From positions 1-64,000 of the forward strand of contig CAMMIW010000004.1 in the NCBI GenBank assembly GCA_946497035.1: a stretch of DNA of 64,000 bases, read 5' to 3'. The notes below the pieces were generated by a model that was given only the letters and a program-made list of their open reading frames with translations, was not told the origin of the DNA and searched no databases. Position 1 is the stretch's first letter. Every line of letters begins with the position of its first letter. Shown here in pieces: positions 1 to 64,000 of the stretch. This DNA is from an uncultured Eubacteriaceae bacterium. Lineage in GTDB: Bacteria > Bacillota > Clostridia > Lachnospirales > CAG-274. Position numbers and translations under genes: made by a program.

Positions 1-44
1 TAGACAACAACATTGATATTATATACAACATAAAATTAATAAAT

Positions 45-73
45 TTGCTTTTTTTTTAATAATATATTATAAT
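45..73 (+). promoter_or_regulatory. Promoter of cardiolipin synthase
   Basis: TTGCTT at 45-50, a 17-nt spacer and a full-consensus TATAAT at 68-73. The start codon is about 25 nt after the predicted transcription start, with AAGGAGG between. Housekeeping sigma-A type. Confidence 0.7.
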
Positions 74-104
74 TTAGAAAAATATACATAAAGGAGGAAT
101 ACAA

Positions 105-1655
105 ATGAAAAAGATTGTTGATATACTTTTTGGTAGAGCAATGATATTATTATTAGCATTTTTTATACAAATTGCCTTAATTATATTTGTTGTATTTAAG
201 TTTCAAGAATACTTTTTTTATTTTTATCTCGTAGGTATTTTATTTAGTATATTAATATTGTTATTTTTAATTAATAGCAATATGAATCCATCTTATAAAA
301 TAGCCTGGATTATACCTATAATGCTTTTTCCCCAGTTAGGTTGGATATTTTATGCATTATTTAGTAGCGGAAGATTTAGCAAAGTAACAAAAAAGACCCA
401 AAAAACCTATTATGCAAAACATATAGAAGATTTATCTAAGGTTATAATAAAAGATAAAAATATTTTGCATAAGCTAGAAAAAGACGACATTATATCTATG
501 AGACAAGCTAAATATCTTATAGATTATGGTGAAAGCCAAATATTTGAAAATAGAAAAAGCAAATATTTTAAAATAGGTGAAGACTATTACAAAGCTCTAT
601 TAGAAGAATTAGAAAAAGCCGAAAAATTTATATTTATGGAATATTTTATTATATCTGAAGGTAAAATGTGGGATGGTATATTAGATGTTTTAAAAAGAAA
701 AGCAAAACAAGGTGTTGAAGTACGTTTAATATATGATGATTTTGGTTGTATAATGACTTTACCTAAAAATTATGATAAAGAGCTAGAAAAATATGGTATA
801 AAATGTAGTATATTTAATCCTGCTAATTTAATATTTACTGTTATATACAATAATAGAACACATAGAAAAATAACAGTTATAGATGGTAAAGTTGCTTTTA
901 CAGGTGGCGTTAATCTTGCTGATGAATATATAAACGAGATAGAACGTTTTGGACATTGGAAAGACACAGGTATAATGATAAAAGGTGAAGGTGTTTGGGG
1001 CTTTACAATAATGTTTTTAAACATTTGGAAGTTTTTAAGAAAAGTAGATGAAAACTTTTTACAATATAAAGCTAAAGATGAAGATATAGAATGTATAGAA
1101 GAAAATGACGGATATATAATTCCTTTTAGTGATAGCCCTCTTGATAAAGAAATAGTTAGTAGTAATGTTTTTATGAACCTTATTAATAGTGCTACAAAAT
1201 ATATTTATATAAATACACCTTATTTAATAATAGATTATGAAATGACTTCTGCTTTATGTATGGCTGCTAAAAGAGGCGTTGATGTTAGAATAGTTACACC
1301 TTTTATACCAGATAAAAAAAGTGTATTTGAAGTTACTAGATCTAATTATCAAACGCTTATAGAAAGTGGTGTTAGCATATATGAATATACGCCAGGGTTT
1401 ATACACGCTAAAAGCTTTGTTGTAGATGATAAATATGCGGTTATAGGCACAATAAATTTAGATTATAGAAGCCTTTATTTACATTTTGAATGTGGCGTTT
1501 GGATATATAAATCTAAAACAATATTAGATATGAAAAAAGATTATTTAGATACATTAGAAAAATGTAATATGTACACATTAGAGCAATGTTATAGGGTTTC
1601 TTCTATAAGGAAGCTTTATAGATCTATATTGCAAATATTTGCTCCTTTATTGTAA
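105..1655 (+). CDS. cls: Cardiolipin synthase (phospholipase D family)
   Basis: A 516-residue membrane enzyme that joins two phosphatidylglycerol molecules into cardiolipin and glycerol. Two hydrophobic N-terminal segments (about residues 10-60) precede two phospholipase D repeats. The HxKxxxxD motifs are visible as HRKITVID beginning near His253 and HAKSFVVD beginning near His434, each followed by the usual Gly/Asn-rich stretch (FTGGVN, IGTINLDYRS). Length and layout match the ClsA/YwnE type. ATG 105 follows AAGGAGG with 7-nt spacing. It is monocistronic between its own promoter and a hairpin terminator. Confidence 0.93.
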   Translation: MKKIVDILFGRAMILLLAFFIQIALIIFVVFKFQEYFFYFYLVGILFSILILLFLINSNMNPSYKIAWIIPIMLFPQLGWIFYALFSSGRFSKVTKKTQKTYYAKHIEDLSKVIIKDKNILHKLEKDDIISMRQAKYLIDYGESQIFENRKSKYFKIGEDYYKALLEELEKAEKFIFMEYFIISEGKMWDGILDVLKRKAKQGVEVRLIYDDFGCIMTLPKNYDKELEKYGIKCSIFNPANLIFTVIYNNRTHRKITVIDGKVAFTGGVNLADEYINEIERFGHWKDTGIMIKGEGVWGFTIMFLNIWKFLRKVDENFLQYKAKDEDIECIEENDGYIIPFSDSPLDKEIVSSNVFMNLINSATKYIYINTPYLIIDYEMTSALCMAAKRGVDVRIVTPFIPDKKSVFEVTRSNYQTLIESGVSIYEYTPGFIHAKSFVVDDKYAVIGTINLDYRSLYLHFECGVWIYKSKTILDMKKDYLDTLEKCNMYTLEQCYRVSSIRKLYRSILQIFAPLL

Positions 1656-1696
1656 AATTTTATATTAAAAATAAAGTACATTTTAAATATTTTTAT

Positions 1697-1745
1697 AAAG
1701 ATAAGAATAGTTATAAAAAATAATGAGTTCTTATCTTTGTTTTTA
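1697..1745 (+). terminator. Intrinsic terminator after cls
   Basis: An 11-bp perfect stem (1697-1707 with 1728-1738) and a 20-nt loop, followed by a T-rich tail. It lies 40 nt after the cls stop. Confidence 0.65.
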
Positions 1746-1814
1746 TAAAATATAACATATAGTTATATAAATTAAATATATGTAAAGAATTTATAGCTAT
1801 TATTAAAAAAACTA

Positions 1815-1843
1815 TTGACATATATTATTAAATATGATATATT
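1815..1843 (+). promoter_or_regulatory. Promoter of tRNA-Leu
   Basis: Perfect TTGACA at 1815-1820, 17-nt spacer, TATATT at 1838-1843. The tRNA 5' end is about 15 nt after the predicted start point. Confidence 0.7.
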
Positions 1844-1865
1844 ATACAAGTAAATTAAATGCCTT

Positions 1866-1944
1866 GCGGACATGGCGGAATGGCAGACGCGCTAGACTTA
1901 GAATCTAGTTCCTAGGAGTGTGGGTTCAAGTCCCACTGTCCGCA
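1866..1944 (+). tRNA. tRNA-Leu (anticodon UAG)
   Basis: A complete class II tRNA. The 7-bp acceptor stem pairs 1866-1872 with 1937-1943, with discriminator A1944. The anticodon stem is CTAGA/TCTAG around loop CTTAGAA, so the anticodon is TAG (reads CUN). A long variable arm follows, then a T-arm with loop TTCAAGT. The 3' CCA is not encoded, so it would be added by a nucleotidyltransferase. The gene stands alone between a strong promoter and a terminator. Confidence 0.95.
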
Positions 1945-1950
1945 TGTTTT

Positions 1951-1978
1951 AACCACTATTTATTTAGTGGTTTTTTTT
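1951..1978 (+). terminator. Intrinsic terminator of tRNA-Leu
   Basis: An 8-bp perfect stem (AACCACTA with TAGTGGTT), 6-nt loop, and eight T residues at 1971-1978, starting 6 nt after the tRNA. Confidence 0.88.
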
Positions 1979-2120
1979 GTGTTTATTATTTTATTATCGG
2001 GGTATAAATAAAAAGGAAAGGTTAATATATAACTTACAATTTTTATAATGATAATAATATTATACAGAGTTATTTTAAAAATGTATTTTAAGAAAATATA
2101 AAAAAATTTGGTTAAAATTA

Positions 2121-2149
2121 TTGACTTTTTTGCCATTTAATGATAAAAT
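2121..2149 (+). promoter_or_regulatory. Promoter of the rpsL-rpsG-fusA-tuf genes
   Basis: TTGACT at 2121-2126, 17-nt spacer, extended -10 TGA-TAAAAT (-10 at 2144-2149). It gives a leader of about 65 nt before the rpsL start. Its presence shows that the str genes are not transcribed from rpoBC here. Confidence 0.75.
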
Positions 2150-2221
2150 TTATAAATGTGTTTATGTATTATAACTACTTACAACACAGAAGTATTTAAA
2201 TTTTACAGGGAGGTGCAATTA

Positions 2222-2641
2222 ATGCCAACATTTAATCAGTTAGTTAGAAAAGGTAGACAAACTAAAATTGAAAAATCTACTGCTCCTGCTTTACAAAAAG
2301 GGTTAAACTCTCTTAGAAAAAAGCAAACTAACATGAGTTCTCCACAAAAAAGAGGAGTTTGTACATCTGTTAAAACTGCTACACCTAAAAAACCTAACTC
2401 TGCTCTTAGAAAAATCGCTAGGGTTAGACTTTCTAACGGTATAGAGGTTACAGCTTACATTCCAGGTGAAGGACATAACTTACAAGAGCATAGCGTTGTT
2501 CTTATTAGAGGTGGTAGAGTAAAAGACGTACCTGGTGTTCGTTATCACATCATTAGAGGTACACTTGATACTGCTGGGGTTGCTGATAGAAAGCAAGCTC
2601 GTTCTAAATATGGCGCTAAACGTGCTAAAGCTAAAAAATAA
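2222..2641 (+). CDS. rpsL: 30S ribosomal protein S12
   Basis: A 139-residue decoding-centre protein of the small subunit. The signature [11 protein letters not shown] and the [25 protein letters not shown] block are intact, with lysines at the classical streptomycin-resistance positions, so no resistance change is evident. I start at ATG 2222, directly after GGGAGGTG (2208-2215). An upstream in-frame ATG at 2156 would add 22 unrelated residues and has no ribosome site. First gene of the str cluster. Confidence 0.98.
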
Positions 2642-2663
2642 TTTTAGCAAAATTTAATATTTT

Positions 2664-2729
2664 AAATGCCGTGTACTTTAAATACTCTGTTTATGGTATT
2701 TGGTTGTGCATAGGCATGAAATGGCATTT
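2664..2729 (+). promoter_or_regulatory. Structured rpsL-rpsG intercistronic RNA
   Basis: Two nested stems fall in the 141-nt spacer: AAATGCC (2664-2670) with GGCATTT (2723-2729), and AAATAC (2680-2685) with GTATTT (2696-2701). In E. coli the S12-S7 spacer binds S7 for translational feedback. A similar role here is inference from position only. Confidence 0.4.
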
Positions 2730-2782
2730 TTAAAATGTCAAGTACCGTTGAATTAATATATTTGATTAAGGAGGGAAGAATC

Positions 2783-3253
2783 GTGCCACGTAAAGGTCAT
2801 GTTTCGAAAAGAGAAGTACTACCAGATCCAATGTATAAAAGTAAAGTAGTTACTAAACTTATAAATTCTATTATGCTTGATGGAAAAAAAGGTATTGCTC
2901 AAAAAATAGTTTATGGTGCATTTGCTATCGTTGAAGAAAAAACTGGTAATCCTGGTTTAGAAGGTTTTGAGCAAGCTCTTAACAATATTATGCCTGTTCT
3001 TGAGGTTAAAGCTCGCCGTGTAGGTGGTGCTACTTATCAAGTGCCTATCGAGATTAGACCAGAAAGAAGACAAACTTTAGGTCTTCGTTGGTTAACTATG
3101 TATAGTAGAAAAAGAGGCGAAAAAACTATGGAAGCTCGTCTTGCAGGTGAAATAATGGACGCTATCAATAACACTGGTGGTGCTATTAAGAAAAAAGAAG
3201 AAACACACAAAATGGCAGAAGCAAACAAAGCTTTCTCTCATTACAAATGGTAA
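2783..3253 (+). CDS. rpsG: 30S ribosomal protein S7
   Basis: A 156-residue primary 16S rRNA binding protein of the 30S head. The hallmark pieces are the N-terminal [15 protein letters not shown], the [14 protein letters not shown] loop and [13 protein letters not shown]; length is exactly typical. The start is GTG 2783, preceded by AAGGAGGG (2769-2776). A longer reading from 2735 would include 16 extra residues before this ribosome site and is rejected. Second gene of the str cluster. Confidence 0.97.
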
Positions 3254-3342
3254 TTTAAAATTTTTTAAAATTATTAAGTTTCTTAAAGATAAAATAAAAA
3301 ATTTCAGTTTATATATATAAAATTAATAAAGGAGGAATAAGT

Positions 3343-5451
3343 GTGTCTAGAGCATGCCCACTTGAATTAACAAGAAATATTGGGATTATGGCCCACATTG
3401 ATGCTGGTAAAACTACTCTTACTGAGCGTATCTTATTCTACACTGGTCGTAATTATAAAATAGGCGATACTCACGAAGGTACTGCCACTATGGACTGGAT
3501 GGAACAAGAGCAAGAAAGAGGTATCACTATTACTTCTGCTGCTACAACTACTAAATGGAGCATTGGTAATGGTCCTATGCACCGTATCAATATTATAGAT
3601 ACACCAGGACACGTTGACTTTACTGTTGAGGTAGAGCGTTCTCTTCGTGTTCTTGATGGTTCTGTTGGTGTATTCTGTGCTAAAGGTGGGGTTGAACCTC
3701 AATCTGAAACTGTTTGGAGACAAGCAGATAGATACAACGTACCTCGTATGGCCTTTGTAAACAAAATGGATATTATGGGGGCAGACTTTTATAACGTTGT
3801 TTCTATGATTAAAGACAGACTTAAAGCTAATGCTGTTCCTGTGCAACTTCCTATTGGAGCAGAAGATGACTTCGTAGGTATTATTGACCTTATGGAGATG
3901 AAAGCTTATATCTATAAAGATAAGCAAGGTACAGATATTTCTGTAGAAGATATTCCAGCAGATATGGTTGATAAAGCTAACGAATATAGAACTCAAATGA
4001 TTGAATCTATTGCAGAAACATCTGACGAGCTTATGGACAAATATTTTGAAGAAGGCGAAGAAGCTTTCACTATGGAAGAGCTTAAAAAAGGTCTTCGTGA
4101 AGCTTGTATAGCTTGTAAAGCTGTTCCTGTTTTCTGTGGTTCTGCTTACAGAAACAAAGGGGTTCAAAAGCTTCTTGATGGTGTATTAGAATATATGCCA
4201 GCTCCTACTGATATACCTGCTATTAAAGGGCATATCCCAGGAGATGAAGAAAATGAAATCGAAAGAATTTCTTCTGATGATGAGCCTTTCGCAGCTTTAG
4301 CGTTCAAAATTATGAACGACCCATTTGTTGGTAAACTTGCATTCTTTAGAGTTTATTCTGGTGTATTAGAATCTGGTTCTTACGTTTACAACTCTGTTAA
4401 AGGTAAAAAAGAACGTATTGGACGTATCCTTCAAATGCACGCTAACTCTCGTGAGGAAATAGATAAAGTTTATGCAGGGGATATTGCAGCGGCAGTAGGT
4501 TTAAAACTTACTACTACTGGTGATACTCTTTGTGATGAAAACAATGAGGTAATACTTGAATCTATGAACTTCCCAGAGCCTGTTATATCTGTTGCTATCG
4601 AGCCTAAAACTAAAGAAGGTAGAGATAAAATGGGTATAGCTCTTGCTAAACTTGCTGAAGAAGATCCAACTTTCAAAACTTATACTAACCAAGAAACTGG
4701 TGATACTATTATCGCAGGTATGGGTGAGCTTCACCTTGAGATTATCGTTGATCGTCTTTTAAGAGAGTTTAAAGTTGAGGCTAATGTTGGTGCACCACAA
4801 GTTGCTTATCGTGAAGCATTTAGAAAAGATGTAGATGTTGAAAGCAAATATGCTAGACAATCTGGTGGTAAAGGTCAATATGGTCATTGTAAAATCAGAT
4901 TTGAAGTTATGGACGCTAACGAAGGTAAAACTTACGAGTTTGTTAACGAAATCGTTGGTGGTGCTATACCTAAAGAATATATACCAGCTGTTGATAAAGG
5001 TATACAAGAAGCTATGCAGTCTGGTATTATTGGTGGATACCCTGTTGTTGGTTTAAGAGCTGTATGTTATGATGGTTCTTACCATGAGGTAGACTCTTCT
5101 GAAATGGCGTTTAAAATTGCCGGTTCTATGGCATTTAAAGATGCTATGAAAAAATCTGACCCTGCTTTACTTGAGCCTATTATGAAAGTAGACGTTACTG
5201 TACCTGAAGATTATACAGGTGAGGTTATTGGTGATATGAATAGCCGTCGTGGTAGAATTGAAGGTATGGAACCTTTAAACGGAATGCAAGTTGTTCACGG
5301 TTTTGTACCACTTGCAGAAATGTTTGGTTATTCTACAGATCTTCGTTCTAAAACTCAAGGTCGTGGTACTTACACTATGGAAGTTCACCACTATGAAGCA
5401 GTGCCAAAAAGCATTCAAGAGAAAGTTGCTGCTGGTAGATCTCAAGAATAA
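3343..5451 (+). CDS. fusA: Elongation factor G
   Basis: A 702-residue translocation GTPase. The G motifs are all present: AHIDAGKTT (G1), GITITSA (G2), DTPGH (G3), NKMD (G4), GSAY (G5). Domains II-V follow, including the ribosome-contacting MGELHLEI and GQYGHC segments. Start is GTG 3343 after AAGGAGG (3329-3335). Arg and Gly codons (CGT, GGT) are richer than in flanking genes, as expected for a highly expressed gene. It lies 89 nt after rpsG in the same transcript. Confidence 0.98.
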
Positions 5452-5514
5452 TTATTATATTAACATTTTTAAGCTTGTAAAAATAGCTTAGTTTGATAAT
5501 ATATTCTAATAAAA

Positions 5515-5561
5515 AATATTTGTAAAAAATGCAATTAATACTTGCATTTTTTACAAATATT
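5515..5561 (+). repeat. Perfect 20-bp hairpin between fusA and tuf
   Basis: Arms 5515-5534 and 5542-5561 are exact reverse complements around a 7-nt loop (TTAATAC). There is no trailing T-run beyond the stem, so it is not a textbook terminator. It could be a processing site, a mRNA-stabilising structure or an attenuator controlling tuf relative to fusA. Confidence 0.75.
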
Positions 5562-5620
5562 AACTATAATAAATATAAACATTATAAATTTATATTTTCT
5601 ATTTAAGGAGGAAAATTTTA

Positions 5621-6808
5621 ATGGCTAAGGCAAAATTTGAAAGAAATAAACCACACGTTAATATTGGTACTATCGGTCACGTTGACCACGGTAAAACTAC
5701 TTTAACAGCTGCTATCACTAAAACTTTAGCAGATAGATATCAATTAGGTAGTGCTGTTGATTTTGATAAAATCGACAAAGCTCCAGAAGAAAAAGAAAGA
5801 GGTATCACTATCTCTACTACTCACGTAGAATATGAAACTCCTAACAGACACTACGCTCACGTTGACTGTCCAGGACATGCTGACTACGTTAAAAACATGA
5901 TCACTGGTGCTGCTCAAATGGACGGTGCTATCCTTGTTGTTGCTGCTACAGATGGTCCTATGGCTCAAACTAGAGAGCACATTCTTCTTTCTCGCCAAGT
6001 AGGTGTTCCTAAAATCGTTGTATTTATGAACAAATGTGATATGGTTGATGACGAAGAGTTATTAGAATTAGTTGAAATGGAAATTACAGATCTTTTAGCT
6101 GAACAAGGATTTGAAGATTCTCCAGTTATTAGAGGTTCTGCTTACCAAGCTCTTCAAGATACTTCTGGCGAATGGGGCGACTGCATCATCAAATTATTTG
6201 AAACTATTGATGAATATATCCCTAACCCAGAAAGAGATTCTGACAAACCATTCCTTATGCCTGTAGAAGACGTATTCTCTATCACAGGTCGTGGTACAGT
6301 TTCTACTGGTAGAGTAGAAAGAGGTACTCTTAACGTTTCTGACGAGGTTGAAATCGTTGGTCTTACTGAAGAATCTCGTAAAGTAGTTGTTACTGGTATC
6401 GAAATGTTCCGTAAACTTCTTGATACTGCTGAAGCTGGTGACAATATCGGTGCTCTTCTTCGTGGTGTTCAAAGAGATGAAATCGAAAGAGGTCAAGTTT
6501 TATGTAAACCAGGCTCAATCACTCCTCACACTAAATTTACTGCTCAAGTTTACGTATTAAAAGCTGATGAAGGTGGCCGTCATAAACCATTCTTCAACAA
6601 CTATAGACCACAATTCTACTTCAGAACAACTGACGTTACTGGTGTTATCAATCTTCCAGAAGGTACAGAAATGTGTATGCCTGGTGATAACATTGAAATG
6701 ACAATCGAACTTATCTCTCCAATCGCTATGGAAGAAGGTTTACGTTTTGCTATCCGTGAAGGTGGTAGAACAGTAGGTTCTGGTGCGGTTGTTTCTATTA
6801 TCGAATAA
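5621..6808 (+). CDS. tuf: Elongation factor Tu
   Basis: A 395-residue GTPase that delivers aminoacyl-tRNA to the ribosome. GHVDHGKTT (G1), RGITI (G2), DCPGH (G3), NKCD (G4) and GSAYQAL (G5) are intact, followed by the two beta-barrel domains ending in [14 protein letters not shown] 5621 follows AAGGAGG. Last gene of the str cluster and followed by a strong terminator. Codon choice is markedly adapted (CGT, GGT, AAC), in line with very high expression. Confidence 0.98.
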
Positions 6809-6822
6809 TTATAATGTTTTAT

Positions 6823-6853
6823 AAGACAAAGTACTTTTGTGCTTTGTCTTTTT
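6823..6853 (+). terminator. Intrinsic terminator of the str cluster
   Basis: A 12-bp stem (6823-6834 with 6839-6850, one G-T pair), TTTT loop and T-tail, 14 nt after the tuf stop. Confidence 0.9.
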
Positions 6854-6932
6854 ATGCTTAATTTTGTTTTTGAGTTAAATAAAAAGTTAAGAGTTTATTA
6901 TAGAAATATATTTATTAGCCTATTTTTTATAG

Positions 6933-6961
6933 TTGTAAAAAAAATTATAATATGTTAAAAT
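6933..6961 (+). promoter_or_regulatory. Promoter of the 7003-11508 operon
   Basis: TTGTAA at 6933-6938, 17-nt spacer, extended -10 TGT-TAAAAT (-10 at 6956-6961). It overlaps a possible ATG at 6952, which argues for the later start of the downstream gene. Confidence 0.6.
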
Positions 6962-7002
6962 TTTTATATACTTTTAAAATTAATATAAAAGGGGTATTTA
7001 TT

Positions 7003-7626
7003 ATGTTTAGAATAGTTACAGTAATGACTACAACTATAATTATTGTTGCATTTATTAGAATATTAATGAAAAGGGCAGACAATGGTTTTGATAAATCTGT
7101 AAATGCTTTTTTAGAAAGAGAAAATAATGCTAACAGTATAAATAAAGATTTTAATACGTTAAATATTACATTTGTAAAACCATCTAAAACCTTACCTTTT
7201 AGAGAATATGAAAATATACCTGAATATAAAAATATTATAAAAAGGCAACAGCTTGTTAAAAGAAAACTAGATTTAGAAATGATAAAAATACCTTCTAACC
7301 TTACAAATACAGAACTTAAAGAAATGTATGGAAAAAATAATTTTGATAAAATATTTAAGTTAGAAGATCATTATAATGTATATGTAAGAAGTTTATTTGA
7401 TTGGGCTAAAGAGCTTTATAACCTTAATAATATATATGATTGTAAAAAAGTATTGTTAGAAGCAGTTAGGTTGGAAGCTAATATTAGTCAGGTTTATATA
7501 TTATTATCACAAATATATTTAAAAGAAAATGATAAAAATAGTATTTTAAAATTAAGAGATACTGTAGAAAATATGGATTTATCTTTAAAAAGCAAAGTTT
7601 TAGAAGAAATTTCAAAATATATATAA
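7003..7626 (+). CDS. Membrane-anchored TPR-like protein of unknown function
   Basis: I do not recognise a named family. The 207-residue product starts with one hydrophobic segment (about residues 5-22), then a charged cytoplasmic or extracellular part. The C-terminal third reads like tetratricopeptide helices (AKELYNLNNIYDCKKVLLEAV, then ISQVYILLSQIYLKENDK). ATG 7003 has AAAAGGGG upstream; an earlier ATG at 6952 lies inside the promoter. It sits 17 nt before addA and is probably cotranscribed, but nothing ties it to recombination. Confidence 0.7.
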   Translation: MFRIVTVMTTTIIIVAFIRILMKRADNGFDKSVNAFLERENNANSINKDFNTLNITFVKPSKTLPFREYENIPEYKNIIKRQQLVKRKLDLEMIKIPSNLTNTELKEMYGKNNFDKIFKLEDHYNVYVRSLFDWAKELYNLNNIYDCKKVLLEAVRLEANISQVYILLSQIYLKENDKNSILKLRDTVENMDLSLKSKVLEEISKYI

Positions 7627-7643
7627 TTATATAAGGAGTTATT

Positions 7644-10600
7644 ATGGCATTTACAAAAAATCAGTTACAAGCTATAAATGAACGTAATAATAATATACTT
7701 GTTTCTGCTGCCGCTGGCTCAGGTAAAACAACCGTTTTGGCAGAAAGAATAATAAATAAAATATTAAATGATAAAGTAGATGTAGATAAGCTATTAGTAG
7801 TTACATTTACTAAAGATGCGGCAGAAGAGATGAAAGAGCGTATTGTTAAACGTATAAATATAGAGTTAGAAAAAGATAGTGAAAATACTTTTTTAGCAGA
7901 GCAGTTAATTAGAATAAATAAAGCGCAAATATCTACTATAGATGCTTTTTGCTCTAAAGTTGTAAAAAATCATTTTAAAATTTTAGATATAGACCCTAAT
8001 TTTAAAATAGGTGATAAAGGTGAATTTGATATATTAATAGATGAAGCTTTACAAAGTTTTTTAGATTGCTACTATGAAGAAAATAAGGAGGAATTTATTA
8101 ATCTTGTAGATTCTTTTACAAAAGGTGCTAATGATGATGCTTTTAAAAATATATTTTTAAAAATATATTTTAAGGCTCAAAATTTACCATATCCTAAAAA
8201 ATGGTTAAAAAATGCTTATAAACAGTTTGATATAAATACAGAAGAAGATTTATTTTCATCTACTATTTTTATTAAGCTAATGGACTATATAAAAGAAATA
8301 TTAGAAGAAGCTCTTATTATATTTGATAGAATAAAATTTATATCTACAGGAGAGCTAGATTTTAATAAAAATAGTAACGATAATTCTACAATAGAAGATT
8401 TTTTAACAGAAGAATTTTTTATTTTTAAAAATATGATATATGATATAGAAAATGAAAACTATAAATCTTTTTTTAATAGCTTGTATAATATAAAATTTAA
8501 AATGTGGAACAAAAAGTTTTTAGCAGAAAATATAGAGTTAAAAGAAGAAATAAAAGGTTTGAGAGATTTATGTAAAAGTTTTATTAAAGATGATATTTTA
8601 AAAAAGTTTTTTAGCCAATCTATAGATGAGATTATAGAAGATATTAAAATTATTTATCCAATAATTAATACTTTATGTAATCTTATTATCCAATTTGATG
8701 ATTATTTTATGGATATAAAAAAACAAAAAAATATATATACTTTTAGTGATATAGCACATTTTTGCTTAAATATTTTAGTAGAAGATAATAAACCTACGTC
8801 TATTGCCAATCAATATAAAAACATTTTTGAAGAAATAATAATAGATGAGTATCAGGACAGCAACTCTATACAAGAAATTTTATTATCTTCTATAGCTACT
8901 AATAATAGATTTATGGTAGGAGATATAAAACAATGTATATATAGGTTTAGACAGGCTAACACGACTATATTTAACGAAAAATATAACGGTTATTTTAATG
9001 GAACTTTAAATGGTAAAAGAATAGATTTAAATGCAAATTTTAGAAGCAATACATCTGTAATAGATAGCATAAATATAATATTTGAAAATATTATGTGTGA
9101 TAAATTAGGAGAGGTTACTTATGATGAAAATGCTAAGTTATATAACAAAGCTATATTTCCTAAACCACAAAAAGATGAAAATATACTAAATAAATGTGAA
9201 TTAAATATTATAGATTGTACTAGTGCATTAAAAGATATAGACGATAACACTATAACAGATATTGCTAATGATGAGATAGAAGCTAATTTTGTATGTAAAA
9301 AAATAAATGAGCTTTTTTCAAATAATACTATGGTTTTTGATAAAGACATAAATAAATATAGAAAAATAGAATATAAAGATATAGTAATATTAATGCGTAG
9401 CAAAACTAATTTTGATATATTTTCTAACGTATTATCACAAAATAATATACCTGTTTATACAGAAACATCTAACGGTTTTTATGATTTTACAGAGATAAAA
9501 ACTATAGTAAATATTTTAAACATACTTGTAAATCCTTTGCAAGATTATGCTTTAATAGGAACTATGTACTCTCCTATTTTTAATTTTACATCTAACGAAC
9601 TGTTAGAAATAAAATTATTTACTAATAGTAAAGTTTTTTATTATAATTTAACAAATTTTATAAATGAAGGTGAAAATATACCTTTAAAAAATAAATGTTT
9701 AAAATTTTTAAAGAAAATAGATAAATGGCAAAACTTATCAAAAAGTTTATCTATAAATGAGCTTTTATCATATATATATGAAGATTCAAACTATTATAAT
9801 TATTTAGGACTTTTAGAAAATGGTAATATAAGACAAGCTAATTTATATAGCCTTTTAGAAAAAGCTCTAGCCTTTGAAGAAACAAATTTACATGGCCTTT
9901 TTAATTTTATAACATATATAAATAAATTCAAATTAGTTAGTGATGATGGAAAAGCTTCTATTTTATCTAAAAATGAAAATGTTGTAAAAATTATGACTAT
10001 ACATAAAAGTAAGGGGTTAGAGTTTCCAGTTGTTTTTTTATCAAATTTATCAAAAATATTTAATACGAGTGATAATAAAGAAGCTATTTTATTTGATGAG
10101 CAATATATGTTTGGTATATCCATTTTTAATAGTATATCTAAATATGAGCCTAGAAGAAAAATTTCTACAATACAGAAAAATATTATAGCTTATAAAAATA
10201 AAGAAGAGAGCTATTCTGAAGAAATGCGTGTTCTATATGTTGCTTTAACAAGAGCTAAAGAAAATTTAATTTTAACAGGGTGTGTTAATAAAAATTTTGA
10301 TGATACACTAAAAAAAATGGAAAATTTAATATTACCTGGTGTAAAAAAAATATTACCTAGATATTTTATAAAAGCTGGTATATCTAATAATTATTTATCT
10401 TGGGTTTATACAGCTATAAAAAATTTTGATAAAAACAATATTTGGAATGTTAATATAGTTACTTATGAAGACATATTAGAGAGTAAAATACATTCTAATA
10501 TTGAAGATAAACTTTCTACAAATAAATCAAAATTATTTTATGATCTTTTAGATTTACAAATAGATAAAGATTATAGCAATAATAAGGAAAAAATATATAA

Positions 10601-11279
10601 TAGCTTAAATTGGCAATATGAAAATATAATAGCACAAGGCCTAAGCTCTACATTATCTGTTTCTGAAATAAAAAGAATATATCAAACAAAATTTTTAGAT
10701 TATTTAAAACCATATGATGATACAAGCTTTACTTTACCAAAATTTTATACTCTTTCAAAAGAACAATTAGCACCTATGGAAATAGGTTCTATTTATCATA
10801 AAATTTTAGAAAATATAGATTTTAATATTAAAAATGAAGAAGGATTAAATATACTTTTAAATAGTTTAATAAATAAAAATATTTTAACAGAAAAAGAAAT
10901 AGCATTTATAGATAAAAATATGATTCTTTCATTTTTAAATACAAAATTAGTAAAAAGGATTAATAAATCTACATTTATAAAAAGAGAATCTGCTTTCACA
11001 TTAGGTATAAAAGCTAATGAAATTTATACAGATGAAGATTTAAAAAATATAGATAGCAATATACTAGTTAGTGGTATTATAGATTTATATTTTGAAGAAG
11101 ATGAACAGCTAGTATTAGTAGATTATAAAACAGATAAGACTAAAAGTAAAATAGCTTTATTAAATAGATACAAATCTCAATTAGAAATATATAAAAGAGC
11201 ATTAGAACAGGCTAGTGGTAAAAAGGTAAAAGAATGTATTATATATTCTATATTACATAATATTTCTATAAAAGTATAA
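7644..11279 (+). CDS. addA: ATP-dependent helicase/nuclease subunit AddA
   Basis: A 1211-residue UvrD/PcrA-type helicase with a C-terminal RecB-family nuclease, part of the AddAB double-strand break resection machine. Walker A is SAAAGSGKTT (residues 21-30), the Walker B/Q-box is IIDEYQDSN near residue 398, and motif V/VI occurs around TIHKSKGLEFPVVF and VLYVALTRAKENL. The nuclease motif GIIDLYF...VDYKTDK gives Asp1147, Asp1160 and Lys1162 as likely catalytic residues. ATG 7644 follows AAGGAG. The partner addB, usually immediately upstream, is not here; the neighbours are an unrelated small gene and a Cys-rich ORF. Confidence 0.96.
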   Translation: MAFTKNQLQAINERNNNILVSAAAGSGKTTVLAERIINKILNDKVDVDKLLVVTFTKDAAEEMKERIVKRINIELEKDSENTFLAEQLIRINKAQISTIDAFCSKVVKNHFKILDIDPNFKIGDKGEFDILIDEALQSFLDCYYEENKEEFINLVDSFTKGANDDAFKNIFLKIYFKAQNLPYPKKWLKNAYKQFDINTEEDLFSSTIFIKLMDYIKEILEEALIIFDRIKFISTGELDFNKNSNDNSTIEDFLTEEFFIFKNMIYDIENENYKSFFNSLYNIKFKMWNKKFLAENIELKEEIKGLRDLCKSFIKDDILKKFFSQSIDEIIEDIKIIYPIINTLCNLIIQFDDYFMDIKKQKNIYTFSDIAHFCLNILVEDNKPTSIANQYKNIFEEIIIDEYQDSNSIQEILLSSIATNNRFMVGDIKQCIYRFRQANTTIFNEKYNGYFNGTLNGKRIDLNANFRSNTSVIDSINIIFENIMCDKLGEVTYDENAKLYNKAIFPKPQKDENILNKCELNIIDCTSALKDIDDNTITDIANDEIEANFVCKKINELFSNNTMVFDKDINKYRKIEYKDIVILMRSKTNFDIFSNVLSQNNIPVYTETSNGFYDFTEIKTIVNILNILVNPLQDYALIGTMYSPIFNFTSNELLEIKLFTNSKVFYYNLTNFINEGENIPLKNKCLKFLKKIDKWQNLSKSLSINELLSYIYEDSNYYNYLGLLENGNIRQANLYSLLEKALAFEETNLHGLFNFITYINKFKLVSDDGKASILSKNENVVKIMTIHKSKGLEFPVVFLSNLSKIFNTSDNKEAILFDEQYMFGISIFNSISKYEPRRKISTIQKNIIAYKNKEESYSEEMRVLYVALTRAKENLILTGCVNKNFDDTLKKMENLILPGVKKILPRYFIKAGISNNYLSWVYTAIKNFDKNNIWNVNIVTYEDILESKIHSNIEDKLSTNKSKLFYDLLDLQIDKDYSNNKEKIYNSLNWQYENIIAQGLSSTLSVSEIKRIYQTKFLDYLKPYDDTSFTLPKFYTLSKEQLAPMEIGSIYHKILENIDFNIKNEEGLNILLNSLINKNILTEKEIAFIDKNMILSFLNTKLVKRINKSTFIKRESAFTLGIKANEIYTDEDLKNIDSNILVSGIIDLYFEEDEQLVLVDYKTDKTKSKIALLNRYKSQLEIYKRALEQASGKKVKECIIYSILHNISIKV

Positions 11280-11337
11280 TGTTTATTTAAGTTTTTTTTG
11301 GAAATAATATTACTAAAATATTTTATGAGGTGATATT

Positions 11338-11508
11338 TTGAAAAGAAAAAACTTAAAAAACTGCCCAAGTTTCAAATCTATTACATCTACAGATGCAATG
11401 TATAATAAACCTTTAACATCAAATTGTTCTCATTGTATATATTTTTCAACAAAAAATTGTCATTTTGAGGCATCTAATGATATAGAGCCGGATATGGATT
11501 TTATATAA
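11338..11508 (+). CDS. Small Cys-rich protein of unknown function (56 aa)
   Basis: The ORF begins with TTG 11338, preceded by GAGGTGA (11327-11333). It encodes 56 residues, starting MKRKNLKNCPSF and holding SNCSHCIYF and KNCHFEA: four cysteines plus two histidines in a pattern suited to a zinc site. It ends in an acidic tail. It lies 58 nt after addA and just before the convergent terminator. I do not recognise the family. A good ribosome site and codon use like the neighbours support translation; the non-ATG start and small size lower confidence. Confidence 0.6.
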   Translation: MKRKNLKNCPSFKSITSTDAMYNKPLTSNCSHCIYFSTKNCHFEASNDIEPDMDFI

Positions 11509-11537
11509 AATTAAAAAGAAGATATTTATGAGATTGA

Positions 11538-11560
11538 GGGTGTAGACTTTGTCTACACCC
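11538..11560. terminator. Bidirectional terminator hairpin, TGTAGA family (copy 1)
   Basis: A 10-bp perfect stem GGGTGTAGAC/GTCTACACCC with a TTT loop, between the convergent small ORF and coaX. It shares the TGTAGA...TCTACA core with the hairpins at 20740, 39731, 52738 and 52785. Confidence 0.75.
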
Positions 11561-11591
11561 TTTGAAAAAGATAAAAATATAAAATAATTTT

Positions 11592-12362
11592 TTAATTTTT
11601 GTTATTTTTTAAATATATGGCATATAAGCCTTTTAATAGTAAATCATCATCATATATAATATCTTTTTTACAAAATGGTATTATATGATTAGCTATTCCA
11701 CCTGTTGCTACAACAGTAGTTTTATAGCCTAAATCTTCTTCTATACGTTCTATCATACCATCTATCATAGATGCACTGCCTAATACTATACCGCTTTTCA
11801 TACAATCTATAGTATTAGTACCTATAGTTTTTTTAGGCTCGTCTAGGCTTATATGTGGTAATTGTGCTGTCATACCAGATAGGGCATTTAAAGATATTTT
11901 AACACCAGGTATGATACAACCACCTATATAATTTTTATTTTTATCTATAACAGATATAGTGGTAGCTGTACCCATATCTATAATAATTAAAGGTGGTTTA
12001 AATTGATTTAAACAAGCTACGCTATTTACAACCAAATCACTACCTAATTGGGCAGGGTTATCCATTAATATATTTAATCCAGTTTTTATGCCAGGGCCTA
12101 CTATCATAGGTTCTTTTTTTGTTAATGTTTTTACCGCTTGAATAATAGAATCTAAAACAGGTGGTACAACAGATGATATAATACAATTATCTATATCATT
12201 TATATTTATATTATATATATCTAACATATTTTTTATTTGTATAGTGTATTGATCAGAAGATAGCCTTTTTTCTGTATATAGCCTTGCTATAAAATGTATT
12301 TTTTCTTTATCTATACCGCCTAATACAATATTTGTGTTACCTATATCAATTGCTAATAACAT
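11592..12362 (-). CDS. coaX: Type III pantothenate kinase
   Basis: A 256-residue ASKHA-fold kinase that phosphorylates pantothenate in the first step of coenzyme A synthesis. The N-terminal phosphate loop AIDIGNTN, the pantothenate-site block GPGIKTGLNI with NPAQLGSDLVVNSVA, the IIDMGTATT motif and the C-terminal ATGGIA are all visible. ATG 12362 follows AAGGAGA. It lies 13 nt after the ECF S-component gene, so uptake and phosphorylation of the vitamin look coupled in one operon. Confidence 0.96.
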   Translation of the reverse strand: MLLAIDIGNTNIVLGGIDKEKIHFIARLYTEKRLSSDQYTIQIKNMLDIYNININDIDNCIISSVVPPVLDSIIQAVKTLTKKEPMIVGPGIKTGLNILMDNPAQLGSDLVVNSVACLNQFKPPLIIIDMGTATTISVIDKNKNYIGGCIIPGVKISLNALSGMTAQLPHISLDEPKKTIGTNTIDCMKSGIVLGSASMIDGMIERIEEDLGYKTTVVATGGIANHIIPFCKKDIIYDDDLLLKGLYAIYLKNNKN

Positions 12363-12375
12363 GTTTATCTCCTTA

Positions 12376-13005
12376 TTATTTAACAGATTTTAATATTTTA
12401 AATAGGGCTTTGCAAATAGTTAAAACCAATATGGCAGATGCTAAAGCTTCTAATAAAGCATTAAGCCCAACACTTGCAAATATAACTGCTAGTAGATTAT
12501 CTAACGTTGTATTTAATATTTGGGCATATTTTTCGGCAAAAAATATATAAATAAAGCCTAACACTAAAACGGTGTTTGTTAGAGAGCCAATTAAGCCGCT
12601 TATTATTAAAGCAATATTTATATTTATATATTTTTTAAAAAATTTAAATACATAATAAGGTATTATACCTACTAATATTCTTGGAACAAAACATACGATA
12701 AGACTAAATAAATTGCCACTTATTATAGGTGAAAAAAAGTATGATGTTACAACTGGCTGTAAATGGGCAGATATAAAGCTTGTTAGCCCAAACATAAATC
12801 CTAAAAAAGCACCATTTTTAGGGCCTAATACGATAGAGCCTATAATAACAGGTATATGAATCATAACTATTTTAAAAGCACCTAAAGGTATAAAACCAAA
12901 GGGGGTTGTTCCTAAAACAAAAATGATGCCTGCAAATAAAGCAACTTTTACCATATCGCTTGTAGAATTTTTGGAGCCATCATTTATAGATAAAAAATTG
13001 TTCAT
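12376..13005 (-). CDS. ECF transporter S component, probably for pantothenate
   Basis: A 209-residue hydrophobic protein with about six membrane segments and the ECF S-component style ALFAGIIFVLG...PLGAF helix 1 region that docks to EcfT. Start is ATG 13005 after AAGGAGG; a longer frame to 13095 adds 30 residues upstream of this ribosome site and is rejected. The following gene is coaX, which suggests that pantothenate or a related precursor is the substrate (inference from context; S components are hard to assign by sequence). It needs EcfA/EcfA'/EcfT from elsewhere in the genome. Confidence 0.82.
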   Translation of the reverse strand: MNNFLSINDGSKNSTSDMVKVALFAGIIFVLGTTPFGFIPLGAFKIVMIHIPVIIGSIVLGPKNGAFLGFMFGLTSFISAHLQPVVTSYFFSPIISGNLFSLIVCFVPRILVGIIPYYVFKFFKKYININIALIISGLIGSLTNTVLVLGFIYIFFAEKYAQILNTTLDNLLAVIFASVGLNALLEALASAILVLTICKALFKILKSVK

Positions 13006-13060
13006 AAAAATCCTCCTTGCTACTATTCTTAAAAAAGATACAGTGCCTAATTTCAAAAAT

Positions 13061-13089
13061 ATTATATCAATTATAGACAATATTTTCAA
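13061..13089 (-). promoter_or_regulatory. Promoter of the ECF S component-coaX operon
   Basis: On the minus strand: TTGAAA (13084-13089), 17-nt spacer, extended TGA-TATAAT (-10 at 13061-13066). Confidence 0.72.
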
Positions 13090-13153
13090 GAACAATTTTA
13101 AATATTTTATGTTATGCTTAATTAAAAATTTTATTTATAAATTAAAAAAATTA

Positions 13154-13162
13154 TGTTATAAT
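13154..13162 (+). promoter_or_regulatory. Extended -10 promoter of the 13201 gene
   Basis: TGT followed by consensus TATAAT at 13157-13162, 39 nt before the chosen ATG. The -35 region (TTTATA at 13134-13139) is poor. Confidence 0.5.
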
Positions 13163-13200
13163 CTATTTATTACTAACATATTATGAAAGTTGGTGTTGTT

Positions 13201-13569
13201 ATGGAAAATATACAATTTCTTTCTTTTTCAGAAATTATGTTTTGTCTTATATTATCTTTTATTATACTGATAGTTTTAAAAGCTTTTATATTTTTTAGGA
13301 AAATTTCTAAAGAATGTGAATACCCTTTACAAATTTTTAGCTCTATGGTTAAAGATTTTTATATTATGTTTCCTAAAGAAGCTATTATGTTTAAAGGTAA
13401 TATATATAAAAGGGGTATGTTTATAAAGGTAGTTACTTTCCATAAAAAAATTTACGAAGGCCAATTTATTGGTTTTAATGGTAAAAATATGATTTGTATT
13501 ATTACTAAAAATGCTATTGTAACAAATGAAATAAAAAATATAAAAGATATTATTTTGGTTAAGGATTAA
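13201..13569 (+). CDS. Small single-pass membrane protein of unknown function
   Basis: A 122-residue protein with one N-terminal membrane helix (about residues 10-32) and a basic C-terminal domain of short strands (NIYKRGMFIKVVTFHKKIYEGQFIGFNG). No family recognised. ATG 13201 is chosen because weak GTTGGTG lies upstream; the ATG at 13183 has no ribosome site. It precedes the secreted 13621 gene by 51 nt. The spacer holds a 9-bp stem (13568-13576 with 13597-13605) just before that gene's ribosome site. Confidence 0.6.
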   Translation: MENIQFLSFSEIMFCLILSFIILIVLKAFIFFRKISKECEYPLQIFSSMVKDFYIMFPKEAIMFKGNIYKRGMFIKVVTFHKKIYEGQFIGFNGKNMICIITKNAIVTNEIKNIKDIILVKD

Positions 13570-13620
13570 ACTATTAGGTTATTATTTCGTATATATTAAT
13601 AGTTTTAGGAGGTAGAAACT

Positions 13621-15114
13621 ATGAAAAAAAATTTAAAAAAATTTATTATTTGTACTGCTTTATCTACGGTTTTTTTATCAAATAGTGTTTATGCATATGA
13701 TAAAAAAGATGTTTCTGTTAACATAAATAATATGCTACAGCCTGTAAAATCTAATATTATAAACAAAGACGGTTATACATTAGTTGCCTTTAGAGATTTA
13801 TTTGAAATGTTAGATGCAAAGGTAGACTGGAATGACGTTAAAAGAGAGATTACTGCTAAAAAAGATGATAAAATATTAATTATAAATATTGATACGAATA
13901 AAGCTAAATTAAACGATAAATATATAGATATGCCTATTTCTGTAGAAATTATTGACGGTACTACTTTTGTGCCTTTAAGATTTGTTTGTGAAGCTTTTGG
14001 TATGAAGGTAAATTGGGACGGAGAAAAGCAAAAAATATCTATAGATACAAATAAAGGTGAATATATTTATCTAGATGATTTATACACACAAGATAATGCT
14101 AAAGTTTTATCTCAAGAAGAGGCAGTAAAAACCGCTCAATCAAAAAGCTCTAATATAAGAAATCTTAATGATGCTATAGAATATACTAAAAAAGTATCTT
14201 TTGAACTAAGCAACCAAATTGTTGGTCAAAATTATTATGATCCTACTATAGAGCCTATTTTAAGAAATATTAATAACTTAAATGCACAGGTGCAAGATAA
14301 AGATATTAATCAAAAAATTATTGAAGATAGCATAGAGCTTAGCGTTATTAGCGCTGCTGCTAATATAAAAACTACTAAGCTTAATATAGCCGTTTTAGAA
14401 AAAACTATTGAAGTTAATGAAAAAAATATCCAAGCTTTAGAGCTAAAATATAAATATGGTATGATATCTGAAAACGATTTAAAACAAGCTAAAGATAACC
14501 AAAAATCTAACAAGCTAAATTTAGAAGCTTTAAAAAATTCTCTTAATACGCAACAAAAATCTTTAAATAACCTTTTAGATTATGATGACAACGTTAATAT
14601 AGATATAAAATTAAATGACGATTTTTCTGCTATAGATAAAATAGATATAGATTCATATATAACAAGAAATAAAGAAGGAGATATATCTATACAGCTTCTT
14701 AAAAAAGATTTAAAAAGGTTAGAAGATATAAGAGAGCATTATAGCCATACATCTTCTGATGAAGATAAAATTAAAGCAGATAACGATATAAAAGCTGCTC
14801 AAAGAAAACTTGCAGATGCTAAAATTGATATAGAAAATAAAATAAGAAGCAACTATGACAATCTTTTAAAAATGAGAGATGCAGATAAAAATTTAAAATT
14901 AGAGCTTAATAAAGCTATAGATAACTATAATACGGTAGCGGCTAATTATATTAGCGGTAATGCAACTTTAAATCAGGTAGAGCAAGCAGAGCTTGCTATA
15001 TTAAATGTAGAAAAACAAATAGAACAAAATAAAATAAACTATTCTATAGCATTATATACTTTTGAAAAACCATATTTAAGTGGTGGTAGTTTTACATCAT
15101 CTCAAGGTGCTTAG
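13621..15114 (+). CDS. Secreted protein: copper-amine-oxidase-N domain plus TolC-like coiled coil
   Basis: 497 residues. A signal peptide ends at about VYA (residues 1-26). Residues ~30-145 match the copper amine oxidase N-terminal (stalk) domain, with VAFRDLFEMLDAKVDW and TFVPLRFVCEAFGMKVNW as its two typical repeats. This domain does not itself imply copper or amine oxidation. Residues ~155-490 are long amphipathic helices with an outer-membrane-efflux (TolC/OEP) flavour (SQEEAVKTAQSKS at the start, ALELKYKYGMISENDL, then NYISGNATLNQVEQAE). No outer membrane is expected here, so it may be a cell-surface spacer or channel-like assembly. RBS is AGGAGG; the 13201 membrane protein precedes it. 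Confidence 0.75.
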   Translation: MKKNLKKFIICTALSTVFLSNSVYAYDKKDVSVNINNMLQPVKSNIINKDGYTLVAFRDLFEMLDAKVDWNDVKREITAKKDDKILIINIDTNKAKLNDKYIDMPISVEIIDGTTFVPLRFVCEAFGMKVNWDGEKQKISIDTNKGEYIYLDDLYTQDNAKVLSQEEAVKTAQSKSSNIRNLNDAIEYTKKVSFELSNQIVGQNYYDPTIEPILRNINNLNAQVQDKDINQKIIEDSIELSVISAAANIKTTKLNIAVLEKTIEVNEKNIQALELKYKYGMISENDLKQAKDNQKSNKLNLEALKNSLNTQQKSLNNLLDYDDNVNIDIKLNDDFSAIDKIDIDSYITRNKEGDISIQLLKKDLKRLEDIREHYSHTSSDEDKIKADNDIKAAQRKLADAKIDIENKIRSNYDNLLKMRDADKNLKLELNKAIDNYNTVAANYISGNATLNQVEQAELAILNVEKQIEQNKINYSIALYTFEKPYLSGGSFTSSQGA

Positions 15115-15157
15115 AAAAGTTATATTATATAACATTAAAAATTAAAAATTAAATAAT

Positions 15158-15185
15158 GTATAATTTTAATACCTTTGGAAAATAT
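15158..15185 (+). promoter_or_regulatory. Candidate sigma-F-type promoter of sigG
   Basis: GTATA at 15158-15162 and GGAAAATAT at 15177-15185, separated by 14 nt, resemble the forespore sigma-F consensus (GYWTA and GGNRANANT). In Bacillus sigG is transcribed by sigma F, so the location fits. The match is by eye. Confidence 0.5.
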
Positions 15186-15218
15186 CTTTGTATAAGGAAT
15201 TTTTCGGAGGTATTTTTT

Positions 15219-15992
15219 ATGTCAGGATATAAAGTTGAAATATGTGGCGTAAATACTAGTAAATTACCCATATTAAAAAATGAAGAAAAAGAAGCTCTTT
15301 TTAAGCGTGTTCAAGAAGGTGATGAAAAGGCAAAAGAAGAATTTATATATAGTAATTTAAGGTTAGTTTTAAGCGTTATAAAAAAATTTTCTAACCGTGG
15401 AGAAAATATAGATGATATATTTCAGGTAGGTGTTATAGGGCTTATAAAAGCTATTAATAATTTTGATGTAAACCAAGGTGTTAAGCTTAGCACATATGCT
15501 GTTCCTATGATTATAGGTGAGGTTAGAAGATATTTAAGAGATTATAATTCTATAAGGGTTAGCAGATCATTGAGAGATACCGCCTATAAGGCCTTACAAG
15601 CTAAAGAGATGCTTATTAACAAAAATAGCAAAGAACCAACTATAGAAGAAATAGCTAAAGAGCTAAATATGGATAAAGAAGATATTATAGTAGCTTTAGA
15701 TGCTATACAAGAGCCTATATCATTGTTTGAGCCTGTTTATAATGATGGTAGCGATTCTATTTTTGTTATGGATCAAGTAAAAGATGATAAAAATAACGAT
15801 AATCTATGGGTGGAAAATATTAGCTTAAATGAAGCTATGAAAAAGCTTAATGAAAGAGAAAAATATATTATAAAGCTTAGATTTTTTGAAGGTAAAACAC
15901 AAATGGAAGTGGCAGAAGAAATAAACATTAGCCAAGCTCAAGTAAGCAGATTAGAAAAAAGTGCTTTAAAAAATATGCGTAAACATATGTAG
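15219..15992 (+). CDS. sigG: RNA polymerase sporulation sigma factor SigG
   Basis: A 257-residue late forespore sigma factor. The diagnostic N-terminus YKVEICGVNTSKLPILKNEE is nearly identical to known SigG. Region 2 (NLRLVLSVIKKF...GVIGLIKAINNFD), region 3, and region 4 with its helix-turn-helix (KTQMEVAEEINISQAQVSRLEKSALKNMRKHM) follow. ATG 15219 has CGGAGG; an upstream ATG at 15156 overlaps the promoter. It is not preceded by spoIIGA-sigE, its usual neighbours, but by the TolC-like gene. The two M16 peptidases and lgt follow closely. Confidence 0.95.
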   Translation: MSGYKVEICGVNTSKLPILKNEEKEALFKRVQEGDEKAKEEFIYSNLRLVLSVIKKFSNRGENIDDIFQVGVIGLIKAINNFDVNQGVKLSTYAVPMIIGEVRRYLRDYNSIRVSRSLRDTAYKALQAKEMLINKNSKEPTIEEIAKELNMDKEDIIVALDAIQEPISLFEPVYNDGSDSIFVMDQVKDDKNNDNLWVENISLNEAMKKLNEREKYIIKLRFFEGKTQMEVAEEINISQAQVSRLEKSALKNMRKHM

Positions 15993-16001
15993 GAGGGAAA
16001 A

Positions 16002-17243
16002 ATGGTTGATAATGGTATAAATATAAAAGTTATAAATACTGCTAAATTTAAAACTATATGTGTAGCGTTTCTTTTTAGACAAATTTTAGATAAAAAATAT
16101 GTAACATATAATGCGCTATTATCTAAAATTTTAACTATGGGATCTCAAAAATACAAAACAATAAAAGATATAAGCATTAAAACTGAAGAAATGTATGGGG
16201 CATATATTCATAATGATATATTAAAAAAAGGTGATAATCAAATAATAGAATTTTTAATAGAATTTGCAGAAAACCAAGTTAACATAGAAGAAGTATTTTT
16301 ATTTTTAAAAGAAGTAATATTAAATCCTTTAATAGAAAATGAGGGCTTTAAAAAAGAATATTTTGAAAAATCTAAACAACTAGTAAAAGATACTATTTTA
16401 TCAAGGCAAAACGATAAAAAAGAATTAGCTAAAGATAGATGCATAGAAATTATGTGTAAAAATGAAAAATTTGGCATTGTAGCAGATGGTTATATTGAAG
16501 ATTTAGAGTATGATAAAATAAACAACAAAAACCTTTATAAACATTATAAAGATATTTTAAAAACTAGTGAAATAGATGTATTTGTTATAGGCAATATAGA
16601 TGAAAATACAATAAAACATATGGTAGAAAAACATTTTAATATAAAAGATAGATGCTATAACCCTTTAAAAACAGATTTTATATATAAAGAAAAAATAAAG
16701 CCAAATACAGTTATAGAAAAATATAGTATAACTCAAGGTAAGCTTTGTATGGGCTATAGAACTAATATACCTGCTAATACGGACAGTTTTATACCACTTT
16801 TAGTAGGTAATGAAATATTAGGCGGTGGCTCTGGCTCTATGCTTTTTAATAATGTGAGAGAAAAAGAAAGTCTATGTTATTATATAAATTCTTTTATATA
16901 TATTTTTAAAGGAATAATATTTATAGAAAGTGGTGTAGATGTTAAACATTATGAAAAGGCTATAAACCATATAATAGAAAATGTTGAAAATATTAAAAAT
17001 GGAAAATTTGATAACAATCATATAGAAATTGCTATAAATAATTTATGTAAAAAATATAGAGGTATAGTTGATTATAACACAGCTACTATAGACTATTATT
17101 ATACAAACTATTTAGCAAGTATAAATATAACTATAGAAGAAATAATAGAAAAAATAAAAAAAGTAACAAAAGAAGATATAGAAAAATCTTTTGAAAATAT
17201 TTGGTTAGATACTTGTTATTTTATGAAAGGTGATGAAAATTGA
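16002..17243 (+). CDS. M16-family peptidase homologue, inactive-type subunit (YmfF-like)
   Basis: 413 residues with the insulinase/processing-peptidase fold. No HxxEH zinc motif is present in the N-terminal half, but the C-terminal half keeps the Arg/Tyr substrate pair region (NNVREKESLCYYINSF) and the GGGSGSMLF turn. M16B enzymes commonly work as pairs of one zinc-bearing and one R/Y-bearing subunit, and the next gene supplies the zinc motif. ATG 16002 follows AGGAGGG, 9 nt after sigG. It overlaps the next gene by 4 nt, implying translational coupling. Substrate unknown. Confidence 0.85.
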   Translation: MVDNGINIKVINTAKFKTICVAFLFRQILDKKYVTYNALLSKILTMGSQKYKTIKDISIKTEEMYGAYIHNDILKKGDNQIIEFLIEFAENQVNIEEVFLFLKEVILNPLIENEGFKKEYFEKSKQLVKDTILSRQNDKKELAKDRCIEIMCKNEKFGIVADGYIEDLEYDKINNKNLYKHYKDILKTSEIDVFVIGNIDENTIKHMVEKHFNIKDRCYNPLKTDFIYKEKIKPNTVIEKYSITQGKLCMGYRTNIPANTDSFIPLLVGNEILGGGSGSMLFNNVREKESLCYYINSFIYIFKGIIFIESGVDVKHYEKAINHIIENVENIKNGKFDNNHIEIAINNLCKKYRGIVDYNTATIDYYYTNYLASINITIEEIIEKIKKVTKEDIEKSFENIWLDTCYFMKGDEN

Positions 17244-18466
17244 TAGATAATATTATATATGAAAATATAAATGGAACAACTTTGGCTTTTATACCTAAAA
17301 AACATTTTATGCAAAAACAAGCTATGATTTGTTTTAAATATGGCGCTATCCATAATAATGTTATTATAGATAAAGAAAACATTAATTTGCCACCAGGTAT
17401 AGCACATTTTTTAGAACATAAAATGTTTGAAAAAAAAGATTATAATGTTTTTGATGTATTTAGTAAACTAGGCGGAAATGTAAATGCATATACAAATTTT
17501 TTGTCAACGGCTTATTATTTTAATTGTGTTGACAATTTTTATGAAAATTTTAATGAGTTATTAAAGCTAGTTAGTTTTTCACATTTTACAAAAGAAAATG
17601 TAGAAAAAGAAAAAGGTATAATTGAGCAAGAAATAAAAATGTATGATGACGATCCTTATTGGAGAGTATTTTTTAACCTTATGAGCATAATGTATAACAA
17701 AAATAACCCTATAACAAATGATATAGCAGGAAAAGTTGAAGATATAAAAAAAATAGATGAAAATATGTTGCTCAATTGTTATGAAAATTTTTATACAAAA
17801 GATAATTGTATTATTATTTGTTGTGGAGATATAGAAGATAGAGAAAAAATAGAAAATAGTATTTTAAAAAATTTGACTATAAAAGATAAAAAAACAGGTA
17901 TTATAGAAAAATATAAAGAAAATGATAAAAATAGCTCAAAATATGTTGAAAAAAATATGAAAATAAATAAAAAAATTTTTAATATAGGCTTTAAAAATTT
18001 ACAAAAAGATGTTACAATATTTGATAAAATAATATGTAATAAAATTATTTTAGATATTATTTTTGGTAAAAGCTCATTATTTTATGAAAAGTTATACAAT
18101 AAAGGCATTATAGATGATACCTTTGGTTTTGACTTTAATAATTTTAATGAAAGTGCATCATATATATTTTCTGGTATGTGCCAATGTCCTGAAAAAATTA
18201 TAAGCTATATAAATGAAGAAATAAATTTGTTTAAAAATAAAAATATCTTAAAAGAAGATTTTGAAAGAATAAAAAATAAGCATATAGGTAGCTTTATAAG
18301 AAAATTTAATGTTATAGATAATATAGTTTCTATTGAGGCAGAATATTTTTCTAATGGCTTTAATATAAAGGACTATTATAAAGCTTTAACAAATGTAAAA
18401 TTAGAAGATATACAAAAAGCTTTAAATTATTTTGAAAATGATGCATATTTAAGTGTTATAAATTAA
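17240..18466 (+). CDS. M16-family zinc peptidase, catalytic subunit (YmfH-like)
   Basis: 408 residues. The inverted zinc motif HFLEH is followed by KKDYNVFDVFSKLGGNVNAYTN and, about 75 residues later, by EKEKGIIEQEIKMYDDDP, the second zinc-ligand glutamate region. It therefore carries the active site that its partner lacks. The start is TTG 17240, overlapping the previous stop (TTGA). The pair resembles B. subtilis YmfF/YmfH. Being directly behind sigG hints at forespore expression, but that is only positional. Confidence 0.88.
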   Translation: MIDNIIYENINGTTLAFIPKKHFMQKQAMICFKYGAIHNNVIIDKENINLPPGIAHFLEHKMFEKKDYNVFDVFSKLGGNVNAYTNFLSTAYYFNCVDNFYENFNELLKLVSFSHFTKENVEKEKGIIEQEIKMYDDDPYWRVFFNLMSIMYNKNNPITNDIAGKVEDIKKIDENMLLNCYENFYTKDNCIIICCGDIEDREKIENSILKNLTIKDKKTGIIEKYKENDKNSSKYVEKNMKINKKIFNIGFKNLQKDVTIFDKIICNKIILDIIFGKSSLFYEKLYNKGIIDDTFGFDFNNFNESASYIFSGMCQCPEKIISYINEEINLFKNKNILKEDFERIKNKHIGSFIRKFNVIDNIVSIEAEYFSNGFNIKDYYKALTNVKLEDIQKALNYFENDAYLSVIN

Positions 18467-18490
18467 AATAAGAAATTAGGGGGTATTATT

Positions 18491-19384
18491 TTGACACCAG
18501 AGATATGGTTTGTAAACTTAGGCATAAAAATTAATCACCTAGATAGGGTAGCATTTACTATATTTGGTATAGATGTATATTGGTATGGTATAATTATAGC
18601 AACAGGTATGTTAATAGGTATGTTGGTAACTTTAAAAGAGGCTAAAAGAACAGGACAAGATACAGATTTTTATTTAGATACAGTTATAATATCTGCAATA
18701 ATTAGTATAATATTTGCAAGGTTATATTATGTAATATTTTCTTGGGACTATTATAAAAACCACCTAAACGAGATATTTTCTATAAGAAATGGTGGTATAG
18801 CTATATATGGAGCTATAATAGGTGCTATTTTATCTGCAAGTATAATTTGTAAAATTAGAAATAAAAGCTTTTTAAAGGTTGCCGATACATTTTCTTTTGC
18901 TCTTTTAATAGGACAAATAATAGGGAGATGGGGCAACTTTGTAAATAGAGAAGCTTTTGGTGGTTATACAGATTCTTTATTTGCTATGAGATATATTAAA
19001 GAGCAAGCATCTAACATACCTAAAGATGTGTTAGATAAGGTAGTAAATATAAATGGTGTAGATTATATACAAGTTCACCCAACATTTTTATATGAATCTT
19101 TATGGAATGTAGGTGTTTTAATTTTATTATTTATCTTTAGAAAGCGTAAAAAATTTGATGGTCAATTAATGGCTATATATTTTATAGGTTATGGTATAGG
19201 TAGATTTTGGATAGAAGGTATGAGGGTAGATTCTTTAATGATAGCTTCTACCAATATAAGAGTTTCACAAGCTTTATCTGTTATACTTGTAGTTACATTT
19301 ACTATATATCTTATTGTAAAATTAAAAAAATCTAATAATATGAGCGATATGGAACAACTGTTAGAAGGGAATGAAATACAATAA
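18491..19384 (+). CDS. lgt: Prolipoprotein diacylglyceryl transferase
   Basis: A 297-residue, about seven-helix membrane enzyme that transfers diacylglycerol from phosphatidylglycerol to the lipobox cysteine of prolipoproteins. The signature GRWGNFVNREAFGG (about residues 145-158) and HPTFLYESLWN are intact, as is the N-terminal YWYGIIIATGM. The start is TTG 18491 behind AGGGGGG. It would process the LivK lipoprotein encoded near 35 kb, among others. It lies 24 nt after the M16 gene. Confidence 0.96.
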   Translation: MTPEIWFVNLGIKINHLDRVAFTIFGIDVYWYGIIIATGMLIGMLVTLKEAKRTGQDTDFYLDTVIISAIISIIFARLYYVIFSWDYYKNHLNEIFSIRNGGIAIYGAIIGAILSASIICKIRNKSFLKVADTFSFALLIGQIIGRWGNFVNREAFGGYTDSLFAMRYIKEQASNIPKDVLDKVVNINGVDYIQVHPTFLYESLWNVGVLILLFIFRKRKKFDGQLMAIYFIGYGIGRFWIEGMRVDSLMIASTNIRVSQALSVILVVTFTIYLIVKLKKSNNMSDMEQLLEGNEIQ

Positions 19385-19539
19385 TAAAAACAAAACAAAA
19401 TATTGAAAAAACAAGAAAACTTTTAAATAGCCAAATAAAAAACAATGATAAAAAAGAAAATATATTAAAAACAAGCCATAAACTGGATATTTTAATTAAT
19501 AAATATTATACATACGTTTTAAATATAGAAAAGTTATAA
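19381..19539 (+). CDS. Spo0E-like aspartyl-phosphate phosphatase, start codon non-standard
   Basis: Reading this frame gives about 52 residues ending KTSHKLDILINKYYTYVLNIEKL. That is the Spo0E signature (SxxLDxLIxxYY) preceded by a helix IEKTRKLLNSQI. Such small proteins dephosphorylate phospho-Spo0A or related regulators and restrain sporulation. The frame opens just after a TGA at 19372-19374 and contains no ATG, GTG or TTG before the conserved core. GAAGGGA at 19364-19370 points to ATA 19381 (or 19384) as start. Alternatives are a sequence error, a pseudogene or translation continuing from lgt, whose stop overlaps. Confidence 0.62.
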   Translation: MIKTKQNIEKTRKLLNSQIKNNDKKENILKTSHKLDILINKYYTYVLNIEKL

Positions 19540-19548
19540 TAAAAATAC

Positions 19549-19577
19549 TTGCAACAAATATATTTTTATGGTAAAAT
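19549..19577 (+). promoter_or_regulatory. Promoter of rpsO
   Basis: TTGCAA at 19549-19554, 17-nt spacer, extended TGG-TAAAAT (-10 at 19572-19577). Confidence 0.72.
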
Positions 19578-19608
19578 TTATTTACTAACCTATGTTCAGA
19601 AAATGGAT

Positions 19609-19655
19609 ACTCCAACCTTTTCTTAGCATTAGGAGTTTATTATTTTTATGGAGGA
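19609..19655 (+). promoter_or_regulatory. Possible rpsO leader switch
   Basis: ACTCC (19609-19613) can pair with GGAGT (19632-19636), or its CTCC with GGAG of the Shine-Dalgarno (19650-19653). Autoregulation of rpsO through leader structure is known in several bacteria; here it is inferred from these short pairings only. Confidence 0.3.
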
Positions 19656-19663
19656 TTTTTAAA

Positions 19664-19924
19664 ATGGAACTTAACAAAAAAGAAATCGTTGCAAAATTTG
19701 GTAGAAACCCTGAAGATACTGGTTCTCCAGAGGTTCAAGTAGCTTTATTAACAGCTAGAATTAACCACTTAACAGATCACTTAAGAACTCACAAAAAAGA
19801 TCACCATTCTAGAAGAGGTCTTTTAAAAATGGTAGGTCAAAGAAAAGGTCTTTTAAATTATATTAAAAATAAAGACATAGTTAAATATCGTGAGCTTATT
19901 GCAGAATTAGGCTTAAGAAAATAA
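19664..19924 (+). CDS. rpsO: 30S ribosomal protein S15
   Basis: An 86-residue early-assembly protein that binds the 16S three-way junction. The S15 core [43 protein letters not shown] is present, split here only by description. ATG 19664 follows GGAGGA (19650-19655). An in-frame ATG at 19592 would add 24 residues that do not resemble S15. Own promoter and terminator; pnp, its usual neighbour, is absent. Confidence 0.97.
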
Positions 19925-19935
19925 TTTTTAATAAA

Positions 19936-19965
19936 GGTATAGGCTTTTTGCCTATGCCTGTTTTT
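19936..19965 (+). terminator. Intrinsic terminator of rpsO
   Basis: A 9-bp stem (19936-19944 with 19950-19958, one G-T pair), TTTTT loop, and T-run from 19961. Confidence 0.85.
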
Positions 19966-20080
19966 GTGATAAAGTTTACATAATAATACGTATAGTAGCA
20001 TTAAAATGGTGTTTAAATTAATATATTTCTAAAAGATAACATAGTAAAAATATTATAATATATATTGGGAGGAGTTAAAT

Positions 20081-20746
20081 TTGAAGGTTATTATCATAAT
20101 TATAGGAGTGTTTTTAATATTAAAATATATAAGTAAATTAGTATATAAGGCTAGATTAACACCTACAATGAAATTTATACTTGCAGCAAATGCTACAACA
20201 ACTTTTTATTTATTTAAAACTTGTATAGATATAAATTGTTATAAGTATAGTTTTTTACCTAAAAAATTTGCAAAGTATTTATTAAGTATGGGGTGGGGTA
20301 TAACTAATAGGGAAGAAACTATAGAAATGATAGATTGGCTTTTTCAAGAAGGACATAATAAATATTTTAAAGAAGATGTGGATCAACTAGATATAGAAGA
20401 ATTAAAAATTATTGGTTTTGAAAAAGAACAAAATATATTAGCTTGGGATTTATGTAGAATTATTTATATATGTGGTGGTGCATATTTAGGTGGATATTTA
20501 AAATATAGAGAATCTATAGATTATTGCGTCTATACTTGCAAAATATTACAAAAAAGTTATACTTCTTGGGACGATATGATGGAAAGTTATTGGAGAGGAG
20601 TAAAATATTGGGAACATGATGAAGAAGTTAATGAGTTTAGATTAAGATATTATGAAAAACTGAAAAAGAAGAAAAATGGTTTATATGATATATCTTGGAA
20701 TACAAATCTCGATAAAAATGATATAATAGGGCCAAGAATATTTTAA
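20081..20746 (+). CDS. DUF1266-type protein with N-terminal membrane anchor
   Basis: 221 residues, function unknown. One membrane helix (about residues 2-18) precedes a soluble part. This carries the DUF1266 pattern: WGITNREETIEMIDWLFQEGH, then AWDLCRIIYICGGAYLGGYL, then SWDDMMESYWRGVKYW. The start is TTG 20081 after GGGAGGAG. Its stop codon lies inside the left arm of the convergent terminator. The family occurs sporadically and is sometimes linked to defence or polymorphic loci; nothing here supports a specific role. Confidence 0.75.
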   Translation: MKVIIIIIGVFLILKYISKLVYKARLTPTMKFILAANATTTFYLFKTCIDINCYKYSFLPKKFAKYLLSMGWGITNREETIEMIDWLFQEGHNKYFKEDVDQLDIEELKIIGFEKEQNILAWDLCRIIYICGGAYLGGYLKYRESIDYCVYTCKILQKSYTSWDDMMESYWRGVKYWEHDEEVNEFRLRYYEKLKKKKNGLYDISWNTNLDKNDIIGPRIF

Positions 20747-20780
20747 AAGACTGTAGATTTTATCTACAGTCTTTTAAAAT
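20740..20780. terminator. Bidirectional terminator hairpin, TGTAGA family (copy 2)
   Basis: A 19-bp perfect stem (20740-20758 with 20762-20780) and 3-nt loop with core GACTGTAGAT/ATCTACAGTC. It fills the whole gap between the two convergent stops. A/T arms provide T-runs on both strands. Confidence 0.9.
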
Positions 20781-21425
20781 TTAATTATCTTCTAATTGGT
20801 TATTATCTTCTAAAACTTCTAATTTAGATACGCTAATTTCATAGGCAGTTTTTTCTAAAATATCACCGTTTTCAAGTTTTTTTTGATAATTTCTACTTTG
20901 CATACGTCCGTTTATTTTTATGTTATCACCAACAGAAAGGTTGTTAGCAAATTTTGCATTTCTTCCCCATATAATACAAGGTATGTAATCTGATTTATTA
21001 TAAGAGCGGTTTACTGCTAATAAAACATCAGCAATTTCTCTTCCAAAAGGTGTTTTTCTATAGACAGGCTGTTTACAAACATATCCATTAAGTGTTACTT
21101 GATTTGGATTTTTATTTAAGTCTAAATTAAAGCTTATATCTTTAACAAAGACAGTTAATACAAGGTGATTTTTATTTTCTATAATATTATTATAAGAGCG
21201 TATTTGTCCGTTAATTTCTATTAAAGCACCTATTTTAAATAAATTTTTATCTATAAGTCTTTCAGATATAGTTACAGGTAAAATATCTATTGTTTCACTT
21301 AATCTAGATGTTTCAATTTTAAATGTATAAAAAGACTCTCCATACATTTCATGTGAAAAAGTATAATCTGATACTATTTTACCAATAAGTGTTATTATAT
21401 TGTTTTGTCTTAAATCTGTTTGCAT
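20781..21425 (-). CDS. SSB-like protein with two OB folds
   Basis: 214 residues. Two consecutive single-stranded-DNA-binding OB domains can be read: residues ~8-95 (NIITLIGKIVSDYTFSHE...FYTFKIETSR) and ~105-205 (NQVTLNGYVCKQPVYRKTPFGREIADVLLAVNR...YIPCIIWGRNAKFANNLSVGDNIKINGR). The second is the better match. There is no acidic DDDIPF-type tail, so it is probably not the main replicative SSB. ATG 21425 follows a GGGAGAA ribosome site. It is divergent from the chelatase gene across a palindromic region. Confidence 0.82.
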   Translation of the reverse strand: MQTDLRQNNIITLIGKIVSDYTFSHEMYGESFYTFKIETSRLSETIDILPVTISERLIDKNLFKIGALIEINGQIRSYNNIIENKNHLVLTVFVKDISFNLDLNKNPNQVTLNGYVCKQPVYRKTPFGREIADVLLAVNRSYNKSDYIPCIIWGRNAKFANNLSVGDNIKINGRMQSRNYQKKLENGDILEKTAYEISVSKLEVLEDNNQLEDN

Positions 21426-21503
21426 TTTAATTTCTCCCTTCGGTAACTTAAAAAATTTTTATATTTGTAATCTTTAAAATATTTATTCTAAAAAAATAAA
21501 CTG

Positions 21504-21535
21504 TATACTAAAATTTTAAAGACATTTTTAGTATA
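21504..21535. repeat. Inverted repeat between divergent ssb-like and cbiK-like genes
   Basis: TATACTAAAA (21504-21513) and TTTTAGTATA (21526-21535) are exact reverse complements separated by 12 nt. Position between divergent genes suits an operator; no regulator is identified. Confidence 0.5.
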
Positions 21536-21640
21536 AATAATATATAATAGAATATAATAAACAAAAAATGTATAAAATATTGAAAAACTATTAAAAAAAT
21601 GATATTATATTTTTTAATAATGTTATTTTTAGGAGACTTT

Positions 21641-22360
21641 ATGAAAAAAGCTGTATTATTAGTGTGTTTTGGTAATAGAAATATAGAAGAGCAAATAGAA
21701 AAGCTAATAACAACATTAAAACAAAAATTTGATTATAATATTTATATTTGTTTTACAAGCAAATTTTTTAAAAAAAATAGCAAATATGATATAGATAAAA
21801 TTTTTAATACACTTTATGTTAAAAAATATGATGAAATATTATGCCTGCCAATGTTTATATTGGATGGTATAGAATATAATAATTTTTTAGCATATGTAAA
21901 TAATTATAAAAATAATTTTAAAAAAGTAAAAATTGCAAAGCCATTGTTATATGATGATAATGATTTTAACTTTATATATAATTTTATAAAAAATAATTAT
22001 AAAGAAAATTTAATATATATATGCCACGGCACAGATTGTGAAAATAATTATAAATATGAAAAATTGTTTAATATGTTTAAAAATGAAAATATATTTTTTT
22101 CAAATTTAGAAAGCTACCCATATATAGAAGATACTATTAAAATATTAAAAGAAAAAAATATAAATAAAATTTATTTAAAGCCATTTTTATTATTTAGCGG
22201 CAAACATATAAAACAAGATATAAGTATATATATAAAAAATAAGATTATAGAAAATAATATTAAAGTTGAGCTAGATTTAAAGCCACTTTTACAATATGAC
22301 GAAATAATAAATATATTTTTAAACCATCTAATAGAAGGTATAAAAGGTAAGGAGATTTAA
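21641..22360 (+). CDS. CbiK-like anaerobic chelatase (sirohydrochlorin cobaltochelatase family)
   Basis: 239 residues. The CbiK landmarks are in order: N-terminal KKAVLLVCFGN, the metal-site histidine in ICHGTDCENNYKYEKL, the acidic ESYP (SNLESYPYIEDTI), and the second histidine in KPFLLFSGKHIKQDI. CbiK inserts cobalt into sirohydrochlorin in anaerobic B12 synthesis; relatives insert other metals. No cobalamin or siroheme genes are nearby. ATG 21641 follows AGGAGA; an upstream in-frame ATG at 21599 has no ribosome site. It abuts the purine permease (TAATG overlap). Confidence 0.8.
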   Translation: MKKAVLLVCFGNRNIEEQIEKLITTLKQKFDYNIYICFTSKFFKKNSKYDIDKIFNTLYVKKYDEILCLPMFILDGIEYNNFLAYVNNYKNNFKKVKIAKPLLYDDNDFNFIYNFIKNNYKENLIYICHGTDCENNYKYEKLFNMFKNENIFFSNLESYPYIEDTIKILKEKNINKIYLKPFLLFSGKHIKQDISIYIKNKIIENNIKVELDLKPLLQYDEIINIFLNHLIEGIKGKEI

Positions 22361-23796
22361 TGATAAATAAAATAAAAAGTTTTTTATATAAAAGATTTCA
22401 AATTAAAGAACATAATTCCAACTTAAAGACAGAACTTTTAGCAGGTGTTACAAACTATTTTACTCTTATATATTTAGTTATGCTTGTGCCAGAAGTATTG
22501 ATGAACGTATTTACTAGTGAAATATTAAGAAATGGGAAAGAGTTAGGATATTATGTATTAGATAATGGCTTAACCTTAAGTGAAATGTTTGTAGCTTTAA
22601 CGGCAGCATCTTTTATATGCTCGGGGATAAGCTCAATAATAATGGGATGTTTAACAAACTTACCATTTGTGCAAGGGCCTAGCCTTGCGGTAGGTACATT
22701 TGTAACATATACTGTATGTATAAGCTTTGGTTATACGTATAATCAAGCTTTAGCTATAGTATTTTTATCAGGGTTTATATTTTTTATTCTTGCTCTTTTT
22801 GGTATGGAAAAAAGAATACATAAAGCTATACCTAAAAATATAAAATATGCAGTTACCTGTGGTATAGGTTTATTTATAGCTTATCAGGGGCTTTTAAAAG
22901 CTCATATTATACAACAAAGCTCTATAAATACTAATCTTTTTGATTTTTCTTCTTTAGGTAGCAAAGATACAAAAACGGCTATATTAGCTTTGGTAGGGGT
23001 AATAATAATAACAATACTTCATAAAAAACACATATATGGTTCTATATTTATAGGTAAAATAGTTTGTATATTGTTAGCTTTACCTTTAGGGCTTATTAGT
23101 CTACAAAAGATAGATCTTTTTACACCAATTAACCTAAATGCAGTATTTTTTGAAATAGATTTTCACGGTATTATAGATTTTAGTAGTAGTAGCCTTATTT
23201 TAAAAACTACTATGACATTGCTTGTTGTATTGTTTTCCCTATGTATAATGGATATATTTGAAACAGTTGCTATGCTTATAGTTGCAGATAATTTTGTAGA
23301 AATAAGCAAAGAAGGTTTTGCTAATAAAAATATACCACAAATATTAGAGATAGATGCTATAACAACTTCTGTTGGAGCTACTATTGGTAGTGTTACTGTA
23401 TCTACATATGTTGAGAGCACGGCGGGTATTGTGGAAGGTGGTAGAACAGGCCTTACCGCCATTGTAACAGGGGTATTATTTTTATTATCTACATTTTTAT
23501 CTCCTCTTGTTGCATTAGTGCCTTCTGCTGCAACAGCTACAACACTTATAGTAGCAGGGGTTTTAATGATGAATATGATGAAATTTATAGATTTTGAAAA
23601 TATAGATGAAGCAGTGCCTGCCTTTTTTACAATGCTTTTAATGCCTCTTACTAATAGTATATTAGTTGGTATAGCATTTGGGGTTATATCTTATGTTGCT
23701 ATACATATATTTTTAGGAAAGGCTCACAAAGTTAGCAAAATATTATATTTTTTATCAATTTTACTTTTGATATGCTTAATTTATCTACCTAGATAA
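22360..23796 (+). CDS. NCS2-family purine permease (AzgA/PbuG type)
   Basis: A 478-residue, multi-helix transporter. The AzgA-type features are the N-terminal LKTELLAGVTNYFTLIYLV, VQGPSLAVGTFVTY, CGIGLFIAYQGL, and SVTVSTYVESTAGIVEGGRTGLTAIVTG near the substrate site. It likely imports adenine, hypoxanthine or guanine with protons. ATG 22360 overlaps the chelatase stop by 1 nt, with AAGGAG upstream. The functional link to a tetrapyrrole chelatase is unclear. Confidence 0.88.
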   Translation: MINKIKSFLYKRFQIKEHNSNLKTELLAGVTNYFTLIYLVMLVPEVLMNVFTSEILRNGKELGYYVLDNGLTLSEMFVALTAASFICSGISSIIMGCLTNLPFVQGPSLAVGTFVTYTVCISFGYTYNQALAIVFLSGFIFFILALFGMEKRIHKAIPKNIKYAVTCGIGLFIAYQGLLKAHIIQQSSINTNLFDFSSLGSKDTKTAILALVGVIIITILHKKHIYGSIFIGKIVCILLALPLGLISLQKIDLFTPINLNAVFFEIDFHGIIDFSSSSLILKTTMTLLVVLFSLCIMDIFETVAMLIVADNFVEISKEGFANKNIPQILEIDAITTSVGATIGSVTVSTYVESTAGIVEGGRTGLTAIVTGVLFLLSTFLSPLVALVPSAATATTLIVAGVLMMNMMKFIDFENIDEAVPAFFTMLLMPLTNSILVGIAFGVISYVAIHIFLGKAHKVSKILYFLSILLLICLIYLPR

Positions 23797-23808
23797 TAAA
23801 ATAGTAAT

Positions 23809-23938
23809 AACCTACTTTAGTATTTAATATAATTTTTATATACATATAAAAATATAGGTTTTTAAAATTATTGTGGATTATTAATAAGATTATCCCAATA
23901 TTTATTATATAACCTAAAATATAAATACTAAGGTAGGT
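23809..23938 (+). promoter_or_regulatory. Structured leader that can bury the spoIVFA ribosome site
   Basis: A 17-bp closing stem (23810-23826 with 23922-23938, one wobble) includes AGGTAGGT of the downstream Shine-Dalgarno. Inside lie TAGGTT (23855-23860) with AACCTA (23911-23916) and a hairpin formed by TTTTTATA and TATAAAAA around 23833-23852. The layout suggests a regulated RNA fold or an inverted-repeat element. Confidence 0.55.
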
Positions 23939-23945
23939 GATTTTT

Positions 23946-24404
23946 TTGGTAAATGATAAAAAAGAATTTTATAGAAGGTTAGCAGAAGATTCTTTAAAAA
24001 ATATTAAAACCAAAAGAACAATAAAAACAACAAGAACAACAGGAACAACAAAAACATTAAGAGTAAATAACAATAACTATAAAACAAGAAATGGAATGAT
24101 AAAGCTTGAAAATAATGAAAATACACAGGTAAAATCAAAATTTTTTATACAATGTATAATAAGCCTTTTAATAGTAGGTATATTTTATTATTTATCAAAC
24201 AGTAATTCTACTATGGCTAATAATATAATTGATAAAACTAAATCTATTATAAATATGGAGCTTAATTTTGATAATAAGCTAGGAGATTTATTTTCAAAGT
24301 TTAACATTAAATCTAACAATAATATAAAAAGAGATAATGTTTCTATAGATGAAAATATTATAGAGCAAATGGAAGAAGAAATAGCAAATGCACCAAAAAA
24401 ATAG
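23946..24404 (+). CDS. spoIVFA: SpoIVFA-like protein, N-terminal half (zero frame)
   Basis: 152 residues: a basic, Thr/Lys/Arg-rich cytoplasmic part (residues 20-40 low complexity), one membrane helix (about 66-83) and an outer linker ending NAPKK-stop. SpoIVFA holds the membrane protease SpoIVFB at the forespore membrane. Here its extracellular LytM domain is encoded next door in the -1 frame. The start is TTG 23946 with GGTAGGTGA upstream; GTG 23937 lies inside the ribosome site. The stop is placed directly behind an A7 tract (24395-24401). It reads as a split gene, rejoined by frameshifting or broken by an indel. Confidence 0.78.
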   Translation: MVNDKKEFYRRLAEDSLKNIKTKRTIKTTRTTGTTKTLRVNNNNYKTRNGMIKLENNENTQVKSKFFIQCIISLLIVGIFYYLSNSNSTMANNIIDKTKSIINMELNFDNKLGDLFSKFNIKSNNNIKRDNVSIDENIIEQMEEEIANAPKK

Positions 24405-24438
24405 ATAGCCTCAAGATGCCAAATGTTGCTCTTGGGGC
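24395..24438 (+). promoter_or_regulatory. Candidate programmed -1 ribosomal frameshift signal
   Basis: In the spoIVFA frame the codons read CCA AAA AAA TAG, giving the canonical slippery heptamer A_AAA_AAA at 24395-24401 followed by the stop. A 6-nt spacer (24402-24407) precedes a 9-bp stem (24408-24416 with 24430-24438, one G-U pair). A -1 shift enters the M23 frame. An eight-A tract would also restore the frame, so a sequencing or genuine indel is the alternative. Confidence 0.65.
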
Positions 24439-24850
24439 AGAAAATAACTGGATAAACCCTGTTGATGGTATTATAACAGGATATTTTGGAGAAAGAGAAA
24501 ACCCTATATTAAAAAAACAAGAGTTTCATAATGGTTTAGATATAGGGGCAGATGAAAATAGCCCTGTATATGCGGTAAAATCTGGCATAGTAACAGATGT
24601 AGGAAGCTCTAATACATATGGTATATATATAAAATATAAAACTTATGATAACTATGAAATAATGTATGCACATCTTAATGAAGCATTAGTTGAAAAAGAT
24701 GATAAAATAAATATTAATGAAAAAATAGGGTTAGTAGGTAATACAGGGCTTTCTACAGGCTTTCATTTACATTATACAATATTAAAAAATGGAGAATATG
24801 TAGATCCTATAAATTTTGTTGCATTGCCTAAAGCTAGCTATTTAAAATAG
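24416..24850 (+). CDS. spoIVFA: SpoIVFA-like protein, M23/LytM domain half (-1 frame)
   Basis: 144 residues from ATG 24416, which has no ribosome site. Read from the shift at 24401 it gives a joined product of about 301 residues. The M23 set is complete: HNGLD (His38, Asp42), YAHL (His86) and HLHY (His117, His119), within INPVDGIITGYFG...VGNTGLSTG. This is unlike many SpoIVFA/SpoIIQ-type domains that lose zinc ligands. SpoIVFB follows 8 nt later, matching the spoIVFA-spoIVFB order. It could instead be an independent small M23 protein, but start context argues against that. Confidence 0.8.
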   Translation: MPNVALGAENNWINPVDGIITGYFGERENPILKKQEFHNGLDIGADENSPVYAVKSGIVTDVGSSNTYGIYIKYKTYDNYEIMYAHLNEALVEKDDKININEKIGLVGNTGLSTGFHLHYTILKNGEYVDPINFVALPKASYLK

Positions 24851-24858
24851 GGGGGTAT

Positions 24859-25692
24859 ATGTTAAAAAAAATAGGTATAAATCCAACATTTTATGTGGCT
24901 TTAATTTTAGTAATATTTTTTAAAGTTTATAATATATATTTTTATTTTTTTGTTTTTGTTTTTTTACACGAATTAGCACATATATTTATGGCTAAAAAAT
25001 TTGGACTAACAACAAAAAAGCTAGTTATAACGCCTATAGGGCAGGTTGCTATAATTAATAATATAGAAAAATTACAATTATATAAAAGACTTTTAATAGT
25101 AAGTATAGGTGTTATATTAAATTTAGCTTTAGGTTTATTTTTTAATATATTTACAAATGAAAAGATGCAATTGATTAGTAAAGTTAATTTATCAATTGCA
25201 TTTTTTAATTGTTTGCCTATTTTTCCTTTAGATGGAGGTAGGTTTTTTTGTTATATTTTAGGTAGCAAAATAGGAGATTTAAAAGCTAGCATAATATTAA
25301 AAAAAGTAAGTTTATTTTTAAGCTTTATATTGCTTTTATGCGGTTTTATACAAATTATTTTATACCCATATAATATAACTTTATTATGTTTATCTTTATA
25401 TTTTGTAAAAGTGAATAAAAGTGAATATATATACCAATTTTATAAAGCTATATTAAATAAAGAACAATATGAAAAAAATAAAATATTAAAAATAAAAAAT
25501 ATATTAATAGATAAAGACTATTTAAATAAAGATATTGTTTTATTAATTAGCTCAGATTACTATATAATAATAAATGTTTCTATAAATGGTTATATTTATT
25601 ATACAATAACAGAAAAAGTGTTTTTAAACTATATACAAAAATATGGTATTAATGGTACAATATATAATGTAGTTGAAAATATAACAAAATAA
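24859..25692 (+). CDS. spoIVFB: Stage IV sporulation protein FB, M50 intramembrane protease
   Basis: 277 residues. The zinc motif HELAH (residues 37-41) lies in a membrane helix, and the distal ligand is in NCLPIFPLDGGRFF. After the membrane core comes a C-terminal cytoplasmic CBS-like region. SpoIVFB cleaves pro-sigma K in the mother cell and is controlled by SpoIVFA (and BofA in Bacillus). ATG 24859 follows GGGGGG. It is followed by the radical SAM gene, an order I associate with Clostridia. Confidence 0.9.
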   Translation: MLKKIGINPTFYVALILVIFFKVYNIYFYFFVFVFLHELAHIFMAKKFGLTTKKLVITPIGQVAIINNIEKLQLYKRLLIVSIGVILNLALGLFFNIFTNEKMQLISKVNLSIAFFNCLPIFPLDGGRFFCYILGSKIGDLKASIILKKVSLFLSFILLLCGFIQIILYPYNITLLCLSLYFVKVNKSEYIYQFYKAILNKEQYEKNKILKIKNILIDKDYLNKDIVLLISSDYYIIINVSINGYIYYTITEKVFLNYIQKYGINGTIYNVVENITK

Positions 25693-25737
25693 AGCTATAA
25701 TTTTAAAATAAACATTACTAAAGATGGAGGATTTTAT

Positions 25738-27567
25738 ATGATAGATGAAATATTAATGCAAGTTGAAAAACCTGCAAGATATATAGGAAATGAAATAAAT
25801 ATGGTTGTAAAAGATCCTAAAGATGTAGATATACGTTTTGCCTTTTGTTTTCCAGATAGTTATGAGGTTGGTATGAGCTATGTAGGCCTACAAATATTAT
25901 ATTTTTTTATGAATAGGCGTAGTGATGTATATTGTGAAAGAGTTTTTGCACCTTGGCACGATATGGAAGAAAAAATGAGACAAAACAACATAGATTTATT
26001 TACATTAGAAACAGGTACAAGTGTGAGAAATTTTGATTTTGTAGGCTTTACATTACAATATGAAATGACTTACACAAATATTATAAATATGCTTAATTTA
26101 GGAAATATACCTATATGGAGTAAAGATAGAAAAGAAGAAGATCCTATCATTATAGCAGGTGGGCCTTGTGCATATAACCCAGAGCCTTTAGCAGAGATAA
26201 TAGATATATTTTATATAGGCGAAGGCGAAGTTAAATATGACGAATTTTTTGATTTATATAAAAAAATTAAAAAACAAGGAGGCACAAAAGAAGATTTTTA
26301 TATTAAGCTATTAAAAATGGATGGTATTTATATACCTAAATTTTATAATGTAGAATATAAAGAAAATGGTGAAATAAAAGAATTTAAACCATTACACCCA
26401 GATGCACCTAAAAAAATTAAAAAAGTTATAGTTAAAGATATGGATAATGTTTTTTACCCAGATAAACAGCTTGTACCTTTAATTGATATAGTTCATGATA
26501 GAGTAAATTTAGAAGTTTTTAGAGGTTGTATAAGAGGTTGTAGATTTTGTCAGGCAGGCTATGTATATCGTCCTGTTAGAGAAAAAATAGCAGATGCTAT
26601 ACTTGAAAAATCAAAAACATTGGTAGAAACATCTGGCCACGAAGAAGTATCTTTAACAAGCCTTAGTACCGCCGATTATAGTGATTTTAGAAACTTAGCA
26701 GAAGGTTTATTAGAACAATTTAAAGATGAAAAAGTAAATATTGCGTTGCCTTCTTTAAGGATAGATGCTTTTTCGATAGATTTAATGCAAAAAGTTCAAG
26801 GTGTTAGAAAATCTAGCTTAACATTTGCACCAGAAGCAGGCACACAACGTCTTAGAGATGTTATAAACAAAGGCATAACAGAAGAAGAAATATTAAGAGG
26901 TAGTAGCCTTGCCTTTGAAGGTGGCTGGGACAGAGTGAAACTATATTTTATGGTAGGTTTACCAACAGAAACAGATGGAGATGTTAAAGGTATAGCTAAA
27001 TTGGCATCAGATATAGTAGACAAATTTTATGAGTTACCTAAAGAAAAAAGAAATAGGGGAGTATCTGTTACAGTAAGCTCATCTTGTTTTGTTCCTAAAG
27101 CTTTTACTCCTTTTCAATGGTCTGCTCAAGATACTTGTGATGAATTTTTAAGAAAACAATATCTCTTAAAAGATAGTAACGAAAGAAAACAAGTAAAAGT
27201 TAATTATCACGAGCCAACAGTAAGCTCTATAGAAGGTATACTTGCACGTGGAGATAGAAAGGTAGCCAAGCTTATTGTTAAAGCTTGGGAAAATGGAGCA
27301 AAATTTGATGGTTGGACAGAAAGCTTTAAATATGATGCTTGGCTTAAAGCTCTAGAACAAACAGGGATTAGCAGAGAGTTTTATGCTAATAGAGAAAGAA
27401 GTTATGACGAAATATTACCTTGGGATCATATATTTATAGGTGTATCTAAAAGATTTTTTAAAGAAGAGATGGAAAAAGCAAAAAATGTAACAGTTACACC
27501 TAATTGTAGACAAGATTGTAGTATGTGTGGCGCAAAAGTTTTTGGTGGAGGTGTTTGTTTTGAATAA
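25738..27567 (+). CDS. TIGR03960-family radical SAM protein
   Basis: 609 residues. A cobalamin-binding-like N-terminal region (residues ~20-180, with GGPCAYNPEPLAE) precedes a radical SAM core. The cluster motif is CIRGCRFCQ (CxxxCxxC) near residue 262, followed by EEVSLTSLSTADYSDF. A C-terminal Cys-rich end (CRQDCSMCGAKV) is present. The biochemical role of the family is not established. It is usually paired with a TIGR03936 protein and RNase G, as here. ATG 25738 follows GGAGG. Confidence 0.93.
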   Translation: MIDEILMQVEKPARYIGNEINMVVKDPKDVDIRFAFCFPDSYEVGMSYVGLQILYFFMNRRSDVYCERVFAPWHDMEEKMRQNNIDLFTLETGTSVRNFDFVGFTLQYEMTYTNIINMLNLGNIPIWSKDRKEEDPIIIAGGPCAYNPEPLAEIIDIFYIGEGEVKYDEFFDLYKKIKKQGGTKEDFYIKLLKMDGIYIPKFYNVEYKENGEIKEFKPLHPDAPKKIKKVIVKDMDNVFYPDKQLVPLIDIVHDRVNLEVFRGCIRGCRFCQAGYVYRPVREKIADAILEKSKTLVETSGHEEVSLTSLSTADYSDFRNLAEGLLEQFKDEKVNIALPSLRIDAFSIDLMQKVQGVRKSSLTFAPEAGTQRLRDVINKGITEEEILRGSSLAFEGGWDRVKLYFMVGLPTETDGDVKGIAKLASDIVDKFYELPKEKRNRGVSVTVSSSCFVPKAFTPFQWSAQDTCDEFLRKQYLLKDSNERKQVKVNYHEPTVSSIEGILARGDRKVAKLIVKAWENGAKFDGWTESFKYDAWLKALEQTGISREFYANRERSYDEILPWDHIFIGVSKRFFKEEMEKAKNVTVTPNCRQDCSMCGAKVFGGGVCFE

Positions 27568-28231
27568 ATATAGACTTAAATTTTCTAAAACAGGTAAAAT
27601 AAAATATACAGGACATTTAGATTTATTAAAAATGTTTCAAAGAGCTATAAAAAGAGCTAATTTGCCTATATCATATTCTCAAGGGTTTAATCCACACCAA
27701 ATAATGAGCTTTGCTATACCTTTACCTCTTGGTATGGAAAGTGAGGCAGAATATATAGATATGCAATTTGATGAAAATATAGAGCCTAATTTTATAAAAG
27801 ATACATTAAATAAAAATATGCCAATAGGTATGGAAATTTTAAATGTGGTAAAATTAAAAGAAGGGCAAAAATCTGCACCGTCTATTGTAGTTATAGGAGA
27901 ATATGAAATATTGTTAGATAACAGCATTAGTAAAGATAACATAGATAATTTTTTAAGCCAACAAGAAATAAATGTAGAAAGGGTATCTAAAAAAAGAGGT
28001 AAAGAAATTTTAAAAACTGTAAACATTAAAGAAGATATATTTAATATTGAACTTATAGAAAATAATAAAATAAAAGTTATAATATCTACAGGTAGTAGCA
28101 AAAATTTAAAACCAGACGTATTAATAGAAAATTTGTATAAATTTTTAAACATACCTTACGAAAAATATAAAATACATTATAAAAGAACTAACTTATTTGA
28201 TGAAAATAACGTAATGTTAGATAGGTGCTAA
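27560..28231 (+). CDS. TIGR03936 (DUF2344) family protein
   Basis: A 223-residue conserved protein with the family opening YRLKFSKTGKIKYTGHLDLLKMFQRAIKRA, of which the SYSQGFNPHQIMSFAIPLPLG continuation is also typical. It is the constant companion of the TIGR03960 radical SAM protein; function unknown, often proposed as tRNA or rRNA related. The start is TTG 27560 with GGAGGTG (27547-27553), overlapping the previous stop by 8 nt. A start at 27527 lies before the ribosome site and is rejected. Confidence 0.9.
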   Translation: MNKYRLKFSKTGKIKYTGHLDLLKMFQRAIKRANLPISYSQGFNPHQIMSFAIPLPLGMESEAEYIDMQFDENIEPNFIKDTLNKNMPIGMEILNVVKLKEGQKSAPSIVVIGEYEILLDNSISKDNIDNFLSQQEINVERVSKKRGKEILKTVNIKEDIFNIELIENNKIKVIISTGSSKNLKPDVLIENLYKFLNIPYEKYKIHYKRTNLFDENNVMLDRC

Positions 28232-28232
28232 A

Positions 28233-29630
28233 ATGGATAAAATACTTGTTATAGATACGTTATTTAGCTATGAGAGAGCAGGTCTTATAGAAAATAATGA
28301 ACTTAAAGAAATTACTATAGAGGAAAAAAATAATTTTAAAGTAGGAGATATATTTGTAGCTAAAGTTAAAAAAATATTGCCTAAGAAATTTGCTTTTGTA
28401 GATTTAGGCTATGATAAAAATGGGTTTTTAAGTATAACAGATAATAAGCAACAAGGTTTATATATTTTTAATGAAAAGACTAACAAATATACGTTAAACT
28501 TAAAAGAGGGACAAGATATATTGGTGCAAATAGATAAACAGGGCACAAATATAAAAGGAGCAAGTGTTACAACAAATTTAACTATTGCAGGTAAATATGT
28601 AGTTTTATTATTAAATGAAAAAAATATAGCTATATCTAAAAAAATAGAAAATAAAGAAAAAAGAGAATTTTTAAAACAATTTGCTATAGAAAATTTACCT
28701 AAAGATTATGGGATTATTTTTAGAACAAATTGTCATAATGTATCTACAGAAGAAATAGAAAAAGAGGTTTTATATCTTATAGAAAAAGCTAAAGATTTAT
28801 TAGCAAAAGCTAATTATATAAAGCCACCTATGAAAATATATAGCGGTAAAACAGAAGTTGAAAAAATTATAACAGATATTTTAAAAGAATATGATAAAAT
28901 TATAACTAATAGTAAAGAAAGTTATAATAATTTAAAAAATATATTTGATAATGTGGAGCTTTATACAGATAATTTACCTATATTTGAAGCTTATAGCATA
29001 GAAAACAAAATAGAAAAAGCTTTAAATAATAAAGTTTGGCTTAAAAGCGGTGGTTTTTTAATTATAGATATTGTAGAAGCTATGACTATTATAGATGTAA
29101 ATACGGGTAAGAATATTAATAAATCTTTTGAAGATATGATTTTTAAAACTAATAAAGAAGCTTTAGAGCAAATATCTAAAGAAATTAGGCTTAGAAACAT
29201 ATCAGGTATTATATTAATAGATTTGATAGATATGAAAAATGAAGAGCATAAAAGCCAACTAGAAACTTATATGAGGCAACTATGTAAAAATGATAGAATG
29301 CCTATAAATGTATATGCTATAAATGAGCTTGGCATAATGCAACTTACTAGAAAAAAATCTTCACAACCTATTTATGAGATGGTATCTTCTGTTTGTAACA
29401 TATGTAATGGTAGCGGAAGGGTAAAAAATGCAGAATATATAGCTAACATAATATTAAATCAAATAATATCTATATTTTCTAACACTATTTATAATAGTAT
29501 TAAAGTTTATGCACATAAAAAGGTTATAAAATGTATTAATATAAATAGCATAGAAAATAAAAAAATTTATTATGAGCCTATAGAAACAACTAAATTAGAT
29601 TATTTTAATATAGAAAAATTTATACAATAA
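28233..29630 (+). CDS. rng: Ribonuclease G/E family protein
   Basis: 465 residues. An S1-like RNA-binding segment (VGDIFVAKVKKILPKKFAFVDLGYDKNGFL) starts at about residue 32. The catalytic DNase-I-like region has IIDIVEAMTIIDVNTGKN and IILIDLIDM, and the zinc-link CNICNGSG is near residue 390. It fits RNase G/CafA rather than the long RNase E. It lies 1 nt after the TIGR03936 gene. rplU, a common next gene, is absent; a terminator follows. Confidence 0.93.
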   Translation: MDKILVIDTLFSYERAGLIENNELKEITIEEKNNFKVGDIFVAKVKKILPKKFAFVDLGYDKNGFLSITDNKQQGLYIFNEKTNKYTLNLKEGQDILVQIDKQGTNIKGASVTTNLTIAGKYVVLLLNEKNIAISKKIENKEKREFLKQFAIENLPKDYGIIFRTNCHNVSTEEIEKEVLYLIEKAKDLLAKANYIKPPMKIYSGKTEVEKIITDILKEYDKIITNSKESYNNLKNIFDNVELYTDNLPIFEAYSIENKIEKALNNKVWLKSGGFLIIDIVEAMTIIDVNTGKNINKSFEDMIFKTNKEALEQISKEIRLRNISGIILIDLIDMKNEEHKSQLETYMRQLCKNDRMPINVYAINELGIMQLTRKKSSQPIYEMVSSVCNICNGSGRVKNAEYIANIILNQIISIFSNTIYNSIKVYAHKKVIKCININSIENKKIYYEPIETTKLDYFNIEKFIQ

Positions 29631-29668
29631 ATATAGGTTTTATTTATACTTTAATTATATTTACTTTT

Positions 29669-29694
29669 AGGCTATAAGATTTTTATAGCCTTTT
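29669..29694 (+). terminator. Intrinsic terminator after rng
   Basis: Stem GGCTATAA/TTATAGCC (29670-29677 with 29683-29690), loop GATTT, followed by TTTT. Confidence 0.85.
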
Positions 29695-29751
29695 ATAATT
29701 TTTAAAAATATTTTGCATAAGGTTAAAAATATAAATCATACAGGGTATATC

Positions 29752-29780
29752 TTGACAATTTTATATAAAAAAGATAAAAT
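29752..29780 (+). promoter_or_regulatory. Promoter of rny
   Basis: Perfect TTGACA (29752-29757), 17-nt spacer, TAAAAT (29775-29780). It gives a leader of about 85 nt. Confidence 0.78.
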
Positions 29781-29872
29781 ATAAATGAGGTATCTTTTAA
29801 TAATTTTTAATAATATCTTAAAAAATTTATAAATATAAAACGTCTAAAATATTTAGCAAGGAGGTGTTTTTT

Positions 29873-31420
29873 CTGGACGTAAACTTAATCGCCGTTATAA
29901 TAAGCTGTGTTTTATCAATTGTTATTGGTGGTATAATTGGATTTGCTATGCGTAAAAAGGTTGCCGAAGCAACAATAGGATCAGCAGAAAAAGAGGCAGA
30001 TAATATACTTATAAATGCAAAAAAAGAAGCAGAAGCTAAGAAAAAAGAAATTTTACTAGAGGCTAAAGAAGAAAGCCTTAAAGTTAAAAATGAAATAGAA
30101 AAAGAAAGTAAAGAAAGAAAACAAGAAATTCAAAAGTTTGAAAAAAGGCTTATTCAAAAAGAAGAAGCTCTTGATAAAAAAAGCCAAACTCTTGAAAAAA
30201 AAGAAGAGATACATCAAGAAAAATTAATCAAGCTTGAAGAAGAAAGACAAAATATAGAAAAAATATCAAATAAAAAATTAGAAGAGCTTGAGAGAATATC
30301 TGGTTTTACAACAGAGCAAGCTAAAGAATATCTCTTATCTAATTTAGAAGAAGAGCTTGCCCATGAAAAAGCTTTACGCATTAAAGAAATGGAAATGAGT
30401 GTTAAGCAAGAAGCAGAGAAAAAAGCAAAACAAATAATAGGCCTTGCTATACAAAGGTGCGCTGTAGATCATGTTGCAGAGAGCACAGTTTCTGTTGTGC
30501 CATTACCTAATGATGAGATGAAAGGTAGAATAATTGGCCGTGAAGGTAGAAACATTAGAGCTATAGAATCTCTTACAGGTATAGATATTATAATAGATGA
30601 TACACCAGAAGCTGTTATTTTATCTGGTTTTGATCCTATGAAGAGAGAAATTGCTCGTATAGCTTTAGAAAAGCTTATTTTAGATGGTAGGGTTCATCCT
30701 GCTAAAATAGAAGAAATGGTAGAAAAAGCTAAAAAAGAAGTAGAAACAATGATTAGAGAAGAAGGGGAAAGCGCTTGTTTTGAAATAGGTGCTCACGGTG
30801 TTCATCCAGAGCTTGTTAGGTTGCTTGGTAAAATGAAATTTAGGACAAGCTATGGCCAAAATGTTTTAAAACATTCTTTAGAGGTTGCCCATCTTACAGG
30901 TATTATGGCAGGAGAGCTTGGATTAGACGTTACACTTGCAAAAAGAGCAGGGCTTTTGCACGATATAGGTAAAGCTATAGATTATGATGAAGAAGGCTCA
31001 CACGTTGAGCTAGGATCTGCTCTTTGTAAAAAATATAAAGAAAATAATGTAGTTATAAATGCAGTAGAATCTCATCACGGTGATACAGAGCCAACATCTT
31101 TAATATCTGTTTTAGTTCAAGCGGCAGATGCTATATCAGCAGCTAGGCCAGGAGCTAGAAGAGAAACTTTAGAAACATATATTAAAAGATTGCAAAACCT
31201 TGAAAATATAGCAGATAGCTTTGAGGGTGTTGAAAAATCTTTTGCTATACAGGCAGGCCGTGAGCTTAGAATAATGATTTCTCCAAAGGTTGTAGATGAT
31301 GATAAGCTTGTTCTTTTAGCTAGAGAAATATCTAAAAAAATAGAAGAAGAATTAGAATATCCTGGACAAATAAAAGTTAATCTTATTAGAGAGACTAGAG
31401 CTATAGACTATGCTAAATAG
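29873..31420 (+). CDS. rny: Ribonuclease Y
   Basis: About 515 residues. An N-terminal membrane anchor (residues ~5-24) is followed by a long charged coiled coil (~30-170), a KH domain ([28 protein letters not shown]) and an HD domain (HSLEVAHL...LLHDIGKA). RNase Y is the membrane endonuclease that begins mRNA decay in Firmicutes. AAGGAGG occupies 29858-29864. The only in-frame codon at proper spacing is CTG 29873; GTG 29864 overlaps the ribosome site. I therefore favour CTG, with moderate confidence in that detail. Confidence 0.95.
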
Positions 31421-31434
31421 TATTATTTAAAAAT

Positions 31435-31480
31435 AAAATGTATTTGTCTACTTAAAATGGTGTTCAGATACATTTTATTT
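31435..31480 (+). terminator. Intrinsic terminator after rny
   Basis: A 12-bp stem (31435-31446 with 31465-31476, one G-T pair), 18-nt loop, T-rich tail. Confidence 0.7.
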
Positions 31481-31632
31481 TCGCTATTTTTCAGTTGTTG
31501 AAGTTAATGCAAAAGTAAAGGTTTTATGATATATATAATTCTACTTACTGCTCTTATTAATAAGTTATTGGGTATAAATAAAAAATAAGGTTCTTTTATA
31601 TTTTGGTTAAATAAAATACCTACTAATTAGAT

Positions 31633-31660
31633 TTATAATAATTTATATAAATTATTATAA
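31633..31660. repeat. Perfect 28-bp A/T palindrome upstream of the HAD phosphatase
   Basis: Positions 31633-31660 read identically on both strands, centred on TATA at 31645-31648. It is 40 nt before the next start codon. The rest of the 31481-31700 spacer is AT-rich with no ORF; it contains one copy of GGGTATAAATAAAAA (31570-31584). Confidence 0.55.
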
Positions 31661-31700
31661 TATTTATTATAGAGCCAGAAATAATAAGAAGGTGAAAATT

Positions 31701-32354
31701 ATGAAAAAATTAGTTATATTTGATCTAGATGGAACTTTAGTAGATTCTATAGGTTCTATTGCTAGTGCCTGTAACGAGGCATTAGTAAAAAATGGCTTAG
31801 AAGAAAGAACTATAGAAGAATATAAATATTTTGCAGGAGATGGAGCTTTAGAGCTTGTTAAAAGAGCCGTATATGCTAGCGGAGATACTGATTATCAAAA
31901 GCTAGAAAGGGTATATGGCGTATATAAAGATATATTTGTTAAAGATTGCACAAGAGGTGTTAAACCTTTTGAAAATATAAATAGATTATTACAAGAGCTT
32001 AAAAATAAAAATATAAAATTGGCTATTTTATCAAACAAGCCTCATGAAAGAATGTTATATGTAGTTGAAAAAATATTTGGTAATAATATTTTTGATATGG
32101 TATTAGGCTATAAAAATGAAAAAACTAAAAAGCCTAGCCCTTATGGTGCTCTTTTAATAGCTGATAATCTTAATATAGATCCTAAAGATTGTATATATGT
32201 AGGAGATACAGATACAGATATGCAAACAGGTATAAACGCAGGTATGTATACTGTAGGTGTTACTTGGGGATTTAGAGAAAAACAAGAGCTTATAGATAAT
32301 AAAGCTAATAATATAATTGATAATCCTATGGATTTATTAAATTATTTTATATAA
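31701..32354 (+). CDS. HAD-family phosphatase (phosphoglycolate phosphatase-like)
   Basis: 217 residues. HAD motif I is FDLDGTLVDS, motif II is LSNKPHE, motif III lysine is in KKPSPYG, and motif IV is YVGDTDTDM, with a helical cap between I and II. This resembles Gph/PpaX-type enzymes; the true substrate could be phosphoglycolate, pyrophosphate or a sugar phosphate. ATG 31701 follows AAGAAGGTG; the GTG at 31692 is part of that ribosome site. The oxidoreductase gene follows after 29 nt, so they may be cotranscribed. Confidence 0.9.
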   Translation: MKKLVIFDLDGTLVDSIGSIASACNEALVKNGLEERTIEEYKYFAGDGALELVKRAVYASGDTDYQKLERVYGVYKDIFVKDCTRGVKPFENINRLLQELKNKNIKLAILSNKPHERMLYVVEKIFGNNIFDMVLGYKNEKTKKPSPYGALLIADNLNIDPKDCIYVGDTDTDMQTGINAGMYTVGVTWGFREKQELIDNKANNIIDNPMDLLNYFI

Positions 32355-32383
32355 AATAAAAAAATAATATGGAAGGTGAAAAA

Positions 32384-34765
32384 ATGAAAAATGTTGTAAT
32401 AATTGGCTCTGGGATGGGAGGGCTAACGGTAGGAGCAAAGCTCGCCAAAAAAGGCTATAATGTTACAGTTATAGAAAAACACATTATACCAGGTGGATAT
32501 GCTACAAATTTTGTTAGAAAAGCAAAAACAGGTGAAAAAGTTATTTTTGATGTATCTTTACACGGTATAGGAGACTTAAACAAAGATAGAGCATTTTATC
32601 AGGAGTTAGAGAAAATAGGAGTTTTTGAAAAAGTTAAACCACTTAGAAAACAAGAAACAGCTACAGTAATGTTTAATAACGGAGATTTTTTTGATTTTCC
32701 AGATAGTTTTAATAAGTATAAACAAGAACTTATAAATAAATTTCCCAATGAGAAAACAGGTATAGAAAATTTATTTTGTTTTTTAAAGACGTTTGATGAA
32801 GATATGGAAAGTATTCCTGTAAATAGAGATATGCCTAAGTATGTTCATAAGCTACAAAGTATTACTCTTTATGACTTTTTAAAACAATATATAAATGATG
32901 AAAAATGTATAGATTTATTTTGTTTTTTATGGTTGTATTATGGTTTGCCAGCTAAACAAATAAATGCTTATTATTATTTAGTTGCTTGGCTTGGTTATCA
33001 TATAGGTGGTACATATTATATAGAAGGCGGTTCAGGTGCTTTAAGTAAGGCTTTAGTAGATATAATAGAAGAAAATGGTGGACATATTGTATTAAAAGAA
33101 GAAGTTGTACATATAGAAACAAAAGGTGATAAGATCGTATCTGTTACTACTAATAAAGGTAAAAAATTTAAGGCAGATGCATTTATAATAAATGGTTGTG
33201 TAGAAAAAGTTTTAGAATGTGTAGATAATAATACGATGGTTATAGATTACATAAGAAACTTAGAGAAAAAAGATATAGGTTGTAGCTTAAGTCAATTATA
33301 TATAGGTACAGACTGTGATCCAACACAATTAGGTCTTGAAAAAGCAGATTATTTCTTTAGTTATGAAGAAAATTCTCAAACTGGCTATGAATATATGAAG
33401 CAAGGAAATTATGAAAAATGTCATTTTGGACTTGTAAACTATAATATATTAGATCCAAATTTAAATAAAGATACTGGGTTTATATGTATAACATTGGGAG
33501 ATTTTGAAGAAAATTGGCCAGAAAGAGATACACAGGAATATAAAGACAAAAAGCAACAAGTTACAGATATACTTTTAAGAAGACTTTATAAACATTTTCC
33601 AAAGGTAGAAGGCCACGTTATCATAACAGAGCTAGGTACACCAAGAACTATGAAAAGATATACTAATAATAGACAAGGTGCCGTATATGGTTTTGCACAA
33701 GATATAGAGCAAGGTGGATTTAATAGACTTGCACCTAAAATACCTTTTGAAAATGGATATTTAGCAAGTGCTTGGACTCAACCAGGAGGCGGTTATCAAG
33801 GTGCTATGTTGGCAGGGGTTTTTGTTTCAAATATCATAATTGATAAATATAGAATAGAAGAAGATAAAAAAGAAGAATACGACATTTTAGAGCCTAACAC
33901 TTTTATGTCTGGTATGGTAATAGAAGCTAGCAAGGAATATACAAAAGATGTTGTTGCTAAATATTTATTTACGTTTAAAGATATAAATAAAAAATATGTT
34001 GTAAAGGTTGATAATGGCAAAGCCTACTTAGATAAAGATATAAATAATATAGATACAGAGATTATATGTGATTACAAAATATGGTGTGATATATCTAACA
34101 ATAGGTTATCTGGAGAATCTGCTTTTAGAGAAGGTAGCTTAAAAGTTAAAGGAAATATAGAAAAATTTAAAATATTAACTAAAATTTTTCAACCAGCAAA
34201 AGAAGAAGAAAAACCTAAAAAGAAACTAGTTAGAGGAGATATAATATTTCCATTAGCATTAGTACCATTTATATTTTATTGGGCAACATCTAATTTACAT
34301 ATACCTTATTTTACAAGTAGTATATATTTAGCTTTTTCTGTTTTTTATACAGTTTTAGTTATACCTATGTTAAAACCAAAATATGTAAGAAACCAAATAA
34401 CTAATTTAGAAAAAGTTAACTTAATTACATTTACTTTAATGTGGATTGCAAGCGGAAAATTTAATCAAATAGCAGTTAGTTCTTTAGAACTTATTTTACC
34501 TTTAGCACTAGTTATATTTGCTTTTAAAGGTGAAAATATGATATCACAATATACAAAACTTGGATTTGTAGAAAGTGTTTCTAAAACAAAATTATTTAAT
34601 AAAATAAATAGAAATTTATCTATTGTGTGGGCTATAATATTTACTATACAATTTTTATTTGCAAAAGTATTAATTACTGAGCCTATAGGTAGCGTAATTT
34701 ATGTTTTAAGTGCTATAGGTGGTATAATATCTTTTGTTTATCCTAAAAAGGCTATGAATGGTTAA
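32384..34765 (+). CDS. CrtI-like FAD oxidoreductase fused to SCP2-like and membrane domains
   Basis: 793 residues in three parts. (1) Residues 1-~490 are a phytoene-desaturase/all-trans-retinol-saturase-like flavoprotein: IIGSGMGGLTVGAKLAKKG dinucleotide site, EKHIIPGGYATNF, and a C-terminal GYLASAWTQPGGGYQGAM FAD clamp. (2) Residues ~520-610 resemble a sterol-carrier (SCP2) lipid-binding fold (DTEIICDYKIWCDISNNRLSGESAFREG). (3) Residues ~625-790 hold about five membrane segments. ATG 32384 follows GGAAGGTGA. The layout suggests oxidation or reduction of a membrane-bound isoprenoid or lipid; substrate unknown. No carotenoid genes are nearby. Confidence 0.78.
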   Translation: MKNVVIIGSGMGGLTVGAKLAKKGYNVTVIEKHIIPGGYATNFVRKAKTGEKVIFDVSLHGIGDLNKDRAFYQELEKIGVFEKVKPLRKQETATVMFNNGDFFDFPDSFNKYKQELINKFPNEKTGIENLFCFLKTFDEDMESIPVNRDMPKYVHKLQSITLYDFLKQYINDEKCIDLFCFLWLYYGLPAKQINAYYYLVAWLGYHIGGTYYIEGGSGALSKALVDIIEENGGHIVLKEEVVHIETKGDKIVSVTTNKGKKFKADAFIINGCVEKVLECVDNNTMVIDYIRNLEKKDIGCSLSQLYIGTDCDPTQLGLEKADYFFSYEENSQTGYEYMKQGNYEKCHFGLVNYNILDPNLNKDTGFICITLGDFEENWPERDTQEYKDKKQQVTDILLRRLYKHFPKVEGHVIITELGTPRTMKRYTNNRQGAVYGFAQDIEQGGFNRLAPKIPFENGYLASAWTQPGGGYQGAMLAGVFVSNIIIDKYRIEEDKKEEYDILEPNTFMSGMVIEASKEYTKDVVAKYLFTFKDINKKYVVKVDNGKAYLDKDINNIDTEIICDYKIWCDISNNRLSGESAFREGSLKVKGNIEKFKILTKIFQPAKEEEKPKKKLVRGDIIFPLALVPFIFYWATSNLHIPYFTSSIYLAFSVFYTVLVIPMLKPKYVRNQITNLEKVNLITFTLMWIASGKFNQIAVSSLELILPLALVIFAFKGENMISQYTKLGFVESVSKTKLFNKINRNLSIVWAIIFTIQFLFAKVLITEPIGSVIYVLSAIGGIISFVYPKKAMNG

Positions 34766-35085
34766 AAAATTTATAAAATAACTATATTTTTTACATTTAA
34801 TATAAAAAAAGTACAATAAAAAATAAATCATATTAAATTAGTAGTATATAAAAATAAATAAATATATATTTTGTTAGTTAATATTTTTAATAAATAAGTT
34901 AATAAATATAAATTTAAAATACTATATTATATCGTATATATACAAAATAAATGTATATATATAAATTATTATAACCATTTTTTACAAGAAATTTAACTTT
35001 AAAAAAATATTATTGAAATTATTTATATTTGTATATATAATTACTTATAAGTTTTATATAATTATAATTGTATAGGAGGGGTTTT
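34766..35085 (+). other. Noncoding AT-rich spacer before livK
   Basis: 320 nt with no plausible ORF. It contains a 10-bp inverted repeat of TATATATACA (34935-34944) and TGTATATATA (34952-34961) with a 7-nt loop, and the livK promoter at 35013-35041. The inverted repeat could be an operator but is nearly pure A/T. No clear terminator for the upstream gene is seen. Confidence 0.5.
35013..35041 (+). promoter_or_regulatory. Promoter of livK
   Basis: TTGAAA (35013-35018), 17-nt spacer, consensus TATAAT (35036-35041), 45 nt before the livK start. Confidence 0.65.
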
Positions 35086-36231
35086 ATGAAACTAAAGAAA
35101 TTTATAGCTTTAGCTACGGCAACAGTTATGGCTTTAACGATGGTTGCTTGTGGTGATCAAACAAAAACAGAAGGAAATAATCCCGATAAAATATTACTTG
35201 GAACAATGGGGCCACTTACAGGTGGTAATGCAATTTATGGTATTACTACATCAAATGGTATAAAATTAGCAGTAGAGCAAAAACAAACTGTTTTAGATAA
35301 ACCAGTGGAATTATTATCTTTAGATGATAAGGCAGATCAAACAGAGGCTGTTAATGCCTATAATAAATTTGTTAATAATGATGGTGTTGTAGGTATAGTA
35401 GGTGCTACTACAAGTGGTGCAGCTTTAAGTGTAGCTATAACATCTGCTAAATATGGCACACCTATTTTAACGCCAACAGGCACAGTTCCAGAGATTACAA
35501 CATCTGGCGATAATGTTTTTAGAGCTTGTTATACAGATCCTTTTCAAGGTGAGATAATGGCACAATTTGCTTTTGAAAATTTAGGCCTTAAAAAAGTGGC
35601 TATTATGGAAAACACAGATTCTTCTTATTCGGAAGGGCTTAAAAAGAGCTTTGTTGCTAAATTTGAAGAATTAGGTGGAGAAGTTGTAGCTATTGAAGGT
35701 TATAAAGAAGCAGATAATGATTTTAAAGCTCAGCTTACAAAAATAGCAAGTACAGGCACAGAAGCTTTATTTATACCAGATTATTATACAAAAGCATATT
35801 TAATAGCTAGTCAAGCAAAAGATAGCGGACTTAAAGATATAGCACTATTAGGTGGCGACGGTTGGGACGGTATGCATACTATCGCGGAAGATACTTCTGT
35901 ATTAGAAAATGCTTATTTTTGTAGTCATTTTTCTTTAGAAGATCCAAACCCTGTAGTTCAAGATTTTGTTACGGCTTATAAAGCTAAATATAACGAAAAT
36001 CCTACTGCATTTTCTGCTTTAGGTTATGATGGAGCTAATATTATGATGAATGCTATAGAAACAGCAGGTAGCACAGATCCTAAAGCTATTGTAGAAGCAC
36101 TTAAAAACACACAATATGAAGGAGTTACTGGAAATATCACATTTGATGAAAATGGTGATCCTATAAAAGGTGTTTCTATAATTAAGATAGAAGATGGTCA
36201 ATATAAATTATTTGATAAAATAGAACAATAA
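35086..36231 (+). CDS. livK: Branched-chain amino acid ABC transporter, substrate-binding lipoprotein
   Basis: 381 residues. A lipoprotein signal peptide MKLKKFIALATATVMALTMVAC places the lipid-bearing cysteine at residue 22, then a type I periplasmic-binding fold (ILLGTMGPLTGGNAIYG, GIVGATTSGAALSVA, ALLGGDGWDG). It captures Leu/Ile/Val-type amino acids for the LivHMGF machinery. ATG 35086 follows AGGAGGGG; the ATG at 35068 is upstream of that site. A strong terminator separates it from livH, so it is probably made in excess over the membrane components. Confidence 0.95.
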   Translation: MKLKKFIALATATVMALTMVACGDQTKTEGNNPDKILLGTMGPLTGGNAIYGITTSNGIKLAVEQKQTVLDKPVELLSLDDKADQTEAVNAYNKFVNNDGVVGIVGATTSGAALSVAITSAKYGTPILTPTGTVPEITTSGDNVFRACYTDPFQGEIMAQFAFENLGLKKVAIMENTDSSYSEGLKKSFVAKFEELGGEVVAIEGYKEADNDFKAQLTKIASTGTEALFIPDYYTKAYLIASQAKDSGLKDIALLGGDGWDGMHTIAEDTSVLENAYFCSHFSLEDPNPVVQDFVTAYKAKYNENPTAFSALGYDGANIMMNAIETAGSTDPKAIVEALKNTQYEGVTGNITFDENGDPIKGVSIIKIEDGQYKLFDKIEQ

Positions 36232-36237
36232 TAAATT

Positions 36238-36271
36238 AATTTAAGGGAGATAATATCTCCCTTAAATTTTT
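36238..36271 (+). terminator. Intrinsic terminator between livK and livH
   Basis: A 14-bp perfect stem (36238-36251 with 36255-36268), AAT loop and T-run. Partial readthrough would set the binding-protein to permease ratio. The remaining gap to 36403 holds only a weak TATAAT at 36350-36355. Confidence 0.88.
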
Positions 36272-36402
36272 AAATATAATTAAATAAAGTTATTTTCAAT
36301 TATTGAGGGTTTTAATATAAAAGGCAACAAGATTTTTGTTTTGTTAATCTATAATGATACCTTAATATTTGTTAAATATATTATAAAGTAAGGAGTTGGA
36401 GT

Positions 36403-37272
36403 ATGGATTTTTTTAGTCAACTAATAAACGGTATAAGTATAGGAAGTGTTTATGCTCTTGTTGCTCTTGGTTATACTATGGTTTATGGTATAGTTAAGCT
36501 TATAAACTTTGCTCACGGAGATATAATAATGCTCGGTTCATATGTTATATTAATACTTACTAAAAGTATGGGTATGCCTTTTTGGTTATCTGTAATAGCA
36601 TCTATGTTATTTTGTGCTATTTTTGGTATATTGATAGAAAAAATAGCTTATAAGCCTCTTAGAAAAGCACCAAGAATATCGGCGCTTATAACGGCAATAG
36701 GTGTAAGCATATTATTACAAAATATTGTTACATTAATAAAACCAGATCCGCTACCTTTTCCTAATGCTTTAGCAGGTAGTGTAAGATTTTTAGGAACAGA
36801 TATAGGCTATGTAAATATTGTTACTATTGTAATATCTTTTGCCCTTATGATTATTTTAAATTTATTTATTAAATATACAAAAGCTGGTAAGGCTATGAGA
36901 GCCGTTTCTGAAGATGAAGGAGCATCTACATTAATGGGTATTAATGTTAACAATACAATAGCTTTAACATTTGCTATAGGCTCTGCTCTTGCGGCAGTTG
37001 GTGGTGGATTATATGGTATATCTTATAAGCTTATAGAACCAACAATAGGATCTGTTTTTGGCCTTAAAGCTTTTATTGCGGCGGTAATAGGTGGTATAGG
37101 CACAATACCTGGAGCGGTAATAGGTGGTTTAATAATGGGGCTTGTAGAAACTTTTACAAAGGCTTATATATCATCAAGCCTTACAGATGTAATAGTTTTC
37201 GCAGTTCTTATAATTGTACTTTTAGTAAGGCCTTCTGGTTTACTTGGTAAAAATGTTAAAGAGAAAGTGTAG
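36403..37272 (+). CDS. livH: Branched-chain amino acid ABC transporter permease LivH
   Basis: A 289-residue inner-membrane permease with about eight helices. The LivH family opening (NGISIGSVYALVALGYTMVYG, then LINFAHGDIIMLGSY) and the conserved cytoplasmic loop KAMRAVSEDEGASTLMGINVN are clear, as is AVIGGIGTIPGAVIGGLIMG. ATG 36403 follows AAGGAGT. First of four closely packed transporter genes. Confidence 0.95.
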   Translation: MDFFSQLINGISIGSVYALVALGYTMVYGIVKLINFAHGDIIMLGSYVILILTKSMGMPFWLSVIASMLFCAIFGILIEKIAYKPLRKAPRISALITAIGVSILLQNIVTLIKPDPLPFPNALAGSVRFLGTDIGYVNIVTIVISFALMIILNLFIKYTKAGKAMRAVSEDEGASTLMGINVNNTIALTFAIGSALAAVGGGLYGISYKLIEPTIGSVFGLKAFIAAVIGGIGTIPGAVIGGLIMGLVETFTKAYISSSLTDVIVFAVLIIVLLVRPSGLLGKNVKEKV

Positions 37273-37281
37273 GTGTGTTGT

Positions 37282-38238
37282 TTGAAGAAATTTAATAATT
37301 ATTTAGTAAATATTATTTTTGTTTTAGCTTTATATGGTATAATTGTTTCTTTAATAAGCACAGGTATACTTAACAATTATTATCAAGGTATAATAGTGCT
37401 TATAATGATTAGTATAATCCTTTCAGTTAGCCTTAATCTTGTAACAGGCTTTTTAGGACAATTAACTTTAGGACATGCAGGTTTTATGGCCATAGGTGCT
37501 TATACATCTGCTATTTTTACAAAATATGTAGAGCTACCATCAGGGATAGAATTTTTATTAGCTTTAATATTATCTGGGCTTTTAGCAGCAATTTTTGGTA
37601 TTATAATAGGTATACCTGCTTTAAGGCTTAGAGGTGATTATATAGCTATATTAACTCTTGGTTTTGGTGAGATGATAAGAGGGCTTATTATATATTTTTC
37701 AGATATAACAGGTGGTGCTAAAGGCTTTATAGGTATAGAATATTATTCTAATTTTACAGTTGTATTTATAATAACTGTTTTAACTATATACATATTAAAT
37801 ACTCTTATTAATTCTAGACATGGTAGAGCGATAATATCTATTAGAGAAGATGAAATAGCAGCAGAAGCATCTGGTATAAATACTATTTATTATAAAATAT
37901 TTGCCTTTTCTATATCGGCATTTTTTGCAGGTGTGGCAGGTAGCTTATTTGCTCATTATCAAATGGTATTAGATCCTAATAAGTTTGACTATAACTATTC
38001 TATTGAAATTTTAATAATGGTTGTTTTAGGTGGTATGGGTAGTATGACAGGTTCTATTATAGCTACAATAGTATTAGTTGCTATACCACAAATATTAATA
38101 GAGTTTTCTCAATATAGAATGCTTATATATTCTTTATTATTAATAATTATAATGATATTTAAACCATCAGGATTATTTGGCAGATACGAATTTTCTATGA
38201 CTAGGTTAATAAATAAAATTATAAATAAAAATAAATAA
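37282..38238 (+). CDS. livM: Branched-chain amino acid ABC transporter permease LivM
   Basis: 318 residues. LivM hallmarks: LNLVTGFLGQLTLGHAGFMAIGAYTSA, GIPALRLRGDYIAILTLGFGE, and the EAA-like loop AIISIREDEIAAEASGIN. The start is TTG 37282 with AGGTG (37271-37275). A GTG at 37273 overlaps that ribosome site. It begins 9 nt after livH and pairs with it to form the translocation pore. Confidence 0.94.
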   Translation: MKKFNNYLVNIIFVLALYGIIVSLISTGILNNYYQGIIVLIMISIILSVSLNLVTGFLGQLTLGHAGFMAIGAYTSAIFTKYVELPSGIEFLLALILSGLLAAIFGIIIGIPALRLRGDYIAILTLGFGEMIRGLIIYFSDITGGAKGFIGIEYYSNFTVVFIITVLTIYILNTLINSRHGRAIISIREDEIAAEASGINTIYYKIFAFSISAFFAGVAGSLFAHYQMVLDPNKFDYNYSIEILIMVVLGGMGSMTGSIIATIVLVAIPQILIEFSQYRMLIYSLLLIIIMIFKPSGLFGRYEFSMTRLINKIINKNK

Positions 38239-38254
38239 GAAAGGAGGAATAAAT

Positions 38255-39013
38255 ATGTCTTTATTAAAAGCAACAGGATTAGGTATAACTTTTGGTGGTT
38301 TAAAGGCGGTTTCAGATGTAAATTTTGATATAAAAGAAAGGGAGCTTGTAGGGCTTATAGGGCCTAATGGAGCAGGTAAAACTACTTTTTTTAACCTTTT
38401 AACAGGTGTATATCAACCAACAGAAGGAGATATTGAATTTGACGGGAAAAGTATTTTAGGAAATAAGCCTTATCAAATAAACAATTTAGGCATAGCTAGA
38501 ACTTTTCAAAATATAAGGCTTTTTAAAGATTTATCTGTGTTAGATAATGTAAAAATAGCTTACAATTCACATATGAAATATAATGCTCTTACAGGTATAT
38601 TTAGACTTCCTAGATATTTTAAAGAAGAAAAACAGGCAAATGAAAAAGCTATAGAGCTTTTAAAAATTTTTAATTTAGAAGGGCTAGCTAACGAAAAATC
38701 ATCTAACCTACCATATGGTAAGCAAAGAAAACTTGAAATAGCAAGAGCCTTAGCTAGCAACCCTAAGTTACTTCTTTTAGATGAACCAGCTGCAGGTATG
38801 AACCCAAGCGAAACAGCAGAGCTTATGGAAACAATTGCTATTATAAGAAAAAACTTTAATACAGCTATTTTATTGATAGAGCATGATATGGGGCTTGTTA
38901 TGGGTATATGTGAACGTTTATTTGTTTTAGAATATGGTATGTTAATAGCTAGTGGAGAACCACAAGAGGTTATAAATAATCCTAGAGTTGTAGCGGCTTA
39001 TTTAGGTGATTAA
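38255..39013 (+). CDS. livG: Branched-chain amino acid ABC transporter ATPase LivG
   Basis: 252 residues. Walker A is GPNGAGKTT, the signature is YGKQRKLEIARAL, Walker B is LLLDEPAAGMNPSE and the switch histidine is in IEHDMGLVMGICERL. The signature's YGKQR in place of LSGGQ is usual for LivG. The C-terminal EPQEVINNPRVVAAYLGD is also typical. RBS AAGGAGG. Confidence 0.95.
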   Translation: MSLLKATGLGITFGGLKAVSDVNFDIKERELVGLIGPNGAGKTTFFNLLTGVYQPTEGDIEFDGKSILGNKPYQINNLGIARTFQNIRLFKDLSVLDNVKIAYNSHMKYNALTGIFRLPRYFKEEKQANEKAIELLKIFNLEGLANEKSSNLPYGKQRKLEIARALASNPKLLLLDEPAAGMNPSETAELMETIAIIRKNFNTAILLIEHDMGLVMGICERLFVLEYGMLIASGEPQEVINNPRVVAAYLGD

Positions 39014-39026
39014 AAGAGGTGAAATT

Positions 39027-39731
39027 ATGTTAAAAGTAAACAATTTACAAGTTTATTACGGTGCAATACATGCTATTAAAGATATAAGCTTCCAGGTAAA
39101 TGAGGGTGAGATAGTATCTTTAATAGGAGCAAACGGAGCAGGTAAAACTACTACTTTACATGCAGTTTCAGGGCTTTTAAAACCTACAAGTGGGGAAGTA
39201 AGTTTTTTATCTAGCAAAATAGATAATCTTTCTGCCGATAAAATAGTTAAAAAAGGTATAGCTCATGTACCAGAAGGTAGAAGGGTTTTTGCTAAGTTGT
39301 CTGTTCAAGAAAATTTAGAACTAGGTGCTTTTTTAGTAAAAGATAAAAATTTTATAAAAAATGAATATGAAAGAGTTTTAACTCTTTTTCCAAGGCTTAA
39401 AGAAAGGCTAAAACAAATGGCAGGTACATTATCTGGTGGAGAACAACAGATGCTTGCAATAGGTAGAGCATTAATGATTAACCCAAAGATGCTCTTAATG
39501 GATGAACCTTCTATGGGGCTTGCTCCTATTCTTGTTAAAGAAATTTTTGAAATAATAAAAGAATGTAATAAACAAGGTATGACAATTTTATTAGTAGAGC
39601 AAAATGCTAAAATGGCTCTTAATATATCACATAGAGCTTATGTTTTAGAAACAGGTAAAATAGTTATGTCTGATGATGCTAAAAATCTTTTAGGCAATGA
39701 AGAAGTTAAAAAGGCTTATTTAGGTGGATAA
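39027..39731 (+). CDS. livF: Branched-chain amino acid ABC transporter ATPase LivF
   Basis: 234 residues. Walker A is GANGAGKTT, then HVPEGRRVFAKLSVQENLELGAF, signature LSGGEQQMLAIGRAL, Walker B LLMDEPSMGLAPI, and the switch region VEQNAKMALNISHRAYVLETG. It forms the ATPase dimer with LivG. ATG 39027 follows AGAGGTGA; a TTG at 39006 lies inside livG and upstream of that site. Its stop opens the convergent terminator. Confidence 0.95.
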   Translation: MLKVNNLQVYYGAIHAIKDISFQVNEGEIVSLIGANGAGKTTTLHAVSGLLKPTSGEVSFLSSKIDNLSADKIVKKGIAHVPEGRRVFAKLSVQENLELGAFLVKDKNFIKNEYERVLTLFPRLKERLKQMAGTLSGGEQQMLAIGRALMINPKMLLMDEPSMGLAPILVKEIFEIIKECNKQGMTILLVEQNAKMALNISHRAYVLETGKIVMSDDAKNLLGNEEVKKAYLGG

Positions 39732-39776
39732 GTAAATTTAAGGCTGTAGACTTTAGTCTACAGCCTTAAATTTACT
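39731..39776. terminator. Bidirectional terminator hairpin, TGTAGA family (copy 3)
   Basis: A perfect inverted repeat: 39731-39752 is the exact reverse complement of 39755-39776, with core GGCTGTAGACT/AGTCTACAGCC. It begins at the last base of the livF stop, and its right arm encodes the last residues of the minus-strand acetyltransferase. Confidence 0.92.
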
Positions 39777-40412
39777 ATTATTGAAATTATATATAAATTG
39801 TTGTAAATCATTAAAAAATAAACTTATATGATATCCATCACATACTGCATGATGAACTTGTGCATTTAATGGTAAAAGTATTTTTTCTCTATCATTAAAA
39901 TATTTTCCTATTGTAAAAATAGGTAAAAAATAATTATAGTTATTTTGTAAATTTAAATTAAAGCTTGTAAAACTAACCCAAGGTATACAAGAAATATTAA
40001 AAGTATTATTTATAGGTTTTTTGATTATTAGTTTGTTTGTATTAGAAAAATTATTTAAATCTTTTAAGTAGTTATTATAAAATATTTTAAAATCATTATT
40101 ATATTTAGTCCATATAGTAGAAAATAATTTGTTATTATTATTTAAAATAGTATAACTAGGATTTAAGTAGTCAAAAAAACCTAAATTATTATCTTCTATA
40201 GATATACGAAAATTTTCATAGCTATTAACAATTTTTGTTATTGAGTAAATCATAAAAGGATAGAATTTTATATTTTTATTTTTTAATACAGGTAAAATAT
40301 TAGTTATATCAATATTATTTGTTATACTGAAAGTACAAGGTATATTTTTTGTAAAATGTTCATAATATTCTATTCTTTCCCATTTAGATTTATCTATTAT
40401 ATTAAATTTCAT
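39753..40412 (-). CDS. cat: Chloramphenicol acetyltransferase, CatA-type
   Basis: 219 residues. The catalytic motif QVHHAVCDGYH (His187/His188, the second being the proton acceptor) and LPIFTIGKYF are classic, as is the N-terminal IPCTFSITNNIDIT. The fold is a trimeric O-acetyltransferase that inactivates chloramphenicol with acetyl-CoA. Divergence from resistance alleles is visible, so another acetyl acceptor is possible. ATG 40412 overlaps the exonuclease stop (ATGA). Its last codons, including the stop, lie in the terminator hairpin, suggesting the 3' end was remodelled. Even more A/T-rich than its neighbours. Confidence 0.9.
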   Translation of the reverse strand: MKFNIIDKSKWERIEYYEHFTKNIPCTFSITNNIDITNILPVLKNKNIKFYPFMIYSITKIVNSYENFRISIEDNNLGFFDYLNPSYTILNNNNKLFSTIWTKYNNDFKIFYNNYLKDLNNFSNTNKLIIKKPINNTFNISCIPWVSFTSFNLNLQNNYNYFLPIFTIGKYFNDREKILLPLNAQVHHAVCDGYHISLFFNDLQQFIYNFNNSKFKAVD

Positions 40413-41059
40413 AATAAATGCTCCTTATAAGTATTATATAAAATTTTGTAAAGTTCATAAGTTGCTATTACATCAGACATAGCTCTATGGGCATTTTTAT
40501 TTTCTATATTAAAATGATTACATAAAGATGTTAAATTATATTTTTTTAGATCAGGAAATAACATTTTTGTAGTATTTATTGTATCTAAAGCATAATTATT
40601 TATAGAAAAATTAAGGTTTTTACCGTTTTGTATTAAAAATTTCATATCAAACTTTGCATTATGAATAACTAATGGTAAATCTTCTAAAAAATATGTAAAA
40701 TCTTTAAAAATATCTTCTATAAAAGGTTTATTTTTAACCATATCATCATTAATGTTAATTTTATTAGCTATATATGGTGGTATACATATTTTAGGATTTA
40801 TAAGAGTATGAAATTTATCTATAATGTTATTATCCTTAACCTTAATAGCTCCTATTTCTATAATTTTATCATTAATATGTGAAAAACCAGTAGTTTCAAA
40901 ATCTAAAACAATATAATTTTTAAAGTCTGGTTTATTTAAAAGATTAAATGTTATTTTTTCTTCAATATTTTTTTTTGTTTTTGATTTATTATATACAAAA
41001 TAATCAGTATTATTTAAGTCAGATTTTTTTATTAAATGATTTAAAAATTCTTTATTCAT
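40409..41059 (-). CDS. DEDDh 3'-5' exonuclease (DNA polymerase III epsilon/PolC-exo-like)
   Basis: 216 residues. Motif ExoI is LDFETTGFSHINDKIIEIGAI, ExoII is VIHNAKFDMKFL, and ExoIII is NAHRAMSDVIATYELY, giving the D-E-D-D-h set. Stand-alone exonucleases of this kind act in repair, RNA processing or proofreading. The ~45-residue N-terminal stretch is not part of the domain. ATG 41059 follows GGGGAGA. It shares a transcript with the cat gene from a full-consensus promoter. Confidence 0.88.
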   Translation of the reverse strand: MNKEFLNHLIKKSDLNNTDYFVYNKSKTKKNIEEKITFNLLNKPDFKNYIVLDFETTGFSHINDKIIEIGAIKVKDNNIIDKFHTLINPKICIPPYIANKININDDMVKNKPFIEDIFKDFTYFLEDLPLVIHNAKFDMKFLIQNGKNLNFSINNYALDTINTTKMLFPDLKKYNLTSLCNHFNIENKNAHRAMSDVIATYELYKILYNTYKEHLL

Positions 41060-41375
41060 AATTAAAATCTCCCCAAAATATTTATTGTTTTAATTAATTA
41101 AAATAAAACTATTTATAATTATATAGGGCATATAAATATAATCATTATTATAAAGTTAAAATATTATACTGTCAACGCTTATTTGTTTTTAGATTATTAG
41201 TTGATTAACAAGTGTTTATATTTTATAGAAAACGAATAATAAAATTTTTTATCATTATTTATCAAAAAGTAAATTATTTTATATAAAAAAGCAAAATTAA
41301 TGTATGTAATTTAAGTTGATAAATAAGTATATATTAAGTTATTATATATGTATAAAAAACAAAGGAGGAAAAATA
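41060..41375. other. Divergent intergenic region, exonuclease/spoIIA
   Basis: 316 nt. The minus-strand promoter of the exonuclease-cat operon lies at 41147-41175. For spoIIA a sigma-H promoter is expected; ACGAATAAT at 41232-41240 resembles a sigma-H -10, but no convincing -35 is found at proper spacing. An in-frame ATG at 41316 upstream of spoIIAA has no ribosome site. Nothing else stands out. Confidence 0.4.
41147..41175 (-). promoter_or_regulatory. Full-consensus promoter of the exonuclease-cat operon
   Basis: On the minus strand TTGACA (41170-41175), 17-nt spacer, TATAAT (41147-41152): both hexamers perfect, implying strong constitutive sigma-A transcription. Confidence 0.82.
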
Positions 41376-41711
41376 GTGAAAATAGATTGTAAAAAAATAA
41401 ATAGAACATTGTTAGTAAAGTTATACGGAGAGATAGATCATCATTTTACAGAAGATATAAGAGATAAAATAGATAGAGAATTTAACAAACAAAATTGTCA
41501 AAATATTATATTAGATTTTGAAGATGTGGAATTTATGGATAGCTCGGGTATAGGTATGATTATAGGTAGATATAAGCTAACACAAGAAAAAAATGGTAAA
41601 ATATATGCATTTGGTTTAAAAGACAATGCTAAAAGAATATTTGATATGTCTGGGCTTAACAAACTAATAGCTTGCTTTGAAAACAAACAACAAGCTATAA
41701 GCTATATATAG
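41376..41711 (+). CDS. spoIIAA: Anti-sigma-F factor antagonist SpoIIAA
   Basis: A 111-residue STAS-domain protein. The phosphorylatable serine is in MDSSGIGMIIGRYK (Ser57, equivalent to Ser58 of Bacillus). When dephosphorylated by SpoIIE it binds SpoIIAB and frees sigma F in the forespore. The start is GTG 41376 after AAGGAGG; the upstream ATG at 41316 lacks a ribosome site. First gene of the spoIIAA-spoIIAB-sigF operon. Confidence 0.95.
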   Translation: MKIDCKKINRTLLVKLYGEIDHHFTEDIRDKIDREFNKQNCQNIILDFEDVEFMDSSGIGMIIGRYKLTQEKNGKIYAFGLKDNAKRIFDMSGLNKLIACFENKQQAISYI

Positions 41712-41725
41712 GAGGATTATAAAAA

Positions 41726-42157
41726 ATGCAATATGATAATAAAGTAAGCTTAGTATTAGATGCTAACTCTAAAAATGAGGCTTTTGCAAGAGTTAGCATA
41801 GCTGCTTTTGCAACACAGTTAGATCCAACCTTAGAGCAGCTAGATGATATAAAAATGGCTGTTTCAGAAGCGGTTACTAATGCTATAATACACGGCTATG
41901 AAGGTATAGAAAACGGCCAGATATATATACAATGTAAAATATATAAAGAAACGTTATACATACAAATAGAAGATAAAGGTAAGGGGATAGAAAATATTGA
42001 AAAGGCTATGGAGCCCCTTTATACTTCAAAACCAGATATGGAGCGTTCTGGTATGGGCTTTACTGTTATGGAAGCTTTTATGGACAATATGGAAGTAATA
42101 TCAGAGATAGGTAAAGGTACTAAAATATGCTTAGAAAAGAAAATAACTAAAAATTAG
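41726..42157 (+). CDS. spoIIAB: Anti-sigma-F factor and serine kinase SpoIIAB
   Basis: 143 residues with the GHKL ATPase boxes: N box AVSEAVTNAIIHGY, G1 box IEDKGKGIENIE, and G2 box ERSGMGFTVMEAFMD. It binds and silences sigma F and phosphorylates SpoIIAA. ATG 41726 follows AGGAGG, 14 nt after spoIIAA. Confidence 0.96.
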   Translation: MQYDNKVSLVLDANSKNEAFARVSIAAFATQLDPTLEQLDDIKMAVSEAVTNAIIHGYEGIENGQIYIQCKIYKETLYIQIEDKGKGIENIEKAMEPLYTSKPDMERSGMGFTVMEAFMDNMEVISEIGKGTKICLEKKITKN

Positions 42158-42174
42158 TGCAAGGAGGTTACCTA

Positions 42175-42894
42175 ATGAATGGTGATATTTTAGAGCTAAT
42201 AAAACTTGCACAAGCTGGAGATGAAAAAGCTACAGAAACTATTATAGAAGAAAATTCTGGCCTTATATGGAGTGTTGTTAGAAGATTTTTAAATAGAGGC
42301 TATGATGCGGAAGATTTATATCAAATAGGATCTATAGGTCTTTTAAAATGTATAAAAAAATTTGATATAAACTATGATGTAAAATTTTCTACATATGCTG
42401 TGCCTATGATAATGGGAGAAATAAAAAGATTTTTAAGAGATGATGGGCTTATAAAAATTTCTAGGCCGCTAAAAGAGATAGCAACAAAAGCAAAATATAT
42501 GAGAGATGTTTTAACTAAAAAAAATGATGAAGAACCTACAATTAATGAGCTTGCAATAGCTATAGATGTATCTGTAGAAGATTTAGTTTTAGCTTTAGAT
42601 GCAGATAGAGATGTAGAATCTTTATATAGCACCGTTTATCAAAATGATGGTAAAAGCGTATATTTAATTGATAAGCTAGAGCTTAAAAACGATAACCAAG
42701 AAAATATTGTAGATAATATTGTTTTAAAAGATATAATAGAGAGTCTAGAGCCAAGAGAAAAAGATATTATAACACTTAGATATTTTGAAGATAAAACACA
42801 AAGCCAAGTGGCTAAAATAATAGGTGTTTCACAAGTACAAGTTTCTAGAATAGAAAAGAAAGTTTTAGCTAAAATAAGAGAAAAGTTTGGCTAA
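42175..42894 (+). CDS. sigF: RNA polymerase sporulation sigma factor SigF
   Basis: 239 residues. Region 2 (GLIWSVVRRFLNRGYDAEDLYQIGSIGLLKCIKKFD), region 3, and a region 4 helix-turn-helix (KTQSQVAKIIGVSQVQVSRIEKKVL) are complete. It drives early forespore transcription, probably including sigG at 15 kb. ATG 42175 follows AAGGAGGT (42161-42168). spoVA genes, often next in Bacillus, are absent. Confidence 0.96.
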   Translation: MNGDILELIKLAQAGDEKATETIIEENSGLIWSVVRRFLNRGYDAEDLYQIGSIGLLKCIKKFDINYDVKFSTYAVPMIMGEIKRFLRDDGLIKISRPLKEIATKAKYMRDVLTKKNDEEPTINELAIAIDVSVEDLVLALDADRDVESLYSTVYQNDGKSVYLIDKLELKNDNQENIVDNIVLKDIIESLEPREKDIITLRYFEDKTQSQVAKIIGVSQVQVSRIEKKVLAKIREKFG

Positions 42895-43028
42895 AATATA
42901 ACTAAATAAAATATATAAGTTAAGGTTATTTTTAGTATTTTAAAAATATATAAATAGTCAATTTATACATATATTTTTAAATATAGTGTGCAAATTAAAC
43001 AAAATTAACATAACATTTTAAACAGGTG

Positions 43029-43057
43029 TTGACTTTTTAATATTAAAATATTATATT
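43029..43057 (+). promoter_or_regulatory. Promoter of the 43138 gene
   Basis: TTGACT (43029-43034), 17-nt spacer, TATATT (43052-43057). The 42895-43028 stretch before it holds nothing recognisable; no clear sigF terminator. Confidence 0.65.
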
Positions 43058-43137
43058 AATTATACATTAATAATTAATAATTGATAAGTTAATACAAATT
43101 AATTATTATTAAGCCAATGACAGCTGAGGTGAATTTT

Positions 43138-43638
43138 TTGAATAAGTTCTATGAACAATTTATAACAAAAGATTATGGTACATTACCTAATGCTATAAAT
43201 ATTATTAGTAAGACAATTTTAATATTTGCTTTATTAATAATTTTTACTTTTGGTATTTTTAATCTTTTAGGTATTATTATATCTATTCCATTTTTTATAG
43301 TATTTTTATTAATAGAAGTTTATTTAGCTAATAGCTTTTTAGAGTATGAGTATGAATATTATGATAAAGATATAACAATATCTAAAATAATAGGTAAAAG
43401 AAGAAGAAAAGTAATAGGTAATATAGATGTTAGAAATATTTTAAAAGTTTCTAATATTAATAGCTTATCTAAAGAAGAAAAACCTATAAGATGTACTATA
43501 AAAGGTTTAAACCTTAAAGAAGTAGTTATTTTTGTTAATGATAAAAATGGAAAAAAAGTAGGTTATTTAGTTGGTTTAGATGAAGAAATTTTATCTATAT
43601 TAAAAAAGGATAACCCTACATTATTTAACTATATTTAG
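43138..43638 (+). CDS. Two-helix membrane protein of unknown function
   Basis: 166 residues. Residues ~22-70 form two adjacent hydrophobic helices. The rest is a compact soluble domain beginning FLEYEYEYYDKDITISKIIGKRRRKVIGNIDV, which has the strand pattern of membrane-linked PH-like proteins. No named family recognised with confidence. The start is TTG 43138 with GAGGTGA (43126-43132) at 5-nt spacing; the ATG at 43117 precedes that site. Its own promoter, then the ATPase gene 68 nt later. Confidence 0.7.
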   Translation: MNKFYEQFITKDYGTLPNAINIISKTILIFALLIIFTFGIFNLLGIIISIPFFIVFLLIEVYLANSFLEYEYEYYDKDITISKIIGKRRRKVIGNIDVRNILKVSNINSLSKEEKPIRCTIKGLNLKEVVIFVNDKNGKKVGYLVGLDEEILSILKKDNPTLFNYI

Positions 43639-43706
43639 ATTATAGCTATACATAAAATAACAATATAAAATTTTAGTTAACTTATATATTTTAGGAGGAA
43701 ATTAAA

Positions 43707-44828
43707 ATGGCAGGACTAAAACTTAAAAACATTGTAAAAAAATATGATAATGGCTTTGAAGCAGTTAAAAATTTTAATTTAGATATTGAAGATAGAGAGT
43801 TTATCGTTTTTGTAGGTCCATCTGGTTGTGGTAAATCTACTACACTTAGAATGATAGCAGGACTTGAAGAAATATCTAGCGGTGAATTATACATAGGCGA
43901 TAGAATTGTAAATGATGTTGCACCTAAAGATAGAAACATTGCAATGGTTTTTCAAAACTATGCGTTATATCCACATATGACTGTTTATGATAATATGGCT
44001 TTTGCTCTTAAAATTAGAAAAGTTCCTAAAGATGAAATTGACAAAAAGGTTAAAGCGGCAGCAGCAATTTTAGATATTGAGCATCTTTTAGATAGAAAAC
44101 CAAAGGCTCTTTCTGGTGGGCAAAGACAAAGGGTAGCTATGGGGCGTGCTATTGTTCGTAGCCCAGAGGTATTTTTAATGGACGAACCTTTATCAAACCT
44201 TGATGCTAAGCTTAGAGGACAGATGCGTATTGAAATTGCAAAGCTTTATCATGAGCTTAATACAACATTTATTTACGTTACTCACGATCAAACAGAAGCT
44301 ATGACTCTTGGTACAAGAATTGTTGTTATGAAAGATGGCGTTATACAACAAGTAGATTCTCCAAAAGAGATTTATGAAAATCCACAAAATATTTTCGTAG
44401 CAGGTTTTATAGGTATGCCACAAATGAACTTTTTAGATGCTAATGTTGTTGAAAAAGGTGGCAAAGTATTAGTTAGTGTTTTAGGTAAAGAAATTGAATT
44501 ATCTACAGAAAAACAAAATGTATTAAAAGAAAATGGATATGTAGGTAAAGAGGTTATTTTAGGTATTAGACCAGAAAATATTAAATGTCTTATTAACAAC
44601 ATTACAGCAGATGGTAATACGGTATTTAAATCTAAAATAGAAGTTTATGAAAACTTAGGTGCTGAAACATATCTTCATATAGAAGAAAATAAAAAACAAA
44701 TTATTATTAAAACAGCTACTGTTGATAATGCACCAACAACTGGTGATATTGAATATATGTTTGACTTAAATAAAGTATATCTTTTTGATAAAGATACAGA
44801 AGAAACTATATTTAATAGAAAAAAATAA
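43707..44828 (+). CDS. Sugar ABC transporter ATPase, MsmX/UgpC type
   Basis: 373 residues. Walker A is GPSGCGKSTT, signature LSGGQRQRVAMGRA, Walker B FLMDEPLSNLDAKLR, switch THDQTEAMTLG. A TOBE/regulatory domain fills residues ~240-373 (QVDSPKEIYENPQNIFVAGFIG onward). No permeases or binding protein are adjacent, so it is probably a shared ATPase serving several sugar importers, as MsmX does in Bacillus. ATG 43707 follows AGGAGG. Confidence 0.92.
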   Translation: MAGLKLKNIVKKYDNGFEAVKNFNLDIEDREFIVFVGPSGCGKSTTLRMIAGLEEISSGELYIGDRIVNDVAPKDRNIAMVFQNYALYPHMTVYDNMAFALKIRKVPKDEIDKKVKAAAAILDIEHLLDRKPKALSGGQRQRVAMGRAIVRSPEVFLMDEPLSNLDAKLRGQMRIEIAKLYHELNTTFIYVTHDQTEAMTLGTRIVVMKDGVIQQVDSPKEIYENPQNIFVAGFIGMPQMNFLDANVVEKGGKVLVSVLGKEIELSTEKQNVLKENGYVGKEVILGIRPENIKCLINNITADGNTVFKSKIEVYENLGAETYLHIEENKKQIIIKTATVDNAPTTGDIEYMFDLNKVYLFDKDTEETIFNRKK

Positions 44829-44843
44829 TGAAAATGATAAATA

Positions 44844-44873
44844 AAAAAGGTATGATATATATCATACCTTTTT
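44844..44873 (+). terminator. Intrinsic terminator after the sugar ATPase
   Basis: A 13-bp perfect stem (44844-44856 with 44861-44873), ATAT loop. The A- and T-rich arms suit termination on either strand. Confidence 0.85.
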
Positions 44874-44942
44874 ATATATTTCATAATAAAATAAAAAAAT
44901 TATACCTTATGAAATAAATTTGGACAAAATGTTAAAATACTG

Positions 44943-44971
44943 TTGACAAATAATAGTAATTGTGATAGAAT
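44943..44971 (+). promoter_or_regulatory. Promoter of rpoB-rpoC
   Basis: Perfect TTGACA (44943-44948), 17-nt spacer, extended TGA-TAGAAT (-10 at 44966-44971). It gives a leader of about 265 nt. Confidence 0.8.
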
Positions 44972-44978
44972 AAAAAGA

Positions 44979-45241
44979 CGTATCAATTAGATATTAATGG
45001 TTAATTTTAATGTATTATTTTAACAAAATATCTATTTTAAAACGCTTTGTTACTCTAGTAAAATTAGAAAAGGATGTATTTATATTATGTATTACAACCA
45101 TTCAATTTAACTTTATATTATATTATTAGCCGAACGCAATTTTTTAAAAATTATGTAGTTTTCGGTGGTTTTTTGCGTTTTAAATATTAATATTAAAATA
45201 AAAGCTTTTTAGCTTAAAATATATTTAAGGAGTGTAGTGCC
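44979..45241 (+). promoter_or_regulatory. Long rpoB leader with competing stems
   Basis: Two mutually exclusive stems share A45133-A45134: AACGCAA (45133-45139) with TTGCGTT (45173-45179), and CCGAA (45130-45134) with TTCGG (45161-45165), the latter followed by TGG and TTTTTT like a terminator. A 7-codon ORF (45087-45110, MYYNHSI) with AAGGATG upstream could be a leader peptide. No rplJ-rplL precedes rpoB. Function is inferred, not shown. Confidence 0.45.
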
Positions 45242-48200
45242 GTGGAGAAAAGTAGAATACAGCCAATTAAGCTAGGCGACGTTGTTCGTATGAGCTACTC
45301 AAGAATTGACGAAGTTTTAGAAATGCCTAATCTTCTTGCTCTTCAAAAAGATAGCTATGATTGGTTTATTGAAGAAGGTCTTAAAGAAGTGTTTGAAGAT
45401 ATATCACCAATAACAGACCATAGCAACAACCTTATACTTGAGTTTATTGGGTTTAAATTAGATGCAGAACCTAGATATTCTATAGCAGAATGTAAGGAAA
45501 GAGATGCCACTTATGCAACAGCTTTAAGGGTAAAAACTAGACTTACTAATAAAAAAGATGACGAAATTAAAGAACAAGAAATTTTTATGGGTGATTTTCC
45601 ATTAATGACAGATACAGGTACGTTTGTTATAAATGGTGCAGAGCGTGTTATAGTTAGCCAGCTTGTTCGTTCTCCTGGTATCTATTATGCTATGGAAAAA
45701 GATAAGGTTGGTAAAAACCTTATAAGTTCTACTGTTATACCTAATAGAGGGGCTTGGCTAGAATATGAAACAGACTCTAATGATGTATTTTATGTTAGGG
45801 TAGATAGAAACCGTAAATTGCCTGTAACTTCTTTAATCCGTGCTTTAGGTATTGGCACAGACGAAGAAATTATCCAATATTTTGGAGAAGAAGGCAAAAT
45901 TTTTGCAACTATAGAAAAAGATATAGCTAAAACATATGAAGAAGGATTATTAGAAGTTTATAAAAAAATAAGACCAGGTGAGCCACCAACGGTAGAAAGT
46001 GCTCAATCGTTACTTACAAGCATGTTTTATGATCCTAAAAGATACGATTTAGCTCGTGTTGGTAGATATAAATTTAATAAAAAATTATCTTATAAAAATA
46101 GAGCAAAAGGTTTTAAACTTGCAGAAAATGTGGTAGATACATCTACTGGTGAAATTTTAGCTAACGAAGGCGAAAAAATTACTAATGAGATAGCAGATAA
46201 AATTCAAAATGCAGGGATACCATACATTAATATATATGTAGAAGAAGATAAAGTTTGCAAGGTAATAGGTAACCTTACTGTAGATGCAACAGAATATTTA
46301 AAAGCTTTTGGTCTTACTAAAGATCAAGTGGGAATTAAAGAGGATTTTTATTATCCTGTTTTATTAGAGCTACTTGAAATGGCAGAAGATAAAGATGATT
46401 TAATGTATAAAATACAGTCAAACCTTCAAAGATTAGTTCCTAAACATATTACTTTTGAAGATATTATGGCGAGTATTAATTATAATATACATTTAGATTA
46501 TGGTGTTGGTGCAGAAGATGATATAGATCACCTTGGTAATAGACGTATTAGAGCAGTTGGTGAGCTTTTACAAAACCAATTTAGAATAGGTCTTTCTCGT
46601 ATGGAAAGAGTTGTAAAAGAAAGAATGAACACACAAACGTTAGAAACTATCACGCCACAAGCTTTAATAAATATTAAACCTGTAACAGCAGTTATAAAAG
46701 AATTTTTTGGTAGTTCTCAGTTATCACAGTTTATGGATCAAAATAATCCGCTTAGTGAAATGACACATAAACGTCGTTTATCTGCTTTAGGTCCTGGTGG
46801 TTTATCTAGAGATAGAGCAGGCTTTGAGGTTAGAGACGTACATACTTCTCACTATGGACGTATGTGCCCTATAGAAACACCTGAAGGTCCTAACATCGGT
46901 CTTATAAACTCTCTTGCTACTTTTGCTAAAATAAATCAATATGGCTTTATAGAAGCACCTTATAGAAAAATAGATAAATCTGGTGATGTGCCTAGAGTTA
47001 TTAACGAATTTATATATATTACAGCAGATGAAGAAGAAAACTATGTTATAGCTCAAGCTAACGAGCCTTTAAATGAAAATGGAGAATTTATTCATCCTAA
47101 AGTTACTGCTCGTCTTGGTGAAGATAACGTGGAAATAGAGCCAAGCAAAATAGATCTTATGGACGTTTCTCCTAAACAGCTTGTTTCTGTTGCTACTGCT
47201 TTAATACCTTTCCTTGAAAATGATGACGTTACAAGAGCTTTAATGGGATCAAATATGCAACGTCAGGCGGTTCCTCTTTTAACGACAGAAGCTCCTGTTG
47301 TTGGTACTGGTATGGAGCATAAAACAGCTAAAGACTCTGGTGTGGTTATAGTAGCTAAAAATGATGGTATTATAGAAAAAGTAGATGCATCAGAAATTGT
47401 TATAAAAACAAATGAAGGTAGAAAAGATAGATATAAGCTTAGTAAATTTAAAAGAAGTAACCAAAGTAACTGTATGAACCAAAAACCTATCGTTTCTAAA
47501 GGACAAGTGGTAAAAGCAGGAGATATAATAGCAGATGGGCCTTCTACAAAAGATGGAGAGCTTGCTCTTGGTAAAAACCCACTTATAGGTTTTATGACTT
47601 GGGAAGGTTATAACTATGAAGATGCTGTTTTACTTAGTGAAAGGCTTGTAGCAGAAGATGTTTACACTTCTATTCATATAGAAGAATATGAATGTGAGGC
47701 TAGAGATACTAAGCTTGGACCTGAAGAAATAACAAGAGATATACCAAACGTTGGGGACGACGCATTAAGAGATTTAACAGAAAGTGGTATTATTAGAATA
47801 GGTGCAGAAGTTGCTCCTAATGATATTCTTGTAGGTAAAGTTACACCAAAAGGAGAGACAGAACTTACAGCAGAAGAAAGACTTTTAAGAGCTATTTTTG
47901 GTGAAAAAGCTCGTGAGGTTAGAGATACATCTTTAAGAGTTCCACACGGTGAATGTGGTATAATTGTAGATGTTAAAATATTTACACGTGAAAATGGAGA
48001 TGAATTGCCACCAGGTGTTAATAAGCTTGTGCGTGTTTATATAGCACAAAAAAGAAAAATATCAGTTGGTGATAAAATGGCAGGACGCCACGGTAACAAA
48101 GGGGTTGTATCTCGTGTGTTACCTGTTGAAGATATGCCTTTCTTACCAAATGGTAGACCACTTGATATAGTTTTAAATCCTCTTGGGGTTCCTTCTCGTA

Positions 48201-49132
48201 TGAACATTGGGCAAGTATTAGAGATACATTTATCTTTAGCGGCTAAAGTTTTAGATTGGAAAATTGCTACACCAGTATTTGACGGTGCTAACGAAGAAGA
48301 TATTATGGAAACTTTAGAACTTGCAAATGATTATGCTAATGCTCCTTGGGAAGAATTTGAAGCTAAATGGAAAGACAAACTTAATGATGAAATATTTGAA
48401 TATTTAGATAAAAATAAAGCACATAGAGAAGAATGGCGTGGTGTTAAGCTTAACCATACAGGTAAAATAAAGCTTAGAGATGGTAGAACAGGAGAAGAAT
48501 TTGACAATGCTACAACAGTAGGATTTATGCACTACCTTAAATTACACCACCTTGTAGATGATAAGATCCACGCTCGTTCAACAGGTCCTTATTCTTTAGT
48601 TACACAACAACCACTTGGCGGTAAAGCTCAATTTGGTGGACAAAGATTTGGTGAGATGGAGGTTTGGGCATTAGAAGCTTATGGTGCATCCTATACTTTA
48701 CAAGAAATATTAACAGTAAAATCTGATGATATAGTAGGCCGTGTTAAAACATATGAAGCTATTGTTAAAGGTGAAAATATTCCAGAACCTGGTGTTCCAG
48801 AATCATTTAAAGTATTATTAAAAGAGCTTCAAGCTTTAGGCTTAGATGTTCGTGTTCTTTTAGAAGATTCTACAGAGGTAGAAATAAAAGAATCTGTTGA
48901 AGACGGTGATACTATATCTGTAAATGTAAATATCGAAGGTACAGAAGAAGACGATAGCCAAGATATTTTTGCGAATGTTTTACAAAATAATATTGTTATA
49001 GATGATATGGTAGACTATGATGAGGTAGATCCTGTAGAAGAAATATTATTAGAAGAAGATATGGACTTAGACATAGACTTTGATGATGATATTTTTGCAG
49101 ATTTTGATGATGAAGATAAATTTGATGAATAA
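45242..49132 (+). CDS. rpoB: RNA polymerase beta subunit
   Basis: 1296 residues. The rifampicin pocket reads [30 protein letters not shown], described here in two overlapping parts: FMDQNNPL and [13 protein letters not shown]. Asp516, His526 and Ser531 (E. coli numbering) are wild type, so rifampicin sensitivity is expected. [12 protein letters not shown] and [24 protein letters not shown] are intact. The C-terminus carries an unusually acidic tail (about 60 residues rich in D/E). The start is GTG 45242 after AAGGAG. It is not preceded by rplJ-rplL. Confidence 0.98.
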
Positions 49133-49153
49133 TAGAAAGGAGAAAGGCGTTAT

Positions 49154-52100
49154 ATGAGTACACAAAATAGTGAACAATCTATAATTTTTGATTCTATTAA
49201 GATTGGGTTAGCATCTCCTGAAAAAATAAGAGAATGGTCTAGAGGCGAGGTTAAAAAACCTGAAACTATAAACTATAGAACATTAAAACCTGAAAAAGAT
49301 GGTCTTTTTTGTGAAAGAATATTTGGCCCACAAAGAGACTGGGAATGTCATTGTGGAAAATTTAAAAGAGTTAGATATAAAGGCATTGTTTGTGATAGAT
49401 GTGGCGTTGAAATAACAAAATCTAAAGTAAGGAGAGAGAGAATGGGGCATATTGAACTTGCTGCCCCAGTATCTCATATTTGGTACTTTAAAGGTATACC
49501 TAGCCGTATGGGTATTATACTTGGTATGAGCCCTAGAGCTTTAGAAAAAATATTATATTTTGCAAGTTATGTTGTTTTAGATGCAGGTAACACTTCTTTA
49601 TCTTACAAAGACCTTTTAACAGAAAAAGAATATAGAGAAGCATACGATAAATTTGGTAACACTTTTACCGTTGGTATGGGTGCAGAAGCTGTTAAAATTC
49701 TTTTACAACAAATAGACTTAGAAAAAGAATCTAAAGAGCTTAAAGCTCAACTTAAAGATAGTACAGGACAAAAAAGAATTAGAATAATTAAAAAATTAGA
49801 AGTTATAGAATCTTTTAGAGTTTCTAATAATAAACCAGAATGGATGATTTTAGATAATCTACCAGTAATACCGCCAGATATTAGGCCAATGGTTCAGCTT
49901 GATGGTGGTAGGTTTGCAACATCAGATTTAAATGATCTTTATAGAAGAGTTATAAATAGAAATAACCGTCTTAAAAGACTTTTAGATTTAGGTGCACCAG
50001 ATATTATTGTAAGAAACGAAAAAAGAATGTTACAAGAGGCGGTAGACGCTCTTATCGATAATGGTAGAAGAGGTAGACCAGTTACAGGTCCTGGTAACAG
50101 AAGCTTAAAATCTCTTTCTGATTTATTAAAAGGTAAGCAAGGACGTTTTAGACAAAACCTTTTAGGTAAGCGTGTTGATTACTCTGGACGTTCTGTTATC
50201 GTTGTTGGTCCTAACCTTAAAATATATCAATGTGGTTTACCAAAAGAAATGGCTATAGAGCTATTTAAACCTTTTGTTATGAAAAAACTTGTTGAAGACG
50301 GTATTTCTCATAATATAAAATCTGCTAAACGTATGGTAGAAAGGTTGCAAAGAGAAGTTTGGGACGTTTTAGAAGAAGTTATTAAAGAGCATCCTGTTAT
50401 GTTAAACCGTGCACCTACTCTTCATAGACTTGGTATACAAGCTTTTGAGCCTGTTTTAGTAGAAGGCCGTGCTTTAAAGCTACACCCACTTGTTTGTACT
50501 GCTTATAATGCTGACTTTGACGGTGATCAAATGGCCGTTCACGTTCCTTTATCTGTTGAGGCTCAAGCAGAGTGTAGATTTTTATTACTTGCGCCTAATA
50601 ACCTTTTAAAACCATCAGACGGTGAACCTGTTACAGTTCCTTCTCAAGATATGGTTCTTGGCATTTATTATTTAACCCTTGAAAAAGACGGAGAAAAAGG
50701 GGAAGGTAAAATATTTAAAGATGAAAACGAAGCTATTTTAGCTTACGATAACCATATAGTTAGCTTACACGCTAAAATTAAAGTTAGAAGAACTATTACA
50801 AATGAAGATGGTACTAAAGAAAGCAAGCTTGTAGATACTACTGTTGGTAGGGTAATATTTAACGAAATAATACCACAAGATATAGGCTTTGTTGATAGAA
50901 CAAAAGATGAACATAAATTTGATTTTGAAATAGACTTTTTATGTGATAAAAAAGCTTTAGGTAAAATTATTAACCGTTGTATAAACAAACATTCTGCTAC
51001 AGATACTGCTAAAATGTTAGATAATATTAAAAACTTAGGTTTTAAATTTTCTACAAAAGGTGCTTTAACCGTTTCTGTATCTGATATGGAAATACCAGCA
51101 GAGAAAGAAGGCTTTTTAGAAGAAGCCGATAAAGAGGTTGATAAAATTACTAAAATGTTTAGAAGAGGTCTTATGACAGATGAAGAAAGACATTTTAAAG
51201 TAATTAAAGCTTGGGAAACAGCAGACGATAAAATAACTAACGCACTTTTAGCAGGTCTTGGTAAATATAACGATATTTATATGATGGCTCATTCTGGTGC
51301 AAGGGGTTCTAATAGACAGATTAAACAGTTAGCTGGTATGCGTGGTCTTATGGCATCACCTTCTGGTGAAACTATTGAGCTTCCTATCAAAGCTAACTTC
51401 CGTGAGGGTCTTACAGTTCAAGAATACTTTATCTCTGCCCACGGTGCTAGAAAAGGTCTTTCAGATACTGCTCTTAGAACAGCCGATTCAGGTTATTTAA
51501 CAAGAAGACTTGTAGATGTATCTCAAGATATTATTATTAGAGAGTTTGACTGTGCCGAAGAAACAGGAGAAGTGCCTGGAATGTGGGTTAAAGCATTTAT
51601 GGATGGACAAGAAACTATTGAACCTTTAGCAGATAGAATAAGAGGTAGATATTCGGTAGAAGAAATTAGAAATCCAGAAAATGGTGAAATAATTGTAGAA
51701 GCAGACACTATGATAACACCAGACCAAGCAGATTTAATCGAAAAATTAGGTATAGAAAAAGTATTTATAAGAAATATTTTAGCTTGTAGATCTAGAAAAG
51801 GTGTTTGCTCTAAATGTTATGGAGCTAATATGGCTAGTGGCCGTGTTGTTAGAATAGGTGAGGCGGTAGGTATTATTGCTGCCCAATCTATCGGTGAGCC
51901 TGGTACACAGCTTACAATGCGTACATTCCATACAGGTGGTGTTTCTGGTGGTACTGACCTTACACAAGGTCTTCCTCGTGTTGATGAGTTATTTGAAGCT
52001 AGAAAACCAAAAGGTCTTGCTATAATAGCAGAATTTGGCGGTAGAGTTACTATTACAGAAACTAAAAATAAACGTGAAGTTACTGTTATGGCAGATAACG

Positions 52101-52729
52101 GTGAAATTAAAGAATATCTTATACCTTATGGCTCTCGTATAAAAGTGTTAAACGGCGATTATATAGATGCGGGAGATGAGCTTACAGAAGGTAGCGTTAA
52201 CCCTCACGATATACTTAGAATTAAAGGTATTAGAGGTGTTCAAGATTATATGATTCAAGAGGTACAAAGAGTTTACCGCTTGCAAGGGGTTGACATTAAC
52301 GATAAACATATCGAGGTTATCGTTAGACAAATGCTTAAAAGAACTAAAATTGAAGAGCCAGGCGATACAGACTTTTTACCAGGTAGCTTAATAGACTGGT
52401 TAGAGTATGATGAGACTAATAATCGTATGGAAGAAGAAGGCTTAGAAAAAGCTAATGGTAGCCGTGTTCTTTTAGGTATAACAAAAGCAGCTCTTGCTAC
52501 AGAATCTTTCCTTTCTGCTGCATCTTTCCAAGAAACTACAAAAGTTCTTACAGAGGCAGCTATAAAAGGTAAGGTAGATCCTCTTATTGGCCTTAAAGAA
52601 AACGTTATTATAGGTAAGCTTATACCAGCAGGTACAGGTATGCAAACTTATAGAAAAATAGATTTAAAATTAGAAAAAGATAAAGAATTAGCTGAAGAAA
52701 TTGGCGATTTATCTGAAGAAACTTATTAA
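49154..52729 (+). CDS. rpoC: RNA polymerase beta' subunit
   Basis: 1191 residues. The N-terminal zinc site ([20 protein letters not shown]), the catalytic magnesium motif [12 protein letters not shown], the second zinc site (C...[11 protein letters not shown]), and the trigger loop ([23 protein letters not shown]) are all present. ATG 49154 follows AAGGAGAAAGG. It is cotranscribed with rpoB; rpsL-rpsG-fusA-tuf, which normally follow, lie 47-50 kb upstream of its end. Confidence 0.98.
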
Positions 52730-52737
52730 AAATTTTT

Positions 52738-52770
52738 TAGACTGTAGAAACTTTCTACAGTCTATTTTAT
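52738..52770. terminator. Bidirectional terminator hairpin, TGTAGA family (copy 4)
   Basis: An 11-bp perfect stem TAGACTGTAGA/TCTACAGTCTA (52738-52748 with 52754-52764), then TTTTAT. It is 9 nt after the rpoC stop. Confidence 0.88.
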
Positions 52771-52784
52771 ATTAAAATAAATAT

Positions 52785-52825
52785 AAAAAGTTAAGGTTAT
52801 AGAAAATCTACAACCTTAACTTTTT
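52785..52825. terminator. Bidirectional terminator hairpin, TGTAGA family (copy 5)
   Basis: A 14-bp outer stem (52785-52798 with 52812-52825), one A-C mismatch (52799/52811), then 4 bp and an AAA loop. The left arm reads ATAGA where the right arm predicts GTAGA, as if one base had mutated. It serves the minus-strand wecA gene, whose stop it overlaps. Confidence 0.85.
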
Positions 52826-53849
52826 ATTGTGTACGATTTTTATATACATACATCATTAACATTAGAATTAAGAAAAATATAAAAACAACAATAGTAGCTT
52901 GATAATTTTGTATAGCTATAAGTATAGCTATAATAGCACTAAATAAGCTAAGACCATATAATATAATAACGGCTTGTTTGTGGCTATATCCACTATCAAT
53001 AAGTCTATGGTGTAAATGACCTCTATCGGCGCTCATTAAAGGTTTTCTATTTATAGCTCTTCTTATCATAGCAAATAAAGTATCCAATATAGGTAAAGCA
53101 ACTGCTAATATAGATATAACAATAGATAAAACAGCATAGCTTTTATATACACCTATACAAGATGTAACAGCTAATACATAGCCTAAAAATGTTGAGCCTG
53201 TATCTCCCATATATATTTCGGCAGGGCTAAAATTTCTAGGTAAAAAGCCTAAGCAAGATCCAGCTAATATAGCAGTTAAAATAACTGCTAGGTTGCTACC
53301 AGATATTACACATAGTATCATAAGGCATAAAGATGCTATAGAAGCCACACCAGCAGCAAGACCATCAACACCATCTATAAGATTTACCGCATTTATAAGA
53401 CCTATAACCCATACCATAGTTATTAAAGCATTAAAAGGCCTTAAATATTGCCAAAAAGGCCAAGACATAACGTCTATCCTTGTGCCTGTAAATACAACTA
53501 TTGCAGCTACTAATAATTGAACAATAAATTTTATTTTTGGTGATAGCTCATAAATATCATCAAAAATACCAAGTATTACTATTAATATACCACCTGTTAA
53601 AAAACCAAAAAATTGTTTTGTATGAAAATCTTCTATAAAAAAAGATAAAATAATTACAGATGATATAAAACCTAAAAATATAGCTAGTCCACCAATTCTC
53701 GGCATAGGCTCTTTGTTTAAACCACGTGATTTTGGATAATCTATAGCTTTTATTTTAAAAGCAATTTTTTTAGCAAAAGGTGTTGTAAGCATAGAAATTG
53801 CAAAAGCTATAAAAAAACCAGCTAAATATAATAACCAATTATGCTCCAA
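52824..53849 (-). CDS. Undecaprenyl-phosphate GlcNAc-1-phosphate transferase (WecA/TagO family)
   Basis: A 341-residue, about eleven-helix enzyme. Conserved cytoplasmic loops are PRIGGLAIFLGF, NLIDGVDGLAAG (substrate Asp pair), MGDTGSTFLGY and HLHHRLIDSG, the last being typical of WecA/TagO rather than MraY. It loads a sugar phosphate on the lipid carrier to begin teichoic acid or other wall-glycan synthesis. The start is TTG 53849 with AAGGAGG at 53857-53863. Confidence 0.92.
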   Translation of the reverse strand: MEHNWLLYLAGFFIAFAISMLTTPFAKKIAFKIKAIDYPKSRGLNKEPMPRIGGLAIFLGFISSVIILSFFIEDFHTKQFFGFLTGGILIVILGIFDDIYELSPKIKFIVQLLVAAIVVFTGTRIDVMSWPFWQYLRPFNALITMVWVIGLINAVNLIDGVDGLAAGVASIASLCLMILCVISGSNLAVILTAILAGSCLGFLPRNFSPAEIYMGDTGSTFLGYVLAVTSCIGVYKSYAVLSIVISILAVALPILDTLFAMIRRAINRKPLMSADRGHLHHRLIDSGYSHKQAVIILYGLSLFSAIIAILIAIQNYQATIVVFIFFLILMLMMYVYKNRTQ

Positions 53850-53856
53850 AAAAAAA

Positions 53857-53875
53857 CCTCCTTATCAGGATAAGG
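53857..53875 (-). promoter_or_regulatory. Hairpin overlapping the wecA/tagO ribosome site
   Basis: CCTTAT (53860-53865) and ATAAGG (53870-53875) pair around a 4-nt loop. The stem includes the AAGG of the Shine-Dalgarno (complement of 53857-53863). A mild translational control is possible. Confidence 0.35.
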
Positions 53876-53901
53876 CTCTTTTTTATTTTTAATTAAAATG
53901 G

Positions 53902-53929
53902 TTTATAACAAACGTATTAATGTTATCAA
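53902..53929 (-). promoter_or_regulatory. Promoter of the wecA/tagO gene
   Basis: On the minus strand TTGATA (53924-53929), 16-nt spacer, extended TGT-TATAAA (53902-53907). The rest of the 53930-54138 spacer is AT-rich with no ORF and no convincing terminator for upp. Confidence 0.55.
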
Positions 53930-54138
53930 AAGGGATAGGATATATACCCTAATAATTAAAAAAGAACCATTAAAATTAAGCTATTACTTAATATTTTATA
54001 GTAAAAATTATATTACATTTTTTAGGTTTATATAAAATAATTTAAAAAACCAAATTTAATTAATTTTTATTAAGTAAAATATTTAATAATAGCTATTTTT
54101 AAATAAAAGATAGAACCTTTAAATAATTAATTTAATTT

Positions 54139-54768
54139 TTATTTTGTTCCAAAAATTCTATCTCCCGCATCTCCAAGCCCTGGTATTATATATCCATGTT
54201 CATCTAAATGGTCATCTAAAGCTGCTGTATAAATATCTATATCAGGGTGAGCCTCGCTAACTTTTTGAACACCTTCTGGAGAAGCTATTAAACATAAAAA
54301 TTTAATATTTTTAAAGCCACGCTCTTTTATAAATTGCATAGCGGCTATTGCCGTGCCACCTGTAGCAAGCATAGGATCTACAAGCAATATATCTGTGTTA
54401 GCAGGATCAGAAGATGGCAATTTACAATAATATTCTACTGGTAAAAGTGTTTCTGGATCTCTATAAAGGCCAATATGACCAACACTAGCATTAGGTATTA
54501 AATTTAATATACCGTCAACCATACCAAGCCCTGCTCTTAATATAGGAACTATACCAACTTTTTTATTTAAAACATTTCCTTTTGTTTTACAAAGAACAGA
54601 TTGTACCTCTATTTCTTTTGTTTCTAAATCTTTTGTTGCTTCATAACAAATAAAGCTAGCTATTTCAGATACAAGCTCTCTAAACTCTTTATTACCTGTA
54701 TTTATATCTCTAAGCATAGTAACTTTACTTTGCACAACAGGGTGCTCTACTATGTATAATTTACTCAA
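54139..54768 (-). CDS. upp: Uracil phosphoribosyltransferase
   Basis: 209 residues, the usual length. It converts uracil and PRPP to UMP in pyrimidine salvage. The PRPP loop [10 protein letters not shown], the N-terminal PILRAGLGM region and the C-terminal uracil-site [13 protein letters not shown] are intact. TTG 54768 is chosen because AGGAGTGA sits 6 nt upstream; GTG 54777 overlaps that site. Last gene of the SEC-C/sua5/phosphatase-RpiB/upp cluster, an order close to Bacillus ywlC-ywlE-ywlF...upp. Confidence 0.96.
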
Positions 54769-54779
54769 AAAAATCACTC

Positions 54780-55691
54780 CTATTCTTCTATCATTTTAAT
54801 TCTTCTTATATGTCTTTCATCATTAGAGAAAGGTGTTTGTAAAAATGCTTTTACAATATCTAAAGCAAGCCCTACACCTATAACTCTTTCGCCCATAGTT
54901 AAAATATTTGCGTTATTATGCTCTCTAGTAGCTTTTGCAGAAAAAACGTCGTGGCAAAGAGCTGCACGAATACCTTTAATTTTATTAGCTGCTATAGATA
55001 CACCAATTCCTGTTCCACAAATTAATATGCCTTTATCTAAAGTGCCATTAGCAACATCATTAGCAACATTTTTAGCATAAATAGGATAATCAACAGCATC
55101 TGTAGAATATGTGCCATAATCTTTAAATGGGATATTATTTTCAGTTAAATATTTAATTATTTCACTTTTTAATTTAAAACCACCGTGATCACAACCTATA
55201 CCTATCATATTTTCCTCCAATATATTGTTAAAATTTATTTTTGATATAAGATTATAAAGCTCATTAAAACATTTTTCATAAATATCAATATTAGAGCCAA
55301 AAGGGTCGCTTATATCTAGTTCTTTTTTTTCTACATATTCATATAATGTAAATATATTATTATTTTCTTTAAAATTATTATTGTTTTTAGCATAATTTGC
55401 TTTATTAACAAATTGTTTTAAAATATTTTTATGCTCTTTTTCCATAGTTAATATTAAGTCGGCATTTTCAATTTCGTTTAAAGTAATACATTTTGAAATA
55501 TGAGAAGATATATTTATATTATTTTTTAATAATATTTGTTTAGCGTTTTCGTTAATAGGAAAGCTATTATATACAAATATACCTCTAGATAATATATTTA
55601 TATTTTTTAATTTACATAAAGATTTAGCAATAGCTTCTGCCATAGGGCTACGACAAGTATTGCCAGTACATACAAAAATTATATTTTTCAT
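54780..55691 (-). CDS. Fusion of low-molecular-weight phosphatase and ribose-5-phosphate isomerase B
   Basis: A single 303-residue frame. Residues 1-~155 are a low-molecular-weight protein phosphatase (CTGNTCRS at 8-15, general acid in DISDP at Asp129), like YwlE arginine phosphatase or related tyrosine phosphatases. Residues 162-303 are RpiB ([14 protein letters not shown], catalytic-cysteine segment [28 protein letters not shown]), interconverting ribulose- and ribose-5-phosphate. Met162 (55206-55208) has GGAGG 5 nt upstream, so free RpiB may also be made. In Bacillus the two are separate neighbouring genes. Confidence 0.92.
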
Positions 55692-55694
55692 AAA

Positions 55695-56753
55695 TTACAC
55701 CTTTATTATTTTATAATTAGCTGCTTTTTTAAGTCTATTCATAATAGCAAGACCAACACCTTCTTCTAAAAAGGATTCTATATATATTTTTTGTATATTA
55801 AGAGTATCGCACTCTCTTAATAGGTTAAAAAGATTTTTTGCTATTAAATGTAAATCTTTTCTACTACCAATATTTAAAGTATTAAAAGATGAATAATTTT
55901 TTATAGTTTCATCAGATGCTATAACGATAGATTTTATATTATTTTTTTTATCTTCTTCTAAACAATTTAATATATAGGATATAATATTATTTATGTTTCC
56001 GTCAATTATAAAAATATCACCAAAAGGTGCATAATGTTTATATTTCATACCAGGTGATTTTGCTAATATATTAAGGTTATTATTTAAAATAGCTTTATCT
56101 ATAGTAACATTATTTACAACAGATTGTAACATTTCTTTAGTTATACTACCAGGCCTTAAAATATTAACACTATCTTCAAAAACTTCTACAACAGTAGACT
56201 CTATACCAAAATCACATTTACCACCATCTATAATCATATCTATTTTGTTGTTTAAATCGTTATAAACGTGGCTAGCTAAAGTAGGGCTTGGTTTTGTAGA
56301 TGTGTTTGCACTTGGTGCAGCTAAAGGGAATCCACATTGTTTTATTAAAGCTAAAGCAATGTTGTTATTAGGCATTCTAATAGCAACAGTATCTAAGCCA
56401 CCAGACGTTGTTTTTGGTATTATAGAGCTTTTTTTAAGAACGATAGTTAAAGCACCAGGCCAAAATTTTTCTATTAAAATAAGAGCATTTTTAGGAACAC
56501 TATCTACAAGAGGGTAAATATCATTTTTATCTGCTATATGGACTATAAGAGGGTTATCAGAAGGGCGGCCTTTTGCAACATATATTTTTTTAATCGCATC
56601 ATCTTTTAAGGCATTTGCACCAAGCCCATAAACAGTTTCTGTAGGGAAAGCTACTAATCCATCATTTTTTAAAATATTAGCCGCCTTTTTTAAGGCGACT
56701 ATATCTTTGTTAGGATCTAAGCTATTAATTTTTTCAAATATTGTGCTATCCAA
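55695..56753 (-). CDS. sua5: Threonylcarbamoyl-AMP synthase (Sua5/YwlC)
   Basis: 352 residues. The YrdC/TsaC domain (residues ~18-205: LVAFPTETVYGLGANAL, VAKGRPSDNPLIVHI, RMPNNNIALALI, GIESTVVEV...ILRPGSIT) is followed by the Sua5 extension (~230-350) opening with SPGMKYKHYAP. It makes the activated intermediate for t6A37 of ANN-reading tRNAs. The start is TTG 56753 with GGAG upstream, 2 nt after the SEC-C gene. Confidence 0.93.
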   Translation of the reverse strand: MDSTIFEKINSLDPNKDIVALKKAANILKNDGLVAFPTETVYGLGANALKDDAIKKIYVAKGRPSDNPLIVHIADKNDIYPLVDSVPKNALILIEKFWPGALTIVLKKSSIIPKTTSGGLDTVAIRMPNNNIALALIKQCGFPLAAPSANTSTKPSPTLASHVYNDLNNKIDMIIDGGKCDFGIESTVVEVFEDSVNILRPGSITKEMLQSVVNNVTIDKAILNNNLNILAKSPGMKYKHYAPFGDIFIIDGNINNIISYILNCLEEDKKNNIKSIVIASDETIKNYSSFNTLNIGSRKDLHLIAKNLFNLLRECDTLNIQKIYIESFLEEGVGLAIMNRLKKAANYKIIKV

Positions 56754-56755
56754 AA

Positions 56756-57253
56756 TTAGTTAGCTCCACAACATTTTTTATATTTTTTACCGCTTCCACA
56801 AGGACAAGGCTCGTTTCTTTCTATTTTAGGCTCTCTAATGAAAGTAGTAGAGCTTCTTTGTCCTTTAAATAGTGCTTTTAATTGCTCTTCAGTAAATATA
56901 TTTTTCCATTCTGGAAGGTTATAAAGATGATCAGCTTTATATTCTACCATTTTTTTATATAAAGTTTCAAAGTTAATATTTATACAAACTTGACTATCTT
57001 CTTTTAATTCATCTAGTTTAATTTTTTCAGGTTGAATATCGTTTATACCGTCAATAAAACCTACTAAATATTCTATAGACATATCAAATTTTTCAGCAAG
57101 TTGCTTAACAGTACCTTCAAGCTTTTCAACTTTTTCATTTAAAATATATTCATACACTTTTTGCTCTTTTGGCATAAAGTCATTCCAAAATGCTTCATTA
57201 ATTCTACCATCTTTAGTGTATGCTTTTTTAAACCAACTTTCGTATAAATTCAT
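56756..57253 (-). CDS. SEC-C motif protein
   Basis: 165 residues. The C-terminus [16 protein letters not shown] is the SEC-C zinc motif found at the end of SecA and in many small proteins. The preceding region ([16 protein letters not shown]...[17 protein letters not shown]) is conserved in Clostridia-type homologues to my recollection, without a known role. ATG 57253 follows AAGGAGG. First gene of the upp cluster. Confidence 0.85.
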
Positions 57254-57337
57254 TTTTTATCCTCCTTAAAGTACCAATAGCTTTGTAAATATATTATAAA
57301 AGCATATATATTGTATTTAAACTTTTAAATCTTATTT

Positions 57338-57366
57338 ATTTTACAATAAAAATTATAAAATGTCTA
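57338..57366 (-). promoter_or_regulatory. Promoter of the SEC-C-sua5-phosphatase/RpiB-upp cluster
   Basis: On the minus strand TAGACA (57361-57366), 17-nt spacer, TAAAAT (57338-57343). The leader before the start is about 78 nt. No radA terminator was identified in the rest of the spacer. Confidence 0.6.
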
Positions 57367-57446
57367 TATAAAATATGATAAATTTAATAAATTTAATTAT
57401 AATAATAAATATTATACCCTATTTTCACTTATTATACAATATAAAA

Positions 57447-58808
57447 TTAGCCTAAAGCTAGTTTTAAAAGTTCGTTTATATTAGATACAGGGCAAATTTT
57501 TATATCTTTTATAGAAGAAACCTCTTTTAAATTGTCTTTAGGTATAATAACTGTTTCAAAGCCTAGCTTTAAAGCCTCCATAACGCGTTTTTCACAAAAA
57601 GATACGGCTCTAAGCTCACCAGAAAGGCCTATCTCTCCAAATATTAATGTTTTAGCATCAATAGGTTTATTTTTATAGCTAGAAACAATAGAACAAGCTA
57701 CAGAAGCATCTAAAGCAGGTTCTAATATTTTTATACCACCAGCCAAATTTACATAAACATCATAAGAGCCTAATTGTAAATTTAGCTTTTTTTCTAAAAC
57801 GGCAATTAACAATATAACACGGTTAAAGTCCATACCTGTTGCCATTCTTCTAGGTATATTAAATGTGGTGTAGCTAACTAAAGATTGAACTTCGGCAAGT
57901 ATAGGCCTAGTGCCTTCTATGCTACAAGTTACACAAGAGCCATTAGCACCAATAGGGCGACCAGATAACATATATTCAGAAGGGTTATTTATTTCTACAA
58001 GGCCTATTTGACGCATCTCAAAAACACCTATTTCATTAGTTGAGCCAAAACGATTTTTAACTGCTCTAAGTATGCGATAGCTAGCTAGCCTTTCTCCTTC
58101 AAAATATAAAACGGTATCTACCATATGCTCAAGTATTCTAGGGCCAGCTATAGCACCATCTTTTGTAACATGTCCTACTATAAATATAGATATATTTTCA
58201 CCTTTACCTATACGCATTATTTTTGCGGTACATTCTCTAACTTGTGTTACACTACCTGGAGCAGATGATAAATCATCTAAAAATACTGTTTGTATAGAAT
58301 CTATAATAACTAAATCTGGCTTAATATCTCTTATAGTATTTTCTATAACATTAAAATTTGTTTCAGAAAGTAACAATAAATTTTTAGTTGTTATATTTAG
58401 TCTATTTGCTCTAAGTTTTATTTGTTGGGCAGATTCCTCGCCAGATACATATAATATTTTTTTACCCGATTGGCCAACTGCTTCACATATTTGCAAAAGT
58501 AATGTAGATTTACCTATACCAGGATCACCACCAACAAGGGTTAAAGAACCTTGAACAATACCACCGCCTAAAACTCTGTCTAGTTCTCCTATTTTAGTTT
58601 TTGTTCTAACTTCATTAATAGGTGCAATACTTTCTAAATCTAAAGCTTTGTTTGTGGACGATATAGTAGATATATTGTTAGATGAGGCTTTTTCCACAAT
58701 CTCTTCAGAAAAGGTTGAAAAATTGTTACAAGAAGGACATTTGCCAAGCCATTTTCCTGTTTCATATCCACATTCTTGACATATATATTTAGTTTTAATT
58801 TTTGCCAT
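57447..58808 (-). CDS. radA: DNA repair protein RadA/Sms
   Basis: 453 residues. An N-terminal zinc finger (Cys10, Cys13, Cys24, Cys27) precedes a RecA-like ATPase (GGDPGIGKST at about 93-102, VIIDSIQTVF), the RadA motif KNRFGSTNEIG, and a C-terminal Lon-like domain. RadA drives branch migration in recombination. ATG 58808 has an AGGAG ribosome site. Last gene of the degV-lrp-aminotransferase-topB-radA run, 19 nt behind topB. Confidence 0.96.
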   Translation of the reverse strand: MAKIKTKYICQECGYETGKWLGKCPSCNNFSTFSEEIVEKASSNNISTISSTNKALDLESIAPINEVRTKTKIGELDRVLGGGIVQGSLTLVGGDPGIGKSTLLLQICEAVGQSGKKILYVSGEESAQQIKLRANRLNITTKNLLLLSETNFNVIENTIRDIKPDLVIIDSIQTVFLDDLSSAPGSVTQVRECTAKIMRIGKGENISIFIVGHVTKDGAIAGPRILEHMVDTVLYFEGERLASYRILRAVKNRFGSTNEIGVFEMRQIGLVEINNPSEYMLSGRPIGANGSCVTCSIEGTRPILAEVQSLVSYTTFNIPRRMATGMDFNRVILLIAVLEKKLNLQLGSYDVYVNLAGGIKILEPALDASVACSIVSSYKNKPIDAKTLIFGEIGLSGELRAVSFCEKRVMEALKLGFETVIIPKDNLKEVSSIKDIKICPVSNINELLKLALG

Positions 58809-58827
58809 AAAAACTCCTTTTATAGTA

Positions 58828-60966
58828 TTATTTTATTATTACATTAATATTGCCATTATGTAAAAGTATTAAATCTGCTAGTTTTTCTTGTTTATCTTTT
58901 GGATCTAATATTTTTATATTTAATATTTTTTTATCTTTTATAATAGTTTTTGCCATTTCTTTATGTATAAAAACGTTATACTTTTCTAAAGTGTTTTTCC
59001 AAATAGTAAATTTGCAACCTTTTTTCCAATTAGAGCAATAAAAAGCTTTGCTATTTTCTAAAATATCATTGTTACATATAGGGCATAAACCAAATTTTTC
59101 TAAAGATTTATATTTGTCAGAATTTTTATATTCTTTATATTTTTTTTCATCAATTATAATATTGTTGTTAGCTTTTTTAGCATAGTCTACTAAAAAATTA
59201 ACATACCTATTTATACTATCCATAAATATTTTAGATTGCATATTACCTTTAGATATAGAAGAAAGACCCTTTTCCCATTTACCAGTTGTTTCTGGAGATT
59301 TTAGCTCTTTTGGTACAATTTCTATAAGTTTTATACCTTTTTCAGTAGGTATAAGAGATTTACCCTTTCTCACCACATAGCCAACTTTAATTAAACGCTC
59401 AATAATAGATGCTCTCGTAGCAGGTGTACCAAGCCCTGATTCTTTTAATTGTTCTTTTAAATCTTCATTTTCTATAAACCTACCAGCATTTTCCATAGCA
59501 GAAAGTAAAGTAGCCTCATTGTATGGCTTAGGTGGGGTAGTTTTTTTAGTTAATATTTTACAATTTTCATTAAAAACAGGTTGTCCTTTTTTTACATTAG
59601 GTAAAATATCTTCTTCTTTTTTATCTTTATCTGTTTTTAAATTTAATACTGTAAAGCCTTTATCTTTTATAGTTGTACCTCTTGTTAAAAATGAATAATT
59701 ATCTATATTTGTAATAATTTTTGTAACATTATAAACATAGGCAGGATAAAATACAGCTATAAAACGTCTTACTATAATATCATATACATTAAATTCTTCT
59801 TTAGATAGAGATGATAAATTAGGATTATTTAAGGTAGGTATAATAGCGTGATGGTCTGTTACTTTAGTATCATCTATTATACGTTTTGTTATAGGCAATT
59901 TATCTAAAGATAAAACATAATTTAAAAATGTGTCATAGTGATTAGTATTTTTTAAAATTTTTAAAGTAGGTTCGAGCTTTGAGGCCATATCTTTAGATAA
60001 ATATCTACTATCTGTTCTAGGATATGTTATTAGTTTTCTTTTTTCATATAAGTTTTGTGCTATAGACAAAGTTTTTTCGGCAGAATATGAAAATTTTTGG
60101 TTACAATCTCTTTGAAGTTCTGTCAAATCATATAATAATGGTGGCACTTGTTTTTTAGTTTCATTTTCTATGCTTTGTATAATACCATTTTTATTTTTTA
60201 TGTTGTCTAAAATATTTTTAGCTTTTTCTTTGCTTAATATTTTAGACTGATTTTTTTCATCTATATAAATGCCTTTATAAAATTGGCTATTTTCATCTAA
60301 AGTTTTAAAATTAGCTTCTATCTCAAAATATTCTTCTATTTTAAAATTTTCTATTTCTTTATGTCTAGCTACTAATATGGCAAGGGTGGGGGTTTGGACA
60401 CGGCCTATAGATAATAAAGAATTAAACCTTAATGTAAAGGCACGAGAGGCATTTATACCTACTAGCCAATCTGCCTCAGATCTACATTTAGCAGAATAAT
60501 AAAGGTTGTCATATTCTTTACTATCTTTTAAATTGTTAAAGCCTTCTTTTATAGCTTCGTTAGTCATACTAGATATCCATAGCCTTTTAAAAGGTTTTTT
60601 ACATTTTGTAATTTTGTAAATATATCTAAAAATAAGTTCGCCTTCTCGTCCACTATCTGTTGCACATATAAGCTCTTTAACGCTATCTAAATTTATAAGA
60701 TTATTTAATATTTTTAATTGTGGTCTAGTTTTATTTATAGCTTTTAGCTTTAGCTCATTAGGTATTATAGGCAAAGTGTTCATATCCCATTTTTTTAAAT
60801 TTTCATCATATTCTTCAGGTTCATAAAGGGTAACAAGATGGCCTATAGCCCAAGATACAATATATTTATCGTTATAAAGGTAGCCATCAGCTTTTTTATT
60901 GCATTTTAAAACTTTTGCTATATCTCTTGCAACAGAAGGTTTTTCGGCAATAACTAAACAATTCAT
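58828..60966 (-). CDS. topB: DNA topoisomerase III
   Basis: 712 residues. A TOPRIM domain (CLVIAEKPSVARDIAKVL and CATDSGREGELIFRYI) leads into the type IA core with SIGRVQTPTLA. The active-site tyrosine is in LITYPRTDSRYLS near residue 315. One zinc-finger-like C-terminal segment (CPICNNDILENSKAFYCSNWKKGC) follows. It decatenates single-stranded crossings. ATG 60966 follows AGGAGAAA. A chromosomal location and radA neighbour suggest a housekeeping copy, not a plasmid topB. Confidence 0.95.
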   Translation of the reverse strand: MNCLVIAEKPSVARDIAKVLKCNKKADGYLYNDKYIVSWAIGHLVTLYEPEEYDENLKKWDMNTLPIIPNELKLKAINKTRPQLKILNNLINLDSVKELICATDSGREGELIFRYIYKITKCKKPFKRLWISSMTNEAIKEGFNNLKDSKEYDNLYYSAKCRSEADWLVGINASRAFTLRFNSLLSIGRVQTPTLAILVARHKEIENFKIEEYFEIEANFKTLDENSQFYKGIYIDEKNQSKILSKEKAKNILDNIKNKNGIIQSIENETKKQVPPLLYDLTELQRDCNQKFSYSAEKTLSIAQNLYEKRKLITYPRTDSRYLSKDMASKLEPTLKILKNTNHYDTFLNYVLSLDKLPITKRIIDDTKVTDHHAIIPTLNNPNLSSLSKEEFNVYDIIVRRFIAVFYPAYVYNVTKIITNIDNYSFLTRGTTIKDKGFTVLNLKTDKDKKEEDILPNVKKGQPVFNENCKILTKKTTPPKPYNEATLLSAMENAGRFIENEDLKEQLKESGLGTPATRASIIERLIKVGYVVRKGKSLIPTEKGIKLIEIVPKELKSPETTGKWEKGLSSISKGNMQSKIFMDSINRYVNFLVDYAKKANNNIIIDEKKYKEYKNSDKYKSLEKFGLCPICNNDILENSKAFYCSNWKKGCKFTIWKNTLEKYNVFIHKEMAKTIIKDKKILNIKILDPKDKQEKLADLILLHNGNINVIIK

Positions 60967-60976
60967 ATATTTCTCC

Positions 60977-62134
60977 TTATAAACTTTGTATAAATTTTTT
61001 TATACGAAGTAGAGCTTCTTTTATCTCTTCAATAGAATATGCGTAAGAGCATCGTATAAAGCCTTCTCCACATTGGCCAAAGGCTGTGCCAGGAACAACG
61101 GCTACTTTTTGTTCATATACTAAACGTTCACAAAACTCTTGAGAAGATAAACCAGTAGATTTTATAGAAGGGAAAAGGTAAAAAGCACCTAATGGTTCAA
61201 AACATTGTAGCCCCATTTCTCTAAAACCATTTAGCATAAATCTTCTACGCATATTATATTCTTTACGCATTTTATCTACATTTTCTATACAAGATGTTAA
61301 AGCTTCTATACCTGCATATTGGCTCATAGTAGGAGCACACATAATAATATATTGATGTATTTTTGTCATAGCAGATATAATGTCTTTAGGGCCAACAGCA
61401 AAACCAAGACGCCAACCTGTCATAGCAAAAGATTTAGAAAAACCGTTTAAAACAACTGTTTTGTCATACATACCATCAATTTGGGCTATAGATGTATGCT
61501 TTTTATTTTCATAAGTAAGCTCAGAATATATTTCATCACTAATAACTAAAATATTTTTATCTCTTAAAACATCTGCTATTTTTTCTAAATCTTCTTTTTC
61601 CATAATAGCACCTGTAGGGTTATTAGGATAAGATATGATAATAGCTTTAGTTTTATTTGATAATTTAGGTAAAATATCTTCAGGTGTTAGCTTAAAATTA
61701 TTTTCTGCTTTTGTATTTATAACAATAGGTATACCACCACACATAGCTATACAAGGTTTGTAAGATACAAAGCAAGGCTCTACCACCAATACTTCATCTT
61801 CTGGGCAAACTACCGCCCTAAGAGCTAAATCTATACCTTCGCTAGCACCAACAGTAACTAAAATTTGATTTTTAGGGCAATAATCTAGATTTATAGTTTT
61901 TTTCATATATTTATATATTTCTTGTCTAAGTTCTAAAAGACCTGCATTAGATGTATATGTTGTTTTATCTTGTTCTAATGTATAGATTGCTTTTTCTGTG
62001 CAAGCCCAAGGAGTGTTAAAGTCTGGCTCTCCCACACCAAGAGAGATAACTCCTTCTACTTCGCTTGCTATATCAAAAAATTTTCTAATACCAGAATAAG
62101 GTATATTTTGTATATGTTTTGCTACTAAACTCAC
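60977..62134 (-). CDS. PLP-dependent aminotransferase, class I/II
   Basis: 385 residues. The fold type I landmarks are SLGVGEPDFNTP, SYPNNPTGA, SDEIYSEL and the PLP lysine in NGFSKSFAMTGWRLGF; Arg in FIRCSYAYS binds the carboxylate. It resembles the PatA/aspartate-type enzymes; amino-acid specificity cannot be told. The start is GTG 62134, overlapping the stop of the Lrp-type regulator by 4 nt. This Lrp-plus-aminotransferase pairing suggests local control by an amino acid. Confidence 0.92.
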   Translation of the reverse strand: MSLVAKHIQNIPYSGIRKFFDIASEVEGVISLGVGEPDFNTPWACTEKAIYTLEQDKTTYTSNAGLLELRQEIYKYMKKTINLDYCPKNQILVTVGASEGIDLALRAVVCPEDEVLVVEPCFVSYKPCIAMCGGIPIVINTKAENNFKLTPEDILPKLSNKTKAIIISYPNNPTGAIMEKEDLEKIADVLRDKNILVISDEIYSELTYENKKHTSIAQIDGMYDKTVVLNGFSKSFAMTGWRLGFAVGPKDIISAMTKIHQYIIMCAPTMSQYAGIEALTSCIENVDKMRKEYNMRRRFMLNGFREMGLQCFEPLGAFYLFPSIKSTGLSSQEFCERLVYEQKVAVVPGTAFGQCGEGFIRCSYAYSIEEIKEALLRIKKFIQSL

Positions 62135-62622
62135 GGTGTTATAATTATCCTTTCATCATTTGGTGTGTTTTCATCTATTACAACTCCGTGGTCTTTATAT
62201 TTTTTTAAAACAAAATGTGTAGATGTGCTAAGTATACAATCTAAAGTTGCAAGTTTAGTAGAGACAAAAGACGATATATCTTTAATATTTTTGCCTTCTA
62301 CAACAATTAGTAAATCGAATGTGCCAGACATTAAATATAAATTTTTTACCTCATCAAAGCTATATATTCTTTTAGCTATTTTATCAAAACCTTGTTCTCT
62401 TTGTGGAGTAACTTTAACCTCTATTAAAGATGTTATATAATCTCCTTCTTTATCTGTTTTATCCCAGTTTATAAGGGTTGGGTATCCACATATAGTTTTA
62501 TTTTCTTCTAATTTTTTTACTATTTTTTCAACTTCTTCTTTTGTAGTATTAAGCATATTAGCCATATCTTCAAAAGAAATTCGGCTATTTTTTTCTAATA
62601 GTTCTAATATATCTTTTTCCAT
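62131..62622 (-). CDS. Lrp/AsnC-family transcriptional regulator
   Basis: 163 residues. An N-terminal winged helix (ILELLEKNSRISFEDMANMLNTTKEEVEKIVKKLEE) leads into a RAM ligand-binding domain (ITSLIEVKVTPQREQGFDKIAKRI...LMSGTFDLLIVVEG). The N-terminus is AsnC-like, but the recognition helix is atypical. ATG 62622 has a GGAGA ribosome site. It is 9 nt behind degV and coupled to the aminotransferase. Confidence 0.9.
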   Translation of the reverse strand: MEKDILELLEKNSRISFEDMANMLNTTKEEVEKIVKKLEENKTICGYPTLINWDKTDKEGDYITSLIEVKVTPQREQGFDKIAKRIYSFDEVKNLYLMSGTFDLLIVVEGKNIKDISSFVSTKLATLDCILSTSTHFVLKKYKDHGVVIDENTPNDERIIITP

Positions 62623-62631
62623 AATAATCTC

Positions 62632-63507
62632 CTATGCATCAAATTTTTTTATAAAGCCTATACCAATAGCGGTAGCACCTGTGTGAGCACCTATAGTAAC
62701 ACCTATATCAAATATAGGGTAGCTTAAGCTTATACTATATTTTTCATTTAAAGATTTTTCAAGCTCTATAGCTTCATTTTCACAATAGGCGTGAGCTATG
62801 GCAATTTCATATTTGTTTATATCATTTTTTATATATTCATCAAATATTTTTAATACTTCTGAAAGAGATTTTTTTCTACCACGCACTTTAGAATGAGGAT
62901 CTAAAACACCGTCATTTAATAATAATATTGGTTTTATATTAAGCAAGCTACCAGCTAATGCAGAGGCTTTACCTATTCTACCGCCTTTTTGCAAATATTC
63001 TAACGTATCTATTGTAAATACTATAATACCTTCTTTTTTTATTTGTTCTATTTTTTCATAAGTTTCTTCTAGAGAAAAACCTGCTTTTTGCATTTTTGAT
63101 GCTTGTATAACTAATAAACCTTGAGCAACGGTTGCTTTTCTAGAGTCTACTATTAATATTTTTCTATCAGGATAATCTTCTAACATTATGTTAGCCGCAT
63201 TTATAGCACTTTGATGTGAGCCGCTAAGATCTGAACATAATGTAATACATAAAATATCTAAACCTTTGTCTAAATGTTTTTTAAAATGGTTACAATAATC
63301 TTCCATAGATGGGAGAGATGTTTTTGGTATAATTTTTTCAGATACTATTTTTTTATAAAAATTATTTATATCTATATCTATATTTTCTTTCAAATAATTT
63401 TCTTTATCAAAAGAAACATAAAAAGGTATAACGTCTATATTATATTCTTTTTTTAAATTTTCTGGTAAATCGCAAGAGCTATCTGATAAAACAATAAAAT
63501 TTGCCAT
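62632..63507 (-). CDS. DegV-family fatty-acid-binding protein
   Basis: 291 residues. The family opening IVLSDSSCDLPENL, the fatty-acid site SLPSMEDY and LCSDLSGSHQSA, then LEYLQKGGRIGKASALAG and IGAHTGATAIGIGF, are all present. FakB-type members present fatty acids to the FakA kinase; no fakA is nearby. ATG 63507 follows AGGAGG. First gene of the five-gene run ending in radA. Confidence 0.93.
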   Translation of the reverse strand: MANFIVLSDSSCDLPENLKKEYNIDVIPFYVSFDKENYLKENIDIDINNFYKKIVSEKIIPKTSLPSMEDYCNHFKKHLDKGLDILCITLCSDLSGSHQSAINAANIMLEDYPDRKILIVDSRKATVAQGLLVIQASKMQKAGFSLEETYEKIEQIKKEGIIVFTIDTLEYLQKGGRIGKASALAGSLLNIKPILLLNDGVLDPHSKVRGRKKSLSEVLKIFDEYIKNDINKYEIAIAHAYCENEAIELEKSLNEKYSISLSYPIFDIGVTIGAHTGATAIGIGFIKKFDA

Positions 63508-63541
63508 AATAAACCTCCTAAATTAAATAAATTATAATAAC

Positions 63542-63570
63542 ATTTTAAGTATATGTATAAATTATGTCAA
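63542..63570 (-). promoter_or_regulatory. Promoter of the degV-lrp-aminotransferase-topB-radA run
   Basis: On the minus strand perfect TTGACA (63565-63570), 17-nt spacer, TAAAAT (63542-63547), about 35 nt before the degV start. Confidence 0.75.
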
Positions 63571-63580
63571 TAATTTATTA

Positions 63581-63610
63581 TTTAAATTTTAAATATATTT
63601 AAAATTTAAA
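63581..63610. repeat. Perfect 30-bp A/T palindrome
   Basis: Positions 63581-63610 read the same on both strands without a loop, just upstream of the degV promoter. It could be an operator or cruciform. Confidence 0.6.
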
Positions 63611-63831
63611 GAAAATAAGAGTAAATAGAAGAAAATATATAAAAAACAAAGATATTAAAAATATTTATTATTTTTATAAAAATATTATTATTAAATAAAA
63701 ACCTTAAAAAAAGCCAACTTTATTGATTAAAAATAGCTAATATATATAAATTTTCAATGTATAAAAAGATAAAAAGTAGCTAAATATGTTTAAAATGGTT
63801 CAATTTAAGACTTTTAATTATGCTAATTATA

Positions 63832-63840
63832 TGGTATAAT
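63832..63840 (+). promoter_or_regulatory. Extended -10 promoter of the CNNM gene
   Basis: TGG then consensus TATAAT (63835-63840); the -35 (TTTTAA at 63812-63817) is weak. Confidence 0.55.
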
Positions 63841-63914
63841 ACATATAATTTTTTGATAAGTCTATTAAATATCAAAATTATTAGTTTATTATATTTTTAG
63901 GAGAGTGATTTTAT

Positions 63915-64000
63915 TTGGAACCTGCCAGTTTGCAGATTACAATTTTAATTATTTTAATTGGTTTATCGGCCTTTTTCTCTATGTCAGAAACGGCTCTTAT
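63915..64000 (+). CDS. CNNM/DUF21 (HlyC/CorC) membrane protein, 5' end only
   Basis: Only 28 codons lie inside the window. The start is TTG 63915 with AGGAGAGTGA upstream. The translation begins MEPASLQITILIIL and continues to FFSMSETAL, the standard opening of DUF21-domain (CNNM-type, often annotated hemolysin C or CorC) proteins, which transport or sense Mg2+ and related ions. The gene continues past the right edge. Confidence 0.8.
   Translation, partial: MEPASLQITILIILIGLSAFFSMSETAL

Follow-up and report, generated by a model that had tools for sequence, protein, structure and literature searches.

A conserved frame break in a SpoIVFA-like LytM gene of a clostridial order is very probably bridged by programmed ribosomal frameshifting

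The locus immediately upstream of a spoIVFB-like gene in this uncultured clostridial bacterium provoked a question: how is a SpoIVFA-like protein made when its membrane half and its LytM/M23 half lie in different reading frames? A first-pass annotation had proposed a programmed -1 frameshift. We judge it highly probable, from the comparisons of sequence described below, that a conserved programmed ribosomal frameshift yields both a full-length SpoIVFA-like LytM protein and a truncated membrane form. The window analyzed (64,000 nt) belongs to contig 4 of a 2.01-Mb draft genome in 35 contigs. Its relevant features are these:

23946..24404, + strand: 0-frame ORF, the termination product; 152 aa from TTG 23946, ending APKK-stop
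24141..24194, + strand: hydrophobic (transmembrane) segment FFIQCIISLLIVGIFYYL; hydropathy maximum 2.32
24395..24401, + strand: slippery heptamer A_AAA_AAA in the 0-frame register; invariant in 8/8 species of the genus
24402..24404, + strand: 0-frame stop TAG, abutting the heptamer; invariant in the genus
24408..24416, + strand: putative stimulatory stem, 5' arm GCCTCAAGA, after a 6-nt spacer from the heptamer
24430..24438, + strand: putative stimulatory stem, 3' arm TCTTGGGGC, pairing with 24408..24416
24401..24850, + strand: -1 frame half, LytM/M23 metallopeptidase; 149 aa
24859..25692, + strand: spoIVFB-like M50 intramembrane protease; PF02163, E=3.3e-13

The best start of the N half is TTG 23946, preceded by the SD-like sequence AAGGTAGGTG at 23930-23939. 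Its predicted layout runs from a cytoplasmic N terminus through a single transmembrane (TM) segment to a juxtamembrane linker, and it matched no family in Pfam or NCBIfam. The -1 half matches PF01551 (Peptidase_M23) at 24524-24808 (E=4.7e-27). Around the shift site the sequence reads GCA CCA AAA AAA TAG ATA GCC TCA AGA TG; the stem that follows has 9 bp, including one U-G pair, and its RNA fold reaches -16.3 kcal/mol (z of -2.98 versus dinucleotide shuffles). The predicted fusion would comprise 152 + 149 = 301 aa, with the junction APKK-IDSLK. The annotation had placed the A7 tract, the TAG, the 9-bp stem after 6 nt and the M23 half at -1, all of which proved exact to the base, and its lengths for the 301-aa fusion and the 152-aa membrane form match the recomputed ORFs. 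The M50 ORF starts 8 nt beyond the M23 stop; 3' of it lie a TIGR03960/TIGR03936 pair and then an RNase E/G gene.

We call the protein SpoIVFA-like on the strength of its position beside spoIVFB and its architecture: the gene is directly upstream of spoIVFB and encodes a TM segment plus a LytM/M23 domain. Genes at the spoIVFA position in clostridia have been called non-orthologous replacements (PMC3533761). Sigma-K and SpoIVB are both encoded in this genome with scores over the cut-off, and a BofA-like gene scores below its family cut-off. The sigK matches of genomes G008, G017 and G049 fall in two pieces on different contigs, and that of G003 contains a stop; these broken matches are perhaps skin-like elements or assembly breaks.

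How might one gene give two products? Ribosomes reading CCA AAA AAA TAG would step back one base at A_AAA_AAA, with the A-site stop codon and the hairpin 6 nt downstream aiding the slip. Those that shift would continue into the M23 domain and complete a protein of ~301 aa; those that do not would terminate at TAG and release a 152-aa membrane protein that has the TM segment and linker and no LytM domain. Related lineages would arrive at the same two products from other sites, including a +1 slip at CCC_TAG. In this genome, we infer that the slip is mainly ribosomal. Sequence features by which -1 frameshift genes are recognized are present here, namely overlapping ORFs that together encode one homologous protein, an in-register heptamer, a downstream structure at 5-9 nt and a conserved offset.

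The annotation had suggested aligning relatives to learn whether the A7 tract, stop and stem are kept while the frames stay offset. They are: the whole A7-TAG-stem unit occurs with offset frames in 8/8 species of the genus, and the heptamer abuts the stop in every one. One of these sister species (G005), assembled as a single 2.04 Mb contig, carries both the unit and the offset. An eighth A, which the annotation had named as evidence against a frameshift, was sought across the genus; no species has eight. Nor did the genus yield the annotation's other counter-evidence, relatives with a single unbroken frame that lack the heptamer and stem. Every cell of the stem alignment is paired (100%, 8 species), two pairs being altered on both sides, and the covariation score was reached by 9/500 shuffles. 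These pair-preserving changes, together with a split that extends far beyond the genus, support the frameshift reading.

The M23 half itself keeps an intact active site. As the annotation had stated, its metal and catalytic residues are retained: H43, D47, H91, H122 and H124, which form the HxxxD and HxH zinc/catalytic motifs, are invariant in an alignment of 21 relatives. Within the genus, the median dN/dS is 0.23 for the -1 (M23) half vs. 0.54 for the N half, and by this measure the M23 half is under purifying selection. Among solved structures, M23 endopeptidases come closest to it, and SpoIIQ is more distant.

To survey the split more widely, we built an M23 alignment, searched 294 genomes of the order with it, fetched the loci and scored the frames of the TM half and the M23 half against each other. 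Four genomes (G213, G218, G146 and G194) were left out of the order count as unrelated M23 proteins, and genus g9 was classed by hand, as its upstream permease frame scores like a membrane half. The halves lie in different frames in 82 of the 92 scorable genomes, 59 at -1 and 23 at +1. The remaining 10 have a one-frame gene (L145, L146, L019, L021, L022, L026 of genus g9, L170, L173, L183 and L186); these look like reversions to a single frame, and their existence indicates that the split is not indispensable. The neighboring spoIVFB is one intact ORF in 49/49 loci where it was detected, one of them running past the fetched stretch. In family f6, the largest sampled in the order, M23 matches are all long and generic, and those f6 genomes named in the SpoIVFB search gave no SpoIVFB match at the cut-off used, which suggests that the family lost the module. 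In other orders of the class, a search anchored on SpoIVFB found 48 continuous genes, none split and one unclear. At a further 18 loci outside the order, the stretch examined held no M23 gene upstream of SpoIVFB; these M23-less loci include L202, L217, L222, L240, L241, L251 and L253. Against named genomes, the M23 alignment returned generic M23 proteins only, mostly from other phyla.

What signals accompany the break in the -1 lineages? A_AAA_AAN (AAA, AAG, AAC or AAT) lies in the overlap of 31/59 -1 genomes and in all members of 13/27 genera; the chance of an in-frame occurrence is ~0.09 per stretch of equal length taken upstream in the same genes and the same frame. The heptamer frequently abuts the stop. 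Other -1 sites are G_GGA_AAG or the tetramers G_GGG/G_GGA (G_GGN), the tetramers being so frequent by chance that they carry little weight alone, and no convincing heptamer was found in f17g91, f5g61 and, in part, f17g57 and f5. Downstream structure tells the two classes apart: the average of genus-mean z is -1.69 for the -1 genera and +0.35 for the +1 genera, against -0.29 for control windows. The genus mean falls below -2 in 11/27 -1 genera, and by this simple z test exceptional structure is absent from the other 16. In genus g5 a stem of 12 bp covaries, and 0/500 shuffles reached its score. In five genomes of family f5, A AAC CCN coincides with a hairpin whose energy is -23 to -30 kcal/mol, making this sequence a candidate -1 site; G092, G115 and G073 do not fit it. 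Some 15-20 codons of f5 also appear conserved in both frames (PQIPGP..PGLWE-stop; SSGTVGIAE) at loci L171, L178, L179, L185, L188, L189 and L192; this stretch, which in five of them forms the hairpin just described, looks like dual coding plus structure. Genus g7 (L174, L175, L177, L181 and L194) has nine consecutive A (CAA AAA AAA AC) and lacks structure downstream; in this genus the slip could be transcriptional instead of ribosomal.

The +1 lineages are more uniform. In all 23 of their genomes, which span five genera, the first frame ends CCC TAG; there is no downstream hairpin, and GGAG or AGGA occurs a few bases upstream of CCC TAG in many. Genus g9, which is continuous, and its +1 sister genus g6 make a natural comparison pair. 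The g9 protein (..LE-TPNELW..) and the +1 product predicted for g6 (..LE-SPSEAW..) align residue by residue if one T past CCC is skipped.

Which arrangement came first? By hhalign (prob 98, E=1.5e-13), the N halves of split genes share homology with the N-terminal part of the continuous proteins found in other orders. Because the genes outside the order are continuous and share this N-terminal homology, the fusion is the ancestral type of protein and the split is derived. On an M23-domain tree rooted on other orders, every outgroup is continuous, the +1 state occupies two separate clades and 9 or more switches of frame state are required, a count that is rough given the tree's few columns and many unresolved forks.

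Several explanations other than ribosomal frameshifting could account for offset frames. An error of sequencing or assembly, or a pseudogene left by a recent inactivating indel, might be suspected in a 35-contig draft, homopolymers being prone to errors. We reject this explanation, whose probability we consider negligible: the split recurs in 82 species, 7 of them represented by single-contig genomes, beside a spoIVFB that is intact wherever detected. In addition, the M23 frame is open, with invariant catalytic residues and the low dN/dS given above, and the +1 cases lie outside A homopolymers. Alternatively, the halves could be two separate genes, the M23 half being translated alone by reinitiation at the stop; ATG 24416 is available 12 nt past TAG, and some +1 lineages have a start codon with a nearby SD-like sequence. 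Nevertheless, 39/82 split genomes (and 6/7 sister species of the genus) have no M23-frame start codon before the domain, and an SD-like sequence at the M23-half start occurs in only 10/82, being absent in 72/82. At ATG 24416 there is likewise none, as the annotation had reported. A soluble M23 domain having neither TM segment nor signal would remain cytoplasmic, genes outside the order are as a rule continuous, and the conserved slip signals and stems would serve nothing. An independent M23 gene was thus rejected as very improbable.

The third alternative places the slip in transcription: RNA polymerase would add or drop an A in the tract, and the fusion would be translated from edited mRNAs. 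The A7 tract here invites this explanation, as do the nine A and missing downstream structure of genus g7; indeed, dnaX of Thermus slips on nine A (PMC3711429). However, seven A make a short tract for polymerase slippage, and slippage on long A tracts cannot explain the A_AAA_AAC/AAG, G_GGA_AAG and CCC_TAG sites of many lineages. The hairpins at ribosome-relevant spacing and the covarying stems also speak against it, and we regard a transcriptional origin as unlikely. The outcome of the two kinds of slippage is identical.

Given ribosomal frameshifting as the preferred reading, what purpose might it serve? By analogy with B. subtilis, the likeliest role is to hold the full-length and LytM-less proteins of the SpoIVFB-BofA complex in a fixed ratio. 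The short form resembles the product of SpoIVB/CtpB cleavage in B. subtilis and might constitute a ready-made LytM-less form; translation would then set the share of the complex that bears a cleavable, peptidoglycan-facing domain. That such a ratio could tune SpoIVFB and hence pro-sigma-K processing, as the annotation proposed, we infer rather than observe. A different purpose, which we hold to be possible if somewhat doubtful, is chiefly to keep down the amount of an active peptidoglycan hydrolase; the short product would then be a non-functional by-product and control of pro-sigma-K uninvolved. The M23 active site is intact, unlike those of the Bacillus SpoIVFA and SpoIIQ LytM domains, which are thought inactive (PMC3533761); yet the N half shares homology with the TM/linker region of the continuous proteins, and in B. 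subtilis it is this part that touches BofA and SpoIVFB (PMC12632252). How clostridia control their SpoIVFB is an acknowledged question to which the split gene is relevant, SpoIVFA having been recognized in two clostridial spore-formers only (PMC12632252).

It is conceivable that the frameshift itself, and not its mechanism, has been selected. An ancestor of the order would have recoded a continuous gene, and its descendants would have kept the split yet repeatedly exchanged one signal for another, among them the -1 heptamer with its hairpin, -1 G tetramers and +1 CCC_UAG, as a late sporulation checkpoint needs the ribosome to set the proportions of LytM-bearing and LytM-less protein. We consider the arguments for and against this proposal evenly balanced. 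If selection does act on the split, a translational switch would precede pro-sigma-K processing in a large clostridial group. Moreover, a frame break that is kept while slip site, stimulator and direction change is a natural experiment on the evolution of recoding signals.

To our knowledge, it is rare for a chromosomal bacterial gene that is not part of a mobile element to depend on frameshifting in a manner conserved across an order; the usual examples are dnaX and prfB. The open-access literature, a scope outside which most subscription journals and preprints fall, yielded no earlier report of a programmed frameshift in a SpoIVFA/M23 gene, in agreement with the annotation's statement that none was described for spoIVFA. 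A two-frame gene would be annotated as two fragments or as a pseudogene, which may partly explain the oversight in this order. The one relevant paper in that literature to connect SpoIVFA with frameshifts treats those in sporulation genes as genome errors (PMC3533761), and the main text of a genome-wide frameshift survey mentions neither sporulation nor M23 (PMC3711429). That survey gives 10% frameshifting for an A_AAA_AAA cassette in E. coli (PMC3711429), and CCC_UGA is a known +1 site (PMC5009743).

How, then, does this system compare with known ones? With dnaX (in E. coli, and in Thermus by transcriptional slippage) it shares a heptamer of the A_AAA_AAG/A type, a downstream hairpin, a long and a short product from one gene and a mechanism that varies between lineages. 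In dnaX, however, the frameshift product is the short one, whereas here the frameshift would add a C-terminal catalytic domain; the direction also switches here, from -1 to +1, and the gene encodes a sporulation membrane protein. The +1 lineages recall prfB (release factor 2), in which a P-site codon before a stop slips +1, and many of them have an SD-like sequence just upstream (AGAGGA...CCC_TAG). They differ from it in having CCC_UAG instead of CUU_UGA as the site and a stop recognized by RF1 instead of RF2, and no autoregulatory logic is apparent. At the CCC_UGA sites of Listeria phage genes and E. coli pheL, peptidyl-tRNA-Pro likewise slips +1 at CCC beside a stop; here, in contrast, the stop is always UAG, and the site is chromosomal and conserved in two separate clades. 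Finally, Bacillus subtilis SpoIVFA also adjoins spoIVFB and has a cytoplasmic N terminus, one TM segment and a LytM/M23 domain in the intermembrane space, but its gene is continuous, its active site is degenerate and the clostridial protein has been called non-orthologous to it (PMC3533761).
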